Part shown: piece after piece, positions 1 through 64,000 of the stretch | Layout of the letters: every line of letters starts with the position of its first letter | Numbering within the stretch: the stretch's first letter is position 1 | Assembly: GCA_029976005.1 (NCBI GenBank) | Contig: JARKOQ010000037.1 | Span: 16,203-80,202, forward strand | Length of the DNA stretch: 64,000 bases | Source: Aggregatilineales bacterium | GTDB taxonomy: Bacteria; Chloroflexota; Anaerolineae; Aggregatilineales; Ch27 | Reading direction: 5' to 3' | Program-made: the position numbers and the translations under genes | Notes under the pieces: generated by a model | Told to the model about the DNA's origin: nothing | Database searches by the model: none | The model's input: only the letters and a program-made list of their open reading frames with translations

Positions 1-1410
1 ATTTACTCCGAGGTCGATCGCACGGCCCTGCACGTCCGTCAGGCGGACGAAGCCTACCTGATCGGCGGGCCGCGCCCGTCCGAGAGTTATCTGGTGATCG
101 ATAAGGTATTGGAAGCCGCCAGGCGGGCCGGCGCGGATGCGATTCATCCCGGTTATGGGTTTCTGGCGGAGCGCGCCGATTTTGCCCAGGCATGCCTGGA
201 CGAAGGGTTGATCTTCATCGGCCCGCGGCCGCACAGTATCGGCATGATGGGCGACAAGCTGGCCGCGCGCGAGACGATGCGCAAGGCGGGCGTGCCCCTC
301 ATCCCCGGTACCCGGCCGGGCCTGCGTGACGACGAGATGCTGGCCGTCGCCGAGGGCGAGGTCGGCTTCCCGCTAATGGTCAAGGCGGCGGCGGGCGGCG
401 GGGGCAAGGGCATCCGGATCGTCCACCGTCTGGAGGACCTGCCCGGCGCGCTGGCGACGGCCCGCCGTGAAGCGGAAGCCGCCTTTGGCGACGGCACCGT
501 TTACCTGGAAAAGCTGATCGAAGGCGCGCACCACATCGAGATTCAGGTGCTGGCCGACCAGCATGGCAACACGATCCACCTCGGCGAGCGCGAATGCTCC
601 ATCCAGCGCCGCCACCAGAAGCTGCTGGAAGAATGCCCCAGCATGTTTCTGGAAGGCGACATGCGCCAGCGGATGGGCGAGACGGCTATTCGCGTGGCGC
701 AGGCGGTGGATTATCTCAACGCGGGCACGGTTGAGTTCCTGGTCGACCGGGACCGGAACTACTACTTCCTGGAGATGAACACCCGTATCCAGGTCGAGCA
801 CGCCGTGACCGAGATGGTCACCGGCGTTGACCTCGTCAAAGAGCAAATCCGCATCGCGCGCGGGCGGCGCATGGGCCCAACCCAGGAATCGCTGACCATG
901 AAGGGCTGGGCGGTCGAGTGCCGGATCAATGCCGAAGACCCTTACAACCAGTTCATGCCCTCGGTCGGCCGGATTTCGGCCATCGTCGCGCCGACCGGGC
1001 CGGGCATCCGGGTGGACAGCGGGGTGTACGACGGTTACGAGATCACGCCGTACTACGACAGTATGCTGGCCAAGCTGATCTGCTGGGGCGAGTCGCGCGG
1101 GGAAGCGCTGCTGCGCATGCGGCGCGCGCTGAGCGAGTACCGGATCATGGGGGTCAACACCAACATCCCCTTCCACCAGACCTTGCTGGACAGCCACCGT
1201 TTCCTGGCGGGCAGCTTCGATACGTCCTTCGTCGAACAGCGCTTCGAGCTGGAACGTGACAATCGCGACCTGCACCCGGAGGTGGCGGCCATCATGGCGA
1301 CCCTGGTCGCGCATCGCCAGCGCCAGCAGGCGGCCCAGATCGTCCAGCCCAACGAGCGCGATACGTCCAACTGGAAGTGGGTCGGGCGCTGGGAACGGCT
1401 GCACCGCTAG
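1..1410 (+). CDS. accC: Acetyl/propionyl-CoA carboxylase biotin carboxylase subunit (5' truncated by window edge)
   Basis: Frame open from base 1; ATP-grasp biotin carboxylase motifs (HPGYGFLAE, KAAAGGGGKGIRIV, ERECSIQRRHQKLLEE, FLEMNTRIQVEHAVTE). Confidence 0.95.
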   Translation: MYSEVDRTALHVRQADEAYLIGGPRPSESYLVIDKVLEAARRAGADAIHPGYGFLAERADFAQACLDEGLIFIGPRPHSIGMMGDKLAARETMRKAGVPLIPGTRPGLRDDEMLAVAEGEVGFPLMVKAAAGGGGKGIRIVHRLEDLPGALATARREAEAAFGDGTVYLEKLIEGAHHIEIQVLADQHGNTIHLGERECSIQRRHQKLLEECPSMFLEGDMRQRMGETAIRVAQAVDYLNAGTVEFLVDRDRNYYFLEMNTRIQVEHAVTEMVTGVDLVKEQIRIARGRRMGPTQESLTMKGWAVECRINAEDPYNQFMPSVGRISAIVAPTGPGIRVDSGVYDGYEITPYYDSMLAKLICWGESRGEALLRMRRALSEYRIMGVNTNIPFHQTLLDSHRFLAGSFDTSFVEQRFELERDNRDLHPEVAAIMATLVAHRQRQQAAQIVQPNERDTSNWKWVGRWERLHR

Positions 1411-1423
1411 CAAGGAGCCAACC

Positions 1424-1921
1424 ATGAAATACCTGGCGACGGTCAACGACCAGACTTACACCATCGAGCTACAGCCGGATGGCAAGCTGCTGGTCGACGG
1501 CCACGAGCATGAAGTCAATTTCCTCTCGCTGGACGAGAAGGCGTTTTACTCCCTGCTGGTCAACAACCGGTCCTACGAAGGGCTGGTGCGCGAAGCGGAG
1601 GGCCAGTACGAAGTCCTGCTGTGGGGCGCGCTCTACAACGTCAAGGTGATGGACGAGCGCGAACAGCGGCTGGCCCAATCCAGTGCCTTGTTTGTGCCTT
1701 CCGGAACCGAGATCGCGATCCGGGCCCCGATGCCCGGCCTGATCGTCGAGGTGCCGGTGGATGCCGGGCAGGACGTCGAAGCCGGGGAGACGCTGGTCAT
1801 CCTCGAGTCGATGAAAATGCAGAATGAACTGAAGGCACCCCGCGCGGGCAAGGTGCACGCCGTGCACGTCAAGGCCGGGGAGAATGTCGAGCAGAACAAA
1901 ACCCTGGTGACGATCACGTGA
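1424..1921 (+). CDS. Biotin carboxyl carrier protein of acyl-CoA carboxylase
   Basis: C-terminal biotinyl domain with ESMKMQNE; RBS-like aaggag upstream of ATG 1424; directly follows accC. Confidence 0.9.
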   Translation: MKYLATVNDQTYTIELQPDGKLLVDGHEHEVNFLSLDEKAFYSLLVNNRSYEGLVREAEGQYEVLLWGALYNVKVMDEREQRLAQSSALFVPSGTEIAIRAPMPGLIVEVPVDAGQDVEAGETLVILESMKMQNELKAPRAGKVHAVHVKAGENVEQNKTLVTIT

Positions 1922-3303
1922 TCAAGCGGCTTCGGTCATGGTTTGCCCGGCGTGAAGTCAGAATCGGGGTGGAACTCCTGTGGATAACCGCCCTGATGGT
2001 GTACGTGCTGGCTGGAACGAGTCTGGTCCCCTTCCATGGCGACGAATCGACTCAGATCATGATGAGTCGGGACGTCTACTACATCCTTCAAGGGGATGGA
2101 TCGCGCCTGCTCTACCAGGTGGAGCCGCCCGACGCGACCGAGCAGCACCTCCGCCTGTTGAATGGCACGCTGCCCAAATATCTGATCGGGCTGGCCGCGC
2201 TCGCGGGCGGGTACGGGAGCGATGACCTCAACGATCAGTGGCTGTGGGGCGCGGACTGGGCGTGGAACGTGACCGACGGGCACATGCCCTCCGATGGGCT
2301 GCTGCTGGCGGCGCGCTGGTCGTCGGCGATCCTGGCGGCCTTGAGCGTCCCGGCGATGTTCGGGCTGGGCTGGCTGTGGCGCGGGCGGCGGGCGGCGTAT
2401 GCCGCCAGCCTGATCCTGGCCCTTCACCCGGTCGTGCTGATCCAAGGGCGGCGGGCCTACATGGAAGGCGCGCTGCTCTTCTTCTCGGTGCTGGCGATTC
2501 TGATCGCGGTGGCATGGGGGCAGCGCTTGACCCGCCCGGTTATCTCCCGGCGGGCCATGTGGGGCGGCGCGCTGGGGCTGGGCATGGCGGCCGGGCTGCT
2601 GGTCGCCAGCAAGCACAGCGGCGCGGCGGTTGCGGCGGCGGCCTACGGCGGCGTGGGGTTGGCGATCCTCTGGCAGCGCTTTCCCATGCGCCGGACACTG
2701 CGCCTGCTGGCCGCGCTGGCTACCAGCGGGATCGTGGCGCTGGCGGTGTTCCTGGCGTTGAATCCGGCCTGGTGGAGCGACCCGGTCGCGCGGGTGGGCG
2801 AGGTGCTGGACCTACGCCAGGGGTTAGTGACCGACCAGGTCGCGGCTTTCCCGGAGAGCGTGTATCCGGACACTGGCGCACGCCTGGGGGGGATGCTGCG
2901 CGAATTGAGCGTCGCCCCGCCGGTCTATTTCGAGGCGCCCTGGTGGGCCGGGTACCCGGAGCTGGCAGCCCAGATCGAGACCTACCGCGCCTCGCCGTGG
3001 GCTGGAATCCAGACCGGGACGAATGGCCTGACGACGGCGATTGGCGTCGGGCTGCTGGTCTTCACGCTGATGGGCTGCGTGCCGGTGGCGGAGGCGCTGC
3101 GGCGTGGACAGGCGGCCGGATGGGCAATCGGCCTGTGGGCGCTGCTCAACGCGGCGGCGATCCTGATCTCGATCCCGCTGGCCTGGCAGCGCTACGCGAT
3201 GCCTCTCTACCCGGTGCAGGCCATCCTGGCCGCCGCCGGCTTTGACTGGCTGGCCGGCCGGATCGCTACAATGCGGCAACGGCCAGCGCCAGCCCGCGTT
3301 TGA
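1918..3303 (+). CDS. Multi-pass membrane protein, glycosyltransferase 39 / PMT-like
   Basis: GTG start overlaps the previous stop (GTGA); many hydrophobic segments; early acidic FHGDES-type motif in the first loop, typical of GT-C enzymes. Confidence 0.65.
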   Translation: MIKRLRSWFARREVRIGVELLWITALMVYVLAGTSLVPFHGDESTQIMMSRDVYYILQGDGSRLLYQVEPPDATEQHLRLLNGTLPKYLIGLAALAGGYGSDDLNDQWLWGADWAWNVTDGHMPSDGLLLAARWSSAILAALSVPAMFGLGWLWRGRRAAYAASLILALHPVVLIQGRRAYMEGALLFFSVLAILIAVAWGQRLTRPVISRRAMWGGALGLGMAAGLLVASKHSGAAVAAAAYGGVGLAILWQRFPMRRTLRLLAALATSGIVALAVFLALNPAWWSDPVARVGEVLDLRQGLVTDQVAAFPESVYPDTGARLGGMLRELSVAPPVYFEAPWWAGYPELAAQIETYRASPWAGIQTGTNGLTTAIGVGLLVFTLMGCVPVAEALRRGQAAGWAIGLWALLNAAAILISIPLAWQRYAMPLYPVQAILAAAGFDWLAGRIATMRQRPAPARV

Positions 3304-4561
3304 TCTCCGGTGCGTTGAAGGCGGCCCAGGTTTCCGGGAAGGTCGTCAGCAGACGATGCTTTTCGGCGTACTGGTAAGCCAGATATTGCACGACCGGCTC
3401 GACGTTGGCTCGCTCGCCAAAGGGCAGGGCGGCCTGGGATTGCTCGAAGCGTTCCATGAACTCCCGCAGGTAATGCCCGGCGACTTCCGTGTCGTTCAGG
3501 TCGCCGAGATGATCCTGAAGCCGCTTGGTCATCTGGATGACGCCTTTCAACTCTCCACCCAGGACTTCCTCGAAGAACTCCAGGGCGTAGCGCAGTCGCT
3601 TGCCTTCGATCCGCAGCGCGTGCAGGGTCAATACATCGGCCTGGTCGAAGGCCGTCTCGTAGGCCCGCACGTTCTCGTAGGCGGTGTAGATCAGGCGCGG
3701 GACGACGTGCCGCACCTGGAAGGCAACCGGCGCGTCCGGCGGGATGGGTCTGGCTCCGTGATTGGGCGTGGAGACGAACCGGTCGAACGCTTCCACGAAC
3801 CGGGCGAAGGTAGGGCTGTCCAGGTGGGCGATCAGGTCGGCCCGCGCCGTCTCCCGGTCGGCCCGGCAGAATTCCAGCAGCGGCTCCAATCCGGTTTTCT
3901 CCGGCAGCGTGGCCTGATAGGCCTCGGTCCTGAAGATGAACACGTCCAGATCGCGCACCCGGCCGAGACAGCGGGCGGTCTTGCGCAGGTCGCGCAGCAG
4001 CGGGCGGAGCACCTTGCGGCGGTAGTACGGCTCGAAGATGCGGAAGGCGCTGCGCAGGCGACGGATCGCCACGCGCATATCGTGCACGGCTTCGATGTCC
4101 TCGCCCAGGCGGCTGCCCGGCTCGTGGAGCAGCATGCGCTCGAACTGGAAGGCCAGGATTTTGCGACCCGCTTCGCTCATTGGATCATCCGGCAGCGTGC
4201 CCGGCCGGTCGGCCAGGGTCAGGGCCTTACGCGGGGCGTCGATGCCCGGACGTGGCGCGGGTGCAGCCGGCTGCGGGGCCGACTCGGCCGCCGCGCCGCG
4301 CGGCTTGCGCGGGGTACGGGACGCGCGCCCAGGAGCCGGCTCGAAGATCGCCATGCGCCGGCGCTGGAAAGCCCGCTGCCAGCGTCGTACCTGACGCTCG
4401 GACAGGCCGGTCTGGCTGGCGATGGCGACCTGGGGCACGCGCTGGGCGCTCATGAGCACGATTCGGGCGCGACGGGCGCGGGTCTGGCTGGCGGAGGCCG
4501 CGAATGCGTTCAGCGCCTCGCGCTCTTCCGGGGTCAGCTCCAGTTCAAATCGCTGGGTCAT
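3266..4561 (-). CDS. CHAD domain protein with N-terminal IS630-transposase-like helix-turn-helix
   Basis: N-terminus LTPEEREALNAFAASASQTRARRARIVLMSAQ..VAIASQTGLSERQVRRWQRAFQRRRM resembles an IS630-type HTH; C-terminal VHDMRVAIRRLRSAFRIF and LRIEGKRLRYALEFF are CHAD motifs. Confidence 0.85.
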   Translation of the reverse strand: MTQRFELELTPEEREALNAFAASASQTRARRARIVLMSAQRVPQVAIASQTGLSERQVRRWQRAFQRRRMAIFEPAPGRASRTPRKPRGAAAESAPQPAAPAPRPGIDAPRKALTLADRPGTLPDDPMSEAGRKILAFQFERMLLHEPGSRLGEDIEAVHDMRVAIRRLRSAFRIFEPYYRRKVLRPLLRDLRKTARCLGRVRDLDVFIFRTEAYQATLPEKTGLEPLLEFCRADRETARADLIAHLDSPTFARFVEAFDRFVSTPNHGARPIPPDAPVAFQVRHVVPRLIYTAYENVRAYETAFDQADVLTLHALRIEGKRLRYALEFFEEVLGGELKGVIQMTKRLQDHLGDLNDTEVAGHYLREFMERFEQSQAALPFGERANVEPVVQYLAYQYAEKHRLLTTFPETWAAFNAPEIKRGLALAVAAL

Positions 4562-4724
4562 GGCTCTCGCTCTTTTCAGTGGTCGTCTCCCAACGCCGCC
4601 AGGGAAGGGTCGGAGACAGGGTGATTGCGTGGGCCCGCGTCGAATGGCCGTCAGATGGCGGCGGCGGGCCGGGCGGTTGTCGCGCCGGACCTGGCACGAC
4701 TCTGGTCGGGGCGAGCAGACTGAA

Positions 4725-5216
4725 TCAGGCGGTGCGCGCGGGCCAGGCCTCGTGCAGCTTGCGGTAGGTGTCCGCCAGCAGATCGGGGATGATTCGGGTC
4801 TGGGCGAGCACCGTCATATAGTTATTGTCCCCTTCCCAGCGCGGCACGACGTGCATGTGCAGGTGCTCGGCGATGCCGGCCCCCGCCGCCGGACCGAGGT
4901 TAATGCCCATGTTGAAGGCCTGCGGGTGGTAGACGGCGCGCAGGGCCGCGACCGCCTGCTGGGCGGTCTGCATCAGATCGGCCAGCACATCCGGGGCGAG
5001 ATCGGTCAGGTCGCCGACGTGGGCGTAGGGCACGATCAGCAGGTGGCCGTTGTTGTATGGGAACAGGTTGAGCGTGGCAAAGACGTGAGTCGAGCGGTAA
5101 ACGACCAGCTCGGATTCGTCGTCGGCCTCGATTTTATGGCAAAAAACACAGCCGGTCGGGCGGGGAGCGTCACCACGCAGATAGGTCATACGCCAGGGCG
5201 TCCACAAACGATCCAT
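4725..5216 (-). CDS. HIT family hydrolase/phosphorylase
   Basis: HIT signature AEHLHMHVVPRW; CVFCHKI zinc-binding-like N-terminus; FPYNNGHLLIVPYAHV. Confidence 0.9.
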   Translation of the reverse strand: MDRLWTPWRMTYLRGDAPRPTGCVFCHKIEADDESELVVYRSTHVFATLNLFPYNNGHLLIVPYAHVGDLTDLAPDVLADLMQTAQQAVAALRAVYHPQAFNMGINLGPAAGAGIAEHLHMHVVPRWEGDNNYMTVLAQTRIIPDLLADTYRKLHEAWPARTA

Positions 5217-5353
5217 GCATCGCTGTCCGGTTTAGAGCCTGTCCTATGGGCCTGATTGTACTCAAGAGCGGGCCGATTGCCTAATCGTCGGCCGGGCGGC
5301 GGTTGACCGTTCCCCCGGCAGGGCGCTAGAATCCGGCCGGAAACGAGGATGAT

Positions 5354-6130
5354 ATGGAACGCAACGATCTTCCTGATTGGCTGGTGGAGATGGACCGACC
5401 CTGCCGGTATTACACCCGGACAGGCAGCACCAACAGTGAGGCATCCACCTGGGTGCTGACCGGCGCGCCGGATGGGGCCATCGTCCTGACCGACGAGCAA
5501 ACCGCCGGACGGGGCAGGCTCGGCCGGACGTGGCTGGCCGAACCCGGATCGTCGCTCCTGTTCTCGGTAATCCTGCGCCCGGCCCTGGCTCCGGAGATGC
5601 TGGGCCGCGTGCCGCTGCTGGGGGCGGTGGCGCTGGCCGAGTGCCTGGAAGGGTTGGGCCTGGCCGCCCGGATCAAATGGCCGAACGACGTCCAGATCGA
5701 GGGGCGCAAGGTGTCCGGTATCCTGGCCGAGGCTGTCTGGCAGGGAGATCGCCTGTCCGGGGTGGTGCTGGGGATCGGGGTCAACGTCCGGCGCACGGCC
5801 CTGAGTCAGGCCCAGGCGCAGGCTCTGGGCGCGATCACGATCGAGGAAGCGCTGGGGCAGGCTCCCGATCGCGGGCGTTTGCTGCGCGATCTGCTGGACC
5901 GGCTGGATGGCTGGCTGCCGAGGGCGGGCGATGCGGCGCTGCTGGCGGCATGGCGATCCCGCGCCGGGATGCTGGGGCGTCCGGTGACCGTCCAGCAGGG
6001 GGAGCATACGCTGACCGGGATCGCGCAAGACATCGACGAGCAGGGGGCGCTCCTGGTGTGTGACGCCCAGGGGACGCTGCACCGCCTGTTAGCCGGGGAC
6101 GTCAGTCTCCGCGAGAATGGGTTGGCCTGA
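5354..6130 (+). CDS. birA: Biotin--[acetyl-CoA-carboxylase] ligase, catalytic domain only
   Basis: TGSTNSEA, TAGRGRLGRTW, IKWPNDVQIEGRKVSGILAE, GIGVNV motifs; no N-terminal HTH. Confidence 0.93.
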   Translation: MERNDLPDWLVEMDRPCRYYTRTGSTNSEASTWVLTGAPDGAIVLTDEQTAGRGRLGRTWLAEPGSSLLFSVILRPALAPEMLGRVPLLGAVALAECLEGLGLAARIKWPNDVQIEGRKVSGILAEAVWQGDRLSGVVLGIGVNVRRTALSQAQAQALGAITIEEALGQAPDRGRLLRDLLDRLDGWLPRAGDAALLAAWRSRAGMLGRPVTVQQGEHTLTGIAQDIDEQGALLVCDAQGTLHRLLAGDVSLRENGLA

Positions 6131-6132
6131 GC

Positions 6133-7524
6133 ATGGGCGTGAAGCTGGACTGGGAGATCGAATCCGAGCGCGAGGCGTACCGCGATCTGGGCGAGCACCC
6201 CCGCGACCGGATGCAGCGCCGGGCCAACCGCCGCCGGGCGATTGTGGCGATTCTGCTGGTGGCGGGCCTGATCGTCGGTCTGGTGGGATTGGTGCTGTGG
6301 CGCTTGTGGACGGTGGACAGCACCATCGAGCGCCAGTTACGCGACACGATCGCGGCGGAGGCGACCGCCCTGCGGATCGGCGACATCGCCGCTTACCTGA
6401 ACATCCAGCGCAGCGAGAGCGAAAGCTGGGTGCTGGGCCAGACCAGCTTGTTCTGGGCCTACCAGCAGCTCAAGCTGGAGCGGCAGGTTGACCTGACCGG
6501 CCGGGTGCTGGGGCTGACCATCGACGAGAACCGGGCGCGCGCCCTGGTCGAGGAAGTGATCGACGGCGAGCGCTACCAGCGCTTATGGTTCTACTGGCGC
6601 TACGCCGACGGCTGGCGGCACGTCCCGGCGGACGTCACCTTCTGGGGACAGGAAGTCAGCCTGGAAGGCAGCAATCTGAGCCTGATCTTCGCGGAGCTGG
6701 ACCGGCCGCTGGCTGAGGCGCTCAAGCCCTCGCTCGATCTGGTGTGGGGGGAAGGCTGCCGCTGGCTGGCCTGCGCCACGCCGCTCCCGGCGCTGACGGT
6801 GCGCATCGTGCCGGAAGCCGTGGTCGGAGTCTCCTGGTCGCCGGATGCACCGGACGAACTGCGGATCGCCTCGCCGCTGACCGACCGGGCCAGGGTCGCC
6901 GTGCCGCTGGAGCCTGACCTGGCCGGGCAGGTGGGCCGGCTGCTGGCCGAGCGGTTGGTGCGCCAGGCTCTGGGCGGGCTGCAACCCCAGCCAACGGCGG
7001 ACGCCGCCTTCGTGGTGGGCGCGCTGGGGGACTGGCTGACCGGGCGCTTTCTGGGCGATGGTGGGGCGCTCGGTTCCAGTTTTGTGGAAAGCCTGGCGCA
7101 GGCCTATGGCGATCAGGCGGTGGGGATGCTGGCCCGCGTGGTCCAGCCAGATTCGAACATCGGCATGCTGACGGCGGCGTTCGAGATTCCATTGGACGAG
7201 CTTCAGGTCGAGTGGCGGGAGTTCTTCCAGTGGCGGCTGGCCCTGGAACCCTTCCTGCTGGGGCAGGGCGATCAGGCCGGGCTGCTGGCCCTGTACGACG
7301 ACCGGGCGGTCGATGAGGCCCTGGCCCTGGTCAACGATCCGCAGGCGGTCAGCGCGCCCGTGCTGACCGTGATCCGGGTGGTGGTGGGGCCGGGCAGCGA
7401 TGGCGACAGCCGCGCCTGGGTCGTGGTGCGCTACCCCGACGGGAGCGAAGGGCCGATCACTTTCCGGCTGGTGGATGGGGTGTGGCGGCGCAGCGTGGCC
7501 GATCCGGCCTTCCCCGGCGATTGA
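6133..7524 (+). CDS. Hypothetical membrane-anchored protein (single N-terminal TM)
   Basis: Long ORF immediately after birA; TM segment AIVAILLVAGLIVGLVGLVLW. Confidence 0.7.
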   Translation: MGVKLDWEIESEREAYRDLGEHPRDRMQRRANRRRAIVAILLVAGLIVGLVGLVLWRLWTVDSTIERQLRDTIAAEATALRIGDIAAYLNIQRSESESWVLGQTSLFWAYQQLKLERQVDLTGRVLGLTIDENRARALVEEVIDGERYQRLWFYWRYADGWRHVPADVTFWGQEVSLEGSNLSLIFAELDRPLAEALKPSLDLVWGEGCRWLACATPLPALTVRIVPEAVVGVSWSPDAPDELRIASPLTDRARVAVPLEPDLAGQVGRLLAERLVRQALGGLQPQPTADAAFVVGALGDWLTGRFLGDGGALGSSFVESLAQAYGDQAVGMLARVVQPDSNIGMLTAAFEIPLDELQVEWREFFQWRLALEPFLLGQGDQAGLLALYDDRAVDEALALVNDPQAVSAPVLTVIRVVVGPGSDGDSRAWVVVRYPDGSEGPITFRLVDGVWRRSVADPAFPGD

Positions 7525-7549
7525 CACGGACGGCCGAACGCTATATCCT
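7521..7549 (+). promoter_or_regulatory. Candidate sigma-70 promoter for the small ORF at 7595
   Basis: TTGACA (7521-7526), 17 nt spacer, TATCCT (7544-7549); overlaps the upstream stop codon. Confidence 0.45.
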
Positions 7550-7594
7550 GATGGCGATTACAGGTGGTTCCTTGAGTCTGGCGGAGGAAACGCG

Positions 7595-7825
7595 ATGTCG
7601 ATGTTGGACCGCCTGCGCGAAAGCGCGCTGGAGAATGACGACGACCTCTTTGGGGCCGAGCTGGAAGCCGATGTGGCCGTTCCCGATGCCGAAGTGGAGG
7701 AGCGGCGCATCCTGGGCATGAATGCCGTGGAACGGATGCTGCTCTCGATCATGCTTTTCCTGGCGACCTCCGTAATCGGTACGCTGATCCTGATCGCCCT
7801 GGGCCGGATCGATATCGGTCTGTAG
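7595..7825 (+). CDS. Small hypothetical protein with C-terminal TM helix
   Basis: RBS ggaggaaa before ATG 7595; C-terminal hydrophobic segment MLLSIMLFLATSVIGTLILIAL. Confidence 0.65.
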   Translation: MSMLDRLRESALENDDDLFGAELEADVAVPDAEVEERRILGMNAVERMLLSIMLFLATSVIGTLILIALGRIDIGL

Positions 7826-7848
7826 CACCACCATCCGAGCGAGTCAAA

Positions 7849-7888
7849 AAACGCGGCTGGCGTCCCCATCGGGGGGCCAGCCGCGTTT
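7849..7888. terminator. Bidirectional hairpin terminator between convergent genes
   Basis: AAACGCGGCTGGC ... GCCAGCCGCGTTT, 13-bp perfect stem with A/T flanks. Confidence 0.85.
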
Positions 7889-7906
7889 GTTTGCAAACGC
7901 GGAGCG

Positions 7907-10594
7907 TTATTCGGCTTCCGCCCGCGTGTGGCTGAGCGGCGACGGGCGCAGTTCCAGGCGAGTCCGCGCGCCGGCTTCGACGCTGTCCGGGCTGAAGCGC
8001 ATTGGCTGGTTCCCCATCAGCCGCCAGGGATCGACCATGTCGCGGTAGTTGGCGCTGAAGGGATGGCCGCTCTGGCCGGTGGTGAGGATGGTGCGGCTGT
8101 CGTCCAGGTCGCTGAAATCCAGGATCATGCGCATCGACGAGATGCTGCCCTGCACGGCAAACGGCGCGTCCACGTTCCAGTTGGTGCGGTTGAGCGTGTC
8201 CCAACTGCCGCTGGTGGGCACCGGCCCGGCGTTGACCAGGGCCTCGACCAGGCCGATTCCACTCTGGCCCAGGGGCGGGCTGACGAAGGTGGCCGTGTGC
8301 AGCGCGCCCCAGCGCCAGGCTTTCCAGTCGGTTCCCTGTTGTTCCGTCAGCAGATCGATCGCATCCTGGATGGATTGGATCAGGATGTCGTCGCGCGTTT
8401 CCACGCCGGGAGTGGCCTGATTGTCCCAGGTGGGATGACCGGGTAACTCCAGCAGACGCTGGGTGGCCCAGGCCAGGTAGCTGCCTCCGGCGGGGAGATA
8501 GCCCAGATCGTCGGCCCATAGATTCTCGACCAGTTTGGCCCAGAAGGCCTCGAACAGCGCCGCCTGCGGGCTATCCATGTCGGTCTGAAGGTCCCAGCCC
8601 AGCATGAAGTAGAGCGCGGTCCGGAGGGTTTCGTCTTCCGGAGCCAGACGCCCCAGGTAGGGCTGAAGCTCCTCGGCGTGCAGGCTGTGGCTATCGGCCT
8701 GGATTTCGGCCATCGTGTCGATGGTGTGGGCTTGCAGGGCGCTGACCAGATTGACCGCGCGCTGGCCCCGGTAGCCAAAATCGAAGTCCGTGGTCAGGAC
8801 GTAGCTGGCGTCCGGGCCGAACTGGTCGGCCAGCGCGGCGGCGAGTTGTGTCTGGTATTCGGGCGGCGCGATGGCATGGTTGGCCGTCACGATCCAGCCG
8901 CGCGCCGGGTTGAAGATGCGCGGCAGGCGATCGTCGGGAATGTAGCCGCGCCACTCGTATTCGTCCGTCCAGCCGGGGACGGGCATCCGGCCGTCGTGAC
9001 CGGGGGCGCGCACGGGCACGTGGAACGGAAGCTGGTAGCCGATGTTGCCGTCCACGTCGGCGTAGACGAAGTTGATTGACGGCCATGCGAAGTGGCTCAG
9101 GGCGGCGCGGAACTCATTCCAGTTCGCGGCGCGGTTCATCCCCAGCGTGGCGGCCAGCAGGTCGTTCGGCTCCAGGGCCGTCCAGCGCAGGGCCAGGGCG
9201 TGCCCGGAATCGGCCCGGGGGACGAACGCGCAATCCACGATCTGGTTGTCGGTGACGATCGGTCCGAAGTGGGTCAGGCGGACTTCGATCGTGAGCGCAC
9301 CGTTCTCGTCGATGGGCAGTTCACGGATGCCTTCACAGGCTTCGGTGGCGGGATCGTCTTGCGCGGCCGGGTATGCCTTGCCGAAGCGAATCGTCTCCGT
9401 GACGACCTGCATGTCGCGCCATTCCCCGTTGTATTCGTACTGGTAGGGGTTGTCGGGGTTGACGCGCAGGATGTAGAGGTCCTGGATATCGCCCATCGCG
9501 TTGGTCAGCCCCCAGCCGATGCGCGCGTTGTGGCCGATCAGGATGGTGGGCAGGCCGGGCAGGCTGAAGCCGACCACGTCGTACGGGCAGGCTTCGCTGA
9601 CCGGGCGGCAGTGCAGCCCAACCTCGTACCAGATCGAGGGCATCTGGATGCCCAGGTGGGGATCGTTGGCCAGCAGCGGGCTACCGGAGGCGGTGTTTTG
9701 TCCGGCGACAACCCAGCTATTGCTGCCCACGCCTGCGCCAAGGATCGGCGCGAAATCCGGGGGGACGCCTCCCGCCAGCCCGGCAGGCACATCCAGGCTG
9801 CGGTAATCCACCGGCAAGGCGGCGACCGCCGCCGGTGTGGGCCGGGTGGTCACGGTTGGCACCGATCCGCCAGTCCAATCGTTTGCCGCCAGATCGTCGT
9901 GGGTGAGGATAGTGGGGCGCTGGTCGTAGGGATACAGTGGGGAATACAGATCGACGAATTCCTGACCTAACTCCTCGGCCAGTTCCAGGCGGGCCAGCTC
10001 CGCGCCCTGGTTGCCACTCTGCCCCCAGGCCATGACCTTGATCCAGGCCAGGCTGTCCAGCGGCTCCCACGGCGCGACCTCGATAGCGATTCCGGTGCTT
10101 CCCAGCAGGGTGTATTCCAGGGCCAACGCGCCGCCCGGTTTGTCGGCCAGGTAGGCGTTGACTCCGGCGGAGTAGGCATCCAGCGCGGCCCGCGACTCGT
10201 CGCCGAGCACGGCCAGATCGGCCTCGCTGGCGCGATTCCAGCCGACGGTGCGGATGAACAGGTCATTGCCCACGACCGCCGGATTGAACCCGGTCAGCTC
10301 GCCGATCCGGCCCGTGCCGGTGTGGCGCTCGAACTCCATCTGCCACCAGCGATCCTGGGCGTGCACGTAACCCTGGGCGTAGAACAGGTCGTGGACGCTG
10401 CTGGCATAGATGTGCGGGATGCCCGATTCGTCGCGGACGATTTCAACGGGCGCGTCGAGATTGGGCAGGTAGACCAGGCCATCGTGTTCGGGCAGCACCC
10501 GGCTCAGGTTGAAGGCAAGCAGTCCGCCCAGGCTCAGGACGATGGAGAGCACAACACATAACGCGATCGACAAGAACAACGCGCGAGGTTTCAT
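7907..10594 (-). CDS. Penicillin acylase family Ntn-hydrolase
   Basis: N-terminal signal/TM (MKPRALFLSIALCVVLSIVLSLGGLLAF); IVRDESGIPHIYA; autoprocessing-type GVGSNSWVVAG; HFGPIV. Confidence 0.92.
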   Translation of the reverse strand: MKPRALFLSIALCVVLSIVLSLGGLLAFNLSRVLPEHDGLVYLPNLDAPVEIVRDESGIPHIYASSVHDLFYAQGYVHAQDRWWQMEFERHTGTGRIGELTGFNPAVVGNDLFIRTVGWNRASEADLAVLGDESRAALDAYSAGVNAYLADKPGGALALEYTLLGSTGIAIEVAPWEPLDSLAWIKVMAWGQSGNQGAELARLELAEELGQEFVDLYSPLYPYDQRPTILTHDDLAANDWTGGSVPTVTTRPTPAAVAALPVDYRSLDVPAGLAGGVPPDFAPILGAGVGSNSWVVAGQNTASGSPLLANDPHLGIQMPSIWYEVGLHCRPVSEACPYDVVGFSLPGLPTILIGHNARIGWGLTNAMGDIQDLYILRVNPDNPYQYEYNGEWRDMQVVTETIRFGKAYPAAQDDPATEACEGIRELPIDENGALTIEVRLTHFGPIVTDNQIVDCAFVPRADSGHALALRWTALEPNDLLAATLGMNRAANWNEFRAALSHFAWPSINFVYADVDGNIGYQLPFHVPVRAPGHDGRMPVPGWTDEYEWRGYIPDDRLPRIFNPARGWIVTANHAIAPPEYQTQLAAALADQFGPDASYVLTTDFDFGYRGQRAVNLVSALQAHTIDTMAEIQADSHSLHAEELQPYLGRLAPEDETLRTALYFMLGWDLQTDMDSPQAALFEAFWAKLVENLWADDLGYLPAGGSYLAWATQRLLELPGHPTWDNQATPGVETRDDILIQSIQDAIDLLTEQQGTDWKAWRWGALHTATFVSPPLGQSGIGLVEALVNAGPVPTSGSWDTLNRTNWNVDAPFAVQGSISSMRMILDFSDLDDSRTILTTGQSGHPFSANYRDMVDPWRLMGNQPMRFSPDSVEAGARTRLELRPSPLSHTRAEAE

Positions 10595-10652
10595 ACAGAC
10601 TCCCTGCCAGGCAGAACGAACGTGTTCTCCACCCCCGCAACCCGTGCCAGCT

Positions 10653-12638
10653 TCAGGGACTGACCCCGGCCCAGGCTTCGGCCAGGGTGCTGACCGTGAC
10701 ACGCAGCAGCGGGTTGCCGGTACAGTTCTCGTCCAGATACGTCTGGAGACGGTTGGTGGCTTGAGCCGGATTTTCGAATCGCGTGCCCAGCAGCAGCCCG
10801 CTTTGCAGGTTCGCCTCGCAGCGGTAGATCGGGGTTGAGCCTTCCCGCGCGAGGGTGTAGGCGTTGAGCGCTTCCTCGAAGCGGCTCAGCCCAAGATAGG
10901 CCCGACCTTCGTATAGCGCCCAGGTCTGGTCGTAGGGCGTATCCGGGTACAACTCGCGGTAAGCCGCGAAGTGGTCGATCGCATCGCGGTATTCGCCCAG
11001 CTCGACCAGCAGGTAGCCCTGGTAGATCAGCAGATAGCTGTATTCGGCGAAACTGGCGCGGAGCAGCGTGTCGTAGTCGGCCGAGGCGGCGCGCAGCAGG
11101 GATTCGCGCTCGCTCGCGTCAAGGGCCGAATCGGACAGCCGGGTATAGACGATGGCCCGGTTGTAGGTGGCCGATGCAAAGGCCGGATCGATCGTCAGCG
11201 CGGCGTTCAGGTCTTCCAGGGCGGCTTCCGGCCGGTTGAGCGCCAGAGCCGCCAGGGCGCGGTAGAGATACGAGCCGGTATCCTGGCGGTTGGCCGCGAC
11301 GGCCAGGGTCGCGGCGTCGATCGCCTCGTTCAGGTAATGCGTCCGGGAGGGTTCGGAAAGGGTGAGGGCGGTGGTGTAGTACAGGCGGGCCAGACTGGCA
11401 TGCAGATAAGTCGCTTCCGGATCGATGCCCAGGGCGGTTTCGAAGGCATGGAACGCTCCGACGGTGTTACCCGCGCCTTCGTAGGCCTGGCCCAGGTTGA
11501 TCCAGCCGGAGGGATCGCCGGGCCGGCGGGCGGTGTAGTCTTCCAGGCTTTCGATCGCGGCGCTGTGATCGCCCAGGTAAAGCTGGGCCAGCCCCTGCGC
11601 GAACAGGTAGGGGGCCGGATCGGCCGGTTGCAGGGTCAGGGCGGCCGCCACGTCGTCCAGCACCGCCTGGTAATCCTGCCGGGCGAAGCCGGCGTCGGTC
11701 CGGGCGAGATAGGCAGCCGGGTCGTCCGGCATGAGGGCGACCAGCCGGTCGAAATCGGCCTGGGCCGACGCCGGATCGCCTGCCGCCAGATAGGCCTTGG
11801 CCCGCCGCCAGTAAATCGTGGAATCGGCCGGGCTGAGCGCCTGGGCGGCGTCATAGGCAGCGATGGCGGCCGTCAGATCGCCGGTCTGCTCTAAGAAGTA
11901 GGCGCTGTCCAGGCGCAGGGCGGGCAGGTCGGGCGCAAGCGCGATCGCCTGCTGGATGGCTTCCAGGGCCAGGCGTGGCTCGTTCAGGTTGTCGTGCGCC
12001 CAGGCCAGGGCATGCGCGTAGGGCCAGCGCGGCTGGAGATCGAAGGCGGCCTGGTAGTCTTCCAGCGCGGCAAGCTGGCTGGCCTGGCTCTGGCCGCGAT
12101 AGTACAGAATCTCGGCCCGGCCCGGCCAGTCGCGCGGGGCGAGAGCTTCGGCGGTGCTCAGCGCGGCGCGGGTGGCCTCGGCCTGGTTCAGGAGCGCCGC
12201 GGCCTGACCCACCACCAGCAGCGGCAGCATCCGGCGCAACCGGGTGTCGTCCAGGGTTAGCGGCAGGTCGGCCTCCAGTGGCAGGGGGGCAACGGCCGGT
12301 TGGATGACCGTGGCGGTGTGCAGGAGATCGGGAGCGTCCTGGGTGGCCCACACGACCAGACTCGCGCCGTCCAGTCGCCCGGTGCGCCGGGCGCTTTCCG
12401 CCGAGGTGATCGAGGCGTGGCGCTGGCGGACAGTCTGGCCGGGCAGGTAGCGATCCAGCAGGGCCTGGACGCGCACGGCGAGCATGTCACCCCGATCGCC
12501 CGGCACGTTGATCACGATCAGGGGTGAGTCCCCGGAATCTTGCGCCGCCGACAGGCCGTCTGGACACAGGAGGGTCGTGGCCAGCAGCATCGCGATCGCG
12601 GGCATGCAAAGACGTTTGAACAGCGAGTGAGTGGTCAT
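10653..12638 (-). CDS. TPR-repeat secreted/anchored protein
   Basis: Signal-like N-terminus and repeated TPR units (e.g. WINLGQAYEGAGNTVGAFHAFETALGIDPEA). Confidence 0.8.
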   Translation of the reverse strand: MTTHSLFKRLCMPAIAMLLATTLLCPDGLSAAQDSGDSPLIVINVPGDRGDMLAVRVQALLDRYLPGQTVRQRHASITSAESARRTGRLDGASLVVWATQDAPDLLHTATVIQPAVAPLPLEADLPLTLDDTRLRRMLPLLVVGQAAALLNQAEATRAALSTAEALAPRDWPGRAEILYYRGQSQASQLAALEDYQAAFDLQPRWPYAHALAWAHDNLNEPRLALEAIQQAIALAPDLPALRLDSAYFLEQTGDLTAAIAAYDAAQALSPADSTIYWRRAKAYLAAGDPASAQADFDRLVALMPDDPAAYLARTDAGFARQDYQAVLDDVAAALTLQPADPAPYLFAQGLAQLYLGDHSAAIESLEDYTARRPGDPSGWINLGQAYEGAGNTVGAFHAFETALGIDPEATYLHASLARLYYTTALTLSEPSRTHYLNEAIDAATLAVAANRQDTGSYLYRALAALALNRPEAALEDLNAALTIDPAFASATYNRAIVYTRLSDSALDASERESLLRAASADYDTLLRASFAEYSYLLIYQGYLLVELGEYRDAIDHFAAYRELYPDTPYDQTWALYEGRAYLGLSRFEEALNAYTLAREGSTPIYRCEANLQSGLLLGTRFENPAQATNRLQTYLDENCTGNPLLRVTVSTLAEAWAGVSP

Positions 12639-12659
12639 GAGGTCCCGGTGTCGATCAAG

Positions 12660-13718
12660 TCAGGGCGTTGGCGCGGCGGGCGTGGCAGGCAGGCGATCCA
12701 GCTCGGCCAGCATGGCCTGGGCCAGCGCGATCAGGCGCGATTGCCGGTCGGTCTCCAGGGTCAGGTAGCGAGCCAGATCGGCGCGGGCCGCTTCCCGTTC
12801 GTTCTGAGTATAGTACAACACCCCCCGATCGTAGTAGGCGCGCGGCGGGACTCCCGGCATGGCCAGGGCCGCGTCGAAATCGGCCAGGGCGGCATTCCAT
12901 TCGTACAGGTACAGGCGGTGGCGGCCGCGTTGGAGCGTCAACTCGGCCCGCAGCCGGTCCCCCAGGGGGTCGCCGGCCAATAGCGCGGCCGTCCGGGCAA
13001 TGGCCCGGCTGTCCCAGGCGATGGCCCGGTCAAAGGCGAAGTCCTGCGCCAGGCTATCCGCAAGATAGGCCTCCCACAGCCGCCGCACGACTTGGGGCGC
13101 ACCGTCGCGTGCCAGGGTGAGGCGCGCTTCGCCGGTCAGGATGTCCAGCGCGGCGGGATAGTCGTGATTCTGGCGCAGACACAGTGCGTGGTAGAAGGCC
13201 AGCAAGGGGGCGGGATCGTACAACTGTACTGCATCGAAGGCGGGCAGCGCGCTGGCGCAGTCCCCGCTGGCGTAAGCGGCCAGCGCGGAGCCGATCCGGG
13301 CCAGCCGTTCCCGATCCGGGGGCTGGGCGGCGAATGGGAGGTTGATTGTCCACGGGGCGCTGGCGAGGATGGCGCGCTCCAGATCGGTGGAGAGGAGCGT
13401 GCTGCCGGCGGGTGGCAGGGGCGAAAAGGCCAGTCGCAGGCCGCGGGCGCTTTCCGCGTAGGGCGTGATCCGGACGATCAGCGGTGCTTGCCGATCCGGC
13501 GGCCGGGAGGCTGTGACCCGCTCGACCGCCGCGCCGGGAAGAAGCGCTGCCAGGTCGGCGGCCAGCGAGTCGACCCAGGCCGCCTGATCGGCGGGCAGGG
13601 GGGAAGTCCAGACGAGCACGGCTGGCGGATCGGCCGGCTGGGCGCGGGCGATGCCCATGCCCAGCCCGATCAACGCGAGAAGCAGGCCTGCCAGGATGGC
13701 GATTGTTCGTTTGCGCAT
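12660..13718 (-). CDS. TPR-like protein, related in organisation to the neighbouring upstream-strand TPR gene
   Basis: Signal/TM start MRKRTIAILAGLLLALIGLGMGIARA; C-terminal TPR-like ALADFDAALAMPGVPPRAYYDRGVLYYTQNE. Confidence 0.7.
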   Translation of the reverse strand: MRKRTIAILAGLLLALIGLGMGIARAQPADPPAVLVWTSPLPADQAAWVDSLAADLAALLPGAAVERVTASRPPDRQAPLIVRITPYAESARGLRLAFSPLPPAGSTLLSTDLERAILASAPWTINLPFAAQPPDRERLARIGSALAAYASGDCASALPAFDAVQLYDPAPLLAFYHALCLRQNHDYPAALDILTGEARLTLARDGAPQVVRRLWEAYLADSLAQDFAFDRAIAWDSRAIARTAALLAGDPLGDRLRAELTLQRGRHRLYLYEWNAALADFDAALAMPGVPPRAYYDRGVLYYTQNEREAARADLARYLTLETDRQSRLIALAQAMLAELDRLPATPAAPTP

Positions 13719-13900
13719 GTGGGCGATTGTAGCGCCGGGGATGGCCCACCGCCAACACGGGCATGCTCGCACCAGTATGGCTAGATATGGGAATTTAATC
13801 AGGGTTAATCCACCAGATATGGCGTATGCAGATGACTGCTGCGCCGCTGGCCGGTCGCGTGTCCCACGGCTCGAAACTGGCCCGAACCCCAGTCCTGAGG

Positions 13901-13906
13901 TATAAT
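13901..13906 (+). promoter_or_regulatory. Probable -10 element upstream of gyrA
   Basis: Perfect TATAAT 70 nt upstream of gyrA ATG; -35 not clear. Confidence 0.4.
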
Positions 13907-13975
13907 CAGGTTTTGGTATGCCCGGTGTTTTGCCGGGCCTTTGACACGTCTGCGGGCTGGTGACGGCTGGATTCT

Positions 13976-16582
<2,607 letters not shown>

Positions 16583-16671
16583 TTGCCTGACTTGATCAAT
16601 CGACGCCCGTCTGCCTGTGCGGCGGGTGTTTTCGCTGGCGCGTGGAAGGGAAGCCGACTACACTGACAGCC

Positions 16672-18042
16672 ATGTTAGATCCAACTCTGTTGCAAAGCGG
16701 TCCAAGCAGCCGGCTTGAGTTTCTCGCGGAGCCGACCCCCGACGATCTGGCCGAGACCCTGGTGGCCTTTGCCAATACGGATGGGGGCATGATCGTGATT
16801 GGCCTGGACGAAACGGGCCAGTACGTCGGCCAGGGCTACAGCGAGGACCTCGAAGGGATCCTGCGCCAAGCGGAGACGATGTGCCGTCCCCCGGTTGTGC
16901 TTGGCAACTGGGAGCAGTTCGAAGCCGAGGGTGGCTCGGTGGTGGCGCTGCGCGTGCCGCGCAGTGTGGAACTGCATGCCCTGGAGGATGGGCGCGTGCT
17001 GGTTCGTTCCGGCGCGGAGAACCGCCCCCTGGGTGGGGACGAGATTCGCCGGCTGGCCAGTACCAAGAGCACGGGCGATTTCGAGGCCGAAGGCGTTCCC
17101 GGCGCAACTTACGAGGATTTCGACCGGGACATCCTGGACGAGTATTTCGCTAAGCGCGAGGAGCGCCTGCGTCGCGTGTTCACCGGCGACCGCAAGGAGC
17201 TGTTGCGCGACATTGGCGCGCTGACCGACAGCGGCCAGCCGACCGTGGCGGGTGTCTTGCTGTTCAGCAAGTATCCCCAGCAATGGTTGCCCCAGAGCGG
17301 CCTGGTGTTCGTGAAGTTCGTGGGCACCGAGCCGCGCGGCGAGGATGGCATGGCCGGGTATGCCCGGCGCGAAGAAATCACCGGCCCGCTGGCCCGCTTG
17401 ATCGAAAACATCTGGGAGCTGACCTGGAGTGAGATGGCGGTCAGCGCCGTGGTGCGCGGACTGGAGCGCGAGGAGACTTACGAGTACCCGTCCTTTGCCG
17501 TGCGTGAGGCGATCGTCAACGCGGTCTGCCACCGGGATTACCGGCTGCGCGGGCGGCGGATCGAGGTGCGCATGTACCGCGACCGGTTGGAGGTGATCTC
17601 CCCCGGTGGGCTGCCCGGCTTCATCACGGTGGACAACATCGTCGAGGAGCATTTCAGCCGCAACCCGATGCTGGTCGGATCGCTGTTCCACTGGGGGTAT
17701 ATCGAGGAGCTGGGGCTGGGGATCGATCGCATGATCGAGGAGATGCTTCAATCCGGCCACAAACGGCCCCAGTTCGACGCCCGCCCGTATTCCTTCGCCG
17801 TGACCCTGTTCAATTCACGCGAGCGGATGCCCGTTTTTGCCGAAGGCAAAACGCTCAACGCGCGCCAGCTTCGCTCGATGCAGTACGTGCGCGACCACGG
17901 ATCGATCACCAACCGCGAGTATCGCACCCTGTGCCCGGATGTGTCGGCCGAGACGATCCGGCTGGACCTGGCCGATCTGGTCGAACAGGGTCTGCTGCTC
18001 AAAATCGGCTCCAAGAAGGGGACGTATTATATTCTGAAGTAG
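16672..18042 (+). CDS. AlbA_2/Schlafen-type ATP-binding protein (RecG-like C-terminal)
   Basis: LEFLAEPTPDDLAETLVAFANTDGGMIVIGLDETG (AlbA_2); REAIVNAVCHRDYRLRGRRIEVRMYRDRLEVISPGGLPGFITVDNI; C-terminal wHTH-like. Confidence 0.85.
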   Translation: MLDPTLLQSGPSSRLEFLAEPTPDDLAETLVAFANTDGGMIVIGLDETGQYVGQGYSEDLEGILRQAETMCRPPVVLGNWEQFEAEGGSVVALRVPRSVELHALEDGRVLVRSGAENRPLGGDEIRRLASTKSTGDFEAEGVPGATYEDFDRDILDEYFAKREERLRRVFTGDRKELLRDIGALTDSGQPTVAGVLLFSKYPQQWLPQSGLVFVKFVGTEPRGEDGMAGYARREEITGPLARLIENIWELTWSEMAVSAVVRGLEREETYEYPSFAVREAIVNAVCHRDYRLRGRRIEVRMYRDRLEVISPGGLPGFITVDNIVEEHFSRNPMLVGSLFHWGYIEELGLGIDRMIEEMLQSGHKRPQFDARPYSFAVTLFNSRERMPVFAEGKTLNARQLRSMQYVRDHGSITNREYRTLCPDVSAETIRLDLADLVEQGLLLKIGSKKGTYYILK

Positions 18043-18057
18043 CCCTGGAGTACCGCC

Positions 18058-20301
18058 TTGCCAGACCTTGTGACCGTGATTGCCCTGCTGGCGGCGCTCG
18101 TGAATGGGGCGCTGCTGGTCTACGTCCTCCGCCGCGCGCCGCGCGGCGGCCCCTATTTCAGCTGGCTGGTGGTTGTCCTGGGCCTGGGGTTGCTGGGGGC
18201 GCTTCGTTTTCTCCTCCCCGGATTTCCGCGCAGCGCTTCCCTGGGCGTGTTCATTGACGCGGCGCTGATCATCGTGTTCGGCCTGTTGAGCCTGGCCTAC
18301 CTCCAGCAGACCTGGCATCGAGTCTGGCTGATCGGGGGCGGCGCGTGGGGACTGGTCCTGCTGGCCGTTGATCTGCTGGCCGGACAGCCGGCCGTCGGGC
18401 AAAGCTGGCTCGGACAGGCGCTTTCCACCGGCGCGCCGGCCGGCTGGATCGCGCTGCTTGGCTGGCTGGTTGCCGGGCTGGCGCTCTCCGGGGCGGTTTT
18501 CTACGCCTTCTACACCGCTCCCCTGCCTGAAGTTGCCAACCGGGCGCTGTTCTGGACCCTGGTGATCCTGCCGCTGCTGCTTGGCGTGGTCTTTTCCGCC
18601 AGCGGGACGTATATGCTGGCGGTGGCCGGGCTGCTGGGCAAGCTGGCGGGCATGGGTGGCGCGATTTACGCGGCCGGCGGCGGGCGGGTGCTGGACGTGC
18701 GGCGCGGCCTGCGGCAGAGCGTCGTGTGGGTCATGGAAGCGCTGATCACGGCCCTGCTGATCTTCGCGGTGCTGATGGTAGCCGAGAGCGCCAGGGGCGG
18801 CGGCCCGGCGGATATCGGCCTGCTGTTCGCGCTGGGGGTGATTGCCGCGACGCTGTACGTGGCCGCCAGAGTGGTTGTGAGCCAGATCGTCGGGCGGTTC
18901 CTGTCGCCCGCGGGCCGGGCCGATTCCGCGCTGCGCCACTACAGCCAGCGAATCACGGCCGTGATCGAACCGGGCGAAGTCCTCCGGCTGGTCACGCAGA
19001 CACTGGTCGCCGTGCTGCGCGCGCGGCCCGGCGGCATCATCCTGATCACGTCCGCCAGGGACGGCGTGACGCTGGAAGCGATGACCGGCGGCGAGGGTGG
19101 GGCGCTGCCCTCCGAATCGGGGGCGCTCGGCGCGGGCAGTCCCATCTACCAGACATTGGTGCGCGACCAGCAGCCATTGCTCCAGTACGACCTGGAATTC
19201 AACCGGCGTTTCGCCGGGGCGGACCCCGCCGAGGTTGCCTTCTTCCGTCGGCTGCGGATGAGTGCCTATGCCCCCATCGTGATCGATGGCCTGACCATTG
19301 GCCTCCTGGCCTCCGGCCCGCGCCTGAACGACGAGCCGTTTGGGCCGCCGGACCTCGATCTGCTGGCGACCCTGGCCAGCCAGACCGGCGCTGCGCTGCG
19401 CAATGCCCGGCTGGTGACCGACCTGCGGCGGCTGAACCGGGAGCTGGCCGAGGCGAACGAGGGCTTCAGTACACTCGACCGGGTCAAGACGGATTTCATC
19501 ACCATCGCCAGCCATGAACTGCGCACGCCGTTGGCCCAGATTCGGGGCTACGCCGACATCATCGAGACGTTCAATGACGCGGACATGCTCGAACCGGCCC
19601 AGATGACGGGGCTGATCGGCAATTTGCGGCGCGCCACCGAGCGGATGGAAATTCTGATCAGCGACATGCTGGACGTGAGTAAGCTCGACGTGGACGCGAT
19701 GGACCTGCATTTTGCCGAGATCACCTTGGAGAGCGTGATCCGGATGGCGATCGAACCGCTGACGGACGCCATGCGCAGCCGCAAGCTGACCTTCTCCGCG
19801 CGCGGCCTGCGCAGCCTGCCCTCCATCGAGGCCGACATGCAGCGCCTCGTTCAGGCATTCCGCAACGTGATCGTCAACGCGGTCAAGTACACCCCGGATG
19901 GGGGCCTGATCGAGGTCGAAGCGGCCGAGGAGGCCAATGCCAGCGGCCGGATGGTGCACGTCATGGTGCGCGATTCCGGGGTCGGCATCGACCCGGCCCA
20001 TCATGAGCTGGTCTTCGAGAAGTTCTTCCGCGCGGCGGACCCCTCTCTGCATTCGACCGGCTCGACCAAATTCCTCGGCGCGGGGCCGGGCCTGGGACTG
20101 ACCATCACGCGCGGCATGATCGAGGGGCACGGCGGGCGGATCTGGGTGGAGAGTGCCGGTTACGATCCGGTCAATTTCCCTGGCAGCACCTTCCACATCG
20201 TGCTGCCGATTCACCCTCCGGCTGATGCCCGGCACGTCCAGCCCTTCGATGAGACACGGCGATCGATCCGGCCGGAGGAGCGGGCGAAGCTGGCCAGATA
20301 G
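18058..20301 (+). CDS. Multi-TM sensor histidine kinase with GAF, HisKA and HATPase_c domains
   Basis: TTG start; about 7 N-terminal hydrophobic segments; DFITIASHELRTPLAQIRGYADII (H-box); NVIVNAVKYTP; DSGVGIDPAHHELVFEKFFR. Confidence 0.9.
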   Translation: MPDLVTVIALLAALVNGALLVYVLRRAPRGGPYFSWLVVVLGLGLLGALRFLLPGFPRSASLGVFIDAALIIVFGLLSLAYLQQTWHRVWLIGGGAWGLVLLAVDLLAGQPAVGQSWLGQALSTGAPAGWIALLGWLVAGLALSGAVFYAFYTAPLPEVANRALFWTLVILPLLLGVVFSASGTYMLAVAGLLGKLAGMGGAIYAAGGGRVLDVRRGLRQSVVWVMEALITALLIFAVLMVAESARGGGPADIGLLFALGVIAATLYVAARVVVSQIVGRFLSPAGRADSALRHYSQRITAVIEPGEVLRLVTQTLVAVLRARPGGIILITSARDGVTLEAMTGGEGGALPSESGALGAGSPIYQTLVRDQQPLLQYDLEFNRRFAGADPAEVAFFRRLRMSAYAPIVIDGLTIGLLASGPRLNDEPFGPPDLDLLATLASQTGAALRNARLVTDLRRLNRELAEANEGFSTLDRVKTDFITIASHELRTPLAQIRGYADIIETFNDADMLEPAQMTGLIGNLRRATERMEILISDMLDVSKLDVDAMDLHFAEITLESVIRMAIEPLTDAMRSRKLTFSARGLRSLPSIEADMQRLVQAFRNVIVNAVKYTPDGGLIEVEAAEEANASGRMVHVMVRDSGVGIDPAHHELVFEKFFRAADPSLHSTGSTKFLGAGPGLGLTITRGMIEGHGGRIWVESAGYDPVNFPGSTFHIVLPIHPPADARHVQPFDETRRSIRPEERAKLAR

Positions 20302-20406
20302 AACGGTGGTTGGTTTGTAGTGGGTGGTTCGTGGTCAAGACCTGTGGATGGCGCGGGGTAGGTGTGCTCCGCCATCCCGCCCCGGTGATCTGTTTTCCCG
20401 GTCACT

Positions 20407-21258
20407 TCAATCAGGCCCCAGGGACCCATCGGCCTGCCAGGTAAGCTGGCGGGCCTGGATCGATTCGCCGAGCAGAGCGCTGGCGACTACAGTGAAACGG
20501 GCCAGGTTGCCGGTCGTGCAGTAGTCCACGCTGGATGGGGATGCCTGTGGGATACTGCTTCTGTCTGGAGCGTGATCTGGCAGGACGTGGCGGGTCTGGC
20601 GGGCGATAGCCGGGCTGGGATCGACGATCATCACGTCCGGACCAACGTAGGCGCGCAGGGCCTGTGCCGCGAAGGGAAAGTGCGTGCACGCCAGAACGAT
20701 CTGGTCGACGCCTTCAGCCAGCAGGGGAGCCAGGTCGCGATCGAAGATCGGGCGCAGGTCGTCGAGCGCGATCCGGTTGGTTTCCACGGCCAGCACCAGC
20801 TCCGGCCAGACCACGGTCCGCACGTCAACGTTCGCGGCGAAGCGATCCAGCACGCGGGCATACAGTGGGCCGCCTGCGGTCGCGGCGGTGGTCAGCACGG
20901 CCACACGGCCGGTATGGGTCGCGGCGGCGGCCGGTTTGACGGCCGGCTCCATGCCCACGAAAGGCACGCCGGGAAAGGTCTGGCGAAGGTAAAGCAGGCT
21001 GGCCGCGCTGGCCGCGTTGCAGGCGACGACGATGGCGTGCGCGCCGCGATCCAGCAGGTGGCGGGCGATTCCGTGCGCGAACTGGCGGATTTCGTCCAGG
21101 GGGCGCGGGCCGTAGGGCAGGTGAATCTGGTCGGCGATGTAGACGAACGATGCAGCGGGAAGTTCCTGGCGCAGCGCGCGCAGGATCGAAAGACCGCCCA
21201 CGCCTGAGTCGAGGACGCCAATCAGCGGGGCGGAGGCGGGGCCAGCGCTGTGATTCAT
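20407..21258 (-). CDS. murI: Glutamate racemase
   Basis: IGVLDSGVGGLSILRALRQELP, VVACNAASA, IVLACTHFPF. Confidence 0.93.
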   Translation of the reverse strand: MNHSAGPASAPLIGVLDSGVGGLSILRALRQELPAASFVYIADQIHLPYGPRPLDEIRQFAHGIARHLLDRGAHAIVVACNAASAASLLYLRQTFPGVPFVGMEPAVKPAAAATHTGRVAVLTTAATAGGPLYARVLDRFAANVDVRTVVWPELVLAVETNRIALDDLRPIFDRDLAPLLAEGVDQIVLACTHFPFAAQALRAYVGPDVMIVDPSPAIARQTRHVLPDHAPDRSSIPQASPSSVDYCTTGNLARFTVVASALLGESIQARQLTWQADGSLGPD

Positions 21259-21270
21259 CTGGCGACGCTC

Positions 21271-22059
21271 CTAGGCGGGGGCGTGCACGTCCTGTTTGCG
21301 GAGGCGGGCCGCCTCAACCATCGCCGTGAAGATGCGGCGCATGGCCGGGGTATCGTCGCCCATGTTCTCAGGGTGCCACTGCACGCCCATGAAGAAGCGG
21401 TTGCCGGGGATTTCGATGGCTTCGATCAGGCCGTCGTCGGCATGGCCGGTGGCGACCAGGCCCGCGCCCAGGTCGCGCACGGCCTGGTGGTGGCGGCTGT
21501 TGGTCGCCAGGCGGGTCGTCCCCAGAATCCGGGCCACGTGCGAGTCCGGCTGGAGGGTGACCTCATGGGCATGGTAGTACAGGGGCAGATGCGAATCCGT
21601 GCTGTGGTGCAGCTCGGAAGGGCACTCGGTAGGAATGTCGATGTAGAGCGTGCCGCCCAGGGCGACGTTCACGACCTGGTGACCCCGACAGATGCCCAGC
21701 AAGGGGACATCGTCGGCGGCCGCCCAGCGGGTGACGCTCAGTTCGGCCGCGTCCCGCGCCGGGTTGACATCGACCAGCAGGCCGGGATCGGCCGTGGCGT
21801 GAAAATGAACGGGGTCCACATCACCGCCGCCGGTGAGCAAGACCCCGTCCAGTCGTTCGTAGATTGCGCGCAAATCCGTCTCGGCCAGCCCCAGCGGGAC
21901 GATCACGGGCACGGCGCCCGCGGCCATCAGGCAGGCCAGGTATGACTCATAGATGCCCACGAAAACACGGGTGCCGCAGCTTGCCGAAGGCATGAACTCA
22001 TGCTCGGCAATGACTCCGATCACGGGCGACTGGGTAGAAGCCGGGTTGGATGCGCTCAT
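21271..22059 (-). CDS. Gamma-glutamyl-gamma-aminobutyrate hydrolase-like class I glutamine amidotransferase
   Basis: GVLLTGGGDVDP, LLGICRGHQVVNVALGGTL, GVQWHPE. Confidence 0.9.
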   Translation of the reverse strand: MSASNPASTQSPVIGVIAEHEFMPSASCGTRVFVGIYESYLACLMAAGAVPVIVPLGLAETDLRAIYERLDGVLLTGGGDVDPVHFHATADPGLLVDVNPARDAAELSVTRWAAADDVPLLGICRGHQVVNVALGGTLYIDIPTECPSELHHSTDSHLPLYYHAHEVTLQPDSHVARILGTTRLATNSRHHQAVRDLGAGLVATGHADDGLIEAIEIPGNRFFMGVQWHPENMGDDTPAMRRIFTAMVEAARLRKQDVHAPA

Positions 22060-22084
22060 GGGTTGGTTTGACCGGCGTGAAACG

Positions 22085-22429
22085 TCAGTCGCGCTTTTCC
22101 TTCAGACGCGCCGCCTTGCCGGTACGGCCGCGCATGTAATAGAGCTGGGCGCGACGGACCTTGGCGCTGCGCATGACCTCGATCTTCTCCACGCGCGGGC
22201 TGCGGAGCAGGAAAGTACGCTCCACACCGATGCCGTGGCTGGCGATCCGGCGGACGGTGAAATTGGCGTCATTGCCACCGCTGCGCAGGCGAATCACCAC
22301 GCCCTGGAAGATCTGAATACGCTCACGGTTGCCTTCCACGATTCGGACGTGGACTTTCACGGTATCGCCGGGACGGAGCTGAGGATGCTCCGGGGCGGGC
22401 GCTTCCAATGCCTGGACCAAGTTGCTCAT
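22085..22429 (-). CDS. rplS: 50S ribosomal protein L19
   Basis: [74 protein letters not shown]. Confidence 0.95.
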
Positions 22430-22804
22430 GATGTCGTGTCCTTCTGGCCTAATTGTCAACCCAACGGGCTGCGGGCATCTTGATGTACATAAACAGCGGC
22501 GACCAGGGGCCGCACGCGCCAGCATTGTAACATGCGAGCGGCTGGATTTCAACGGTAGGATCGCGGTTTTGTGGGCGAGACAGGCCCGCCGCTGCGTCCG
22601 GTGGTTGGGGTGTCCAGCCTGCCCAGGGCAGGGCTGTACAAAATCCATCATTGGCGGCTACGTTTGTTTGGGTGGTCTGTGCTTTACGATTGCATACGGG
22701 TATGTTAAATTGGAAATGGCTGCATGTGTCCATCGGACACGAGCTGGAGTTGCCCCGAATGATTTTTGTTGGCTCCGCTTCGTTCTCTCCGGAGGAGGAG
22801 AAAT

Positions 22805-24433
22805 ATGAGCTTAAGACGCTTGGTACTTCTGCTGGTCGTGGCGATGCTGGTGGTGACGACCATCGGCCCGGTTGCCGCGCAGGGCAAGTCGGTGACGATT
22901 GCCTTTGATCAGGAGCCGGACAGCCTCAACCCCATGTACACGACCATGACGTTCGCCGGTTACGTGTACGCACTGTTCCTCGCCGGGGCGTGGAACTACG
23001 ACGCCGATCTGACCCCAAATCCTGTGCTGGTCAGCGAGATCCCCAGCCTGGAAAATGGCGGCATCAGCGAGGATGGCACGACGATTACGATCCATCTGAA
23101 GGAAGGCCTGCTCTGGTCGGATGGCGAGCCGCTCACCTCGGAAGACTTCGTGTTCACCTACGAGATGTTCGTTTCCGAGAAGAATTCGCCTCTGACGCGC
23201 GATCCGTATGACAAGATCGCCAGCGTCGAGGCCCCCGATCCGCTGACCGTCGTGGTCACCTTCCCTGAGCCGTATGCCCCCTGGTTGGGCACGTTCCGTT
23301 ATGTCCTGCCCAAGCACATCCTGCAGCCCTACTTCGAGACCGATGGCACCCTGGACAACGCGGAATGGAACCGCGCCCCGGTGGTGGGCAGCGGCCCGTT
23401 CGTGTTCGATAGCTGGGAAGTGGGCAGCTTCATCCGCGGCGTGCGCAATGAGAATTACGTTGGCGGCGCGCCCGTGCTGGACACGATCGTCGTGCGCTTC
23501 ATCCCCGATGCCGAGTCCTACCTGGCCGCGCTGAAGAACGGGGACGCGGATGTGGGCACGTTCGTGGCGTACTCCGACATCCCCGAACTTGAGGCGACCG
23601 GCCATCTGAACGTGGGCGTCTACGTGTCGGGCTACAACGAAGCCTGGTACATGAACGTCAATCCTGAGACGGCGCATCCAGCCATGCTGGACGTGAACGT
23701 CCGCAAAGCGCTGGCGATGGCCTTCAACCGCGAGCAGATTACCAACGACCTGCTGCTGGGCTACACCTATCCGGCTGTGACCTACTGGGAAGGCACGCCC
23801 TACAGCAATCCCGATCTCGCGGCTTACCCCTACGACCCGGCGGCAGCCGCCGCGCTTCTGGACGAGGCCGGTTGGGTTGACAGCGACGGCGACGGCATCC
23901 GCGATAAGGATGGCACGGCCCTCTCGCTGCGCTTCGTGACCAACACTCGCCAGATTCGAATGGACGTCCAGGTGGTCGTGCAGCAGGCGTTCGCGGAACT
24001 CGGCATCGAAGTGGTGCTGGAGAACTACCCGTCGGACATCTTCTTCAACAGCTATGCCGACGGCGGCCCGATCGCGACCGGCCAGTACGATTTCGCCGAG
24101 TGGTCGTCCAGCCCGAACGGCTTCCCCGATCCGGATACTATTCGCTTCACCTGCGACGAGATTCCAACCGCCGACGATCCGATGGGCGATAACTGGCAGG
24201 GCTACTGCAACCCGGCGCTCGACGCCCTGTTCGCGGAGCAGGCCAAGACCACGGACTACGACGCGCGCGTGGCGATCTTCCACCAGATCAGCCAGGTCAT
24301 CTACGATGACGTGATCTGGGTCGGCGTGTGGTACGATGCAGACACCTGGATTCTGAATTCCCGCATCCAGAACGCCGCCATCAATGGCGCGTCGCCGTTC
24401 TGGAATATCGCTCAGTGGGATGTGACCGAGTAA
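22805..24433 (+). CDS. ABC transporter extracellular substrate-binding protein, family 5 (peptide/dipeptide)
   Basis: RBS ggaggagaa; signal peptide; FDQEPDSLNPMYT; YDPAAAAALLDEAGW typical of SBP_bac_5. Confidence 0.92.
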   Translation: MSLRRLVLLLVVAMLVVTTIGPVAAQGKSVTIAFDQEPDSLNPMYTTMTFAGYVYALFLAGAWNYDADLTPNPVLVSEIPSLENGGISEDGTTITIHLKEGLLWSDGEPLTSEDFVFTYEMFVSEKNSPLTRDPYDKIASVEAPDPLTVVVTFPEPYAPWLGTFRYVLPKHILQPYFETDGTLDNAEWNRAPVVGSGPFVFDSWEVGSFIRGVRNENYVGGAPVLDTIVVRFIPDAESYLAALKNGDADVGTFVAYSDIPELEATGHLNVGVYVSGYNEAWYMNVNPETAHPAMLDVNVRKALAMAFNREQITNDLLLGYTYPAVTYWEGTPYSNPDLAAYPYDPAAAAALLDEAGWVDSDGDGIRDKDGTALSLRFVTNTRQIRMDVQVVVQQAFAELGIEVVLENYPSDIFFNSYADGGPIATGQYDFAEWSSSPNGFPDPDTIRFTCDEIPTADDPMGDNWQGYCNPALDALFAEQAKTTDYDARVAIFHQISQVIYDDVIWVGVWYDADTWILNSRIQNAAINGASPFWNIAQWDVTE

Positions 24434-24455
24434 GATTCTCCGTTAACTGCCGTGC

Positions 24456-24486
24456 GGGCGGGGTCACTTCGACCCCGCCCTTGTTT
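24456..24486 (+). terminator. Intercistronic GC-rich hairpin between SBP and permease genes
   Basis: GGGCGGGGTC-ACTTC-GACCCCGCCC then TTGTTT. Confidence 0.75.
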
Positions 24487-24495
24487 CCTGGAGGC

Positions 24496-25533
24496 ATGCG
24501 AATGGGCCGATATATCATCCGGCGCTTGCTCCAGGCTGTGCCCCTGCTGTTCATCATCAGCCTGGTCCTCTTTGTGCTCATGCAGGCTTCGGGCGATCCG
24601 CTGGCTACCCTGGGCGGACGCCAGCCCCCACGCGCTGAAGATCGCGAGCGGTTGGCCCGCCAGTGGGGCCTGGACAAACCGATCCTGGTCCAGTACCTTT
24701 ACTGGCTGATCGGCAATGACTGGACGCTGGTCGACGTCAATGGCGACGGTACCGGCGATCAGCCGGGCACGCGTCTCGGCGTGCTGCGCGGCGACTTTGG
24801 TAATTCCCTGGTCACGCGCCAACCGGCCATGCAGGTCATCGCCGAGCGGATTCCCAACACGCTCATCCTGATGCTGACGGCCGAGGCGCTGATCATTATC
24901 TTTTCCCTGTTCATCGGGGTTTATTCCGCGCTGCACCCGTATTCTTTCTTTGATAACGTGCTGACAGGATTTTCCTTTATCACGTTTTCCATGCCGATCT
25001 TCTGGATCGCGCTGATGCTGATGTATATCTTCGCCATTCGCTTCAAGGCCTGGGGGCTGCCTTACCTGCCCACGGTGGGCATGTACGATCCGGTCGTCGG
25101 GCGCACGTTTGCCCAGGTGGCCTCCCATCTGGTTCTGCCCGCGATGAGCATCGCCCTGATCGACATCGCCCGCTACAGCCGCTACATCCGCTCCAACATG
25201 CTCGAAGTGATCAACTCGGATTACATCCGCACGGCGCGGGCCAAGGGGTTGCGCGAGCGGTCGATCCTGTTCGTGCATGCCTTCAAGAACGCCGCTCTGC
25301 CACTGGTGACGATCGTCGGGATGGACCTGCCGCTGCTGCTGGCCGGCGCGGTGGTCACGGAACGGATTTTCGCCTGGCCCGGCATGGGTCGCCTGTTCCT
25401 GGATCATCTCAACCGGGCGGATTTCCCGGTGATGATGGGCCTGCTGATGCTGATTTCCGTGGCGGTCGTGGTTTTCCAACTGCTGACCGACCTCGTGTAT
25501 ACCTGGCTCGATCCGCGCATCCGGTACGCCTAG
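24496..25533 (+). CDS. ABC transporter permease (DppB/OppB type)
   Basis: MGRYIIRRLLQAVPLLFIISLVLFVLMQ; YSRYIRSNMLEVINSDYIRTARAKGLRE EAA motif. Confidence 0.93.
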   Translation: MRMGRYIIRRLLQAVPLLFIISLVLFVLMQASGDPLATLGGRQPPRAEDRERLARQWGLDKPILVQYLYWLIGNDWTLVDVNGDGTGDQPGTRLGVLRGDFGNSLVTRQPAMQVIAERIPNTLILMLTAEALIIIFSLFIGVYSALHPYSFFDNVLTGFSFITFSMPIFWIALMLMYIFAIRFKAWGLPYLPTVGMYDPVVGRTFAQVASHLVLPAMSIALIDIARYSRYIRSNMLEVINSDYIRTARAKGLRERSILFVHAFKNAALPLVTIVGMDLPLLLAGAVVTERIFAWPGMGRLFLDHLNRADFPVMMGLLMLISVAVVVFQLLTDLVYTWLDPRIRYA

Positions 25534-25543
25534 GGGGCGAAAC

Positions 25544-26494
25544 ATGGCAACGACTGAAGCACCCTCCCTGCCCGTTTCGCTGGCGAATGATGAGATTCCT
25601 GCCCGGTCGCTGTGGCAGATGATGCTGCGGCGCTTCATCAAGCACCGGATGGCGTTGATCGGCTTCTTTATCCTGGTTGGAATCCTGCTGTATGTCACGA
25701 TCGGATCGCTGATTTTCACCGAGGCCTACGCCAACTACAACGATACAAGCCTCCGGCTCCAGCCGCCCTCCGCCGAGCATCCCTTCGGTACCGACACGGT
25801 TGGACGCGACATCCTGGCACGGACGGTGTATGGCGGCCAGATTTCGCTGATCATCGGCATCCTGGCGGTGACGGTGGCCGTCACGCTGGGCACGGCCATC
25901 GGCGCGCTGGCGGGGTATTACGGCGGGCTGGTGGACAGCATCCTGATGCGCCTGACCGAGGCGATGCTGAGCATTCCGTCGCTGCTCCTGCTGCTGGTGA
26001 TGGCCAAGTTCTTCAGTGGGAAAATCCCGGACGTCAATCTGCTGGGCCGCACGTTCAGCGGCAGCGTGATCGTGATCATCCTGATCATCGGCCTGACGAG
26101 CTGGACGTACCTGGCCCGGATCGTGCGCTCCACATTCCTGTCGATCCGCGAGCAGGAGTTCATCCTGGCGGCGCGGGCGCTGGGCATCCCCGACCGGCGG
26201 ATCATCCTGTCCCATATCCTGCCCAACGCGCTTGCGCCGATCATTGTCGCGGCGACCCTGGGTGTGGCCAGCGCGATCCTCTCCGAAGCTTACATCAGCT
26301 TCCTGGGGATGGGGGTGCGGCCTCCGACCGCGACCTGGGGCAGCATGCTTGACGGGGCGTACCAATACCTGGAGGAAGCGCCCTGGCTGTGGTTCTATCC
26401 TGGCCTGTTGATCATCCTGACCGTGATGAGCATCAACTTCGTGGGGGATGGCCTGCGCGACGCGCTCGACCCGCGCGGGGACAAAAAAGTCTGA
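25544..26494 (+). CDS. ABC transporter permease (DppC/OppC type)
   Basis: HPFGTDTVGRDILARTVYGG; EQEFILAARALGIPDRRIILSHILPN. Confidence 0.93.
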   Translation: MATTEAPSLPVSLANDEIPARSLWQMMLRRFIKHRMALIGFFILVGILLYVTIGSLIFTEAYANYNDTSLRLQPPSAEHPFGTDTVGRDILARTVYGGQISLIIGILAVTVAVTLGTAIGALAGYYGGLVDSILMRLTEAMLSIPSLLLLLVMAKFFSGKIPDVNLLGRTFSGSVIVIILIIGLTSWTYLARIVRSTFLSIREQEFILAARALGIPDRRIILSHILPNALAPIIVAATLGVASAILSEAYISFLGMGVRPPTATWGSMLDGAYQYLEEAPWLWFYPGLLIILTVMSINFVGDGLRDALDPRGDKKV

Positions 26495-26523
26495 CGCCCC
26501 CACGCGGAGAGCGCCAGACTTTT
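26485..26523. terminator. Terminator hairpin overlapping the end of the permease gene
   Basis: AAAAGTCTGaCGC ... GCGcCAGACTTTT between convergent genes. Confidence 0.7.
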
Positions 26524-26550
26524 CATGCAGGCCATCAGGGCCGGTTCAGG

Positions 26551-28458
26551 TCAGCCGACTTCGGCTGTCAAATCCGGCAGCGGGGTGGCGTGTCTGCCCT
26601 GGCCGAGCCGGGTGATCTGTCCGGCGCTGTCCAGGCGTAGAATCCAGATCGCGGGGGCCGTCGCGCGCAGTTCCGCGCCGGTCTTGCCTTCCGCCCTGGC
26701 GGTGAACCAGCTCCGCGAGCCTTCCACAAAATCGAAGATCAGGCTGCCATCTCCGAAGTCATGGATGTGGCCAATGCCACGCCCTTCCTGCTCAAAGAGC
26801 AGGGTTGGCTCCGCTTCGCCGACTTGCCACAGCCGGACGGTGGAATACGTGTACTGGTTCTGGTCGACCGGGTCGGTGACCGTCTCCAGTGGATCGACCG
26901 TGCTCACGAGCAGGGCCGCGCCGTCGGCCGTCCACGCTACCTGATCCGGGGTGGCGGCCAGCGCGAAAATCTGGCGCGTGCCGCTGCCCAGGTCGACGAC
27001 AGCGAGCTGGCCGTTGCGGTTTTCGTCGAAGACGATTCCGGCGGCGTGGGTCTGATCCGGGTTGAGGGCGACTCGCGCCAGATCGGCGTCGATCACGCTG
27101 ACCTCACCCGTTGCTGAGTCTAACCTGACAAGGCCGATCCCGCTGCACGAATCGGACAGCAGGAAACTGCCGTCGGCCAGCCAGTCGAAGCTCAGGGCAT
27201 TGCCCATGAAGCCGTTTTCCATCTGGTAGCGCGCGTCGGCTGGATCAGGGCTGCCGCCGCCGCAGCCCACCGTCTGGCCGAACGAGGCGACCAGACGTGG
27301 CGCGCCGACTTCACCCGCCGCGGAGATGCTCACCGCGTAGATTTCCATCGGCTGACGCTGATCGGACTGGATTTCTCCGGCGGGGACGATGTAGGCGACT
27401 TCGTTCCCGGCAGGACTCCAGGCGGGCGGATAGGCGACGGTCAGGTTCTCGGCCAGGACGACCGGGGTCGCGCCGCTGACAGGGGCCAGCATCAGGCGAA
27501 GCTGCCGGCTGTCCACAAACGCCAGGTAGCCGCCATCGGGCGACCAGCGATAGTCGCCGTACCAGCGATCGAAGATCGGGCCGCTGGGCTCTTCCGGCTG
27601 GGTATCGGTGACATCCTTCGTCACCGACTGGCCGGGGAAGTCCTCTCCGAAGGCCAGATAGACGTTGCCATCCGCGCCAGTGTAGGCGATCACGGCGGCG
27701 GGAGCAGCGGCCGAGGCGTCAGTCTCGCCCGGCTGGAGACCGGGACCGTCGGTCACGGGCGTCAGCAGGTCGCTGTTGCACGGCATGATCGTGCGGCCGT
27801 CGTTGGTCATGTGCAGCTCGTATTCCGTGCTGCTGTAGGTCAGCTTGATGATGTGGCCCGCGACCGGCGTGCGGTTGTCGTAGGTGACGTCCGCGACCGG
27901 GCAGCCCAGCCCGGTATCGGGCCAGATCGCGGCTTCCCATGTCCAGGCCGAGAAGTTGGTCCGGGTGGCGTTCAACGCCAGTTGGTCGTTGAGGTACGCG
28001 ATCCCCACGTCAACCAACTGCTCAGGATCGACCTGGGTGGGCGTGGTTGGCGTTTGCTGGGCCACGGGCGTGGCCTGGGGAACGGTCGTAGCCGGAACAG
28101 GCGTGGCGGGCGGGGCGGCCGCGCTGCCACAGAAGGTCACGGCCTGGCCGTCGGCGGAGACGTGATATTCGTAGGTCGCGCCCTGGTATTGCAGCAGGAA
28201 GATGTAGCCCTGGGTCAGTACCTCGGCGTACACCTGATCGGGCTGCGGGCAGTCCATCGACGCATTCGCGAAGATTTTCTCCTGCCACGTCCAGTTGGCA
28301 AGATCGCTGCGCGTCAGACTGGTGCCAAGCTGCTCGCCGAGGCGAGTCACCGCGACATCCAGCAGCGACTCGATTGTGCCGCCGCTCTGGGCCAGGCCGG
28401 TCAGCGCGGGAACGAGCAGGAAAAGTGTCAGAAGCAGAACTGGCAATCGTCGTTTCAT
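26551..28458 (-). CDS. Secreted protein with two tandem ~70-aa domains and a C-terminal WD40-like/TolB-type propeller
   Basis: Signal peptide MKRRLPVLLLTLFLLVPALTG; duplicated W-x-W...C...YEYH/YELH...C module; FDRWYGDYRWSPDGGYLAFVDS and PPAWSPAGNEVAYIV repeats. Confidence 0.75.
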   Translation of the reverse strand: MKRRLPVLLLTLFLLVPALTGLAQSGGTIESLLDVAVTRLGEQLGTSLTRSDLANWTWQEKIFANASMDCPQPDQVYAEVLTQGYIFLLQYQGATYEYHVSADGQAVTFCGSAAAPPATPVPATTVPQATPVAQQTPTTPTQVDPEQLVDVGIAYLNDQLALNATRTNFSAWTWEAAIWPDTGLGCPVADVTYDNRTPVAGHIIKLTYSSTEYELHMTNDGRTIMPCNSDLLTPVTDGPGLQPGETDASAAAPAAVIAYTGADGNVYLAFGEDFPGQSVTKDVTDTQPEEPSGPIFDRWYGDYRWSPDGGYLAFVDSRQLRLMLAPVSGATPVVLAENLTVAYPPAWSPAGNEVAYIVPAGEIQSDQRQPMEIYAVSISAAGEVGAPRLVASFGQTVGCGGGSPDPADARYQMENGFMGNALSFDWLADGSFLLSDSCSGIGLVRLDSATGEVSVIDADLARVALNPDQTHAAGIVFDENRNGQLAVVDLGSGTRQIFALAATPDQVAWTADGAALLVSTVDPLETVTDPVDQNQYTYSTVRLWQVGEAEPTLLFEQEGRGIGHIHDFGDGSLIFDFVEGSRSWFTARAEGKTGAELRATAPAIWILRLDSAGQITRLGQGRHATPLPDLTAEVG

Positions 28459-28543
28459 TGTGTATCCTCCAAAATCGTGGTATTCAGGCCGCATTATACC
28501 CCGCCGGGGCAGGAGTATGTTGGGCGGTTAGCCTATGCAGACC

Positions 28544-29212
28544 CTACGCTTCGGAGGCGGCGCGGCGCTCCGCGACGCGGGCGCGCACCCAGTCCAGCCA
28601 GGCGGGCAGCCCTTCGCCGGTGCGGGCCGACAGCGGGAAGAAGGTCAGACCGGGATTGAGCACTTCCACCCCGTGCCGGAAGTAGTCGAGGTCGAACTCC
28701 TGATACTGGAGCATGTCGATTTTGTTCAGGAGCAGGACGTCCGCCCCGCGATACATGGCCGGGTACTTGTAGGGCTTGTCGTCGCCTTCCGCGATACTGG
28801 CGATCACGACGTTGAAGTGTGTCCCCAGGGCAAACGCGGCGGGGCAGATCAGGTTGCCGACGTTCTCGACCAGGAGCAGGTCGACCTGGCTAAGATCGAG
28901 GGTGGGCAGGGCGTGGATCAGCTTGTTGGCGTCCAAATGGCAGTCGCCCCCGGTATTGATCAGCTCGACCGGGATGCCGGTTCTGGCGATCTTCTCCACG
29001 TCCACCGGATGCACGTCGCCATCCAGGGCTGCCAGCCGCAGTTCATCCTTGAGAGCGTTGACAGTTGCGGTCAGGACGCTGGTCTTGCCCGCACCGGGGG
29101 AGGCCATCAGATTCAAGCCCAGCACGCCGGCGGCATCGAGTTGTTGGCGCACGCGGGCGGCGATCTGGTCATTGGCATCCATGATGTTTTCGACGATGTC
29201 GATTTCTGGCAT
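28544..29212 (-). CDS. hypB: Hydrogenase nickel incorporation GTPase HypB
   Basis: LNLMASPGAGKTSVLTATVNAL P-loop; NTGGDCHLDANKL; LLLVENVGNLICPAAFALG; LLLNKIDML. Confidence 0.93.
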   Translation of the reverse strand: MPEIDIVENIMDANDQIAARVRQQLDAAGVLGLNLMASPGAGKTSVLTATVNALKDELRLAALDGDVHPVDVEKIARTGIPVELINTGGDCHLDANKLIHALPTLDLSQVDLLLVENVGNLICPAAFALGTHFNVVIASIAEGDDKPYKYPAMYRGADVLLLNKIDMLQYQEFDLDYFRHGVEVLNPGLTFFPLSARTGEGLPAWLDWVRARVAERRAASEA

Positions 29213-29217
29213 GGGGA

Positions 29218-29559
29218 TTACTCCTCCACTTCGATGCTTTTCAGGAAAAATTCCTCGCCGGCGCTGATGGTGACGTGGCCGCTGCCGCAGGCCGGGCACT
29301 GGTAACGGTCGTTGCGCCCGAATTCGGTTTGACAGTCCAGGCAGCGGAAGGCCGCCGGGATGCGCTCAAAGTGCAGGCGCGCGCCTTCCGCGATGGTACC
29401 TTTGCTGACGAAATCCCAGTAGAACTGGACCGAATCGTCGACCACGCTCGACAGTTCTCCGATGACCAGGTGCAGGGTCGTGATCTGCCTGACTCCAGCC
29501 GGCTCGGCGTGCTGCAAGGCCAGCGCGAGCAGATTCTGGGTGATGCTCAGTTCGTGCAT
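29218..29559 (-). CDS. hypA: Hydrogenase maturation nickel metallochaperone HypA
   Basis: MHELSITQNLL start; CLDC...CPAC zinc motif. Confidence 0.93.
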   Translation of the reverse strand: MHELSITQNLLALALQHAEPAGVRQITTLHLVIGELSSVVDDSVQFYWDFVSKGTIAEGARLHFERIPAAFRCLDCQTEFGRNDRYQCPACGSGHVTISAGEEFFLKSIEVEE

Positions 29560-29760
29560 GCGGTTAATCTCGTTTCCGAACGACCAAGACTCGGCGATTC
29601 TAGACGCCCCGCAAACTGGGACATAGTGACACTCGGCCCTAAAATCGCCTGCACCTGTCTAGAATAGCGCGTACACCCGCAAGGGGCGAAGGCTTGGCGT
29701 TCCGGGCGGGGAGCCTGTACACTTGCCGCCTGGATGAGACGCGGTGGACGAGGGGGAACG

Positions 29761-32037
29761 ATGCTTACTTACGATCAGCCGGCGCGCGCGCTTCGCTTGA
29801 GCGGGGAATGGGAACTGACGGCCCTGCCGCTGGATTCCAGGGCGGAACCGGTCTTCGATGGGCAGCGGATTGCTGAATGCGCGCACCTGCAGCCGGTTCT
29901 GTATCCCGACCAACCGTACTGGGGCGACCACCTGCGGGCGATCAACGAGCAGGCCTGGTTTTACCGCCGGACCTTCACCCTGCCGGATGGAGCGTTGCGC
30001 CGCGCCCGGCTGCGCTTCGAGGGGGTCGATTACCACGCCCAGGTGTGGCTCAACGGGTTGCCTGTTGGCGAGCACGAAGGCGCCTTCGTGCCGTTCACGC
30101 TGGACGTGACCCCGGCGATCCGGCCGGGCGAAAATACGCTGCTGGTGCGCGTCAGCGCGCCGTGGGACCGGCCCAATCCGCGCGGGAGCTATCCGATCGA
30201 CCATGTGCTGCGCGGACTGGTCAAAGGGCTGTACGAACACGGCGAGGGAGTCATCCCGCCCAACGTCAACCCCCTGGGCATCTGGCGGCCGGTCTGGCTG
30301 CTGCTGGACGAGGGGGTGAGCCTCGATCGGGTCCAGATTCGGACGGCGCTGGATGGCACGCTGCGCCTGGCCTTCACGGCGACCAACGCCACCGGCGGGC
30401 CGTGGTCGGGGCGGTTGACGGCGGCGATCCGGGCCGAGAATCACGACGGCCCCGGCGTGACCCTGACGGAATTGCTGAGTATCCCTACCGGTGCGAGCAC
30501 GTTCGAGCGCGAAGTTCAGGTGCCGGAGCCGCGCCTGTGGTGGCCCTGGGATCACGGCGCGCCGAACCTGTACCGGTTGGAGGCGACTCTGGACGCGGGA
30601 CAGGGCGATCCGCTCAGTCTCCTGCGCCAGGTGTTCGGCATCCGCACCGTCCGCCTGGAGCGATCGCCGCAACGCTTCACGTTCTATGTCAACGAGCGCC
30701 CGGTGTTCCTGCGCGGCTCGTCCTACATGCCGGGTGTCTACCTCTCCCAATGCGACCGGGCCTGGCTGGAGCGCGACCTGACTCTGGCCCGCGAGGCCAA
30801 CCTCAACCTGCTGCGCGTGCACGTCCACATCTCGCCGCCGGAATTGTACGACCTGTGCGACCGGGCCGGGATGCTGATCTGGCAGGACTTCGAGCTGAAC
30901 TGGGTTCACGATCCATCGGCGGAGTTCGAGGCGCGTGCTCTGCGCTTGCAGCAGGATACGATCGACCTGCTGTTCAATCACCCCTCCATGCTCACCTGGA
31001 CCTGCCACAACGAGCCAACGATGGTCTTTGCCCACCGGGACAACTACGAGCGGCGGCCCGATCCGGCCCTGTACGCGGCGGCGCTCGCCCAGGACGACAC
31101 CCGGCCGATCTTCATCTGCTCCGGGCAGATGGAAGAGGACTGGCGGCGCGCGGGGGACATCCACACTTATTATGGGGCGATCTGGAGCGCCAACTACACG
31201 GACGTCTACCACCACGCCATGCGAATGAACACCGAATTCGGCTTCGAAGCGCCCGGCGCGCGCTCGACGCTGGGCCGCTATCCCGACGTTTGGGAGCGAC
31301 TCAAGCACCTGGATGGGCAGATTGAAGCGCTGTGGGCTTACCAGGCCGCCCTGGTGCAGTTCCACGTCGAGCATTTGCGCCGCACCCGGCCGGATGGCAG
31401 CGCGGGTTACGTCCATTTCTGGCTGGCCGACCTGGTGCCGCAGGTGGGCTGCGGCGTGCTGGATTCCGAGCGACTGCCCAAGGGCGGCTATGCTGCCCTG
31501 AAGCAGGCGTCCGCGCCGCTGCATGTGGCGCTGGAGCATGATGGGCGGCGAGCGCGTGCTTTGTGGGTGTTCAACGACACCATGCAGGCCTATCCGGAAA
31601 CCACGGTCGCCTGGCTGGTGACCGGCCCGGATGGCCGGGTGCTGGAACGCGGGGAGGTACCGTTCCGGGTCGAGCCGAACGGATCGCAACGGGTAGTGGG
31701 CGTGGCCTGGAAGGTCGGGCGCGATCAGGCGGCGCGGGTGGAGCTGGCCCTGCGCGATGGCACAGGCCAGGTCTTGGCCGCCAACAGCTACCACTATCCG
31801 TTCCGGCCGCTGCCACGTCCCAAAGGCTACCCCTGGAAATTCGATCCGTATCTGGGCTACAAGGTCTTCGACCGGCCGGACGCCCCCAGTCTGGTCGACC
31901 AGAGCAGCAACGGGGTGGTTAAGCTGATTCCCCTGAAGGTGCGCGAGGCACTGGCGGAATGGGCCATGCGCCAGAAGCTGCCCCTCCGGGTGCTTTCCCT
32001 GGTGGCTCGCCTGACGAAGCCGTTCGTTCAGGCTTGA
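29761..32037 (+). CDS. Glycoside hydrolase family 2 (beta-mannosidase/beta-galactosidase-like)
   Basis: Sugar-binding domain, acid/base TWTCHNEP, nucleophile-region MNTEFGFEAPG. Confidence 0.88.
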   Translation: MLTYDQPARALRLSGEWELTALPLDSRAEPVFDGQRIAECAHLQPVLYPDQPYWGDHLRAINEQAWFYRRTFTLPDGALRRARLRFEGVDYHAQVWLNGLPVGEHEGAFVPFTLDVTPAIRPGENTLLVRVSAPWDRPNPRGSYPIDHVLRGLVKGLYEHGEGVIPPNVNPLGIWRPVWLLLDEGVSLDRVQIRTALDGTLRLAFTATNATGGPWSGRLTAAIRAENHDGPGVTLTELLSIPTGASTFEREVQVPEPRLWWPWDHGAPNLYRLEATLDAGQGDPLSLLRQVFGIRTVRLERSPQRFTFYVNERPVFLRGSSYMPGVYLSQCDRAWLERDLTLAREANLNLLRVHVHISPPELYDLCDRAGMLIWQDFELNWVHDPSAEFEARALRLQQDTIDLLFNHPSMLTWTCHNEPTMVFAHRDNYERRPDPALYAAALAQDDTRPIFICSGQMEEDWRRAGDIHTYYGAIWSANYTDVYHHAMRMNTEFGFEAPGARSTLGRYPDVWERLKHLDGQIEALWAYQAALVQFHVEHLRRTRPDGSAGYVHFWLADLVPQVGCGVLDSERLPKGGYAALKQASAPLHVALEHDGRRARALWVFNDTMQAYPETTVAWLVTGPDGRVLERGEVPFRVEPNGSQRVVGVAWKVGRDQAARVELALRDGTGQVLAANSYHYPFRPLPRPKGYPWKFDPYLGYKVFDRPDAPSLVDQSSNGVVKLIPLKVREALAEWAMRQKLPLRVLSLVARLTKPFVQA

Positions 32038-32073
32038 CCCATCCATACCTGACCAGGGTGGGGTGGAAATGAA

Positions 32074-32106
32074 GCGAGTCCGGCGAAGAACCGGACTCGC
32101 TTTTTT
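32074..32106 (+). terminator. Rho-independent terminator after the GH2 gene
   Basis: GCGAGTCCGG-CGAAGAA-CCGGACTCGC-TTTTTT. Confidence 0.93.
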
Positions 32107-32142
32107 GTTCTGGAATGAAAAGTGCGATGTTGATTAAAACGA

Positions 32143-33435
32143 CTAGCGATTAGCGCTCACGATGCTGTCTGAAACGGAGGTCGGCTCGGCCACGTGATTG
32201 GGCTGGGCCACCATGTAAGTTCCGTACAGACGCCATTCGTCCATGCGGCAGGAGTGAACCAGGTCGCCGTTCCAGACCGTCATGTCCGGGCAGGAGTCGC
32301 ACATATCCTGGCGACCATCGACGAGGATGTCCGGGGCCTGGATGATGCCGATGCTTTGGGTATAGACGGGCTTGAAGAAGCGCATCGGGTCGCGCCGGAT
32401 GGCTTTCCAGTAATTGGCGTGGGTCTTGCGCACGCCGTCATCGAACAGACCCAGCAGGAAGGCCAGCTTGGGGAACTTGCTCAGGCTGGTGTAGGCCATG
32501 TAAGTCCCAAAGCGCAGGTGATGCCCGGCCTGGACGATCTCCATGGCTTTCTTGCCCAGGGAGCCGTACATCTCGTCCTTGCCGCCGATCTGGGCGTTGA
32601 GCAGCCACTTGACAGAGGCGACGCGCTGCGACCCGCCGAGATAGGCCGACGTCTGATAGTTCGGTTGGGCTTCTCTGACCTTCTCGTAGATGTCGGCCGA
32701 GGTCAGGTCGATCTCGTGGTCATCTTCCGAGGTATAGCTGACTTCGACGTTTTCTATCTGCTGGCCGTTGGCGTAATACTTGTAGGTACCGTCCTGCGGC
32801 GCGGCGCGGAAGGCGATAAAAACCAGGCCGTTGATCAGATCGATGTGTTTGTTGGCCCAGCGCACGATCTCCGGCACGCTGTCGATGGTGCCGGGATAGA
32901 CGGTCGCGCCCACGCTGCAATGCAGCCCGCCGGCTTCCTTGATGCGGCGCGCGTATTCCAGGCGCAGGTCGAGCAGGTCGTGCTCGGTCTTGCCCTGCCA
33001 GTGCGGCCGTTCCTGCTCGCTGTCCACGTGCAGAGTGAAGCCAAACGCGCCGGCCTTCTTCAGTTCCTTGATGATGGAAGGTTCCTGGCTGATCTTGAAG
33101 CCGTTGGTCAGAATCAGCGGCTTCATGCCCTTGGCTTTGATGTAGCTCAGGATTTCCATAATCTGCGGGTGAACCAGCGGCTCACCCCCGGCGATGGAGA
33201 TATTGTCGCAGTTACGCCACTCCTTGAAAAAATCGATCTCTTCTTTGATCTGCTCAAGAGTCTTGTGGCCGGTCAAATTACGGCGATAGCAGCCGCGGCA
33301 GTGGATGTTACAAATATCGGTAATTTCCAACCAGCCGATCGGATTGTCGTTGAGCGACCACGGCATCCGATACATTTCGCGTTTGGGAGGTCTCACAGTC
33401 TGCTCTCCTATACTCAGAACGTCCAACGCGTACAA
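32143..33435 (-). CDS. Radical SAM protein with C-terminal Cys motif
   Basis: CNIHCRGC (CxxxCxxC); ISIAGGEPLVHPQI; C-terminal MCDSCPD...HSC motif. Exact start uncertain. Confidence 0.88.
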   Translation of the reverse strand: MYALDVLSIGEQTVRPPKREMYRMPWSLNDNPIGWLEITDICNIHCRGCYRRNLTGHKTLEQIKEEIDFFKEWRNCDNISIAGGEPLVHPQIMEILSYIKAKGMKPLILTNGFKISQEPSIIKELKKAGAFGFTLHVDSEQERPHWQGKTEHDLLDLRLEYARRIKEAGGLHCSVGATVYPGTIDSVPEIVRWANKHIDLINGLVFIAFRAAPQDGTYKYYANGQQIENVEVSYTSEDDHEIDLTSADIYEKVREAQPNYQTSAYLGGSQRVASVKWLLNAQIGGKDEMYGSLGKKAMEIVQAGHHLRFGTYMAYTSLSKFPKLAFLLGLFDDGVRKTHANYWKAIRRDPMRFFKPVYTQSIGIIQAPDILVDGRQDMCDSCPDMTVWNGDLVHSCRMDEWRLYGTYMVAQPNHVAEPTSVSDSIVSANR

Positions 33436-33594
33436 AAGCGGCTATCTTCCTGCAAAAGACGCGAAATGTCAAATGCCCGCTAACTCATGAGTAATATAAT
33501 CATTTTTATGTTAATTATCTGATTTATGTCGAGATTACTGCTTCTCGCCAGATACTGGTATCATTGAACCGTGCGTGTTTGGGGAGAGAAAATC

Positions 33595-34764
33595 ATGACC
33601 ACCAATGTGTCTGTTCGCCGTGTGGCTTCCCGCGAGGACGAAAAAGCCTTCCTGCGGTTGCCCTGGAAGATTTACGCCAACGATCCAAACTGGGTTCCGC
33701 CGCTGGTCTCGCAGCGCAAGGAAAAGATGGACCGGGAGCACAACCCGATGCTGGCCCACATGGAGATCGAGTTCTTCATGGCCTGGCGCGGTTCCGAGCC
33801 GGTCGGCGAGATCGCGGCCTTCATCAACCACAGCCACAACAAATTCCACAACGAGCATATCGGTTGGTTTGGGATGTTCGAAGTGATGGACGATCGGGAG
33901 GCGGCGCTGGCGCTGCTCCAGACCGCCGAGGAATGGGTCAAGGCCAAGGGTTACGACGCCATTCGCGGCCCGGCGAGCTACAACGATCTCGATGAATTCG
34001 GCCTTCAGGTGGATTACTTCGACCAGCCGCACGTGCTGCTGATGCCCTACAACCCGCCTTACTACAAGACCTACATCGAGGAAGCCGGCTTCGAGGGCGT
34101 GATGGACATGCTGTCCTACAAGATCGCCGCCAGCTCCATGGTGGGGGAGAACGTCCCGGAGAAAATACGGCGAGTGTTGGAGAAACAGCGCAAGCGCCGC
34201 AATATCACGATCCGTAAGATCGACATGAAGCGCTTCAATGCCGAAGTCGATGTGATGATGGACCTCTACGTCAGCGCCTGGTCAGATAACTGGGGCTTTG
34301 TCCCGCCCGCCAGGGAAGAGATGTACTATGTGATCAACCAGCTCAAGCAGTTCGTCGAGCCTGATTTCATCCTGATCGCCGAGATCGAGGGCAAGCCGGT
34401 GGGCTTCATCGTGCTCTTCCCCGATCTGAACCAGGCCCTGAGCTATGCCCGGCCCAACCCGAATGTGCCGGAGATCATCACCCTGCTGCAAGTGCTGTGG
34501 CACTGGAAGGTGCGGCCCAAGATGAACCGGGTGCGCGTGCCCTTCCTGGGGGTGGTCCCGGAGTGGCGCGGGATGGGGATCGACGCCATGCTCTATACGG
34601 ATGTCGTGGACTCGGTGGTGAAGCGTGGCTACTCCGAAGGCGACTTCGGCTGGATTCTGGACAATAACCAGGCCATGAATCAGGTGGCCGATCTGGTTCG
34701 GGGCGAGGTCTACAAGCGCTACCGGATGTACAACAAAGTCCTGAAGCCCGTCCCGGCGGAATAG
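33595..34764 (+). CDS. YghO/BcerS-like GNAT-superfamily N-acyltransferase (candidate bacterial ceramide synthase)
   Basis: FLRLPWKIYANDPNWVPPLVSQRKEKMDREHNPML, FGMFEVMDDREAAL, IRGPASYNDLDEFGLQVD, MPYNPPYYKTYIEEAGF. Confidence 0.75.
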   Translation: MTTNVSVRRVASREDEKAFLRLPWKIYANDPNWVPPLVSQRKEKMDREHNPMLAHMEIEFFMAWRGSEPVGEIAAFINHSHNKFHNEHIGWFGMFEVMDDREAALALLQTAEEWVKAKGYDAIRGPASYNDLDEFGLQVDYFDQPHVLLMPYNPPYYKTYIEEAGFEGVMDMLSYKIAASSMVGENVPEKIRRVLEKQRKRRNITIRKIDMKRFNAEVDVMMDLYVSAWSDNWGFVPPAREEMYYVINQLKQFVEPDFILIAEIEGKPVGFIVLFPDLNQALSYARPNPNVPEIITLLQVLWHWKVRPKMNRVRVPFLGVVPEWRGMGIDAMLYTDVVDSVVKRGYSEGDFGWILDNNQAMNQVADLVRGEVYKRYRMYNKVLKPVPAE

Positions 34765-34814
34765 GGCGGCGCCGCCGCAGGCTCCGCGCCCTGCGGGGAT
34801 CGGGCGCGTGGGTG

Positions 34815-34820
34815 TATAAT
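34815..34820 (+). promoter_or_regulatory. Candidate -10 element
   Basis: TATAAT 37 nt upstream of ATG 34857. Confidence 0.35.
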
Positions 34821-34856
34821 GGAAGTAGTTCGGGTGTGGTGTGAAGTTAGGGTGCG

Positions 34857-35495
34857 ATGAGCGACTTTTTTGCTTCCAGTGGAACCCAGGAAACGGCGTA
34901 CTGGTCAGCCCAGCCGGCGGTTCACGTCAGCCAGTCGGACGTGAACCTGGAACTGCTCCAGCGGGAGCTGGTGCTGTCCGGCCACCAGTATACGATCCAA
35001 AATTCCGCGCCGGCGGTGCTCCAGCGTTTCTTCACCGGCGAGATCGATCTCGATACCGAGCTGAGCAAGCGCTTCAACGGCGCGCCGCTGCTCTCCCGGG
35101 TCAGCCTGCGGCCTAAGACCGCGGCCCAATCGCCGCGCGGCACGGCGATCCTGGCGAGCCAGGACGACAGCGCCACGCTGACGGTGGACATCAACCGGAT
35201 CACCGGTGTGCTGGAACTGACTTTCACGCTGGGGGCGATGCTCGCCTTGCGTTTCACGCTCAACAACCTGCCGGCGGTCGATCGACGCCGCTGGCTGGAC
35301 CTGATGCGGCGCGAGCAGGGCGTGGCCTTCCTGTGGAGCCGGGCGCGCTGGGAGCGGGATTACATGATCTTCGTCGTGCGCCGCTACAACATCCGGGCCT
35401 ATGCGTTTTCCCCGAATGGCTTCGAGGCGGCGGTCCGCCTCACGCCGGACGTGCTCGGCGAGTATCTCGACTGGCTGGAAGGCTACTGGTTCTAG
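34857..35495 (+). CDS. Hypothetical protein
   Basis: 212-aa ORF with clean start and a following terminator; no recognised motif. Confidence 0.7.
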   Translation: MSDFFASSGTQETAYWSAQPAVHVSQSDVNLELLQRELVLSGHQYTIQNSAPAVLQRFFTGEIDLDTELSKRFNGAPLLSRVSLRPKTAAQSPRGTAILASQDDSATLTVDINRITGVLELTFTLGAMLALRFTLNNLPAVDRRRWLDLMRREQGVAFLWSRARWERDYMIFVVRRYNIRAYAFSPNGFEAAVRLTPDVLGEYLDWLEGYWF

Positions 35496-35513
35496 CTGTC
35501 TCTTCTGGCAAAG

Positions 35514-35545
35514 AAGCCCCACGCGCCGCCGGATGCGTGGGGCTT
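35514..35545 (+). terminator. Rho-independent terminator
   Basis: AAGCCCCACGC ... GCGTGGGGCTT then TGATTTT. Confidence 0.85.
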
Positions 35546-35596
35546 TGATTTTGCGGCAGGTGATGGCCGCGTCCGGCGGAACCAGGACAATCCCCG

Positions 35597-36307
35597 ATGA
35601 CACAGGTTCGCGTTCCCCCCAGACCCCGGACGATCTTCACTCTGGCTGGCGTTCCCGTCCAGGTCGACCCGACCGCCCCGGTTGGCGCGATCGGCGTATG
35701 GGGGATGTGCTGGCTGCTGGTTGGGCGGCGCTATCCGGGGCGCTCGGTCGCCCTGCGGGCGCTCCTGACCTGCCTGTGGACGGGACTTTTCTTCAGTGTG
35801 TTCTTTCTGCACAGCCTGGGCCACATTGTCAGCGCGCGGGCGGCCGGCGCGCCAATGGGTGCCCTGGTGATCACCGCCACCCACTGGCTTACCTGGTATC
35901 CCAACAGCGGTGTACCCCCGCAGGCCCACCTGGGCCGGGCGGCGGGCGGCCCGCTGGCGAACCTGGCCGGACTCCTGATCGGGCATGGGCTGCGCCGGGT
36001 CCTGCCTTCCGGGCCGCTGGGCCGCGACCTGGCCGAAGCGTTTTTGGCCTTCGACGCGGCCATTGGCGCGGCGGCGCTGCTGCCGACTCCTTCATTCGAT
36101 GGTGGAGCGCTGCTCAAGTGGTCGGTCTATGCGGCCACGAGCAGTTTTCCGCGCGCCGGGCGGGCGGTTCAGGCGGCCGGACTGGGCGTGTCCGGGTTTT
36201 TGAGCGTGCTGGGGTTGGGAGCTTTGTCGTCCGGGCGGCGCTGGACGGGACTCGTCCTCGCCGTCTCCGGCCTGATCGCGGCCCTGGAATCGACGCGCCG
36301 GGAGTAG
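35597..36307 (+). CDS. M50-like (site-2-protease-fold) membrane protein with degenerate HExxH
   Basis: FFLHSLGHIVSARAAGAPMGALVI; GRAAGGPLANLAGLL; LLPTPSFDGGALLKW; several TM segments. Confidence 0.7.
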   Translation: MTQVRVPPRPRTIFTLAGVPVQVDPTAPVGAIGVWGMCWLLVGRRYPGRSVALRALLTCLWTGLFFSVFFLHSLGHIVSARAAGAPMGALVITATHWLTWYPNSGVPPQAHLGRAAGGPLANLAGLLIGHGLRRVLPSGPLGRDLAEAFLAFDAAIGAAALLPTPSFDGGALLKWSVYAATSSFPRAGRAVQAAGLGVSGFLSVLGLGALSSGRRWTGLVLAVSGLIAALESTRRE

Positions 36308-36312
36308 GCCCC

Positions 36313-37290
36313 ATGTTCCGATTGACCTCCCTTTCTGAAAACGGCCTGTCGCTCGACGCGCTTTCGCGCGGGCTGGTGCATCACATGCAGGCCAGCGGCA
36401 TGAGCCTGCCGGAGGACAACGATCTTCTCGACTACGTACGCGAATCGGCCCGGATGGGGCGCATGGATGGGGCGCTGATCGTCCGGCGCGTGGGCCTGCG
36501 CGAGCGGGCCTGCGGCGTGGCCGCCTGGCGGGTCGAACACGGAGCGGGGGTGATCTCGCTGCTGTATCTCCTGCCAGACATGCTCCCCGGCCAGGCGCCG
36601 GACGCGGCTCGTGCATTGCTCGAACGGGCCAGGCGGAGCCTGACGGCTCAGGACGCGCCGTTGGGAATTTACGCCGAACTGCCGGAAGTGGCCGGTCCGG
36701 TGCGCGAGGCGCTGCGTGCGTGCGGGTTCGTGGGGGTCGAGCGGCTGATCATGCGGGCCGATCTGTCCGGGCGAGCCTGGACTGCCTCCCCACCGGCAGG
36801 TTACACGCTCCGATCGTGGGAGCCGGCCGATCTGACTCCGGCGGCGCATGTGATCTACCGCGCCAATGTGGGCGCGCTGGACGCCCAGATCATCCCGGAG
36901 TTGCGCTCCGAGGAGGCTGTGCGCCAGATCGTCTGGCAGACCACGGTTGGGCGTTATGGCGCCTTCGATGTGCGGGCCAGCGGAGTCGTGCTGGACGCGG
37001 GCGGCGCACTGGTGGGCGTGACCCTGGCGACCCGGCGGCGGAGCGGGCAGGGCTTCACGGCCGAGATCTGCGTTCTGCCGGAGCACCGGCGGCGCGGCCT
37101 GGCGCGCGCCCTGATCGTACACAGCCATGCCAGCTTCCAGGCGGACGGTATCCTGACCGGCATGTTGGGCGTGACGGACGGCAATCCGGCCCGCTGCCTG
37201 TACGAATCACTGGGATACAACCGGATCGGCTCGGTCTGGACCTACGTCTGGCCCCGGCCGGAGGGATGGCCGATCGGCGAGAATGATTGA
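36313..37290 (+). CDS. GNAT family N-acetyltransferase (two GNAT-like halves)
   Basis: C-terminal AEICVLPEHRRRGLARALIVHSHASFQADGI...GNPARCLYESLGY. Confidence 0.8.
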   Translation: MFRLTSLSENGLSLDALSRGLVHHMQASGMSLPEDNDLLDYVRESARMGRMDGALIVRRVGLRERACGVAAWRVEHGAGVISLLYLLPDMLPGQAPDAARALLERARRSLTAQDAPLGIYAELPEVAGPVREALRACGFVGVERLIMRADLSGRAWTASPPAGYTLRSWEPADLTPAAHVIYRANVGALDAQIIPELRSEEAVRQIVWQTTVGRYGAFDVRASGVVLDAGGALVGVTLATRRRSGQGFTAEICVLPEHRRRGLARALIVHSHASFQADGILTGMLGVTDGNPARCLYESLGYNRIGSVWTYVWPRPEGWPIGEND

Positions 37291-37421
37291 CTGATGGGCC
37301 TGCTGGTTGTTACAATGGCGGCGACTTTCCTTTAACTAACTCCGGCTTTGCCGGTGACGCTCTGAGCACCGATCACTCGACCGTCACCCCAACGGCTGAG
37401 GGAACCATAGGGGGATTATCC

Positions 37422-38696
37422 ATGTCTGACCCGCTCGATTTACTTGAAGAAACCGCCGCGGATTCGGCGCGTCCGGTGGAAGATGCCAACACACCTCTGG
37501 CCGATATCTTCGCCAAGGCAGGCCAGTTCACGCAGGCCCGCGAAGCGATGGCAATGGGGATCTATCCCTACTTCCGGCCGCTGAGCGATACCGAAGGCTC
37601 GGTCGCCATCTTCGAGGGCAAGGAAGTCGTCATGATTGGCTCCAACAATTACCTGGGGCTGACCACCGACCCGCGCCTGCGCGCGGCGGCCAAGGACGCC
37701 GTCGATCGTTACGGGACGAGCGTCACCGGTTCGCGCTTCCTGAACGGAACGCTCAAGCTGCACCTGGACCTGGACTGCGCCCTGGCCGGTCTCGTGCGCA
37801 AGCCCGCCGCCCTGGTCTTCCCGACCGGTTACCAGACCAACGTGGGCACCATCACGGCCGTGGTGGGCAAGGGCGACTACGTGATCATCGACAAGGAAGA
37901 TCACGCCAGCATCGTCGACGGCTGCATGATGTCGCGCGGGACGATGAAGCGCTTCAGCCATAACGACCTGGGCAGCCTGGAGCACGTGCTCAAGCAGCTT
38001 CCGCGCAGCGCTGGCAAACTGGTCGTGGTCGACGGCGTGTACAGCATGGGTGGCGACATCGCGCCCCTGCCGGAGATCATCGAGATCAGCAAGCGTTACG
38101 GCGCGCGGATCATGGTCGATGACGCGCACAGCATCGGCGTGCTGGGTGAAGGGCGCGGCACGGCCGAGCACTTCGGCGTGACCGACGAAGTCGACCTGAT
38201 CATGGGCACCTTCAGCAAGAGCCTGGCTTCGATTGGCGGGTTCATCGCCGGCAATGAGGAGATCGTCCACTATATCCAGCACCATGCCCGCGCGCTGATG
38301 TTCAGCGCGGCGCTGCCCGCGCCAAACGCGGCGGTGGTCCTCAAGGCGGTGGAGATCATCGAAAACGAGAGCTTCCGCGTTCAAAAGCTGTGGGACAACG
38401 CGGAGTACATGCGGGCCGGGTTCAAGAAGCTCGGTTTCAATACCGGCCAGAGCAACACCCCGGTGATCCCGGTCATCATCGGCGACGAGTACCGCACGGT
38501 GCTGACCTGGCTGGCGCTGGTCGAGGAAGGCGTTTATACCAATCCGGTTGTGCCGCCCGGCGTCCCGCCCAACAAGAGCCTGCTGCGCACGAGCTACATG
38601 GCGACCCACGAAAAAGAGCACCTGGATCGCGCCCTGAAGGCGTTTGAAGTGGTCGGCCACCGGCTGGACCTGATCCCCCAGGAAAACACACTCTAG
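37422..38696 (+). CDS. Alpha-oxoamine synthase, serine palmitoyltransferase-like
   Basis: YFRPLSDTEGS, VVMIGSNNYLGLTTDPRLRAAAKDAVDRYGTSVTGSRFLNGTLKLH, MVDDAHSIGVLGEGRGTAEHFG, PLP-lysine region MGTFSKSLASIGGFIAG. Confidence 0.88.
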   Translation: MSDPLDLLEETAADSARPVEDANTPLADIFAKAGQFTQAREAMAMGIYPYFRPLSDTEGSVAIFEGKEVVMIGSNNYLGLTTDPRLRAAAKDAVDRYGTSVTGSRFLNGTLKLHLDLDCALAGLVRKPAALVFPTGYQTNVGTITAVVGKGDYVIIDKEDHASIVDGCMMSRGTMKRFSHNDLGSLEHVLKQLPRSAGKLVVVDGVYSMGGDIAPLPEIIEISKRYGARIMVDDAHSIGVLGEGRGTAEHFGVTDEVDLIMGTFSKSLASIGGFIAGNEEIVHYIQHHARALMFSAALPAPNAAVVLKAVEIIENESFRVQKLWDNAEYMRAGFKKLGFNTGQSNTPVIPVIIGDEYRTVLTWLALVEEGVYTNPVVPPGVPPNKSLLRTSYMATHEKEHLDRALKAFEVVGHRLDLIPQENTL

Positions 38697-38730
38697 GCAG
38701 GCACGACCCGGCCTGGAAGGTCTGAAAAAG

Positions 38731-38763
38731 AACGAGGGCGCTGTCGTAGCGCCCTCGTTTTGT
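38731..38763. terminator. Bidirectional terminator between convergent genes
   Basis: AACGAGGGCGCT-GTCGT-AGCGCCCTCGTT with A and T flanks. Confidence 0.9.
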
Positions 38764-38787
38764 GTCTTGTGGCAGGAAGCGATCCCG

Positions 38788-39861
38788 CTATTCCTGGCCG
38801 GCGATGTAGGCCTCGACCTTGTTGCGGGCGATGTCGTCCGGGAACTGGACGGGCGGCGACTTCATGAAGTAGGAGCTGGGCGCTTCCAGCGCGCCGCTGA
38901 TGCCGCGATCGAGGGCGATCTTGGCGCAGCGCACGGCGTCGATGATCACGCCCGCGCTGTTGGGGCTGTCCCAGACTTCCAGTTTCAGCTCCAGGTTCAG
39001 CGGCACGTTGCCGAAGGTCTCGCCTTCCAGCCGGATGTACGCCCATTTCCGATCGGTCAGCCATTCCACATAGTCGCTGGGGCCGATGTGGATGTTCCCC
39101 TTCGGAATCTCATAAGGGAGCTGGCTGGAGACCGCATTGGTCTTGCTGATCTTCTTGCTCTCCAGGCGGGCGCGATCCAGCATGTTGTAGAAGTCCATGT
39201 TGCCGCCGACGTTGAGCTGGCTGGTGCGCAGCAGGCGGACGCCGCGGTCCTTGAACAGGTTGGCCAGGACGCGGTGCACGATCGTCGCGCCGACCTGGCT
39301 CTTGACGTCGTCGCCGATCACCGGGAGGCCGCGTTCCTTGAAGCGGTTCTGCCAGTAGGCTTCGCGGGCGATGAAGACCGGGATGCCGTTGACGAACGCG
39401 CAACCGGCGTTCAGGATTTGCTCGACATACCATTTGGTGGCCTGCTCGCTGCCGACCGGCAGGTAGTTGACCACGACATCGGTCTTGGTTTCCTTGAGGA
39501 TTTCGGTGATGTTGGCGGTGGAGCCGGGCGCCTTGGTGATTTTCTGAGCAAGGTAGGTGCCCAGGCCGTCGTGAGTCATGCCCCGGACGACCGGGACGCC
39601 GAGATGCGGCACGTCGGCGAACTTAATGGTGTTGTTCTGGCCGGCCCAGATGGCTTCACTGAGGTCCTTGCCCACCTTCTCGACGTCGATGTCGATGGCG
39701 GCGGAGAACTCAATGTCGCGGACGTGGTATCCGCCCAGGTTGACGTGCATCAGGCCGGGGATTTGCTCGTCCTCGCGGGCATTTTGATAGAAATGAACGC
39801 CCTGGACGAGCGAGGATGCGCAGTTGCCCACGCCAATAATGGCAACGCGAACTTTGCTCAT
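38788..39861 (-). CDS. ino1: Inositol-3-phosphate synthase (myo-inositol-1-phosphate synthase)
   Basis: [83 protein letters not shown]. Confidence 0.95.
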
Positions 39862-39968
39862 GGTTCGATTCTTCTCTCTCAGTGCTATTGGAAATCCAAT
39901 TGTCGACAATCCGCCAGAGGATAGCGAGGTTTGCTCGTCTTGACAATGACTCCGTCGATTCGGGATTG

Positions 39969-40592
39969 TTAGCCGATATGGTGGTTCCGTCGCTGGAGCA
40001 GCAGGAGAAAGGTGATCAGGTCAATCGCGAAGTGCGCGCCGATCGGAGTCCACAGGGTGCCGCTCAGGGCGAACAGCGCGCCCAGCAGCAGCCCGGCGGT
40101 TGTGGCGTAGACGAAGTAGAGGCGCGTCAGGGCGTGCAGCCCGCCGAAGATCAGGGCTGCGATTGGCAGTCCCAGCTCGACCTGGATCACGCCGCGGAAC
40201 AGGATTTCCTCCGGGAAGGCGGCCAGCAGGCTGAACCAGAGGACGTGTTGGAAGCGCATCGCCTTGAGGTCGATCGTCTCTTCCAGAAGATGGACGATCT
40301 TGCGGCTGCCGTCCAGATGTTGGGCGGCGCGCCAGACCACCCAGGCGAAGGCTGCGCCAATCGCCAGGCCCGGCGCCAGCCAGGCCAGGTCGGCTGGGCG
40401 GAGGATGCCTCCCAGGTCGCCCTGACGGACGATACCCACCCAGAACAGCGCGAGCAGGATCATCCCCACGCCCAAAGCCACAGCGGCCCGCAGCAGGACG
40501 TCCGGGTGAATCGGCTCGTGCCGGGCCGGTGCGTCCGGGGGAAGGGGGGCTGGATCGGACAGGGTAGGGCGTGTCTCGTGTTCGCTCAACAT
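39969..40592 (-). CDS. CPBP family intramembrane (CAAX-type) protease
   Basis: [30 protein letters not shown]; multi-TM. Confidence 0.88.
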
Positions 40593-40641
40593 AGGCTGTG
40601 CTTAGATGACCTTTTTATTCGGAATTTCGCCGCCGGAAAGC

Positions 40642-40647
40642 TATAAT
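40642..40647 (+). promoter_or_regulatory. Candidate -10 element
   Basis: TATAAT 40 nt upstream of the polysaccharide deacetylase start. Confidence 0.35.
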
Positions 40648-40686
40648 ACCCTGAGCAAGGCGTGGAAGACACTTGGATTCGGTCGA

Positions 40687-41586
40687 ATGAGGCATCCAAT
40701 CAGCGTCCGGCGAGGGTATTGGGAGCAAATTGGGTGGGGCCTGGGGTGGGTGGCCGCCCTGCTGGCCGGCCTGCTAATCATCGGATTGCGGCCGGTCTCC
40801 CCGGTGTTGGGGGAGGCTGCGGGCGTGGATGATGGGGACGCGGCCTCCGGCCCGGCGCTAAGCCTGGCGGGGGCGGACAACGACGGCACCCTGCGCGAGA
40901 TCGACGTGCCGATCCTGATGTATCACTACGTCAGCGACCCGCCGGACGACGCCGACATCTACCGGCTCGATCTGTCCGTCGCGCCTCACCGGTTCCGGGA
41001 GCAGATGCAATACCTGGCCGAGCATGGCTATCAGGTGGTGAGCCTGTACGACGTGGATCGGGCGCTGCGCTGGGGCGCGGCGCTGCCGCCCCGGCCGGTG
41101 GTGCTGACCTTCGACGACGGCTACCGGGATGCATTCACCGAGGTCTTCCCGGTGCTGGAGGAATTCGGTTACACGGCCACCTTTTTCGTGATCACGGCCC
41201 TGCTCGACCAGGGACACCCGGATTACCTGACCTGGGCAATGGCCGGGCAAATGGCGCAGGCCGGGATGAGCATCGAGAGCCACACGAAGGAACATCCCAA
41301 CCTGACGGCCCGCGACGGCGATTTTCTGTACTACCAGATTCAGGGCAGTCTGGAGAGCATCGAAGCGCACCTGGGCACCCGGCCGCGTCTGTTCTGTTTT
41401 CCGGGTGGGCGCTGGGACGAGGCCGTGCTGGCGATGCTGCGGACGCTGGGGGTATCGGCAGCGGTGACGACCGAGGGCGGGATGGCCCAGACGACCGACG
41501 CCTCCCTGTTGATGCGGCGCGTGCGGATCAGCGGCTCGACCGACCTGGCGACGTTTGGCGCGCTGCTGCGCTGGGATTGGGAATAG
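40687..41586 (+). CDS. Polysaccharide deacetylase family protein
   Basis: VLTFDDGYRDAFTEVFPVLEEFGYTATFFV; SHTKEHPNL; N-terminal TM. Confidence 0.92.
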   Translation: MRHPISVRRGYWEQIGWGLGWVAALLAGLLIIGLRPVSPVLGEAAGVDDGDAASGPALSLAGADNDGTLREIDVPILMYHYVSDPPDDADIYRLDLSVAPHRFREQMQYLAEHGYQVVSLYDVDRALRWGAALPPRPVVLTFDDGYRDAFTEVFPVLEEFGYTATFFVITALLDQGHPDYLTWAMAGQMAQAGMSIESHTKEHPNLTARDGDFLYYQIQGSLESIEAHLGTRPRLFCFPGGRWDEAVLAMLRTLGVSAAVTTEGGMAQTTDASLLMRRVRISGSTDLATFGALLRWDWE

Positions 41587-41705
41587 CCCATGTTGAGACC
41601 AGAGGCCAGAAGAAGCAGAGTGAATACCGCAGGCGATATTCACCGCACGCTGCAGGCGCCCTTGCTGATGACTGTTGGTTGATTAATGTTTTCACAGGAG
41701 AACTC

Positions 41706-42881
41706 ATGGTAGACCATTCGCAGGCGCTCTCCGAAGACATGCTCCGGGCCATTCACCGCGCAGCGCTTTCGATCACGTCGGAGTTGTCGCTGCCGCGCGT
41801 GCTGGAACTGATCGTCAAGACAGCCAGACAACTCGTGAGAGTCAAGTACGCCGCGCTGGGCGTGCCGGGGCCGGGCGGCCGGCTGGAGCAGTTCATCACG
41901 GAGGGCATGACCGACGAGGAACTGAGCCGGATGACGCACCTGCCGGAGGGCAAAGGGCTGCTTGGGCAGATTCTGACTTCCTCTGAAACCGTACGGGTGG
42001 ATCACATGCGGGCTGCGCCGGGCGCCGCCGGGTTCTCGCCGCACCATCCAGTGATGGATAGTTTCCTGGGCGTGCCGATTATCGCCCGTGGAGAAATTCT
42101 GGGCAGTCTGTACCTGTGCGACAAGGAGGATGGCAGCCTGTTCAACGACAGCGACCAGTCGCTGATCGAGATGCTGGCCGCCTACGCGGCGGTCGCCATC
42201 GAAAACGCACGGCTGTACCAGCAGGTGCGGCGGCTGGCGGTGTTGGAGGAGCGCGAGCGGATCGGGATGGACTTGCACGACGGGATCATCCAGTCGATCT
42301 ACGCGGTCGGGCTGACTCTGGAGCACAGCTCGCTTCTGCTCGAAGACGATCGGGACGCGGCCAAACAGCGTCTGCGCTATGCCATCGACGCCCTGAACCA
42401 GACCATCCGCGACATCCGCAACTACATCATGGACCTGCGCCCACAGCGTATGAAGGCCCACGACCTGGGCGAGAGCCTGCGCCAGCTCGTGCGCGAATTT
42501 CGCGCCAATACCCTGATCGAGGTCAAGCTGGAAATGGATGGCGAGATCGAGGCCGTGCTGAACGAAGGCACGAGCACGGCCCTGTTTCACATCGCGCAGG
42601 AGGCCCTGGCGAATGCGGCCAAGCACGCCGCCGCGACCGAACTGCGGGTCGTGGCCCGGCGCGAGGATCGCCATGTGCGCCTGGAAGTGATCGACAACGG
42701 CGTGGGCTTCGACCAGGAGCAGGTGGACAACCTGCTCGGCCACGGCCTGTCGAATATGTCGCTGCGAGCGCAGTCGGTAGGCGGACGGCTGCGAATCGAC
42801 AGCGCGCCGATGCGCGGAACGACGGTCACGGCCACGTTTCCCCTCCGAAAAAGCGTTGTCGTTCCCTCCGCTGGCCGATGA
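41706..42881 (+). CDS. GAF-domain sensor histidine kinase, HisKA_3 (NarX/DegS type)
   Basis: MDLHDGIIQSIYAVGLTLEHS; IRDIRNYIMDLRP; HIAQEALANAAKHAAAT; DNGVGFD; GLSNMSLRAQSVGG. Confidence 0.93.
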   Translation: MVDHSQALSEDMLRAIHRAALSITSELSLPRVLELIVKTARQLVRVKYAALGVPGPGGRLEQFITEGMTDEELSRMTHLPEGKGLLGQILTSSETVRVDHMRAAPGAAGFSPHHPVMDSFLGVPIIARGEILGSLYLCDKEDGSLFNDSDQSLIEMLAAYAAVAIENARLYQQVRRLAVLEERERIGMDLHDGIIQSIYAVGLTLEHSSLLLEDDRDAAKQRLRYAIDALNQTIRDIRNYIMDLRPQRMKAHDLGESLRQLVREFRANTLIEVKLEMDGEIEAVLNEGTSTALFHIAQEALANAAKHAAATELRVVARREDRHVRLEVIDNGVGFDQEQVDNLLGHGLSNMSLRAQSVGGRLRIDSAPMRGTTVTATFPLRKSVVVPSAGR

Positions 42882-43001
42882 TTCCCGTCCATTGAGGCGG
42901 GGATAAACGTCACTCGCAGCCTGGGGCGCTCGCCTGCTATAGTGAACTCAACCAGTCGAAATTAACCTGGCTTGGAGCGGTTTTCCCTGGTGGGAGGGCG
43001 C

Positions 43002-43397
43002 ATGACGGAACAATATGTCCGCCTGCTTGTGGTGGACGAGAACGCAGCGGTGCGACGCGCTCTGGTATTGCGGCTGACTCGCGCCCGCGATCTGCGCATC
43101 ATCGGCGATACAAGCTCGCTGGAGAATGCCGCGGTGATGATCGCCGAGCAGCGGCCGGATGTGGTCATTCTGGAGAGCAAGCGGCGCGACGGCGCGGCCT
43201 TGCCCTTCTGCCAGCGGTTGCGGAAGATGGAGTGCCGCCCGGCGATCGTCGTCCTTACCAGCTTTGCCAATGAAGACGAGCGATTGAGCTTCAAGCACCT
43301 GGGGATCGAGCACTATCTGCTCAAGGATATTGACACGGAAGAATTGATTCGGGTTGTGCGCTCGCTGGCGCATAACGAAATAGGGATTTCTCAGTAA
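43002..43397 (+). CDS. Stand-alone receiver-domain protein (atypical)
   Basis: VRLLVVDENAAVRRALVLRLT; RPDVVILESKRRDG; HYLLKDIDTEELIRVV; directly downstream of the HisKA_3 kinase. Confidence 0.85.
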   Translation: MTEQYVRLLVVDENAAVRRALVLRLTRARDLRIIGDTSSLENAAVMIAEQRPDVVILESKRRDGAALPFCQRLRKMECRPAIVVLTSFANEDERLSFKHLGIEHYLLKDIDTEELIRVVRSLAHNEIGISQ

Positions 43398-43426
43398 CTT
43401 CTTTCCGTTTATTGGCATACTTAAAC

Positions 43427-43465
43427 AAACACCCCATCACTCAACCGTGCATGGGGTGTTTGTTT
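43427..43465. terminator. Terminator hairpin
   Basis: AAACACCCCA ... TGGGGTGTTT then GTTTTG. Confidence 0.8.
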
Positions 43466-43483
43466 TGTGTGGGCAGCCAGGGG

Positions 43484-43687
43484 TCAATCCGGCAGGATTT
43501 CGGCGCTCAGGAAACGATCCAGCCAGATCATCGCGGCCAGACCCAGCGCGACGATCACGATAATTGATTCGATGCCGAACTTCTGGAAATCCGTGCCCAA
43601 AACAAGGAAAATGACCACGGTACCCAGCAGACCGCTGAGAGCCGATAGTACCGCCACAATCGCGCGCCGTAAGGTCAGTGACGTCAT
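43484..43687 (-). CDS. Small membrane protein
   Basis: 67-aa ORF with two hydrophobic segments (GLLGTVVIFLVLG, SIIVIVALGLAAMIW); RBS-like cctcctg (reverse) upstream. Confidence 0.55.
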   Translation of the reverse strand: MTSLTLRRAIVAVLSALSGLLGTVVIFLVLGTDFQKFGIESIIVIVALGLAAMIWLDRFLSAEILPD

Positions 43688-43872
43688 AAAACCTCCTGAG
43701 GCTGAGGTGGAAAAGTATTTTTGACCAGTGTAGTCCATTGTAGCCTGAATCCCTGGCGCGTGCCACCTGCATACGAGGACAATCGCCGCGAAGAGCGAAA
43801 GCAGAAAAACCTGTTGCCTGCATCTGGACGTGCTTTTTCGACCTGGATCGGCTTTCTATTCGGTGATGGTGG

Positions 43873-45192
43873 ATGAGACCAGCAGTGACGAATCTGTCCG
43901 ACAACTCGCTCTCTGAAGATAAGGACCTGCGCTGGAACTACCGGATCGGAGTCGTCAACGGCGTGGCGTTCCGCGTAGTGGATACGCTGGTCAATCCGAG
44001 CCTGGTGATGGTTGTCTTTCTGTCGCACCTGACGGATAACCCGATTCTGCTGGGCATGCCGATGGCGCTCTGGAGCGGCGGGTTCATGATTGCCCAACTG
44101 GCGACAACCAACTACGTCCGGGGGCTGACCCGTGCCCTACCGATGTACAAGGCCGTGAGTATCTTTCGGGCGGTAATGTGGCTGCCGCTGGTGGCGGTGC
44201 CCGTCCTGACGGACGATCCGGCGGCGCTGATCGTGACCGCGGTGCTCTTTCTGGTGCTGTATCCGATCGTGTGGGGGGTGAGCGGCCTGGCCTTCTACGA
44301 GGTGGTCAGCAAGGTCATCCCGCCCCGCCTGCGCGCGCCGTTTTTTAGCTGGCGGATGGCCCTGGGCGGGCTGTTCGCGCTGGGGGCGAGCGCCTTCATC
44401 GAGCGGGTGCTCGCGCCGGAATCGCCCCTTGGTTTCCCGCGTAACTACGCTCTAATCTTTGCGGCGGCGGCGATCGTGACGCTGCTGGGCCTCCAGACCT
44501 TCCACATGCTGCGCGAGCCTGAATCCGAGGCCCATCCTCCGGAACGGCACGGCCTGCGTGCCAGCCTGGCCGAGGTGCGGGCCGCCCTACGCGAGGACAG
44601 GCTTTTCGCCCGGTTCGTGTGGGCCAGAGTGGCGCTCCTCCTGGCCGCCGGTACCGCGCCTCTGATCATCGTCTACGGGCAATCCAGCTTCGGTTTGCCG
44701 CTCAACACCGCGCCGCTGTTCCTGATGGCCGATACCCTGGTCGGGCTGGTGACGGTGGCCGCCAGCGGGTGGTTGAGCCTGCGGCTGGGCAATCGCTGGC
44801 TGGCGCTGATCTCGGCCGGGCTGGGATTGGCGGTCTTCGGTCTGCTGGCGGCCGCCGGGACTATCCTGCCCGGCTCGACCCTGGCGCTGCCCTACTTCCT
44901 GGTGATTTTCATCCTGCTGGCGGTGATGAATGGAACGGGGAACATCAGCTTCTCGGCACTCAATCTGAACATCCCCCCGGTGGAGCAGCGGCCGCTGTAC
45001 GTCGGCCTGAGCAACACCATTTTCGGCATGGCGTCCTACCTCAGTCTGGTGCAGGGGGTGATCGTGGCGCTGGCGGGGTACGGCGCGCTCTTTGGTCTGG
45101 CGGCGCTGCTGACCGGCGTCGGGCTGTGGCTGACCTTTGGTCTGTACGATCCCACCGAGCGGCGGGAGGCCAGGCGTGGCCGGGCGGGATGA
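43873..45192 (+). CDS. MFS-like transporter
   Basis: About 12 hydrophobic segments; DTLVNPSLVMVVFLSHLTDNPILLGMPMALWSGGFMIAQL. Confidence 0.75.
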   Translation: MRPAVTNLSDNSLSEDKDLRWNYRIGVVNGVAFRVVDTLVNPSLVMVVFLSHLTDNPILLGMPMALWSGGFMIAQLATTNYVRGLTRALPMYKAVSIFRAVMWLPLVAVPVLTDDPAALIVTAVLFLVLYPIVWGVSGLAFYEVVSKVIPPRLRAPFFSWRMALGGLFALGASAFIERVLAPESPLGFPRNYALIFAAAAIVTLLGLQTFHMLREPESEAHPPERHGLRASLAEVRAALREDRLFARFVWARVALLLAAGTAPLIIVYGQSSFGLPLNTAPLFLMADTLVGLVTVAASGWLSLRLGNRWLALISAGLGLAVFGLLAAAGTILPGSTLALPYFLVIFILLAVMNGTGNISFSALNLNIPPVEQRPLYVGLSNTIFGMASYLSLVQGVIVALAGYGALFGLAALLTGVGLWLTFGLYDPTERREARRGRAG

Positions 45193-45721
45193 GGCGCTGT
45201 CCCCCTGGGTGTGGCGCATCGTGGTCGCGCTGCCGGTTGCGATCCTGTGCGGCGGGATCGGACTTGCGCTGCTGCTGGCGGCCGGTCTGGCGGATCCGGC
45301 GCTGCCTGGCCCGGTGCTGTGGGAGCGCCAGGCCCCGGCCGGGGAATGCCTTGACGCGGCGAGCCTCAGTCTACCCGCGCCGCAGGTTGGGCGGACGCTT
45401 GAAGCCGGCGTGCTCTCGCGCGATCACGCGGCGTGGGGCGTCGAGATCACGGCCGGGCGGGAAGTCCTGGACTGGGAAGTGCTGTCGCCGGGCTTCTACC
45501 GCCACGCCGGACGGACGGTCGCCTTTCACCACGTCCAGGCCGGAGCCAATCGCCTGCGGCTGGACTTCGTCGCGGGTGGGGAATCCGGCGATCGCTGGCG
45601 GTTGTGGCTGAACCGCGAGTGGGCCGCCGAGGGCGCGCTCCCGGCGGGGGAGATGGACTGGCGGCTAACCGGCGGGGAAGGGGGCTGTCTGCAATGGTTG
45701 GCCGTATACGGGCAGCCCTGA
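45176..45721 (+). CDS. Hypothetical membrane-anchored protein
   Basis: GTG start overlapping the upstream CDS; N-terminal TM VWRIVVALPVAILCGGIGLALLLAAG. Confidence 0.5.
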   Translation: MAGRDEALSPWVWRIVVALPVAILCGGIGLALLLAAGLADPALPGPVLWERQAPAGECLDAASLSLPAPQVGRTLEAGVLSRDHAAWGVEITAGREVLDWEVLSPGFYRHAGRTVAFHHVQAGANRLRLDFVAGGESGDRWRLWLNREWAAEGALPAGEMDWRLTGGEGGCLQWLAVYGQP

Positions 45722-45798
45722 TCTGATAGGTTTTGAGAGATGGAGGCAGGTAGACTTTGCCTGGTTCGAACGGACACCAACGATGGGGCGGACGATTG

Positions 45799-47103
45799 AT
45801 GACTGAAAAACGAGGCACATCACGCCTGACCGGGTTCTACAAACGGACTCTGGCCGAGCGCGCGGCCCTGGTCGGCCAATGGGCCGGGCTGGATACTCTG
45901 GATCAGGCGACTTTGCTGGGCATGGCGGGCCTGAACGCGACCCAGGCCGATCAGATGATCGAGAACGTGATCGGCATCTACGCCCTGCCGCTGGGCGTGG
46001 CGACCAATTTCCTGATCAACGGGCGCGACTACCTGATTCCGATGGTGGTTGAGGAGCCGTCGATCGTGGCCGGGGTGAGCCTGGCTGCCAGGCTGATCCG
46101 GGCGGGCGGCGGGTTCGTGACCAGCAGCGACGATCCGGTCATGATCGGGCAGATTCAGGTGCTGGACGTGCCCGACGTGTACATCGCCGCCGGGCAGGTG
46201 ATGGCGATCAAGGATCGCCTGTTGGAAGAGGCGAACTGCTGCGACCTGACCATTACCAACCTGGGCGGTGGGGCGCGTGGACTGGAAGTCCGCCCGCTGC
46301 TGGATACCCCGGCCGGGCCGATGTTAATCGTCCACTTGCTGCTGGACGTGCGCGACGCGATGGGCGCCAACACGATCAACACCGCCTGCGAGAAGTTGGC
46401 GCCGATGATCGAGGAGGCGACCGGCGGGCGGGTCAACCTGCGCATCCTGAGCAATCTGGCCGATCACCGTCTGGCGACGGCGGAGTGTATCATCCCCGCC
46501 GATCAACTGGCGACAGAAGACCTGAGCGGGGCAGACGTGGTGCGCGGGATCGTGGAAGCCTACGCCTTCGCGGCGGCTGATCCCTACCGGGCGGCGACAC
46601 ACAACAAGGGCGTGATGAACGGGATGGATGCGGTCTGCATTGCGACCGGCAACGACTGGCGCGCCCTGGAGGCCGGGGCGCATGCCTATGCCGCGCGCAG
46701 CGGGCACTATACCAGCATGACCCAGTGGTGGGCAGACGACGAGGGCAACCTGCGCGGCAAGCTGACCCTGCCGGTGGCGGTGGGCACGGTGGGCGGCGCG
46801 ACGCGCGTCCATCCGACCGCCAAAGTGGCGATGAAGATCCTGGGCGTGCAGAGCGCGCGCGAGCTGGCCGAGGTTCTGGTCTCGGTGGGACTGGCCCAGA
46901 ACCTGGCCGCGATCCGGGCCCTGGCGACGACCGGCATCCAGGCGGGACACATGCGCCTGCACGCCCGCCAGATGGCCGTGGCAGCCGGGGCGAGCGGCGA
47001 CCTGATCCAGCGCGTGGTCGACGCGATGATCGCCGAAGGCGCGATCCGGCTCGACCGGGCGCGCGAGCTGGTGCAACAGATGGGAGGGCGCGCCAGTGAA
47101 TGA
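45799..47103 (+). CDS. Hydroxymethylglutaryl-CoA reductase (class II-like)
   Basis: ENVIGIYALPLGVATNFLINGRDYLIPMVVEEPSIVAGVS; DAMGANTINTACE; GTVGGATRVHPTAK. Confidence 0.93.
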   Translation: MTEKRGTSRLTGFYKRTLAERAALVGQWAGLDTLDQATLLGMAGLNATQADQMIENVIGIYALPLGVATNFLINGRDYLIPMVVEEPSIVAGVSLAARLIRAGGGFVTSSDDPVMIGQIQVLDVPDVYIAAGQVMAIKDRLLEEANCCDLTITNLGGGARGLEVRPLLDTPAGPMLIVHLLLDVRDAMGANTINTACEKLAPMIEEATGGRVNLRILSNLADHRLATAECIIPADQLATEDLSGADVVRGIVEAYAFAAADPYRAATHNKGVMNGMDAVCIATGNDWRALEAGAHAYAARSGHYTSMTQWWADDEGNLRGKLTLPVAVGTVGGATRVHPTAKVAMKILGVQSARELAEVLVSVGLAQNLAAIRALATTGIQAGHMRLHARQMAVAAGASGDLIQRVVDAMIAEGAIRLDRARELVQQMGGRASE

Positions 47104-47428
47104 GCTGGAGATCATGGTCATCGTGGGCGTGCCGGAACCGCACGTCGAGGCCGTCCTGGAGGCGATTGCCGGGGCCGGCGGCGGGAAGCTGGGCAACTAT
47201 ACCCACTGTGGCTACGTCAGCGATGGGCAGGGACGCTTCCGGCCGGAGGAAGGCGCCCATCCGGCCCTGGGAGATCATCATGTGGTCAACCGGGTCGACG
47301 AGAAGCGGATCGAGACCTTTTGCACGCGCGAGCGGGCGCGCGCCGTGGTCGAAGCGATCCGGCGCGCCCATCCGTACGAGGAGCCGGTGATTTACCTCGT
47401 GCCGCTGCTGGCCGAGGCGGATTTGTAG
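47096..47428 (+). CDS. Stand-alone NIF3-insert / CutA-like domain protein
   Basis: EPHVEAVLEAIAGAGGGKLGNYTHCGYVSDGQGRFRPEEGAHPALGD...RIETFCTRERARAVVEAIRRAHPYEEPVIYLVPL; overlaps HMGR by GTGA. Confidence 0.82.
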   Translation: MNELEIMVIVGVPEPHVEAVLEAIAGAGGGKLGNYTHCGYVSDGQGRFRPEEGAHPALGDHHVVNRVDEKRIETFCTRERARAVVEAIRRAHPYEEPVIYLVPLLAEADL

Positions 47429-47476
47429 CACTCTGTGTGGAAAAGACTGACGCGATCGGAATGGAGTTGTGACGCG

Positions 47477-48565
47477 ATGACGAACCCAGTTTATCCGCTG
47501 AAGGCCGGATCGGTGCTGTTGAAGCCGGAGCGCCCGGTCGGTATCGCCGGGTACGGGGCCTATGTGCCGCGCTACCGCCTGCCGGGGCGGGAGATAGCCC
47601 GCGTCTGGACGGGCGGGATGGGCGGCTCCCCGGTAAAAGAGAAGGCAGTGCCGGGCCTGGACGAAGACGTGGCGACGATGTCGATCGAGGCGGCCCGCAG
47701 CGCCCTGGCCCGCGCCGGCATCCACCCGCAGCAGTTGCGTGCGGTGTGGGTCGGATCGGAGAGTCACCCCTACGCCGTCAAGCCGACCAGCACGATCGTG
47801 GCCGAGAGCATTGGCGCGGTGCCGGGAGTCCAGGCGGCGGATTGGGAGTTCGCCTGTAAAGCCGGGTCGGAGGCGATGCAAGCTGGGATCGGGTTTGTCG
47901 GCTCGCGAATGGCGGACTATACCCTGGCGATTGGGATGGACACGGCCCAGGGGCGGCCCGGCGACGCGCTCGAATATACGGCGGCGGCCGGCGGGGCGGG
48001 CTACATCCTCGGCCCGGCGGAGAGCGCGCTGGCGATCATCAATGCCACCTACAGCTTCGTGACCGATACGCCCGACTTCTGGCGGCGCGAGGGCGAGATG
48101 TACCCCTCGCACGGCGACCGCTTCACCGGCGAGCCGGCCTATTTCAAGCACGTCCTGAGCGCGGGCCAGACCATGCTGGACGAGATGGGCACCACCGCGG
48201 CGGATTACGCCTACGTGATTCTGCACCAGCCCAACGTCAAGTTCCCGTCGCGGGCGGCCAAGATGCTCGGTTTCAAGGACGAGCAGTTCAAGCCGGGCCT
48301 GCTGTCCGGCGAGATCGGCAACACGTACTCCGGCAGCAGCCTGATCGGGCTGGCCGCGACCCTGGACATTGCCAGACCCGGCGACCGGATTCTGGTGGTC
48401 AGCTATGGCAGCGGGGCGGGATCGGATGCGTTTGACCTGACCGTGACCGAACGGATCACGGAGGCGGTGGGCAAGGCTCCAACGGTGCGCGATTACATCA
48501 ACCGCCGCACGGAGATCGACTACGCGATGTACTCGCGCTTCCGGGGTAAGCTGCGTCTGGACTGA
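47477..48565 (+). CDS. Hydroxymethylglutaryl-CoA synthase, archaeal type
   Basis: [83 protein letters not shown]. Confidence 0.93.
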
Positions 48566-48670
48566 TGGATCCCGGAAAAACGCGGCGCGGCCTCGAAAAC
48601 TGGGGTGTTGGGGCCTGGACAGTCTGCACAGCCTGGGGTGGCGACTTTGATAGAAGATAGCTTCTGACAC

Positions 48671-48702
48671 CTCTCAAAGCCTATCTTGATAGCTTTTGAG
48701 AG
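48671..48702. promoter_or_regulatory. Operator-like near-perfect palindrome
   Basis: CTCTCAAAGCCTATC-TT-GATAGCTTTTGAGAG: 15-nt arms, two mismatched pairs, 2-nt centre. Confidence 0.6.
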
Positions 48703-48788
48703 AGCAACACCCGCATAATTTGTGCCATATGGAACAAGAGGCATGGCTGTGTTGTTAGCACTGCGCCCAACACTCAGGAGATAGGTCA

Positions 48789-48992
48789 ATGCAAATCCCA
48801 CGCCACTGGCGGTTGAATTCACAGCGGTATTCCTTGCAGGGGGTGACCTGCCCGCACTGCGCGGCCAACATCTTCCCGCCGCGCGAAATCTGCCCTTACT
48901 GCGCGGCTCAGGCGGAGACCACTTTCCGGCTCCAGCCGGAAGTCAAGGTCGTTGCCGCGTCGAGCCGTGTGGACCGCGCGGCTGCCCGCTAG
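48789..48992 (+). CDS. DUF35-type rubredoxin-like zinc ribbon (N-terminal half of an acyl-CoA-associated DUF35 protein)
   Basis: MQIPRHWRLNSQRYSLQGVTCPHCAANIFPPREICPYC, two CxxC; stops at 48992, before the OB-fold half in another frame. Confidence 0.78.
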   Translation: MQIPRHWRLNSQRYSLQGVTCPHCAANIFPPREICPYCAAQAETTFRLQPEVKVVAASSRVDRAAAR

Positions 48993-49011
48993 CCAGAAGG
49001 GCAACCGTCTG

Positions 49012-49323
49012 ATGATTGGTGACCCGCAGGCTGAAACGCTCAAAACCGAGAAGCCGCAGCCTTTTGTCTCCGGCGGCAAGGGCACGGTTCTCAGCCACAC
49101 GATCGTGATGGACGCGCCGGCTGGATTCGAGGAGCAGGCGCCCTATACCCTGGCCCTGGTCAAGCTGGACGATGGGCCGACCGTGCTGGCTCAGCTAACC
49201 GATCTGGAAGGCCCGGCGGTGATTGGGATGCAGGTCGAGATGGTCACTCGCAAGCTGCGCACCGATGGCAAGCGCGGGATCATCGTCTACGGCTACAAGT
49301 TCCGGCCGCTGCTGCGGCCCTAG
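49012..49323 (+). CDS. DUF35 OB-fold domain (C-terminal half)
   Basis: SGGKGTVLSHTIVMDAPAGFEEQAPYTLALVKLDDGPTVLAQLTD...GMQVEMVTRKLRTDGKRGIIVYGYKFRPLL. Confidence 0.8.
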   Translation: MIGDPQAETLKTEKPQPFVSGGKGTVLSHTIVMDAPAGFEEQAPYTLALVKLDDGPTVLAQLTDLEGPAVIGMQVEMVTRKLRTDGKRGIIVYGYKFRPLLRP

Positions 49324-49340
49324 CCCGACAAGACTGCAAG

Positions 49341-49370
49341 AAGCGCTCCTCAGCCTGGGGAGCGCTTTTT
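49341..49370 (+). terminator. Rho-independent terminator
   Basis: AAGCGCTCC-TCAGCCTGG-GGAGCGCTT-TTT. Confidence 0.88.
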
Positions 49371-49400
49371 GATCTGCTTGCAAGTGGTTGGGCATGCTGG

Positions 49401-49844
49401 ATGGAGGCTGACAATATGGAGTGTCGCATTGAGCTGACTGCCTCGCCTGATCCGGCGGATGTCCAGGTCGTCAGTGATGGCCTGGATGCCTACAACGCCG
49501 CGCATGGAGCACCCATGGATTGGGTGCCGCTGGCGATCTTTGTGCGCGATGGGCAGGGCAATATTGCAGGCGGCCTGATTGGCGGCACCTTCTGGGGATG
49601 GCTGTACGTCGGCCGTCTGTGGATTGAAGAAAGCCTGCGAGGTCAAGGTTACGGCAGCCGCCTGCTTGCGGAAGCCGAGCAAGAAGCAGTGCGGCGCGGC
49701 TGTCATCATGTCTGTCTGGATACCCAGGATTTCCAGGCGCGGCCATTTTACGAGAAGCATGGCTACAGGGTCTATGGTGAAGTGAGCGACATGCCGCTGG
49801 GGCACTCCCGATACTCACTGGAAAAGAAATTGACGCCTGGTTGA
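49401..49844 (+). CDS. GNAT family N-acetyltransferase
   Basis: GWLYVGRLWIEESLRGQGYGSRLLAEAEQEAVRRGCHHVCLDTQDFQARPFYEKHGYRVYGE. Confidence 0.92.
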   Translation: MEADNMECRIELTASPDPADVQVVSDGLDAYNAAHGAPMDWVPLAIFVRDGQGNIAGGLIGGTFWGWLYVGRLWIEESLRGQGYGSRLLAEAEQEAVRRGCHHVCLDTQDFQARPFYEKHGYRVYGEVSDMPLGHSRYSLEKKLTPG

Positions 49845-49892
49845 CCTGCCCTGTGTTGGGCATCGAAAAGAGGATACTTCGTAAGGGAGGCG

Positions 49893-50257
49893 GTGCCTGT
49901 CCGGTTTCAGGAATCGTTCGACCCCGCCGCGTATGCGGCTGACCTGGCGGATTCCCGGCATGACTCGACGCTCTGGCAGGTGGCGTGGGAAGGTGAGCAG
50001 ATCGTCGGCCAGCTTATCCCGATTCTGAGAATAATCGGGCGGTGATCCATGAGGTCAGTGTGCGTCCGGCGTGGCGGTGGCGAGGACTGGCGCGGGCGCT
50101 CCTGTCTCGTGCGCTGCTGGACCTGCGCGAGCGCGGCGCGGCAGTGATCCGGCTCAACATAGTGGCCGAGTTCCGCACGCGCGCCAGCGATCTGTACCGC
50201 AGCGTGGGTTTTCGCGCCCTGAAGGAATTCCCGCGTTACCGGAAGTCGCCTTTGTAG
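49893..50257 (+). pseudogene. Frameshifted GNAT acetyltransferase remnant
   Basis: Frame 1 ...LWQVAWEGEQIVGQLIPIL; after a 1-nt-type shift near 50020-50035 it continues ENNRAVIHEVSVRPAWRWRGLARALLSRALLDLRERGAAVIRLNIVAEFRTRASDLYRSVGF. Confidence 0.8.
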
Positions 50258-50374
50258 GGGCAATCCGGCTTGCCCCGACTGCGGCCTGATGGTAGACTTC
50301 GCTGCAATCGTGAGTAATTCCATTTGACTCACCGGCCGGACTCTGGTTCCTGGCATGATGGGGGAGGGCGGTTC

Positions 50375-51394
50375 ATGCGTTTATCTCCAAGACTATTGCG
50401 GCTGATGGCGGTTCTCGCGGTGGCAGCCTTGATGTTGAGCGGCTGTTTCCAGAATGCGTCGGAGAGCGGGATTCAACCGACCGATCCGGCCTCCGCCCCG
50501 CCGACCGCTTTTGCGTTCCCGACCAATACCCCGTTCGTGCCCTCGCCCACGCCGCAGGGGGTAGGCGACGTGACGGAGGCCGTACCGGTAATCGAACTGA
50601 CTCAGCAAGCCCTGAATCAACTGCCCACCCAGGAGCCGATTTTCCAGCCGTCGCCGACGTTTGAAGGCGGCCTGCTGGAAGGCCAGGGTGGGGTGAACTT
50701 CCAGCCGACCGAGATTGCGATGCAGCCCACCGTGAGCGTGGGCATGCTGGAGATGACCGCCACGGCGATCATGGCGGCGGTGCAGGGCGCGGCGATTGCC
50801 ACGCCGACCGTGTTCGTGCCGGCGATTCTGCCCTCGCCAACGGTGGCGATCACCCCAATGGCGGGCGAACTGACCGCCACGGCGATCATTGCCGAGGCTA
50901 CCGCCCGCGTCGGGGCGACTCAGACGGCGGTGTCGACCGCGTTGGGGACCTACGTGCCCACGGCCACGCCGACGCTCGGTCCGACCCTGGATCCGGCGTT
51001 CCTGACGGCGACCGCACTGGCCCAGCCGCCCTCGCAGGATTGTACTCATCTGGTCGAACCGGGCGAAACCGCTTACCGGATTGCGCGGCGCTACGGCGTG
51101 ACGCTGGATCAGATCGCGAGGGCCAACGGGTTGACCAACCTGAGTCTGCTCAGCATCGGCCAGCAGTTGATCATCCCTGGCTGCGGCTCGCTCAGCCCGA
51201 CCCCCGTGGCGGGCGGCCAGACGACGACCGAGACGACCTCCTGCCAGCAGACCCACCTGATCCAACCCGGGGAGAACCTGTTCCGGATCGCGCTACGCTA
51301 CCGGGTTAACCTGCGGGCGCTGGCCAATGCCAACGGGATCAGCAACATCAATATCATCCGCGCCGGGGATACGCTGACCATCCCCTGTCCGTAA
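50375..51394 (+). CDS. Lipoprotein with Pro/Thr/Ala-rich linker and two C-terminal LysM domains
   Basis: Lipobox LMLSGC; HLVEPGETAYRIARRYGVTLDQIARANGLTN and HLIQPGENLFRIALRYRVNLRALANANGISN. Confidence 0.92.
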   Translation: MRLSPRLLRLMAVLAVAALMLSGCFQNASESGIQPTDPASAPPTAFAFPTNTPFVPSPTPQGVGDVTEAVPVIELTQQALNQLPTQEPIFQPSPTFEGGLLEGQGGVNFQPTEIAMQPTVSVGMLEMTATAIMAAVQGAAIATPTVFVPAILPSPTVAITPMAGELTATAIIAEATARVGATQTAVSTALGTYVPTATPTLGPTLDPAFLTATALAQPPSQDCTHLVEPGETAYRIARRYGVTLDQIARANGLTNLSLLSIGQQLIIPGCGSLSPTPVAGGQTTTETTSCQQTHLIQPGENLFRIALRYRVNLRALANANGISNINIIRAGDTLTIPCP

Positions 51395-51471
51395 GCCGAT
51401 CGCGGAGCGCACTCGAACACTCCCAGGGCGACCGACCGGTCGCCCTCAATTTTGCCGAAAGAGGGTGAAGC

Positions 51472-52035
51472 ATGGCCGATCTGCACGCCGAACCGCCGGC
51501 TGGCGACGAATCTCCATTGCGCAAGGAAACCGTGTACGAGGGGCACATCGTCCACCTGTATCTGGAGACGATGCGCCTCCCGAACGGGAGGGAAGCGACC
51601 CTCGAAATCATCCGCCACAAGGGCGCGGTGGCGATCGTGCCGGTTCAGGATGACGGGCGGATCGTGATGGTGCGCCAGTTCCGGCTGGCGGCGGGCCGGC
51701 GGCTGCTGGAAGTGCCGGCTGGCGGGCTGGAGCCGGGCGAAGACCCGGCCGAATGCGCGATCCGCGAGTTGCAGGAAGAAGCCGGTTTCTATCCGGGCAA
51801 ACTTACCCGGCTGGGCGGCATCTATACCGCGCCGGGGTACACCAGCGAGTACATCCACCTGTTCATGGCGACCGACCTGCGGCCTTCGGTCTTGCAGAGC
51901 GATCCCGATGAATTCCTGGAAGTCGTCACCTTGAGTTTGGACGAGGTGCTGGGCCTGATCGAGCGAGGCGAGGTGGAAGACGGTAAGACGATCGCGGCGC
52001 TGCTCCTGGCAGCGCGTCGACTGGCGCAGGCCTGA
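51472..52035 (+). CDS. NUDIX hydrolase (ADP-ribose pyrophosphatase-like)
   Basis: Nudix box GGLEPGEDPAECAIRELQEEAGF; APGYTSEYIHLF. Confidence 0.94.
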   Translation: MADLHAEPPAGDESPLRKETVYEGHIVHLYLETMRLPNGREATLEIIRHKGAVAIVPVQDDGRIVMVRQFRLAAGRRLLEVPAGGLEPGEDPAECAIRELQEEAGFYPGKLTRLGGIYTAPGYTSEYIHLFMATDLRPSVLQSDPDEFLEVVTLSLDEVLGLIERGEVEDGKTIAALLLAARRLAQA

Positions 52036-52256
52036 GGGAACCGCGGTATGTCCGATTGTTTGTGGCGGGGTGTACGGCATGGGCAGCCTGGGCGGATCGA
52101 TCGCCGGGCCTGGCGGGCTGCGTTGCAACAGGCCCCGGCGGCGCGCCTGCCGAAACTGGTTCGGGGCGTGGTTCGCAACAGAAAACGCTGCCGGAGACTG
52201 GCCTCGTCGGTTCCGCGCTGATTCCCGGACTGAGCAGGACAGGTAGCGTGGTGGAA

Positions 52257-52294
52257 CACTCAGCCGGCCTGCAAGCCGGCTGAGTGTTTGTGTT
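52257..52294 (+). terminator. Rho-independent terminator
   Basis: CACTCAGCCGGC-CTGCAA-GCCGGCTGAGTG, 12-bp perfect stem, then TTTGTGTTT. Confidence 0.92.
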
Positions 52295-52325
52295 TGGGGT
52301 AACTCCGATCGAAGGGATGTGCGCA

Positions 52326-53555
52326 ATGGCCCGCTTCTGGTTTGTTTCCGCGCCGCTGCCGGGGCATCTGGATTGGGGCGGTTTCATCAAAACGGCCAGG
52401 ACGCTCCAGGCAGGCGGGCATGAGGTGGTGTGGGTGAGCGCGCCGCCGATCGCGGACCTGGTTCAAGCGGCGGGCCTGCCGTTCGCCGCCATCCCTGAGA
52501 CAGGCTGGCTGTGGCCGCTGCCGCCCACGCCTGACCTGGATCACCTCCGCCCGGACGAGGCGGTGCGCCTGCGCTACAACCGGGCGCTGGATACCTGGCT
52601 GACCGAAGCCCTGATCGGCCCGGCGACGGAGGCGCTGCTGGCGCTGGTCGGGGAGCACGGCGCGCCGGACGCGATCGCGACCGATCCTTTTCTGGCCGCT
52701 TCAGCGCTGGCGGCGGAAGCTCTGGATGTGCCGCTGGCGGTCTGCGGCTGGCCGGCGCTGCCCGCGCCGGACGAGTCCCAATTGCTGCCGATCCAGATCA
52801 GTCTGGCGCAGGACGCCCAGGCGCGCATCCAGCGCCTGCTGGATCGCTTTGGCCTTCAGGGACGCTATTTCGCCCAAGGCCTGACTCCTGCCGTTCAGAG
52901 TCCCGACTTGCATATCAGCTACTTCAGCCGTTACTGGCACCAGTCCGATCCGGACGTGCTGCCGCAGACTCAGTTCGTGGGCGGGATGCCATCCACACCG
53001 CTGGGCGCTCCGCCGGACTGGCTGCGGGCCTTGCCGGAGGAGGCTCCTTGCGGGCTGGTCACGCTGGGCACGGTTTTCACGGGCGATCTGGGTTTCCTGA
53101 GCTGGGCGGCGCAGGGATTGGCCCGCATCGGGCTGATCCCGATCGTGGTACTGGGGCGTCCGATCTCCGCCGAGGAGAAGGCGCCGCTCAAGAAGGCCCT
53201 GCCGCCGGGCACGCGGCTGCTTACCTGGGTCGACTTCGACCACGTCTTTCCCCGGCTGAAGATCATCGTGCACCACGGGGGGATGGGCACGACTCATGCC
53301 GCCGTGGTGCACGGTATCCCGCAGGTGATCGCGCCACACGGGGCCGACCAGCGCGGGCAGGCACGGCGCGCGGCGCAGGCCAAAGTGGCCCTCAATCTGA
53401 CCGCGATCGATATCCGGCGCGGGCAGCTCATGCCGGCGATCGCGGCGGTGGCGACCGATCCGGTCGTGCGCGAAACGGCGGCGCGGCTGGCGCAGGAATT
53501 CGCCGCGCTCGGCGGCCCGTCCCGCGCTGCGGAACTGATCGCGAGGCTGGTGTAG
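52326..53555 (+). CDS. UDP-glucuronosyl/MGT-like glycosyltransferase (GT1)
   Basis: FVSAPLPGHLDWGGFIKTARTLQAGGHEVVWVS; HHGGMGTTHAAVVHGIPQVIAPHGADQRGQARRA. Confidence 0.9.
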   Translation: MARFWFVSAPLPGHLDWGGFIKTARTLQAGGHEVVWVSAPPIADLVQAAGLPFAAIPETGWLWPLPPTPDLDHLRPDEAVRLRYNRALDTWLTEALIGPATEALLALVGEHGAPDAIATDPFLAASALAAEALDVPLAVCGWPALPAPDESQLLPIQISLAQDAQARIQRLLDRFGLQGRYFAQGLTPAVQSPDLHISYFSRYWHQSDPDVLPQTQFVGGMPSTPLGAPPDWLRALPEEAPCGLVTLGTVFTGDLGFLSWAAQGLARIGLIPIVVLGRPISAEEKAPLKKALPPGTRLLTWVDFDHVFPRLKIIVHHGGMGTTHAAVVHGIPQVIAPHGADQRGQARRAAQAKVALNLTAIDIRRGQLMPAIAAVATDPVVRETAARLAQEFAALGGPSRAAELIARLV

Positions 53556-53579
53556 CAAATTCGCGTAGTCAAATAGCCA

Positions 53580-54374
53580 TCAGATTGGCTTGCGACCCAG
53601 CAACAGCGCCTGATGGATCAGGAAGCTGGCGTCGCCCGCCGGGTGAATCTCCGCCTGGAGCCAGTCCGCCGCAGCTTCAGGAGCCTGAACGAGCATGGCC
53701 CGCAAACGGATCACCACGTCCGGCGCGCAGCGCATCCGGTCGGCCCAGTCAGTGAGTTGGTGGCGGCGGGTGAATGGCTCGGCATGCAGGACTTCCAACC
53801 CCGCATCCTTGAAGAAACCCGTCCAGCGCGGCAGGCTGTAGGCCCAGGCGTGGCTGGGATCGCGCAGGCGCTCGAAGGCGTTGACGTAGCGCGCCCCCTT
53901 GCGCTGTTTGGGCACGATCTGGTCGATCACGGCCACGAGGCCGCCGGGCCGGGTCACGCGCGCTGCCTCCTGGACGAAATTTGCTGGGGCGGGGAAGTGG
54001 TGCGGGGCGATGCGGCAGGTCACCAGGTCGAAAGCGCCCGTGGCGAAGGGCAGCGCCTGGGCATCGAGCCGGTAGAAGCGGGCGTTGGTCACGCCGGAGT
54101 CGGCCAGGTGCTGGCGCGCCGCGCGCAGCATCTTCAGGGTCAGATCGCTGGCGATGACCTGCCGGACGTGGGGAGCCAGCATCCGGGCGGTGTGCCCGCC
54201 ACCGGTGGCGATGTCCAGGGCCAGCCAGTCCGGTTGAGGTTGGAGCAGCTCCAGCAGGCGTGGCAAATCCTCGCCCTGGGCGTGGGTCGCGCTGGTGACG
54301 TACCCTTCCGGATTCTGGCCGAACTGCTGCTGGACGCGCTGTTTGAGTTCACGGTCGGACATGAGGTTTGCCAT
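53580..54374 (-). CDS. Class I SAM-dependent methyltransferase
   Basis: WLALDIATGGGHTARMLAPHVRQVIASDLTLKML; FDLVTCRIAPHHF. Confidence 0.92.
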   Translation of the reverse strand: MANLMSDRELKQRVQQQFGQNPEGYVTSATHAQGEDLPRLLELLQPQPDWLALDIATGGGHTARMLAPHVRQVIASDLTLKMLRAARQHLADSGVTNARFYRLDAQALPFATGAFDLVTCRIAPHHFPAPANFVQEAARVTRPGGLVAVIDQIVPKQRKGARYVNAFERLRDPSHAWAYSLPRWTGFFKDAGLEVLHAEPFTRRHQLTDWADRMRCAPDVVIRLRAMLVQAPEAAADWLQAEIHPAGDASFLIHQALLLGRKPI

Positions 54375-54500
54375 CCTTTGCTCCGGGCACGAGTGTAGCG
54401 AGGATCAGGCCCGATGCAATGGTGTTTTGGCGTGGGGCAGGGTATAACCCCCGCTGATCTCTGCGATGGGTGACATTCCACACGTAAAGGAGCACAGAAC

Positions 54501-55835
54501 ATGGCTCGTCTGAAATTAGCTCTCATTGGCGCGGGGAATCGGGGCGCGGACGTGTACGGGCAGTATGCCCTCAAGCACCCGGACGAGGTCGAGTTCGTGG
54601 CGCTGGCTGAGCCGGTCGCGGCCCGGCGCGAGCGCTTCGCGATGGCTCACGAGCTGGAGCCGGAGGCGATCTTCTCCTCCTGGGAGGCGATGCTGGGCGG
54701 GCCAAAACGAGCCGACGCCATGGTGATCACCACGCAAGACAGCGACCATCTGCGCCCGACGCTGGCCGCGCTGGCGGCGGGCTACGATGTGCTGCTCGAA
54801 AAGCCGATGGCGACGACCCTGGCCGACTGCGTGGCCCTGGTCAAGGCGGCGGAACAGGCCGGGCGCATTCTTCAGATCTGCCACGTGCTGCGCTACACCA
54901 ACTTCTTCCGCATGGTGCGCGATTTCGTGCAGTCCGGACGGTTGGGTCAGGTCGCCGTCTACGAGCACCGTGAGAACGTCTCCTACTGGCACATGGCGCA
55001 CAGTTTTGTGCGTGGCAACTGGCGGCGCAAGGATCAGTCCAGCCCGATGATTCTGGCCAAATCGTGCCACGACCTGGACCTGATCACCTGGATTCTGGGC
55101 GAGGAGGTCACCCGCCTGAGTTCGGTGGGCACCCTGCGCCATCACCGGGTGGAGAGTGCGCCGCGTCCCGATCTGCCCGCCCGCTGCACCGATGGCTGCC
55201 CGATCGAGGCGGAATGCCCGTTCTCGGCCCCCGGCATTTACCTGGACTTCCGGCCCTGGCGGCCGCTGGCGGCGGCGATGGGCGTGCCGGAAGGCTTCGA
55301 CCTGGCGAACGTCGTCACCTGGCCGAATTCGACGCTGGCCGATGGCAACCTGGACCCGGCCGCGATCCGCCACGCGCTGGAGACCGGCCCTTACGGCCGG
55401 TGCGTGTATCACACAGACAACGACGTGGTGGACAACCAGATCGTCACCATGCAGACGGCGGCCGGGACTTCGGTTGGCTTCTTCATGCACGGGCACAGCC
55501 ACGAGGAAGGCCGCACCCTGCGCATCGACGGTTCACGGGCGACCCTGGAAGGGGCGTACATGATCGCCCGCCAGGAAATCCGGATTCACGACCACCTGAC
55601 CGGCCAGACCGAGGTCTTCTATCCCGCCGAGAAGGCCGGCGAGTTCAGTCACGCGGACGGGGATCGGGGCCTGATGACGGCCTTCCTGGAGACGCTGCGC
55701 CGGGGCGAGACGTCCGCGCTGACGGACGCCCGCGCGTCGCTGGAGAGCCATCTGCTGGCTTTCGCGGCGGAGCAGGCGCGGTTGACCGGGGCATCCATCG
55801 ACATGGCCGCTTTCCGGGCCGAGGCGCTGCGCTGA
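54501..55835 (+). CDS. Gfo/Idh/MocA family oxidoreductase
   Basis: KLALIGAGNRGADVYGQYAL; DVLLEKPMATTLADCVALV. Confidence 0.93.
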   Translation: MARLKLALIGAGNRGADVYGQYALKHPDEVEFVALAEPVAARRERFAMAHELEPEAIFSSWEAMLGGPKRADAMVITTQDSDHLRPTLAALAAGYDVLLEKPMATTLADCVALVKAAEQAGRILQICHVLRYTNFFRMVRDFVQSGRLGQVAVYEHRENVSYWHMAHSFVRGNWRRKDQSSPMILAKSCHDLDLITWILGEEVTRLSSVGTLRHHRVESAPRPDLPARCTDGCPIEAECPFSAPGIYLDFRPWRPLAAAMGVPEGFDLANVVTWPNSTLADGNLDPAAIRHALETGPYGRCVYHTDNDVVDNQIVTMQTAAGTSVGFFMHGHSHEEGRTLRIDGSRATLEGAYMIARQEIRIHDHLTGQTEVFYPAEKAGEFSHADGDRGLMTAFLETLRRGETSALTDARASLESHLLAFAAEQARLTGASIDMAAFRAEALR

Positions 55836-55849
55836 TCTGGCGCGTTGGC

Positions 55850-56698
55850 CTAACGCGCGCCGCCCGGCCAGGCCCGATCGACTTGCCAGGCGGCCACGCC
55901 CAGGGCAATCCGGATGATTATCAAGGGGAGCAGCACGGGCAGCCCATATTCGGCCAGCAGGCGCAGCGGCGCGCCCAGCGGGAGCAGGCGGAGCAGATTC
56001 AGGAGCACGAAATAGGTCGCGCCGAGCAGACCCGTGATGAAGACCCCGGCGAAGCGAAATCCGGCCAGTGTGCCGACGGCGATCCCCAGCGCGCCGATCA
56101 TGAGCAGTTCCAGCCCGATCCGCGCAGCCGATACAGCCATCCCCACCAGCATCAGGATGACTCCCACCAGCGGCTGACCCAGCATCGGCCAGGCCAGCCC
56201 GGTGCTGATCAGCAGCGGCGGAAAAAGCAGGATCGTGGCCGGTCTGAGCAGGCTCTCCAGATTGTCCATCTGCTGCCAGATGCTCGCCGCGATCTTGCCG
56301 AGGAAGATTTCGTTCAGGCTGAATGGGGTGACGCGTAGCAGGCTCAGTGTATCCTGCCGCAACTCGTCGTAGATCGCGGCGAAAGCCGCGTGGCCCACGC
56401 TGAACAGCACATGGGCGTAGAACACCAGGCTGAACGGATAAACGAGCACCGCGGCGATCAACGTCAGGTAGAGTGGGAGCGCAACGGGCAGGGCCAGCGT
56501 GATCTGGCCGAGACCGAGCGCGACCGCGTGCAGGGACGGGGCCGACAGGCCCCAGATGACGATCAGACCGACCTGAACCGCCAGCCAGCGCAGCAGCGGC
56601 CGGATTTCCACAGGGGAGGGGAGATGCCCGCCCAGGTGGCGGCGCACGAGGGGGTTCGTGCGCCTGGCCCAACCGGGCAGCCGGGCGGTGATGTGCAT
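55850..56698 (-). CDS. Multi-pass membrane protein (ABC-2 permease-like)
   Basis: About six hydrophobic segments; SLLRVTPFSLNEIFLGKIAASIWQQMDNL resembles ABC-2 permease loops. Confidence 0.6.
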   Translation of the reverse strand: MHITARLPGWARRTNPLVRRHLGGHLPSPVEIRPLLRWLAVQVGLIVIWGLSAPSLHAVALGLGQITLALPVALPLYLTLIAAVLVYPFSLVFYAHVLFSVGHAAFAAIYDELRQDTLSLLRVTPFSLNEIFLGKIAASIWQQMDNLESLLRPATILLFPPLLISTGLAWPMLGQPLVGVILMLVGMAVSAARIGLELLMIGALGIAVGTLAGFRFAGVFITGLLGATYFVLLNLLRLLPLGAPLRLLAEYGLPVLLPLIIIRIALGVAAWQVDRAWPGGAR

Positions 56699-56724
56699 GT
56701 GCTGGCCCTTCCGCCGCGCGAGCG

Positions 56725-58452
56725 TTATGGGCAGGCGGCCGAGACGGTGGTGGTACCACCCGCGACGGTCCACACCTCGATCCAGTAGTAGCCCGTGTGC
56801 GGCACTTCCCAGGCGATCTCGTTCGCGTTGTGGCCTTCGATCTGCTCGAACACGATCGGGGGCAGCGTGGCGTTTTCCAGGAACATCGCCGCGATGCGGA
56901 AGCGCCAGTCCGGGTAGCTGCTGGCGGAGGTCGAGATGTCGCCCGATGCGGTCAGTGTGACTTGCTCGCCTTCACGCCCAAACCAGATGTTGCCTGCGTG
57001 ATCCTCCCCGCCGCTGAGGGTGGCCGACTGGCTATTGCCACCGGGACGGCACAGCCGGATGTCCTGGGCCTGGCTGGTCAGCGTGTACGTGCCGCTCTGG
57101 ACGGAACCGGCCTCGATCGTGAACAGGTGGGGCAGGTCGCTGGTCGGCCAGTAGGAGAAGCTGACGCTTCCCTGGGTGATGTACGGGCGCACCACCTCAC
57201 TGGCCGGGGCGGCAATGCTCAGGACGGGGAAGGCGTCGCTGGTCAGGGTGATCTCGTGCATGATCCCGGCCCGGTTGCTGAAGAAGAACGTCACCGGCGT
57301 GTCTGGGGCCAGCGGGCCGCTGGCGGGTTGATCGGCCGTGAGGGGCAGATCGAGGAAGGGCGTGGGAAGCCCTGCCAACGGGTGGGGGAGTCGGTCGAGG
57401 GGCAGGTTGCGCAGCGCCGCGACGTCGAGCGCCTCCATCCGCGAAGGCCCTGCCACCGCGAGTCCATTCTGATCGACGGGGACGCGGTACTGCGCGCCGG
57501 TTGTCACGTCGAGGGGTGTTCCGTCCGGCAGCGTGAAGTGCAGCGCCCCAGCCAGGACTTGAAACAGGAGACCGTCCTGAGGGTCGGCCTGGACGTAGAG
57601 CGTGGCTTCCAGGTCGAAGCTGATTCCGTTCAGGCTGAGTCTGGCCCGGCCGGTGGCTGGCGGTTGGAGGAGCAGACCAGGCGGCGGCGCGTCGGGGCAG
57701 TCCTCCGTTGGGCTGCCGCTGTCCAGCACCGCCACCTGGAAGGGATCACGATACCAGTCCTCGGCGGAGAGGGCCGGGGCGTTGCGCAGGATGGTGGGAA
57801 TCTCGACGATCGGACAGTTGGTGACCACGTAGCCGGAGAAGACCCAGGCAGCCGACTCGTAAGGGGTGTCGATCCGCCACCAGGATGAATCGGCCAGGCG
57901 GCCGGTGATGATGACCTGCTCGTCCCGTTGCAGGACTTCGAGCACGGCAGCGTTGTATGAGGGGTAGTTGCGCACGTTGAGTGTGTCGGTGACGACGCGC
58001 CCATAACAGGTGGCGGCGGGCTTGGCCTCGCTCTGGACGGCAGTGCGATTGTCGGTGAGAGTCGCGTTGCCGAGCAGCCACATGGTGACCATCTCAGGCG
58101 CGTTGGAAGGCAGGCCTGCGCCCTGGGCCACGGTGAGCAGTCCCCAGCTTTCCGGCGCGGCGTCCAGGGGGGCTATCTGAAGCTGTTCCAGTCCATCCAG
58201 ACTGAAATGGCTGCCTGCCGCGTAGGAAGCTGGTGGATTGGCGCCCGTGGTCGTGATCGCGCCTCCGGCGACACAGGCTTCATTGCGGTGAAGCGCGCCA
58301 CATGATTCCACGGCCTGATAAGCCTTCTGAATCAGGATCGGACAGGAGGCTCCCGACCCCTGGGCCGCTGTTTCCAGGCCCGATGATGCCAGGACGGCAG
58401 CGACCGCGATTCCGATCGCCCCGAGGATGATCCACTTCCCGTACTGCCGCAT
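56725..58452 (-). CDS. Secreted protein with bacterial SH3 domain
   Basis: N-terminal signal/TM; VVTDTLNVRNYPSYNAAVLEVLQRDEQVIITGRLADSSWWRID SH3b motif. Confidence 0.75.
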   Translation of the reverse strand: MRQYGKWIILGAIGIAVAAVLASSGLETAAQGSGASCPILIQKAYQAVESCGALHRNEACVAGGAITTTGANPPASYAAGSHFSLDGLEQLQIAPLDAAPESWGLLTVAQGAGLPSNAPEMVTMWLLGNATLTDNRTAVQSEAKPAATCYGRVVTDTLNVRNYPSYNAAVLEVLQRDEQVIITGRLADSSWWRIDTPYESAAWVFSGYVVTNCPIVEIPTILRNAPALSAEDWYRDPFQVAVLDSGSPTEDCPDAPPPGLLLQPPATGRARLSLNGISFDLEATLYVQADPQDGLLFQVLAGALHFTLPDGTPLDVTTGAQYRVPVDQNGLAVAGPSRMEALDVAALRNLPLDRLPHPLAGLPTPFLDLPLTADQPASGPLAPDTPVTFFFSNRAGIMHEITLTSDAFPVLSIAAPASEVVRPYITQGSVSFSYWPTSDLPHLFTIEAGSVQSGTYTLTSQAQDIRLCRPGGNSQSATLSGGEDHAGNIWFGREGEQVTLTASGDISTSASSYPDWRFRIAAMFLENATLPPIVFEQIEGHNANEIAWEVPHTGYYWIEVWTVAGGTTTVSAACP

Positions 58453-58526
58453 GATTGTGCCTCCAGAAAAAGGATGAACGCTGCGTGCTGCTCCACGCCG
58501 GATTCGCGGTGACGACTCCAGTGGAC

Positions 58527-59120
58527 TCAGGTCCGGCGGACGATGATCGAGATGCCGCCATTATGGGTGTCGCCCTGGAGCAAACGCCATTGGGGCGAGA
58601 GATGAATGCCTACAAACAGGGTGCGGAAGATGCCCTGATGGCCGACGATGGCGAAGTCTGTCTGGCAGCGGCGGGTCAATTCGCCCCAGACCCGCTGCAT
58701 GCGCCGGAACGCGCGCAGAAAATTCTCCGTATCCCGCGTGAATGGACTCACCAGGCGCAGGCCAGAAAGCATGTAAGCCTGGCGCAGGGTCAGCTTTCGG
58801 CTGGCTGGACCGGTCAGGGGCGCCGGCAGAATCTCGTACAGTTCCGGATGAGTGAGTACCGGCAGCCCGCAGGCCTCGGCCAGAATCGCGGCGGTCTGCT
58901 GCGCGCGCAGCAGCGGGCTGCTGTACAGGCAGGTCAGATTGAGATGGGTAAGCTGGGGGGCGAGGGCTTTGCTCTGTTCGATTCCCTGGGCGTTGATTGC
59001 CTCGTGGGGAACCTGGGCGATCATGGCGTTGAACTCGCCAACCGTCAGACGGCGATCCAGGGCCAGGACATTGCCGTCGACCTCGCCATGGCGAATCAGG
59101 TAGACCGTTTGAGAGGGCAT
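58527..59120 (-). CDS. Histidine phosphatase (phosphoglycerate mutase-like)
   Basis: VYLIRHGEVDGN; LTCLYSSPLLRAQQTAAILAEACGLPV; IVGHQGIFRTLF. Confidence 0.9.
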   Translation of the reverse strand: MPSQTVYLIRHGEVDGNVLALDRRLTVGEFNAMIAQVPHEAINAQGIEQSKALAPQLTHLNLTCLYSSPLLRAQQTAAILAEACGLPVLTHPELYEILPAPLTGPASRKLTLRQAYMLSGLRLVSPFTRDTENFLRAFRRMQRVWGELTRRCQTDFAIVGHQGIFRTLFVGIHLSPQWRLLQGDTHNGGISIIVRRT

Positions 59121-59351
59121 TGTGTGTGCTCGATCGCAACCGGACTGAATGACATGCCAGCGATAGTGTACCCGAAAAATGGCCGGAATTGATAGCTGTC
59201 GTATAAAAAATTGACGAAAAATCCGCCGGATAATTGCGCTCCGCGAATAAATCGACTATTGTAGAGATCGTATGCAGATACAAACGCAAAGCGCGCATAT
59301 GTTTTAATAACGCGGTGATACCGAGGGGGATAAGGTCCGTCTGTCAACAGG

Positions 59352-61661
59352 ATGGATGCTTCGGGGAGGAGGCATCCTGATCGTCTCTGGACGCCTTTGA
59401 CAGAGGATCTTGCGCGGCGCGATTGCCGGGGATTTCAGGTCGTTTGCGGAACACCAGCCGTGGTTTATTCGACGACGTATGATCGCAGTTGGGCGGTCGT
59501 GATCGGTATCGATCGATATCGAGCGATGCCGCCTCTCCGTCACGCGGTGGCTGATGCGCATGCCGTGGCTGATGCGCTGATCGGTCTGTTTGGCTTTGAG
59601 CCGCGCCGGGTCGCCCGGCTGACGGATGACATGGCGACGCGGAGCCGAATCGGCGCCGTGCTGGAGAAGCAGCTCGGCGATCCGGCCAGGATCGGCAAGG
59701 ACGACCGGGTCGTGGTCTTTGTGGCCGGGCACGGCGTCAGCCGATCGAACGAAGACCGGGGTTATTTCGCCCCGGTGGATGCCTCCCGCACGCATTGGGA
59801 CAATTTCATCGCGTTCGACCACATCACCGAGATGGTCGAAGCCATGCCGGCCAAGCATGTGTTGTTGATCATCGATTCCTGCTACGCAGGGCCGGACCTG
59901 ATGCGCGGCATCTCCGACCGGGTGGCGGAGGACTTCATCGCCCGGCCGACGCGTCAGATTTTGGCGGCGGGCCGCTCCGACGAGATGGTGATGGATGGCG
60001 GCGGGCCGGGTGGGCGTCACTCGATTTTCACCGGCTACCTGCTGGAAGGGCTGCGCGGCAAGGCGGCCGACGAGCGCGGCCTGCTGGTGGGAAGCAGCCT
60101 GATCACGTACGTCACCCAGAGCGTCTACAACGACCCACGCGCCAGGCAGACTCCGATGGGCGGCTGGCTGTCCGGCGACGGCGATTTCGTGTTTCGCAGC
60201 GCCGCGCCTCAGCACCTGCCTCCGGATTTCACGCAGCGTCTGGCGGACAGCAGCCCGATTCACGACCGGTTGGAGGCGGTGGCCGATCTGGCCTCGCTTG
60301 CGGTTCATGGCGAGTCGCGTGTGGCCGAGGACGCCGTTTACGCCCTCAAGCTGGTGGTTCGGACGGATCAGGACGAGCAGGTGAAGTCGATGGCGACTCA
60401 CGTGCTCAACGAGATTCGCCAGATGGCGAGAATCATCGGGCGCAGCCAGCCAGCTCGGTCCGAGACCGAGCTGCAGCCCGCTGCCGAGCCGCGCAAACCC
60501 ATTCTGCTGACGCTCCGCGAAACCCTGCCGTCTGAAGCAGTCCCGGCGTCCCAAGACCGCGTGGAGCCGCCTCTCGCGCCGCCCGTGTGTGAAACGTCGT
60601 CCGCTGCGCAACAAACGGGCCAGCCTGAGTCGGTCCGGCCCGCAGCGGCGGAGTCCGCTCAGCCTGAGCCTCCTTCGCGGCGTCGCAGGGGCCGGTGGCT
60701 CAGGGCGGGCCTGAGTCTGGTGGTGCTTTTGTTCCTGGCGACTGTTTTCTCCTTCATCATCCTTCAGTCCGGCCTGCTGCCGCGCTCTGGAAGGCTTGTG
60801 GGCCTCCTGCCCACGCTGACTCTCGACGCGCAGAGTATCGAGGCCATTGTCCAGACCCAGGAGGCAGCCGTGCAGGCGCTCGCGGCGGCAGCGATTCTGG
60901 AGACCAAGCAGTCGGAGGCGACGGCCATCGCCAGCGGCGTTGTGGCCGACTCCACGGCGGCTCCCACGGCTGTGCCTGAAGGTGGTTCCTACGCGAGTCT
61001 TGGTGGCGCGCCGGTGCCGCCGGCCGGCCGGCCGGTGGCCACGCCGTCCTTATTTCCGACGCCGGAGGTGCTGTTCCGGCCGGCGGGACGCGTTCTGTTC
61101 GAAGATCATTTTGGCGACAATCAGTGGTGGCTGCTGGACAGCGCGCCCAACGGGGTGCGGGAAATTCGCGACGGGAGTCTGTATCTTGAGCTGGACGACG
61201 ACTTCGATCAGTGGTACGTCCGGCCCGATCCGGCGTTAGTCCCGGCGGCGGCGGATTTTGTCCTGGATGTCGACGCCACGGTGCTGACCCCCAACGCCGA
61301 TGGCATGGTGCTGGTCCTGTTCCGGACGCAGCCCGACGATTCCGGCGAGCTGGGCGATTATTATGCTTTTGGCGTCGCGCTGTCCGGCGAGGCCATCCTG
61401 CTGGTGCAGACTGGCGGCCAGCCGTACCCCCTGGCTCCCTTGCAGGCGATGCCCACCGGGCCGCTGCCGCCGGATGAACCGGTGCACCTGCGCGTGGTGG
61501 CGCGCGGCGACTCGCTCAGCCTGGTGGTGAACGGCGTCGAAATCCTCACGGCCGAGGATCAGACCTATGCACGGGGTGGTTTCGCCCTGGGCGCATGGGC
61601 GCGCGTGATGACCCCCTACACCGTCACCTTCGACCATCTCGTCTTCGGCCTGCCTGATTGA
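59352..61661 (+). CDS. Caspase-like (C14, metacaspase-type) protein with TM helix and C-terminal concanavalin-like domain
   Basis: WAVVIGIDRYRAMPPLRHAVADAHAVADAL; VVVFVAGHGVSR; VLLIIDSCYAG; TM LRAGLSLVVLLFLATVFSFIIL; C-terminal VLFEDHFGDNQWW...VNGVEIL. Start uncertain. Confidence 0.85.
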   Translation: MDASGRRHPDRLWTPLTEDLARRDCRGFQVVCGTPAVVYSTTYDRSWAVVIGIDRYRAMPPLRHAVADAHAVADALIGLFGFEPRRVARLTDDMATRSRIGAVLEKQLGDPARIGKDDRVVVFVAGHGVSRSNEDRGYFAPVDASRTHWDNFIAFDHITEMVEAMPAKHVLLIIDSCYAGPDLMRGISDRVAEDFIARPTRQILAAGRSDEMVMDGGGPGGRHSIFTGYLLEGLRGKAADERGLLVGSSLITYVTQSVYNDPRARQTPMGGWLSGDGDFVFRSAAPQHLPPDFTQRLADSSPIHDRLEAVADLASLAVHGESRVAEDAVYALKLVVRTDQDEQVKSMATHVLNEIRQMARIIGRSQPARSETELQPAAEPRKPILLTLRETLPSEAVPASQDRVEPPLAPPVCETSSAAQQTGQPESVRPAAAESAQPEPPSRRRRGRWLRAGLSLVVLLFLATVFSFIILQSGLLPRSGRLVGLLPTLTLDAQSIEAIVQTQEAAVQALAAAAILETKQSEATAIASGVVADSTAAPTAVPEGGSYASLGGAPVPPAGRPVATPSLFPTPEVLFRPAGRVLFEDHFGDNQWWLLDSAPNGVREIRDGSLYLELDDDFDQWYVRPDPALVPAAADFVLDVDATVLTPNADGMVLVLFRTQPDDSGELGDYYAFGVALSGEAILLVQTGGQPYPLAPLQAMPTGPLPPDEPVHLRVVARGDSLSLVVNGVEILTAEDQTYARGGFALGAWARVMTPYTVTFDHLVFGLPD

Positions 61662-61683
61662 CCGAATCGGCTGGCAGGCGTGC

Positions 61684-61689
61684 TATAAT
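61684..61689 (+). promoter_or_regulatory. Candidate -10 element for the LmbE-like gene
   Basis: TATAAT 38 nt upstream of ATG 61727. Confidence 0.35.
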
Positions 61690-61726
61690 TCCCCCTGATC
61701 TTGTGGAATTTGAAACCGGAGTGGGT

Positions 61727-62605
61727 ATGGCTGGAGTGAAACCCGCAGCACGGCGTTTGCTGGTGAGCTTCGCGCACCCGGACGACGAATCGTTCGGGAT
61801 GGGTGGGGCGATTGCCCGGTATGCCGATCAAGGCGTCGACGTACACTTGATTTGCGCGACAGGGGGCGAGGAGGGCGACATCCCGCCCGGCATGGCGCTG
61901 GGCGATCGCTCGATTGGCGAAGTGCGCCTGGACGAACTGAACTGCGCCGCCAAAACGCTCGGAATCCGGCAGGTGATCACACTGGGGTATCGCGATAGCG
62001 GCATGATGGGCGCGCCGCAGAACCAGAATCCCGCCTGTCTCTGGCAGGCCGATCCAGACGTCCTGACCGGGCAGATCGTCGAGGTGATCCGGCGGGTGCG
62101 TCCCCAGGTGGTGGTGACCTTCGATCCCTACGGGGGCTATGGTCACCCGGATCACATTGCCATTCAGCGGGCGACCGTGCGCGCGTTCCACGCGGCCGGC
62201 GCGGCCGATCAGTACCCCAATCAGGTCGCGGCCGGATTGGAACCCTACCAGGCGCGAAAGCTGTACTACACCGTTTTTCCCCGGACGTTTGTCCGCCTGG
62301 CGGTCTGGGCCACGCGGCTGGCGGGCCGCGACCCGCGCCGGATGGGTCGCAACCACGATCTGGACTTTCAGGCCGTGATCGACGCGACCCTGCCCACGCA
62401 TGCCCGGCTTGACCTGCGGACCTATTACGATACCTGGCAGCGAGCCAATGCCTGCCATGCCAGCCAGAGCGGGCCGGGGGAACTCCTGCCCCTGCTGCGC
62501 CCTCTGGCGCGGGCGGTGTTTGGCTGGCAGACCTTTCACCGCGCCTGGCCCGAAGTCAACGGGCGCTCTCCTGGCGAGCACGATCTGTTCGAAGGGCTTG
62601 ACTGA
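61727..62605 (+). CDS. PIG-L/LmbE family deacetylase
   Basis: LLVSFAHPDDESFGMGGAIARYADQGVDVHLICATGGEEGD; YGGYGHPDHIAI. Confidence 0.93.
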   Translation: MAGVKPAARRLLVSFAHPDDESFGMGGAIARYADQGVDVHLICATGGEEGDIPPGMALGDRSIGEVRLDELNCAAKTLGIRQVITLGYRDSGMMGAPQNQNPACLWQADPDVLTGQIVEVIRRVRPQVVVTFDPYGGYGHPDHIAIQRATVRAFHAAGAADQYPNQVAAGLEPYQARKLYYTVFPRTFVRLAVWATRLAGRDPRRMGRNHDLDFQAVIDATLPTHARLDLRTYYDTWQRANACHASQSGPGELLPLLRPLARAVFGWQTFHRAWPEVNGRSPGEHDLFEGLD

Positions 62606-62622
62606 GCGCCCGTGGGTGGCGC

Positions 62623-63663
62623 ATGATGGAGAGGGATCGGAGGGACCTGGGCGGCCGGTTTGACGCTCAGGGGTGTTCCCTGGCTTGCCTGCGATCGTCC
62701 TTGCTGCTGGCTGAAGTGTGCTTTTCCGAAGGGGATTTCCGCACGATGCTCGATCCGCGCGATATGCACCGCCGTGCCCTCCGCCCGCTGGTGGAGGCCG
62801 CGCTCCAGGCCGATGGGCTTCAGGCCTGGGCCAATGGCGTGGTGACGGATGCCCTCCAGGCCCCGGATCGACAGCTCAAGGCCGGGGCGATCACGGCGCT
62901 CGAAGATTATCTGCTCGCCCAGGCCATCCCTTCCGGGCTGCGCACGACTTCGGGCCTCAACTTCGATCTGGTGGTAGCCTTCGCGGACGAGATTCAGCGC
63001 ATCTGCACGGATGAATCGATCTCGCTGCTGGTGAGCTACAACGGCGTCGCGTGGCTCCTGGAAGGCTGGCGGGTGCGCACGCCGCCGCGTCTGTCGGCTG
63101 ACGATCCGCTGGTGATCCTGCCGGCCTGTGTGGCAGCCGGACTCGGAGTCCACGCGGCGGCATTCCTGGCGATCGAGGAGGGGATGCGGGCGCTGATGCA
63201 CCTGGCCGGGGGCCTCGCGCCGGTGCGCGAAGCGGCGGTGCTGGGCTTGCAGCGCATGCTCGAACAGCGCTGGACGCGGACTCTGCACGAGCTGCGCCGT
63301 TACGCGCTGATCGGGGACTGCCGCCAGCACGCGGCGGCGCTCAAGGCCGTGTCGGTGCCACGCCTGCTGACCGATCGCGGGCGGACCCTTGATGCGCTCG
63401 ATCTTCACCACGAAATCCTGGCGGCTTACCGGCGACTGCCCCAGGTCGCGCGGGCAAGCGAGGCCGGGCTGGCCCTGCGCCGGACGCTGCCCGAAACGGT
63501 CGCCCGCCTGCTGGTCGCCGAGCGGCTGGCCGGATTCGCGGCGGCCTGGGCCTGGCTGGCGTGGGGCGATCCCGATGTGAGCGCCATCATCCAGGAGAGC
63601 ATCGCCGGCCAACCCCTGGCCTCGTTTGAAGAAGCGGCTTTTCTCCGCCTCAATTTCTCCTAG
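62623..63663 (+). CDS. Hypothetical protein
   Basis: Long ORF with no overlapping competitor; no recognised motif; true start may be downstream (e.g. 62746). Confidence 0.6.
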   Translation: MMERDRRDLGGRFDAQGCSLACLRSSLLLAEVCFSEGDFRTMLDPRDMHRRALRPLVEAALQADGLQAWANGVVTDALQAPDRQLKAGAITALEDYLLAQAIPSGLRTTSGLNFDLVVAFADEIQRICTDESISLLVSYNGVAWLLEGWRVRTPPRLSADDPLVILPACVAAGLGVHAAAFLAIEEGMRALMHLAGGLAPVREAAVLGLQRMLEQRWTRTLHELRRYALIGDCRQHAAALKAVSVPRLLTDRGRTLDALDLHHEILAAYRRLPQVARASEAGLALRRTLPETVARLLVAERLAGFAAAWAWLAWGDPDVSAIIQESIAGQPLASFEEAAFLRLNFS

Positions 63664-63687
63664 ATCGAACCGCTGTTCGGGTGAGTT

Positions 63688-63881
63688 CCAGAGCAATCGC
63701 ATCAAAAACAAAATGAACCGCCAAAACGCCAGGAACACCAAGAAAAGCGCAGAGAAAAGCGAAAATCAGGAAAACTTGCACCACTGAAGCCGCGAATCGA
63801 AAGCTGGTGAACTGGTTTGCCCGCTGTGTTCTTCGTGTCCTCTGGTGAGATGTCTTTTACGATTTGATGCGATTGCCCTGG
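63688..63881. repeat. MITE-like noncoding element with terminal inverted repeats
   Basis: Left CCAGAGCAATCGCATCAAAAAC... and right (reverse complement) CCAGGGCAATCGCATCAAATC...; arms continue into degenerate ACC..GA.C.C..AGAACAC.AG motif. Confidence 0.7.
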
Positions 63882-63914
63882 CAACTGATTTCCGACCGAT
63901 CGCGCTGGCTACGG

Positions 63915-64000
63915 GACTATCGCATCAGGACGAAAAAAGCAGCTCACCGCGGAGATCGCGGAGGACGCAGAGGGAAAAACGGGCCGATGAGACTCTATCT
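63915..64000 (+). repeat. Additional arm of the same repeat family, truncated by window end
   Basis: ACTATCGCATCAGGACGAAAAAAG...CTCACCGCGGAGATCGCGGAGGACGCAGAGG matches the left arm head and body of the 63688 element. Confidence 0.55.

Follow-up and report, generated by a model that had tools for sequence, protein, structure and literature searches.

Bacterial transmembrane signaling uses kinases, cyclases and chemoreceptors. Metacaspases with receptor-like architectures have also been described: transmembrane (TM) helices were reported in 15% of 671 bacterial metacaspases, among which a Trichodesmium erythraeum IMS101 protein carries an external CHASE2 receptor domain, a Cyanothece protein carries an ANF_receptor domain, and an FGE variant has a TM pair (Asplund-Samuelsson et al. 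2012, PMC3501461). In the two-gene EACC1 systems, the C-terminal domain that follows a constant caspase can be any of up to 50 alternatives; TM helices are present in at least 33% of these caspases, and some have an external periplasmic-binding protein (Kaur et al. 2020, PMC7159879). Orthocaspases generally cut after positively charged residues (PMC6426788).

Here we describe a caspase gene from an Aggregatilineales bacterium (Chloroflexota, Anaerolineae), found in a 64,000-nucleotide stretch of DNA (the window). Its product is best read as a single-pass receptor-like orthocaspase, in which an outward ligand-binding ectodomain controls an inner caspase. We assign this reading a probability of about 0.6, because of the architecture of the protein, the exchangeable outer domains of its relatives, and the occurrence of the same ectodomain on receptor kinases. 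The features of the locus are as follows, with residues counted from the ATG at 59352; relatives are designated below by locus numbers (L003 and so on).

59460..61661, + strand: receptor-type orthocaspase gene with a probable GTG start (ORF, homolog alignment, codon-position GC)
59460..60203, + strand: predicted cytoplasmic caspase domain (p20-p10), residues 37-284 (Pfam PF00656, AlphaFold2, Foldseek)
59730..59732, + strand: catalytic His127, in AGHG, residues 125-128 (sequence, homolog alignment)
59880..59882, + strand: catalytic Cys177, in DSCYAG, residues 175-180, with the conserved Asp175 before it (sequence, homolog alignment)
60222..60443, + strand: HEAT-like helical module, residues ~291-364 (weak HEAT_2/Cnd1 matches, confident modeled helices)
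60444..60686, + strand: Pro/Ala/Gln-rich linker, predicted cytoplasmic (sequence)
60705..60764, + strand: single TM helix, residues 452-471 (hydropathy 2.73)
60765..61076, + strand: predicted extracytoplasmic stalk, an Ala/Glu segment followed by a Pro/Ala-rich one, low-complexity (sequence)
61077..61658, + strand: CBM66/LamG-like beta-sandwich ectodomain, residues 576-769 (AlphaFold2, Foldseek, profile search)
61727..62605, + strand: PIG-L/LmbE deacetylase, next to the caspase gene

An intact ORF of 769 codons (59352-61661, + strand) can be read from ATG 59352, as in the preliminary description of this DNA. The start is probably GTG 59460, giving 733 residues, since homolog alignments begin at residue 37 ('MVYSTTYDRSWAVVIGI') and the first 36 residues have a non-coding-like composition, with a GC3 of 0.53 vs. 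0.79 in the remainder of the ORF. The unusually AT-rich stretch reported upstream is real (44.7% GC vs. 65.3% for the window, within the lowest ~0.3% of 161-bp windows), and it is ordinary, because it is intergenic, lying between the caspase gene and its upstream neighbor, a divergent histidine phosphatase (His_Phos_1) gene.

Residues 45-268, within the caspase domain, match Pfam Peptidase_C14 (PF00656) with E=2.6e-16, exceeding the curated cut-off, and the caspase part was modeled with AlphaFold2 at pLDDT 92.5 from an alignment of 61 relatives. Foldseek matched the model to the MALT1 paracaspase and to metacaspases (E~1e-11 to 1e-9), including those of plants, yeast and Candida, as well as to the Geobacter orthocaspase-like protein GSU0716 and to animal caspases. 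His127 and Cys177 are both kept in 60 of 61 aligned homologs, Asp175, located two positions ahead of Cys177, is invariant (61 of 61), and plant metacaspase-4 lines up with the protein at an acidic 'ND/AD' position. Judged by sequence and model, the protein has the fold and catalytic dyad of an orthocaspase/metacaspase (Peptidase_C14, clan CD), bearing out the earlier call of an intact His/Cys dyad in an N-terminal caspase-like domain.

Pseudo-orthocaspases have been described in bacteria (PMC6426788), and a paralog encoded in the same genome (L142) has lost both its catalytic His and its catalytic Cys, precedents for a non-proteolytic scaffold or pseudo-enzyme. Such a role is highly improbable for the window protein, in which the dyad and Asp175 are intact, as the dyad is in nearly all of the aligned homologs counted above. 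In the paralog (G000:C173, 2911-4887, - strand), a Ser/Thr kinase domain (Pkinase E=5e-50) is joined to a pseudo-caspase, with HEAT repeats (HEAT_2 E=2e-5) after the latter. A family-alignment search recovered this paralog as a second, divergent caspase-like protein of the genome, where no other was found besides the window protein. A PF00656 search of the genome gave no match beyond the window protein, and a single-protein search of the genome contigs gave no relative; with the family alignment as query, relatives did appear.

Between the caspase domain and the membrane, the preliminary description listed only a linker. Its account of caspase, linker, TM helix and beta-sandwich stands, with the HEAT-like module at residues ~291-364 to be added. 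A helical segment aligning to this module is present in several homologs, and HEAT_2 is matched in the related chassis of L050 (E=2e-4) as well as in the paralog. The single TM helix proposed earlier coincides with the one strong hydrophobic segment, at residues 452-471. RRRRGRWLR lies before it, and the 20 residues on its N-terminal side contain six K/R, vs. two after it, a strong signal by the positive-inside rule for a predicted N-in orientation.

The C-terminal 209 residues, modeled with AlphaFold2 from 52 homologous domains, form an all-beta fold at pLDDT 91, and the FEDHFGDNQWW motif pointed out earlier begins at residue 583, within this confidently modeled domain. In the PDB, the Bacillus subtilis levanase CBM66 is matched best (Foldseek to 4b1m, E=4e-10; profile search, E=3e-13), followed by other concanavalin-type sandwiches. 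The predicted domain is therefore a CBM66/LamG-ConA-like lectin fold by both structure and profile; the original designation as concanavalin/LamG-like was right in fold, with CBM66 as the nearest solved relative. Levanase CBM66 (PDB 4b1m, 4azz) resembles the ectodomain in fold and sequence profile, and differs in its setting, on a secreted fructan hydrolase, and in sequence, at ~18% identity. An enzymatic role as a 3-keto-disaccharide hydrolase was rejected, given that PF06439 scores below its cut-off (E=4e-5, 24.2 bits vs. 26.8) and the closest fold is that of a binding module.

This type of domain is nearly universal across the order, being found in 79 of the 81 genomes searched, mostly on secreted, lipoprotein or single-TM proteins. 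In the same genome, a protein encoded at G000:C116, 1250-2944 (+ strand; L213) consists of a PknB-type kinase (Pkinase E=8e-45), a TM helix and a PF06439 match (E=9e-7), and eight other relatives (L194, L222, L226, L227, L229-L232) likewise join a kinase, a TM helix and the same ectodomain type. Kinases act in the cytoplasm, so in these proteins the ectodomain lies outside.

The complete architecture of the window protein also occurs in two other Anaerolineae genomes, both metagenome-assembled (L003 and L004), and the search for identical architectures suggested in the preliminary description returned, in addition, L054, on a distant caspase clade. The LamG-type ectodomain is accordingly present in at least two unrelated places in the caspase tree, a quick tree in which the placing of the window protein is weakly supported. 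L014, still labeled as LamG in that tree, was considered and not counted, as the ectodomain profile gives no match to it.

Other Anaerolineae relatives carry different outer domains on the same chassis of caspase, with or without HEAT, and TM helix. These include SBP_bac_5 in L010 (E=1e-64) and L050 (E=6e-52), FGE-sulfatase in L011 and L158, WD40/PD40 propellers in L017, L150 and L151, a C39-like peptidase (C39_2) in L148, and further domains that have no family assignment in L138 and L149. L156 (584-2887, - strand) is a caspase-HEAT-TM protein with a multiheme cytochrome c outside, containing several CxxCH motifs, and is possibly a redox-sensing caspase. L050 (1492-3954, + strand) has the order caspase-HEAT-FHA-TM-SBP_bac_5; its intracellular, phosphopeptide-binding FHA domain hints at crosstalk with receptor kinases. 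Domains of the periplasmic-binding and c-type heme kinds function outside the cytoplasm, and the occurrence of SBP_bac_5 and multiheme cytochrome c at the outer position supports a C-out topology. Several sister pairs differ in ectodomain at SH-aLRT values of 97-99, namely L010 (SBP) and L011 (FGE), L156 (cytochrome) and L158 (FGE), L148 (C39) and L151 (PD40), and L017 (WD40) and L149. Such well-supported sisters with unlike ectodomains point to domain swapping as seen in sensor proteins.

On a single chassis, the ectodomain has been replaced repeatedly by unrelated domains of binding, redox and propeller type, and it also occurs on receptor kinases. Both observations suit sensing better than the main alternative, namely that the ectodomain is a mere anchor to the cell wall or to extracellular polysaccharide, with the caspase controlled from inside by the HEAT module, Ca2+ or partners. 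CBM66-like modules commonly tether enzymes to polysaccharide, CBM and LamG folds can be mere anchors, and in this order many lipoproteins and TM proteins carry the module by itself. Among close chassis relatives, moreover, there are soluble proteins and proteins that stop after the TM helix (L144 and L147 have a TM helix and no ectodomain), indicating that the family does not depend on having one. Taking both sides together, we consider the anchor explanation unlikely.

Beyond the single gene, the Anaerolineae orthocaspases may constitute a general receptor chassis, parallel to the receptor kinases, in which caspase(-HEAT)-TM is combined with swappable lectin-like, peptide-binding, redox/heme or propeller sensors that turn signals into proteolysis. 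This wider proposal is offered tentatively, at somewhat less than even odds.

The affinities of the caspase domain itself raise another explanation. Among NCBIfam models, NF047832 ('caspase, EACC1-associated type') fits it best, with E=1e-23 and 83.7 bits, the PADLOC 'caspase' model matches the window protein, and the window family shows the EACC1-type combination of an N-terminal caspase, variable C-terminal domains and, often, a TM helix. The protein could on these grounds be a member or offshoot of EACC1-type conflict systems, in which an autoproteolytic caspase would release its variable C-terminus as an effector in defense or death; the diversity of C-terminal domains, the TM helices and the external periplasmic-binding domains reported for those systems (PMC7159879) fit this idea. 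However, the score falls short of the NF047832 cut-off of 140 bits, and EACC1 (PF19953) is not found above its cut-off in the 82%-complete genome, nor beside the caspase gene, where the upstream position is taken by the divergent His_Phos_1 gene. A lectin-like domain outside the membrane would, furthermore, make a poor cytoplasmic effector, and PADLOC identified no defense genes among the four neighboring genes tested. Membership in an EACC1 system was rejected, and we regard this explanation as decidedly improbable. From its sequence, the window protein appears to be a relative of the EACC1-type caspases that works like them and falls outside their defining limits.

The neighborhood offers few further clues. 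The PIG-L deacetylase has orthologs adjoining the caspase genes of L003 and L004 (54% and 52%; each genome's best match), at distances of 50 bp to 2 kb and in convergent orientation, and this conserved linkage supports the orthology of the three caspases. An extended -10-like element, TGCTATAAT, lies at ~61681, just past the caspase stop codon and ahead of the PIG-L gene, which may therefore have its own promoter, although a promoter scan did not list the element. The inverted orientation elsewhere and the intervening element argue against an obligate caspase/PIG-L operon, and an operon in the window itself is doubtful. No conserved partner gene other than the deacetylase was found, so that no pathway can be read from an operon. 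The remaining neighbors encode an SH3_3 protein, a Gfo/Idh/MocA oxidoreductase and a methyltransferase. The SH3_3 protein (56725-58452, - strand; 575 aa) has a hydrophobic stretch near its N-terminus and matches SH3_3 at E=3e-8, its remaining sequence having no assignment. Past the PIG-L gene lies a 346-aa ORF (62623-63663, + strand) with no Pfam match. A defense island was also considered and set aside in view of the PADLOC result and the functions of the neighbors, which do not point there.

In the receptor-like protease that we favor, a cytoplasmic caspase, a TM helix and an external ligand-binding domain are predicted to be united in one chain. The CBM66/LamG-like ectodomain would face outward and bind a glycan or another envelope or extracellular ligand, and binding would alter clustering or conformation through the single TM helix. 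The caspase domains might thereby be brought together or freed, with the HEAT-like module serving for docking or oligomerization, and the released or clustered caspase would then cut cytoplasmic targets, probably after Arg or Lys. Programmed death, one of the outcomes suggested at first, would be only one possibility.

If this is true, such proteins would form a 'receptor protease' class of bacterial signaling, turning external stimuli directly into proteolysis. A caspase-output family with exchangeable sensors would make the triggers of bacterial metacaspases directly testable, because several of the ectodomains suggest candidates (peptides, redox state via hemes, sugars), and it would bear on how eukaryotic caspases came to act downstream of receptors. 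This family-wide pattern is of greater interest than the single gene.

The receptor-like bacterial metacaspase is not a new concept (PMC3501461, PMC7159879). The idea of an external sensor linked to an internal protease, put forward in the preliminary description, fits the fold, the kinase parallel and the ectodomains of sister proteins; its concern that the architecture might already be well characterized applies to the concept, and not to this combination of domains. In the open-licence literature searched, we did not find the CBM66/LamG combination, the HEAT-like module, or ectodomain exchange of the breadth seen in Anaerolineae, and metacaspase was not paired with LamG/concanavalin in any of the top 10 of 32 papers matching these subjects.

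Like the window protein, the CHASE2-metacaspase has a cytoplasmic N-terminal metacaspase, TM segments and a receptor domain predicted to lie outside (PMC3501461). The CHASE2 and ANF proteins differ in their ectodomains (a domain search found no CHASE2 in the window protein), and the CHASE2 protein has four TM helices, compared with one here; both are single cyanobacterial sequences, for which no series of ectodomain exchanges was described (PMC3501461). The EACC1 systems, to which the nearest named NCBIfam subfamily of the window caspase belongs, share with it the N-terminal caspase, the interchangeable C-terminal domains and the frequent TM helices (PMC7159879). They are, in contrast, composed of two genes, a caspase and its EACC1 partner, mainly in Actinobacteria, whereas the window protein is encoded by a single gene in Anaerolineae and is distinguished by its HEAT-like module and CBM66/LamG ectodomain. 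Its build also parallels the PknB-type TM kinases of the same bacteria, such as L213, which have the same N-in orientation, one TM helix and a 3-keto-disaccharide-hydrolase/LamG ectodomain in the same position, and which carry a kinase where the window protein has caspase-HEAT.
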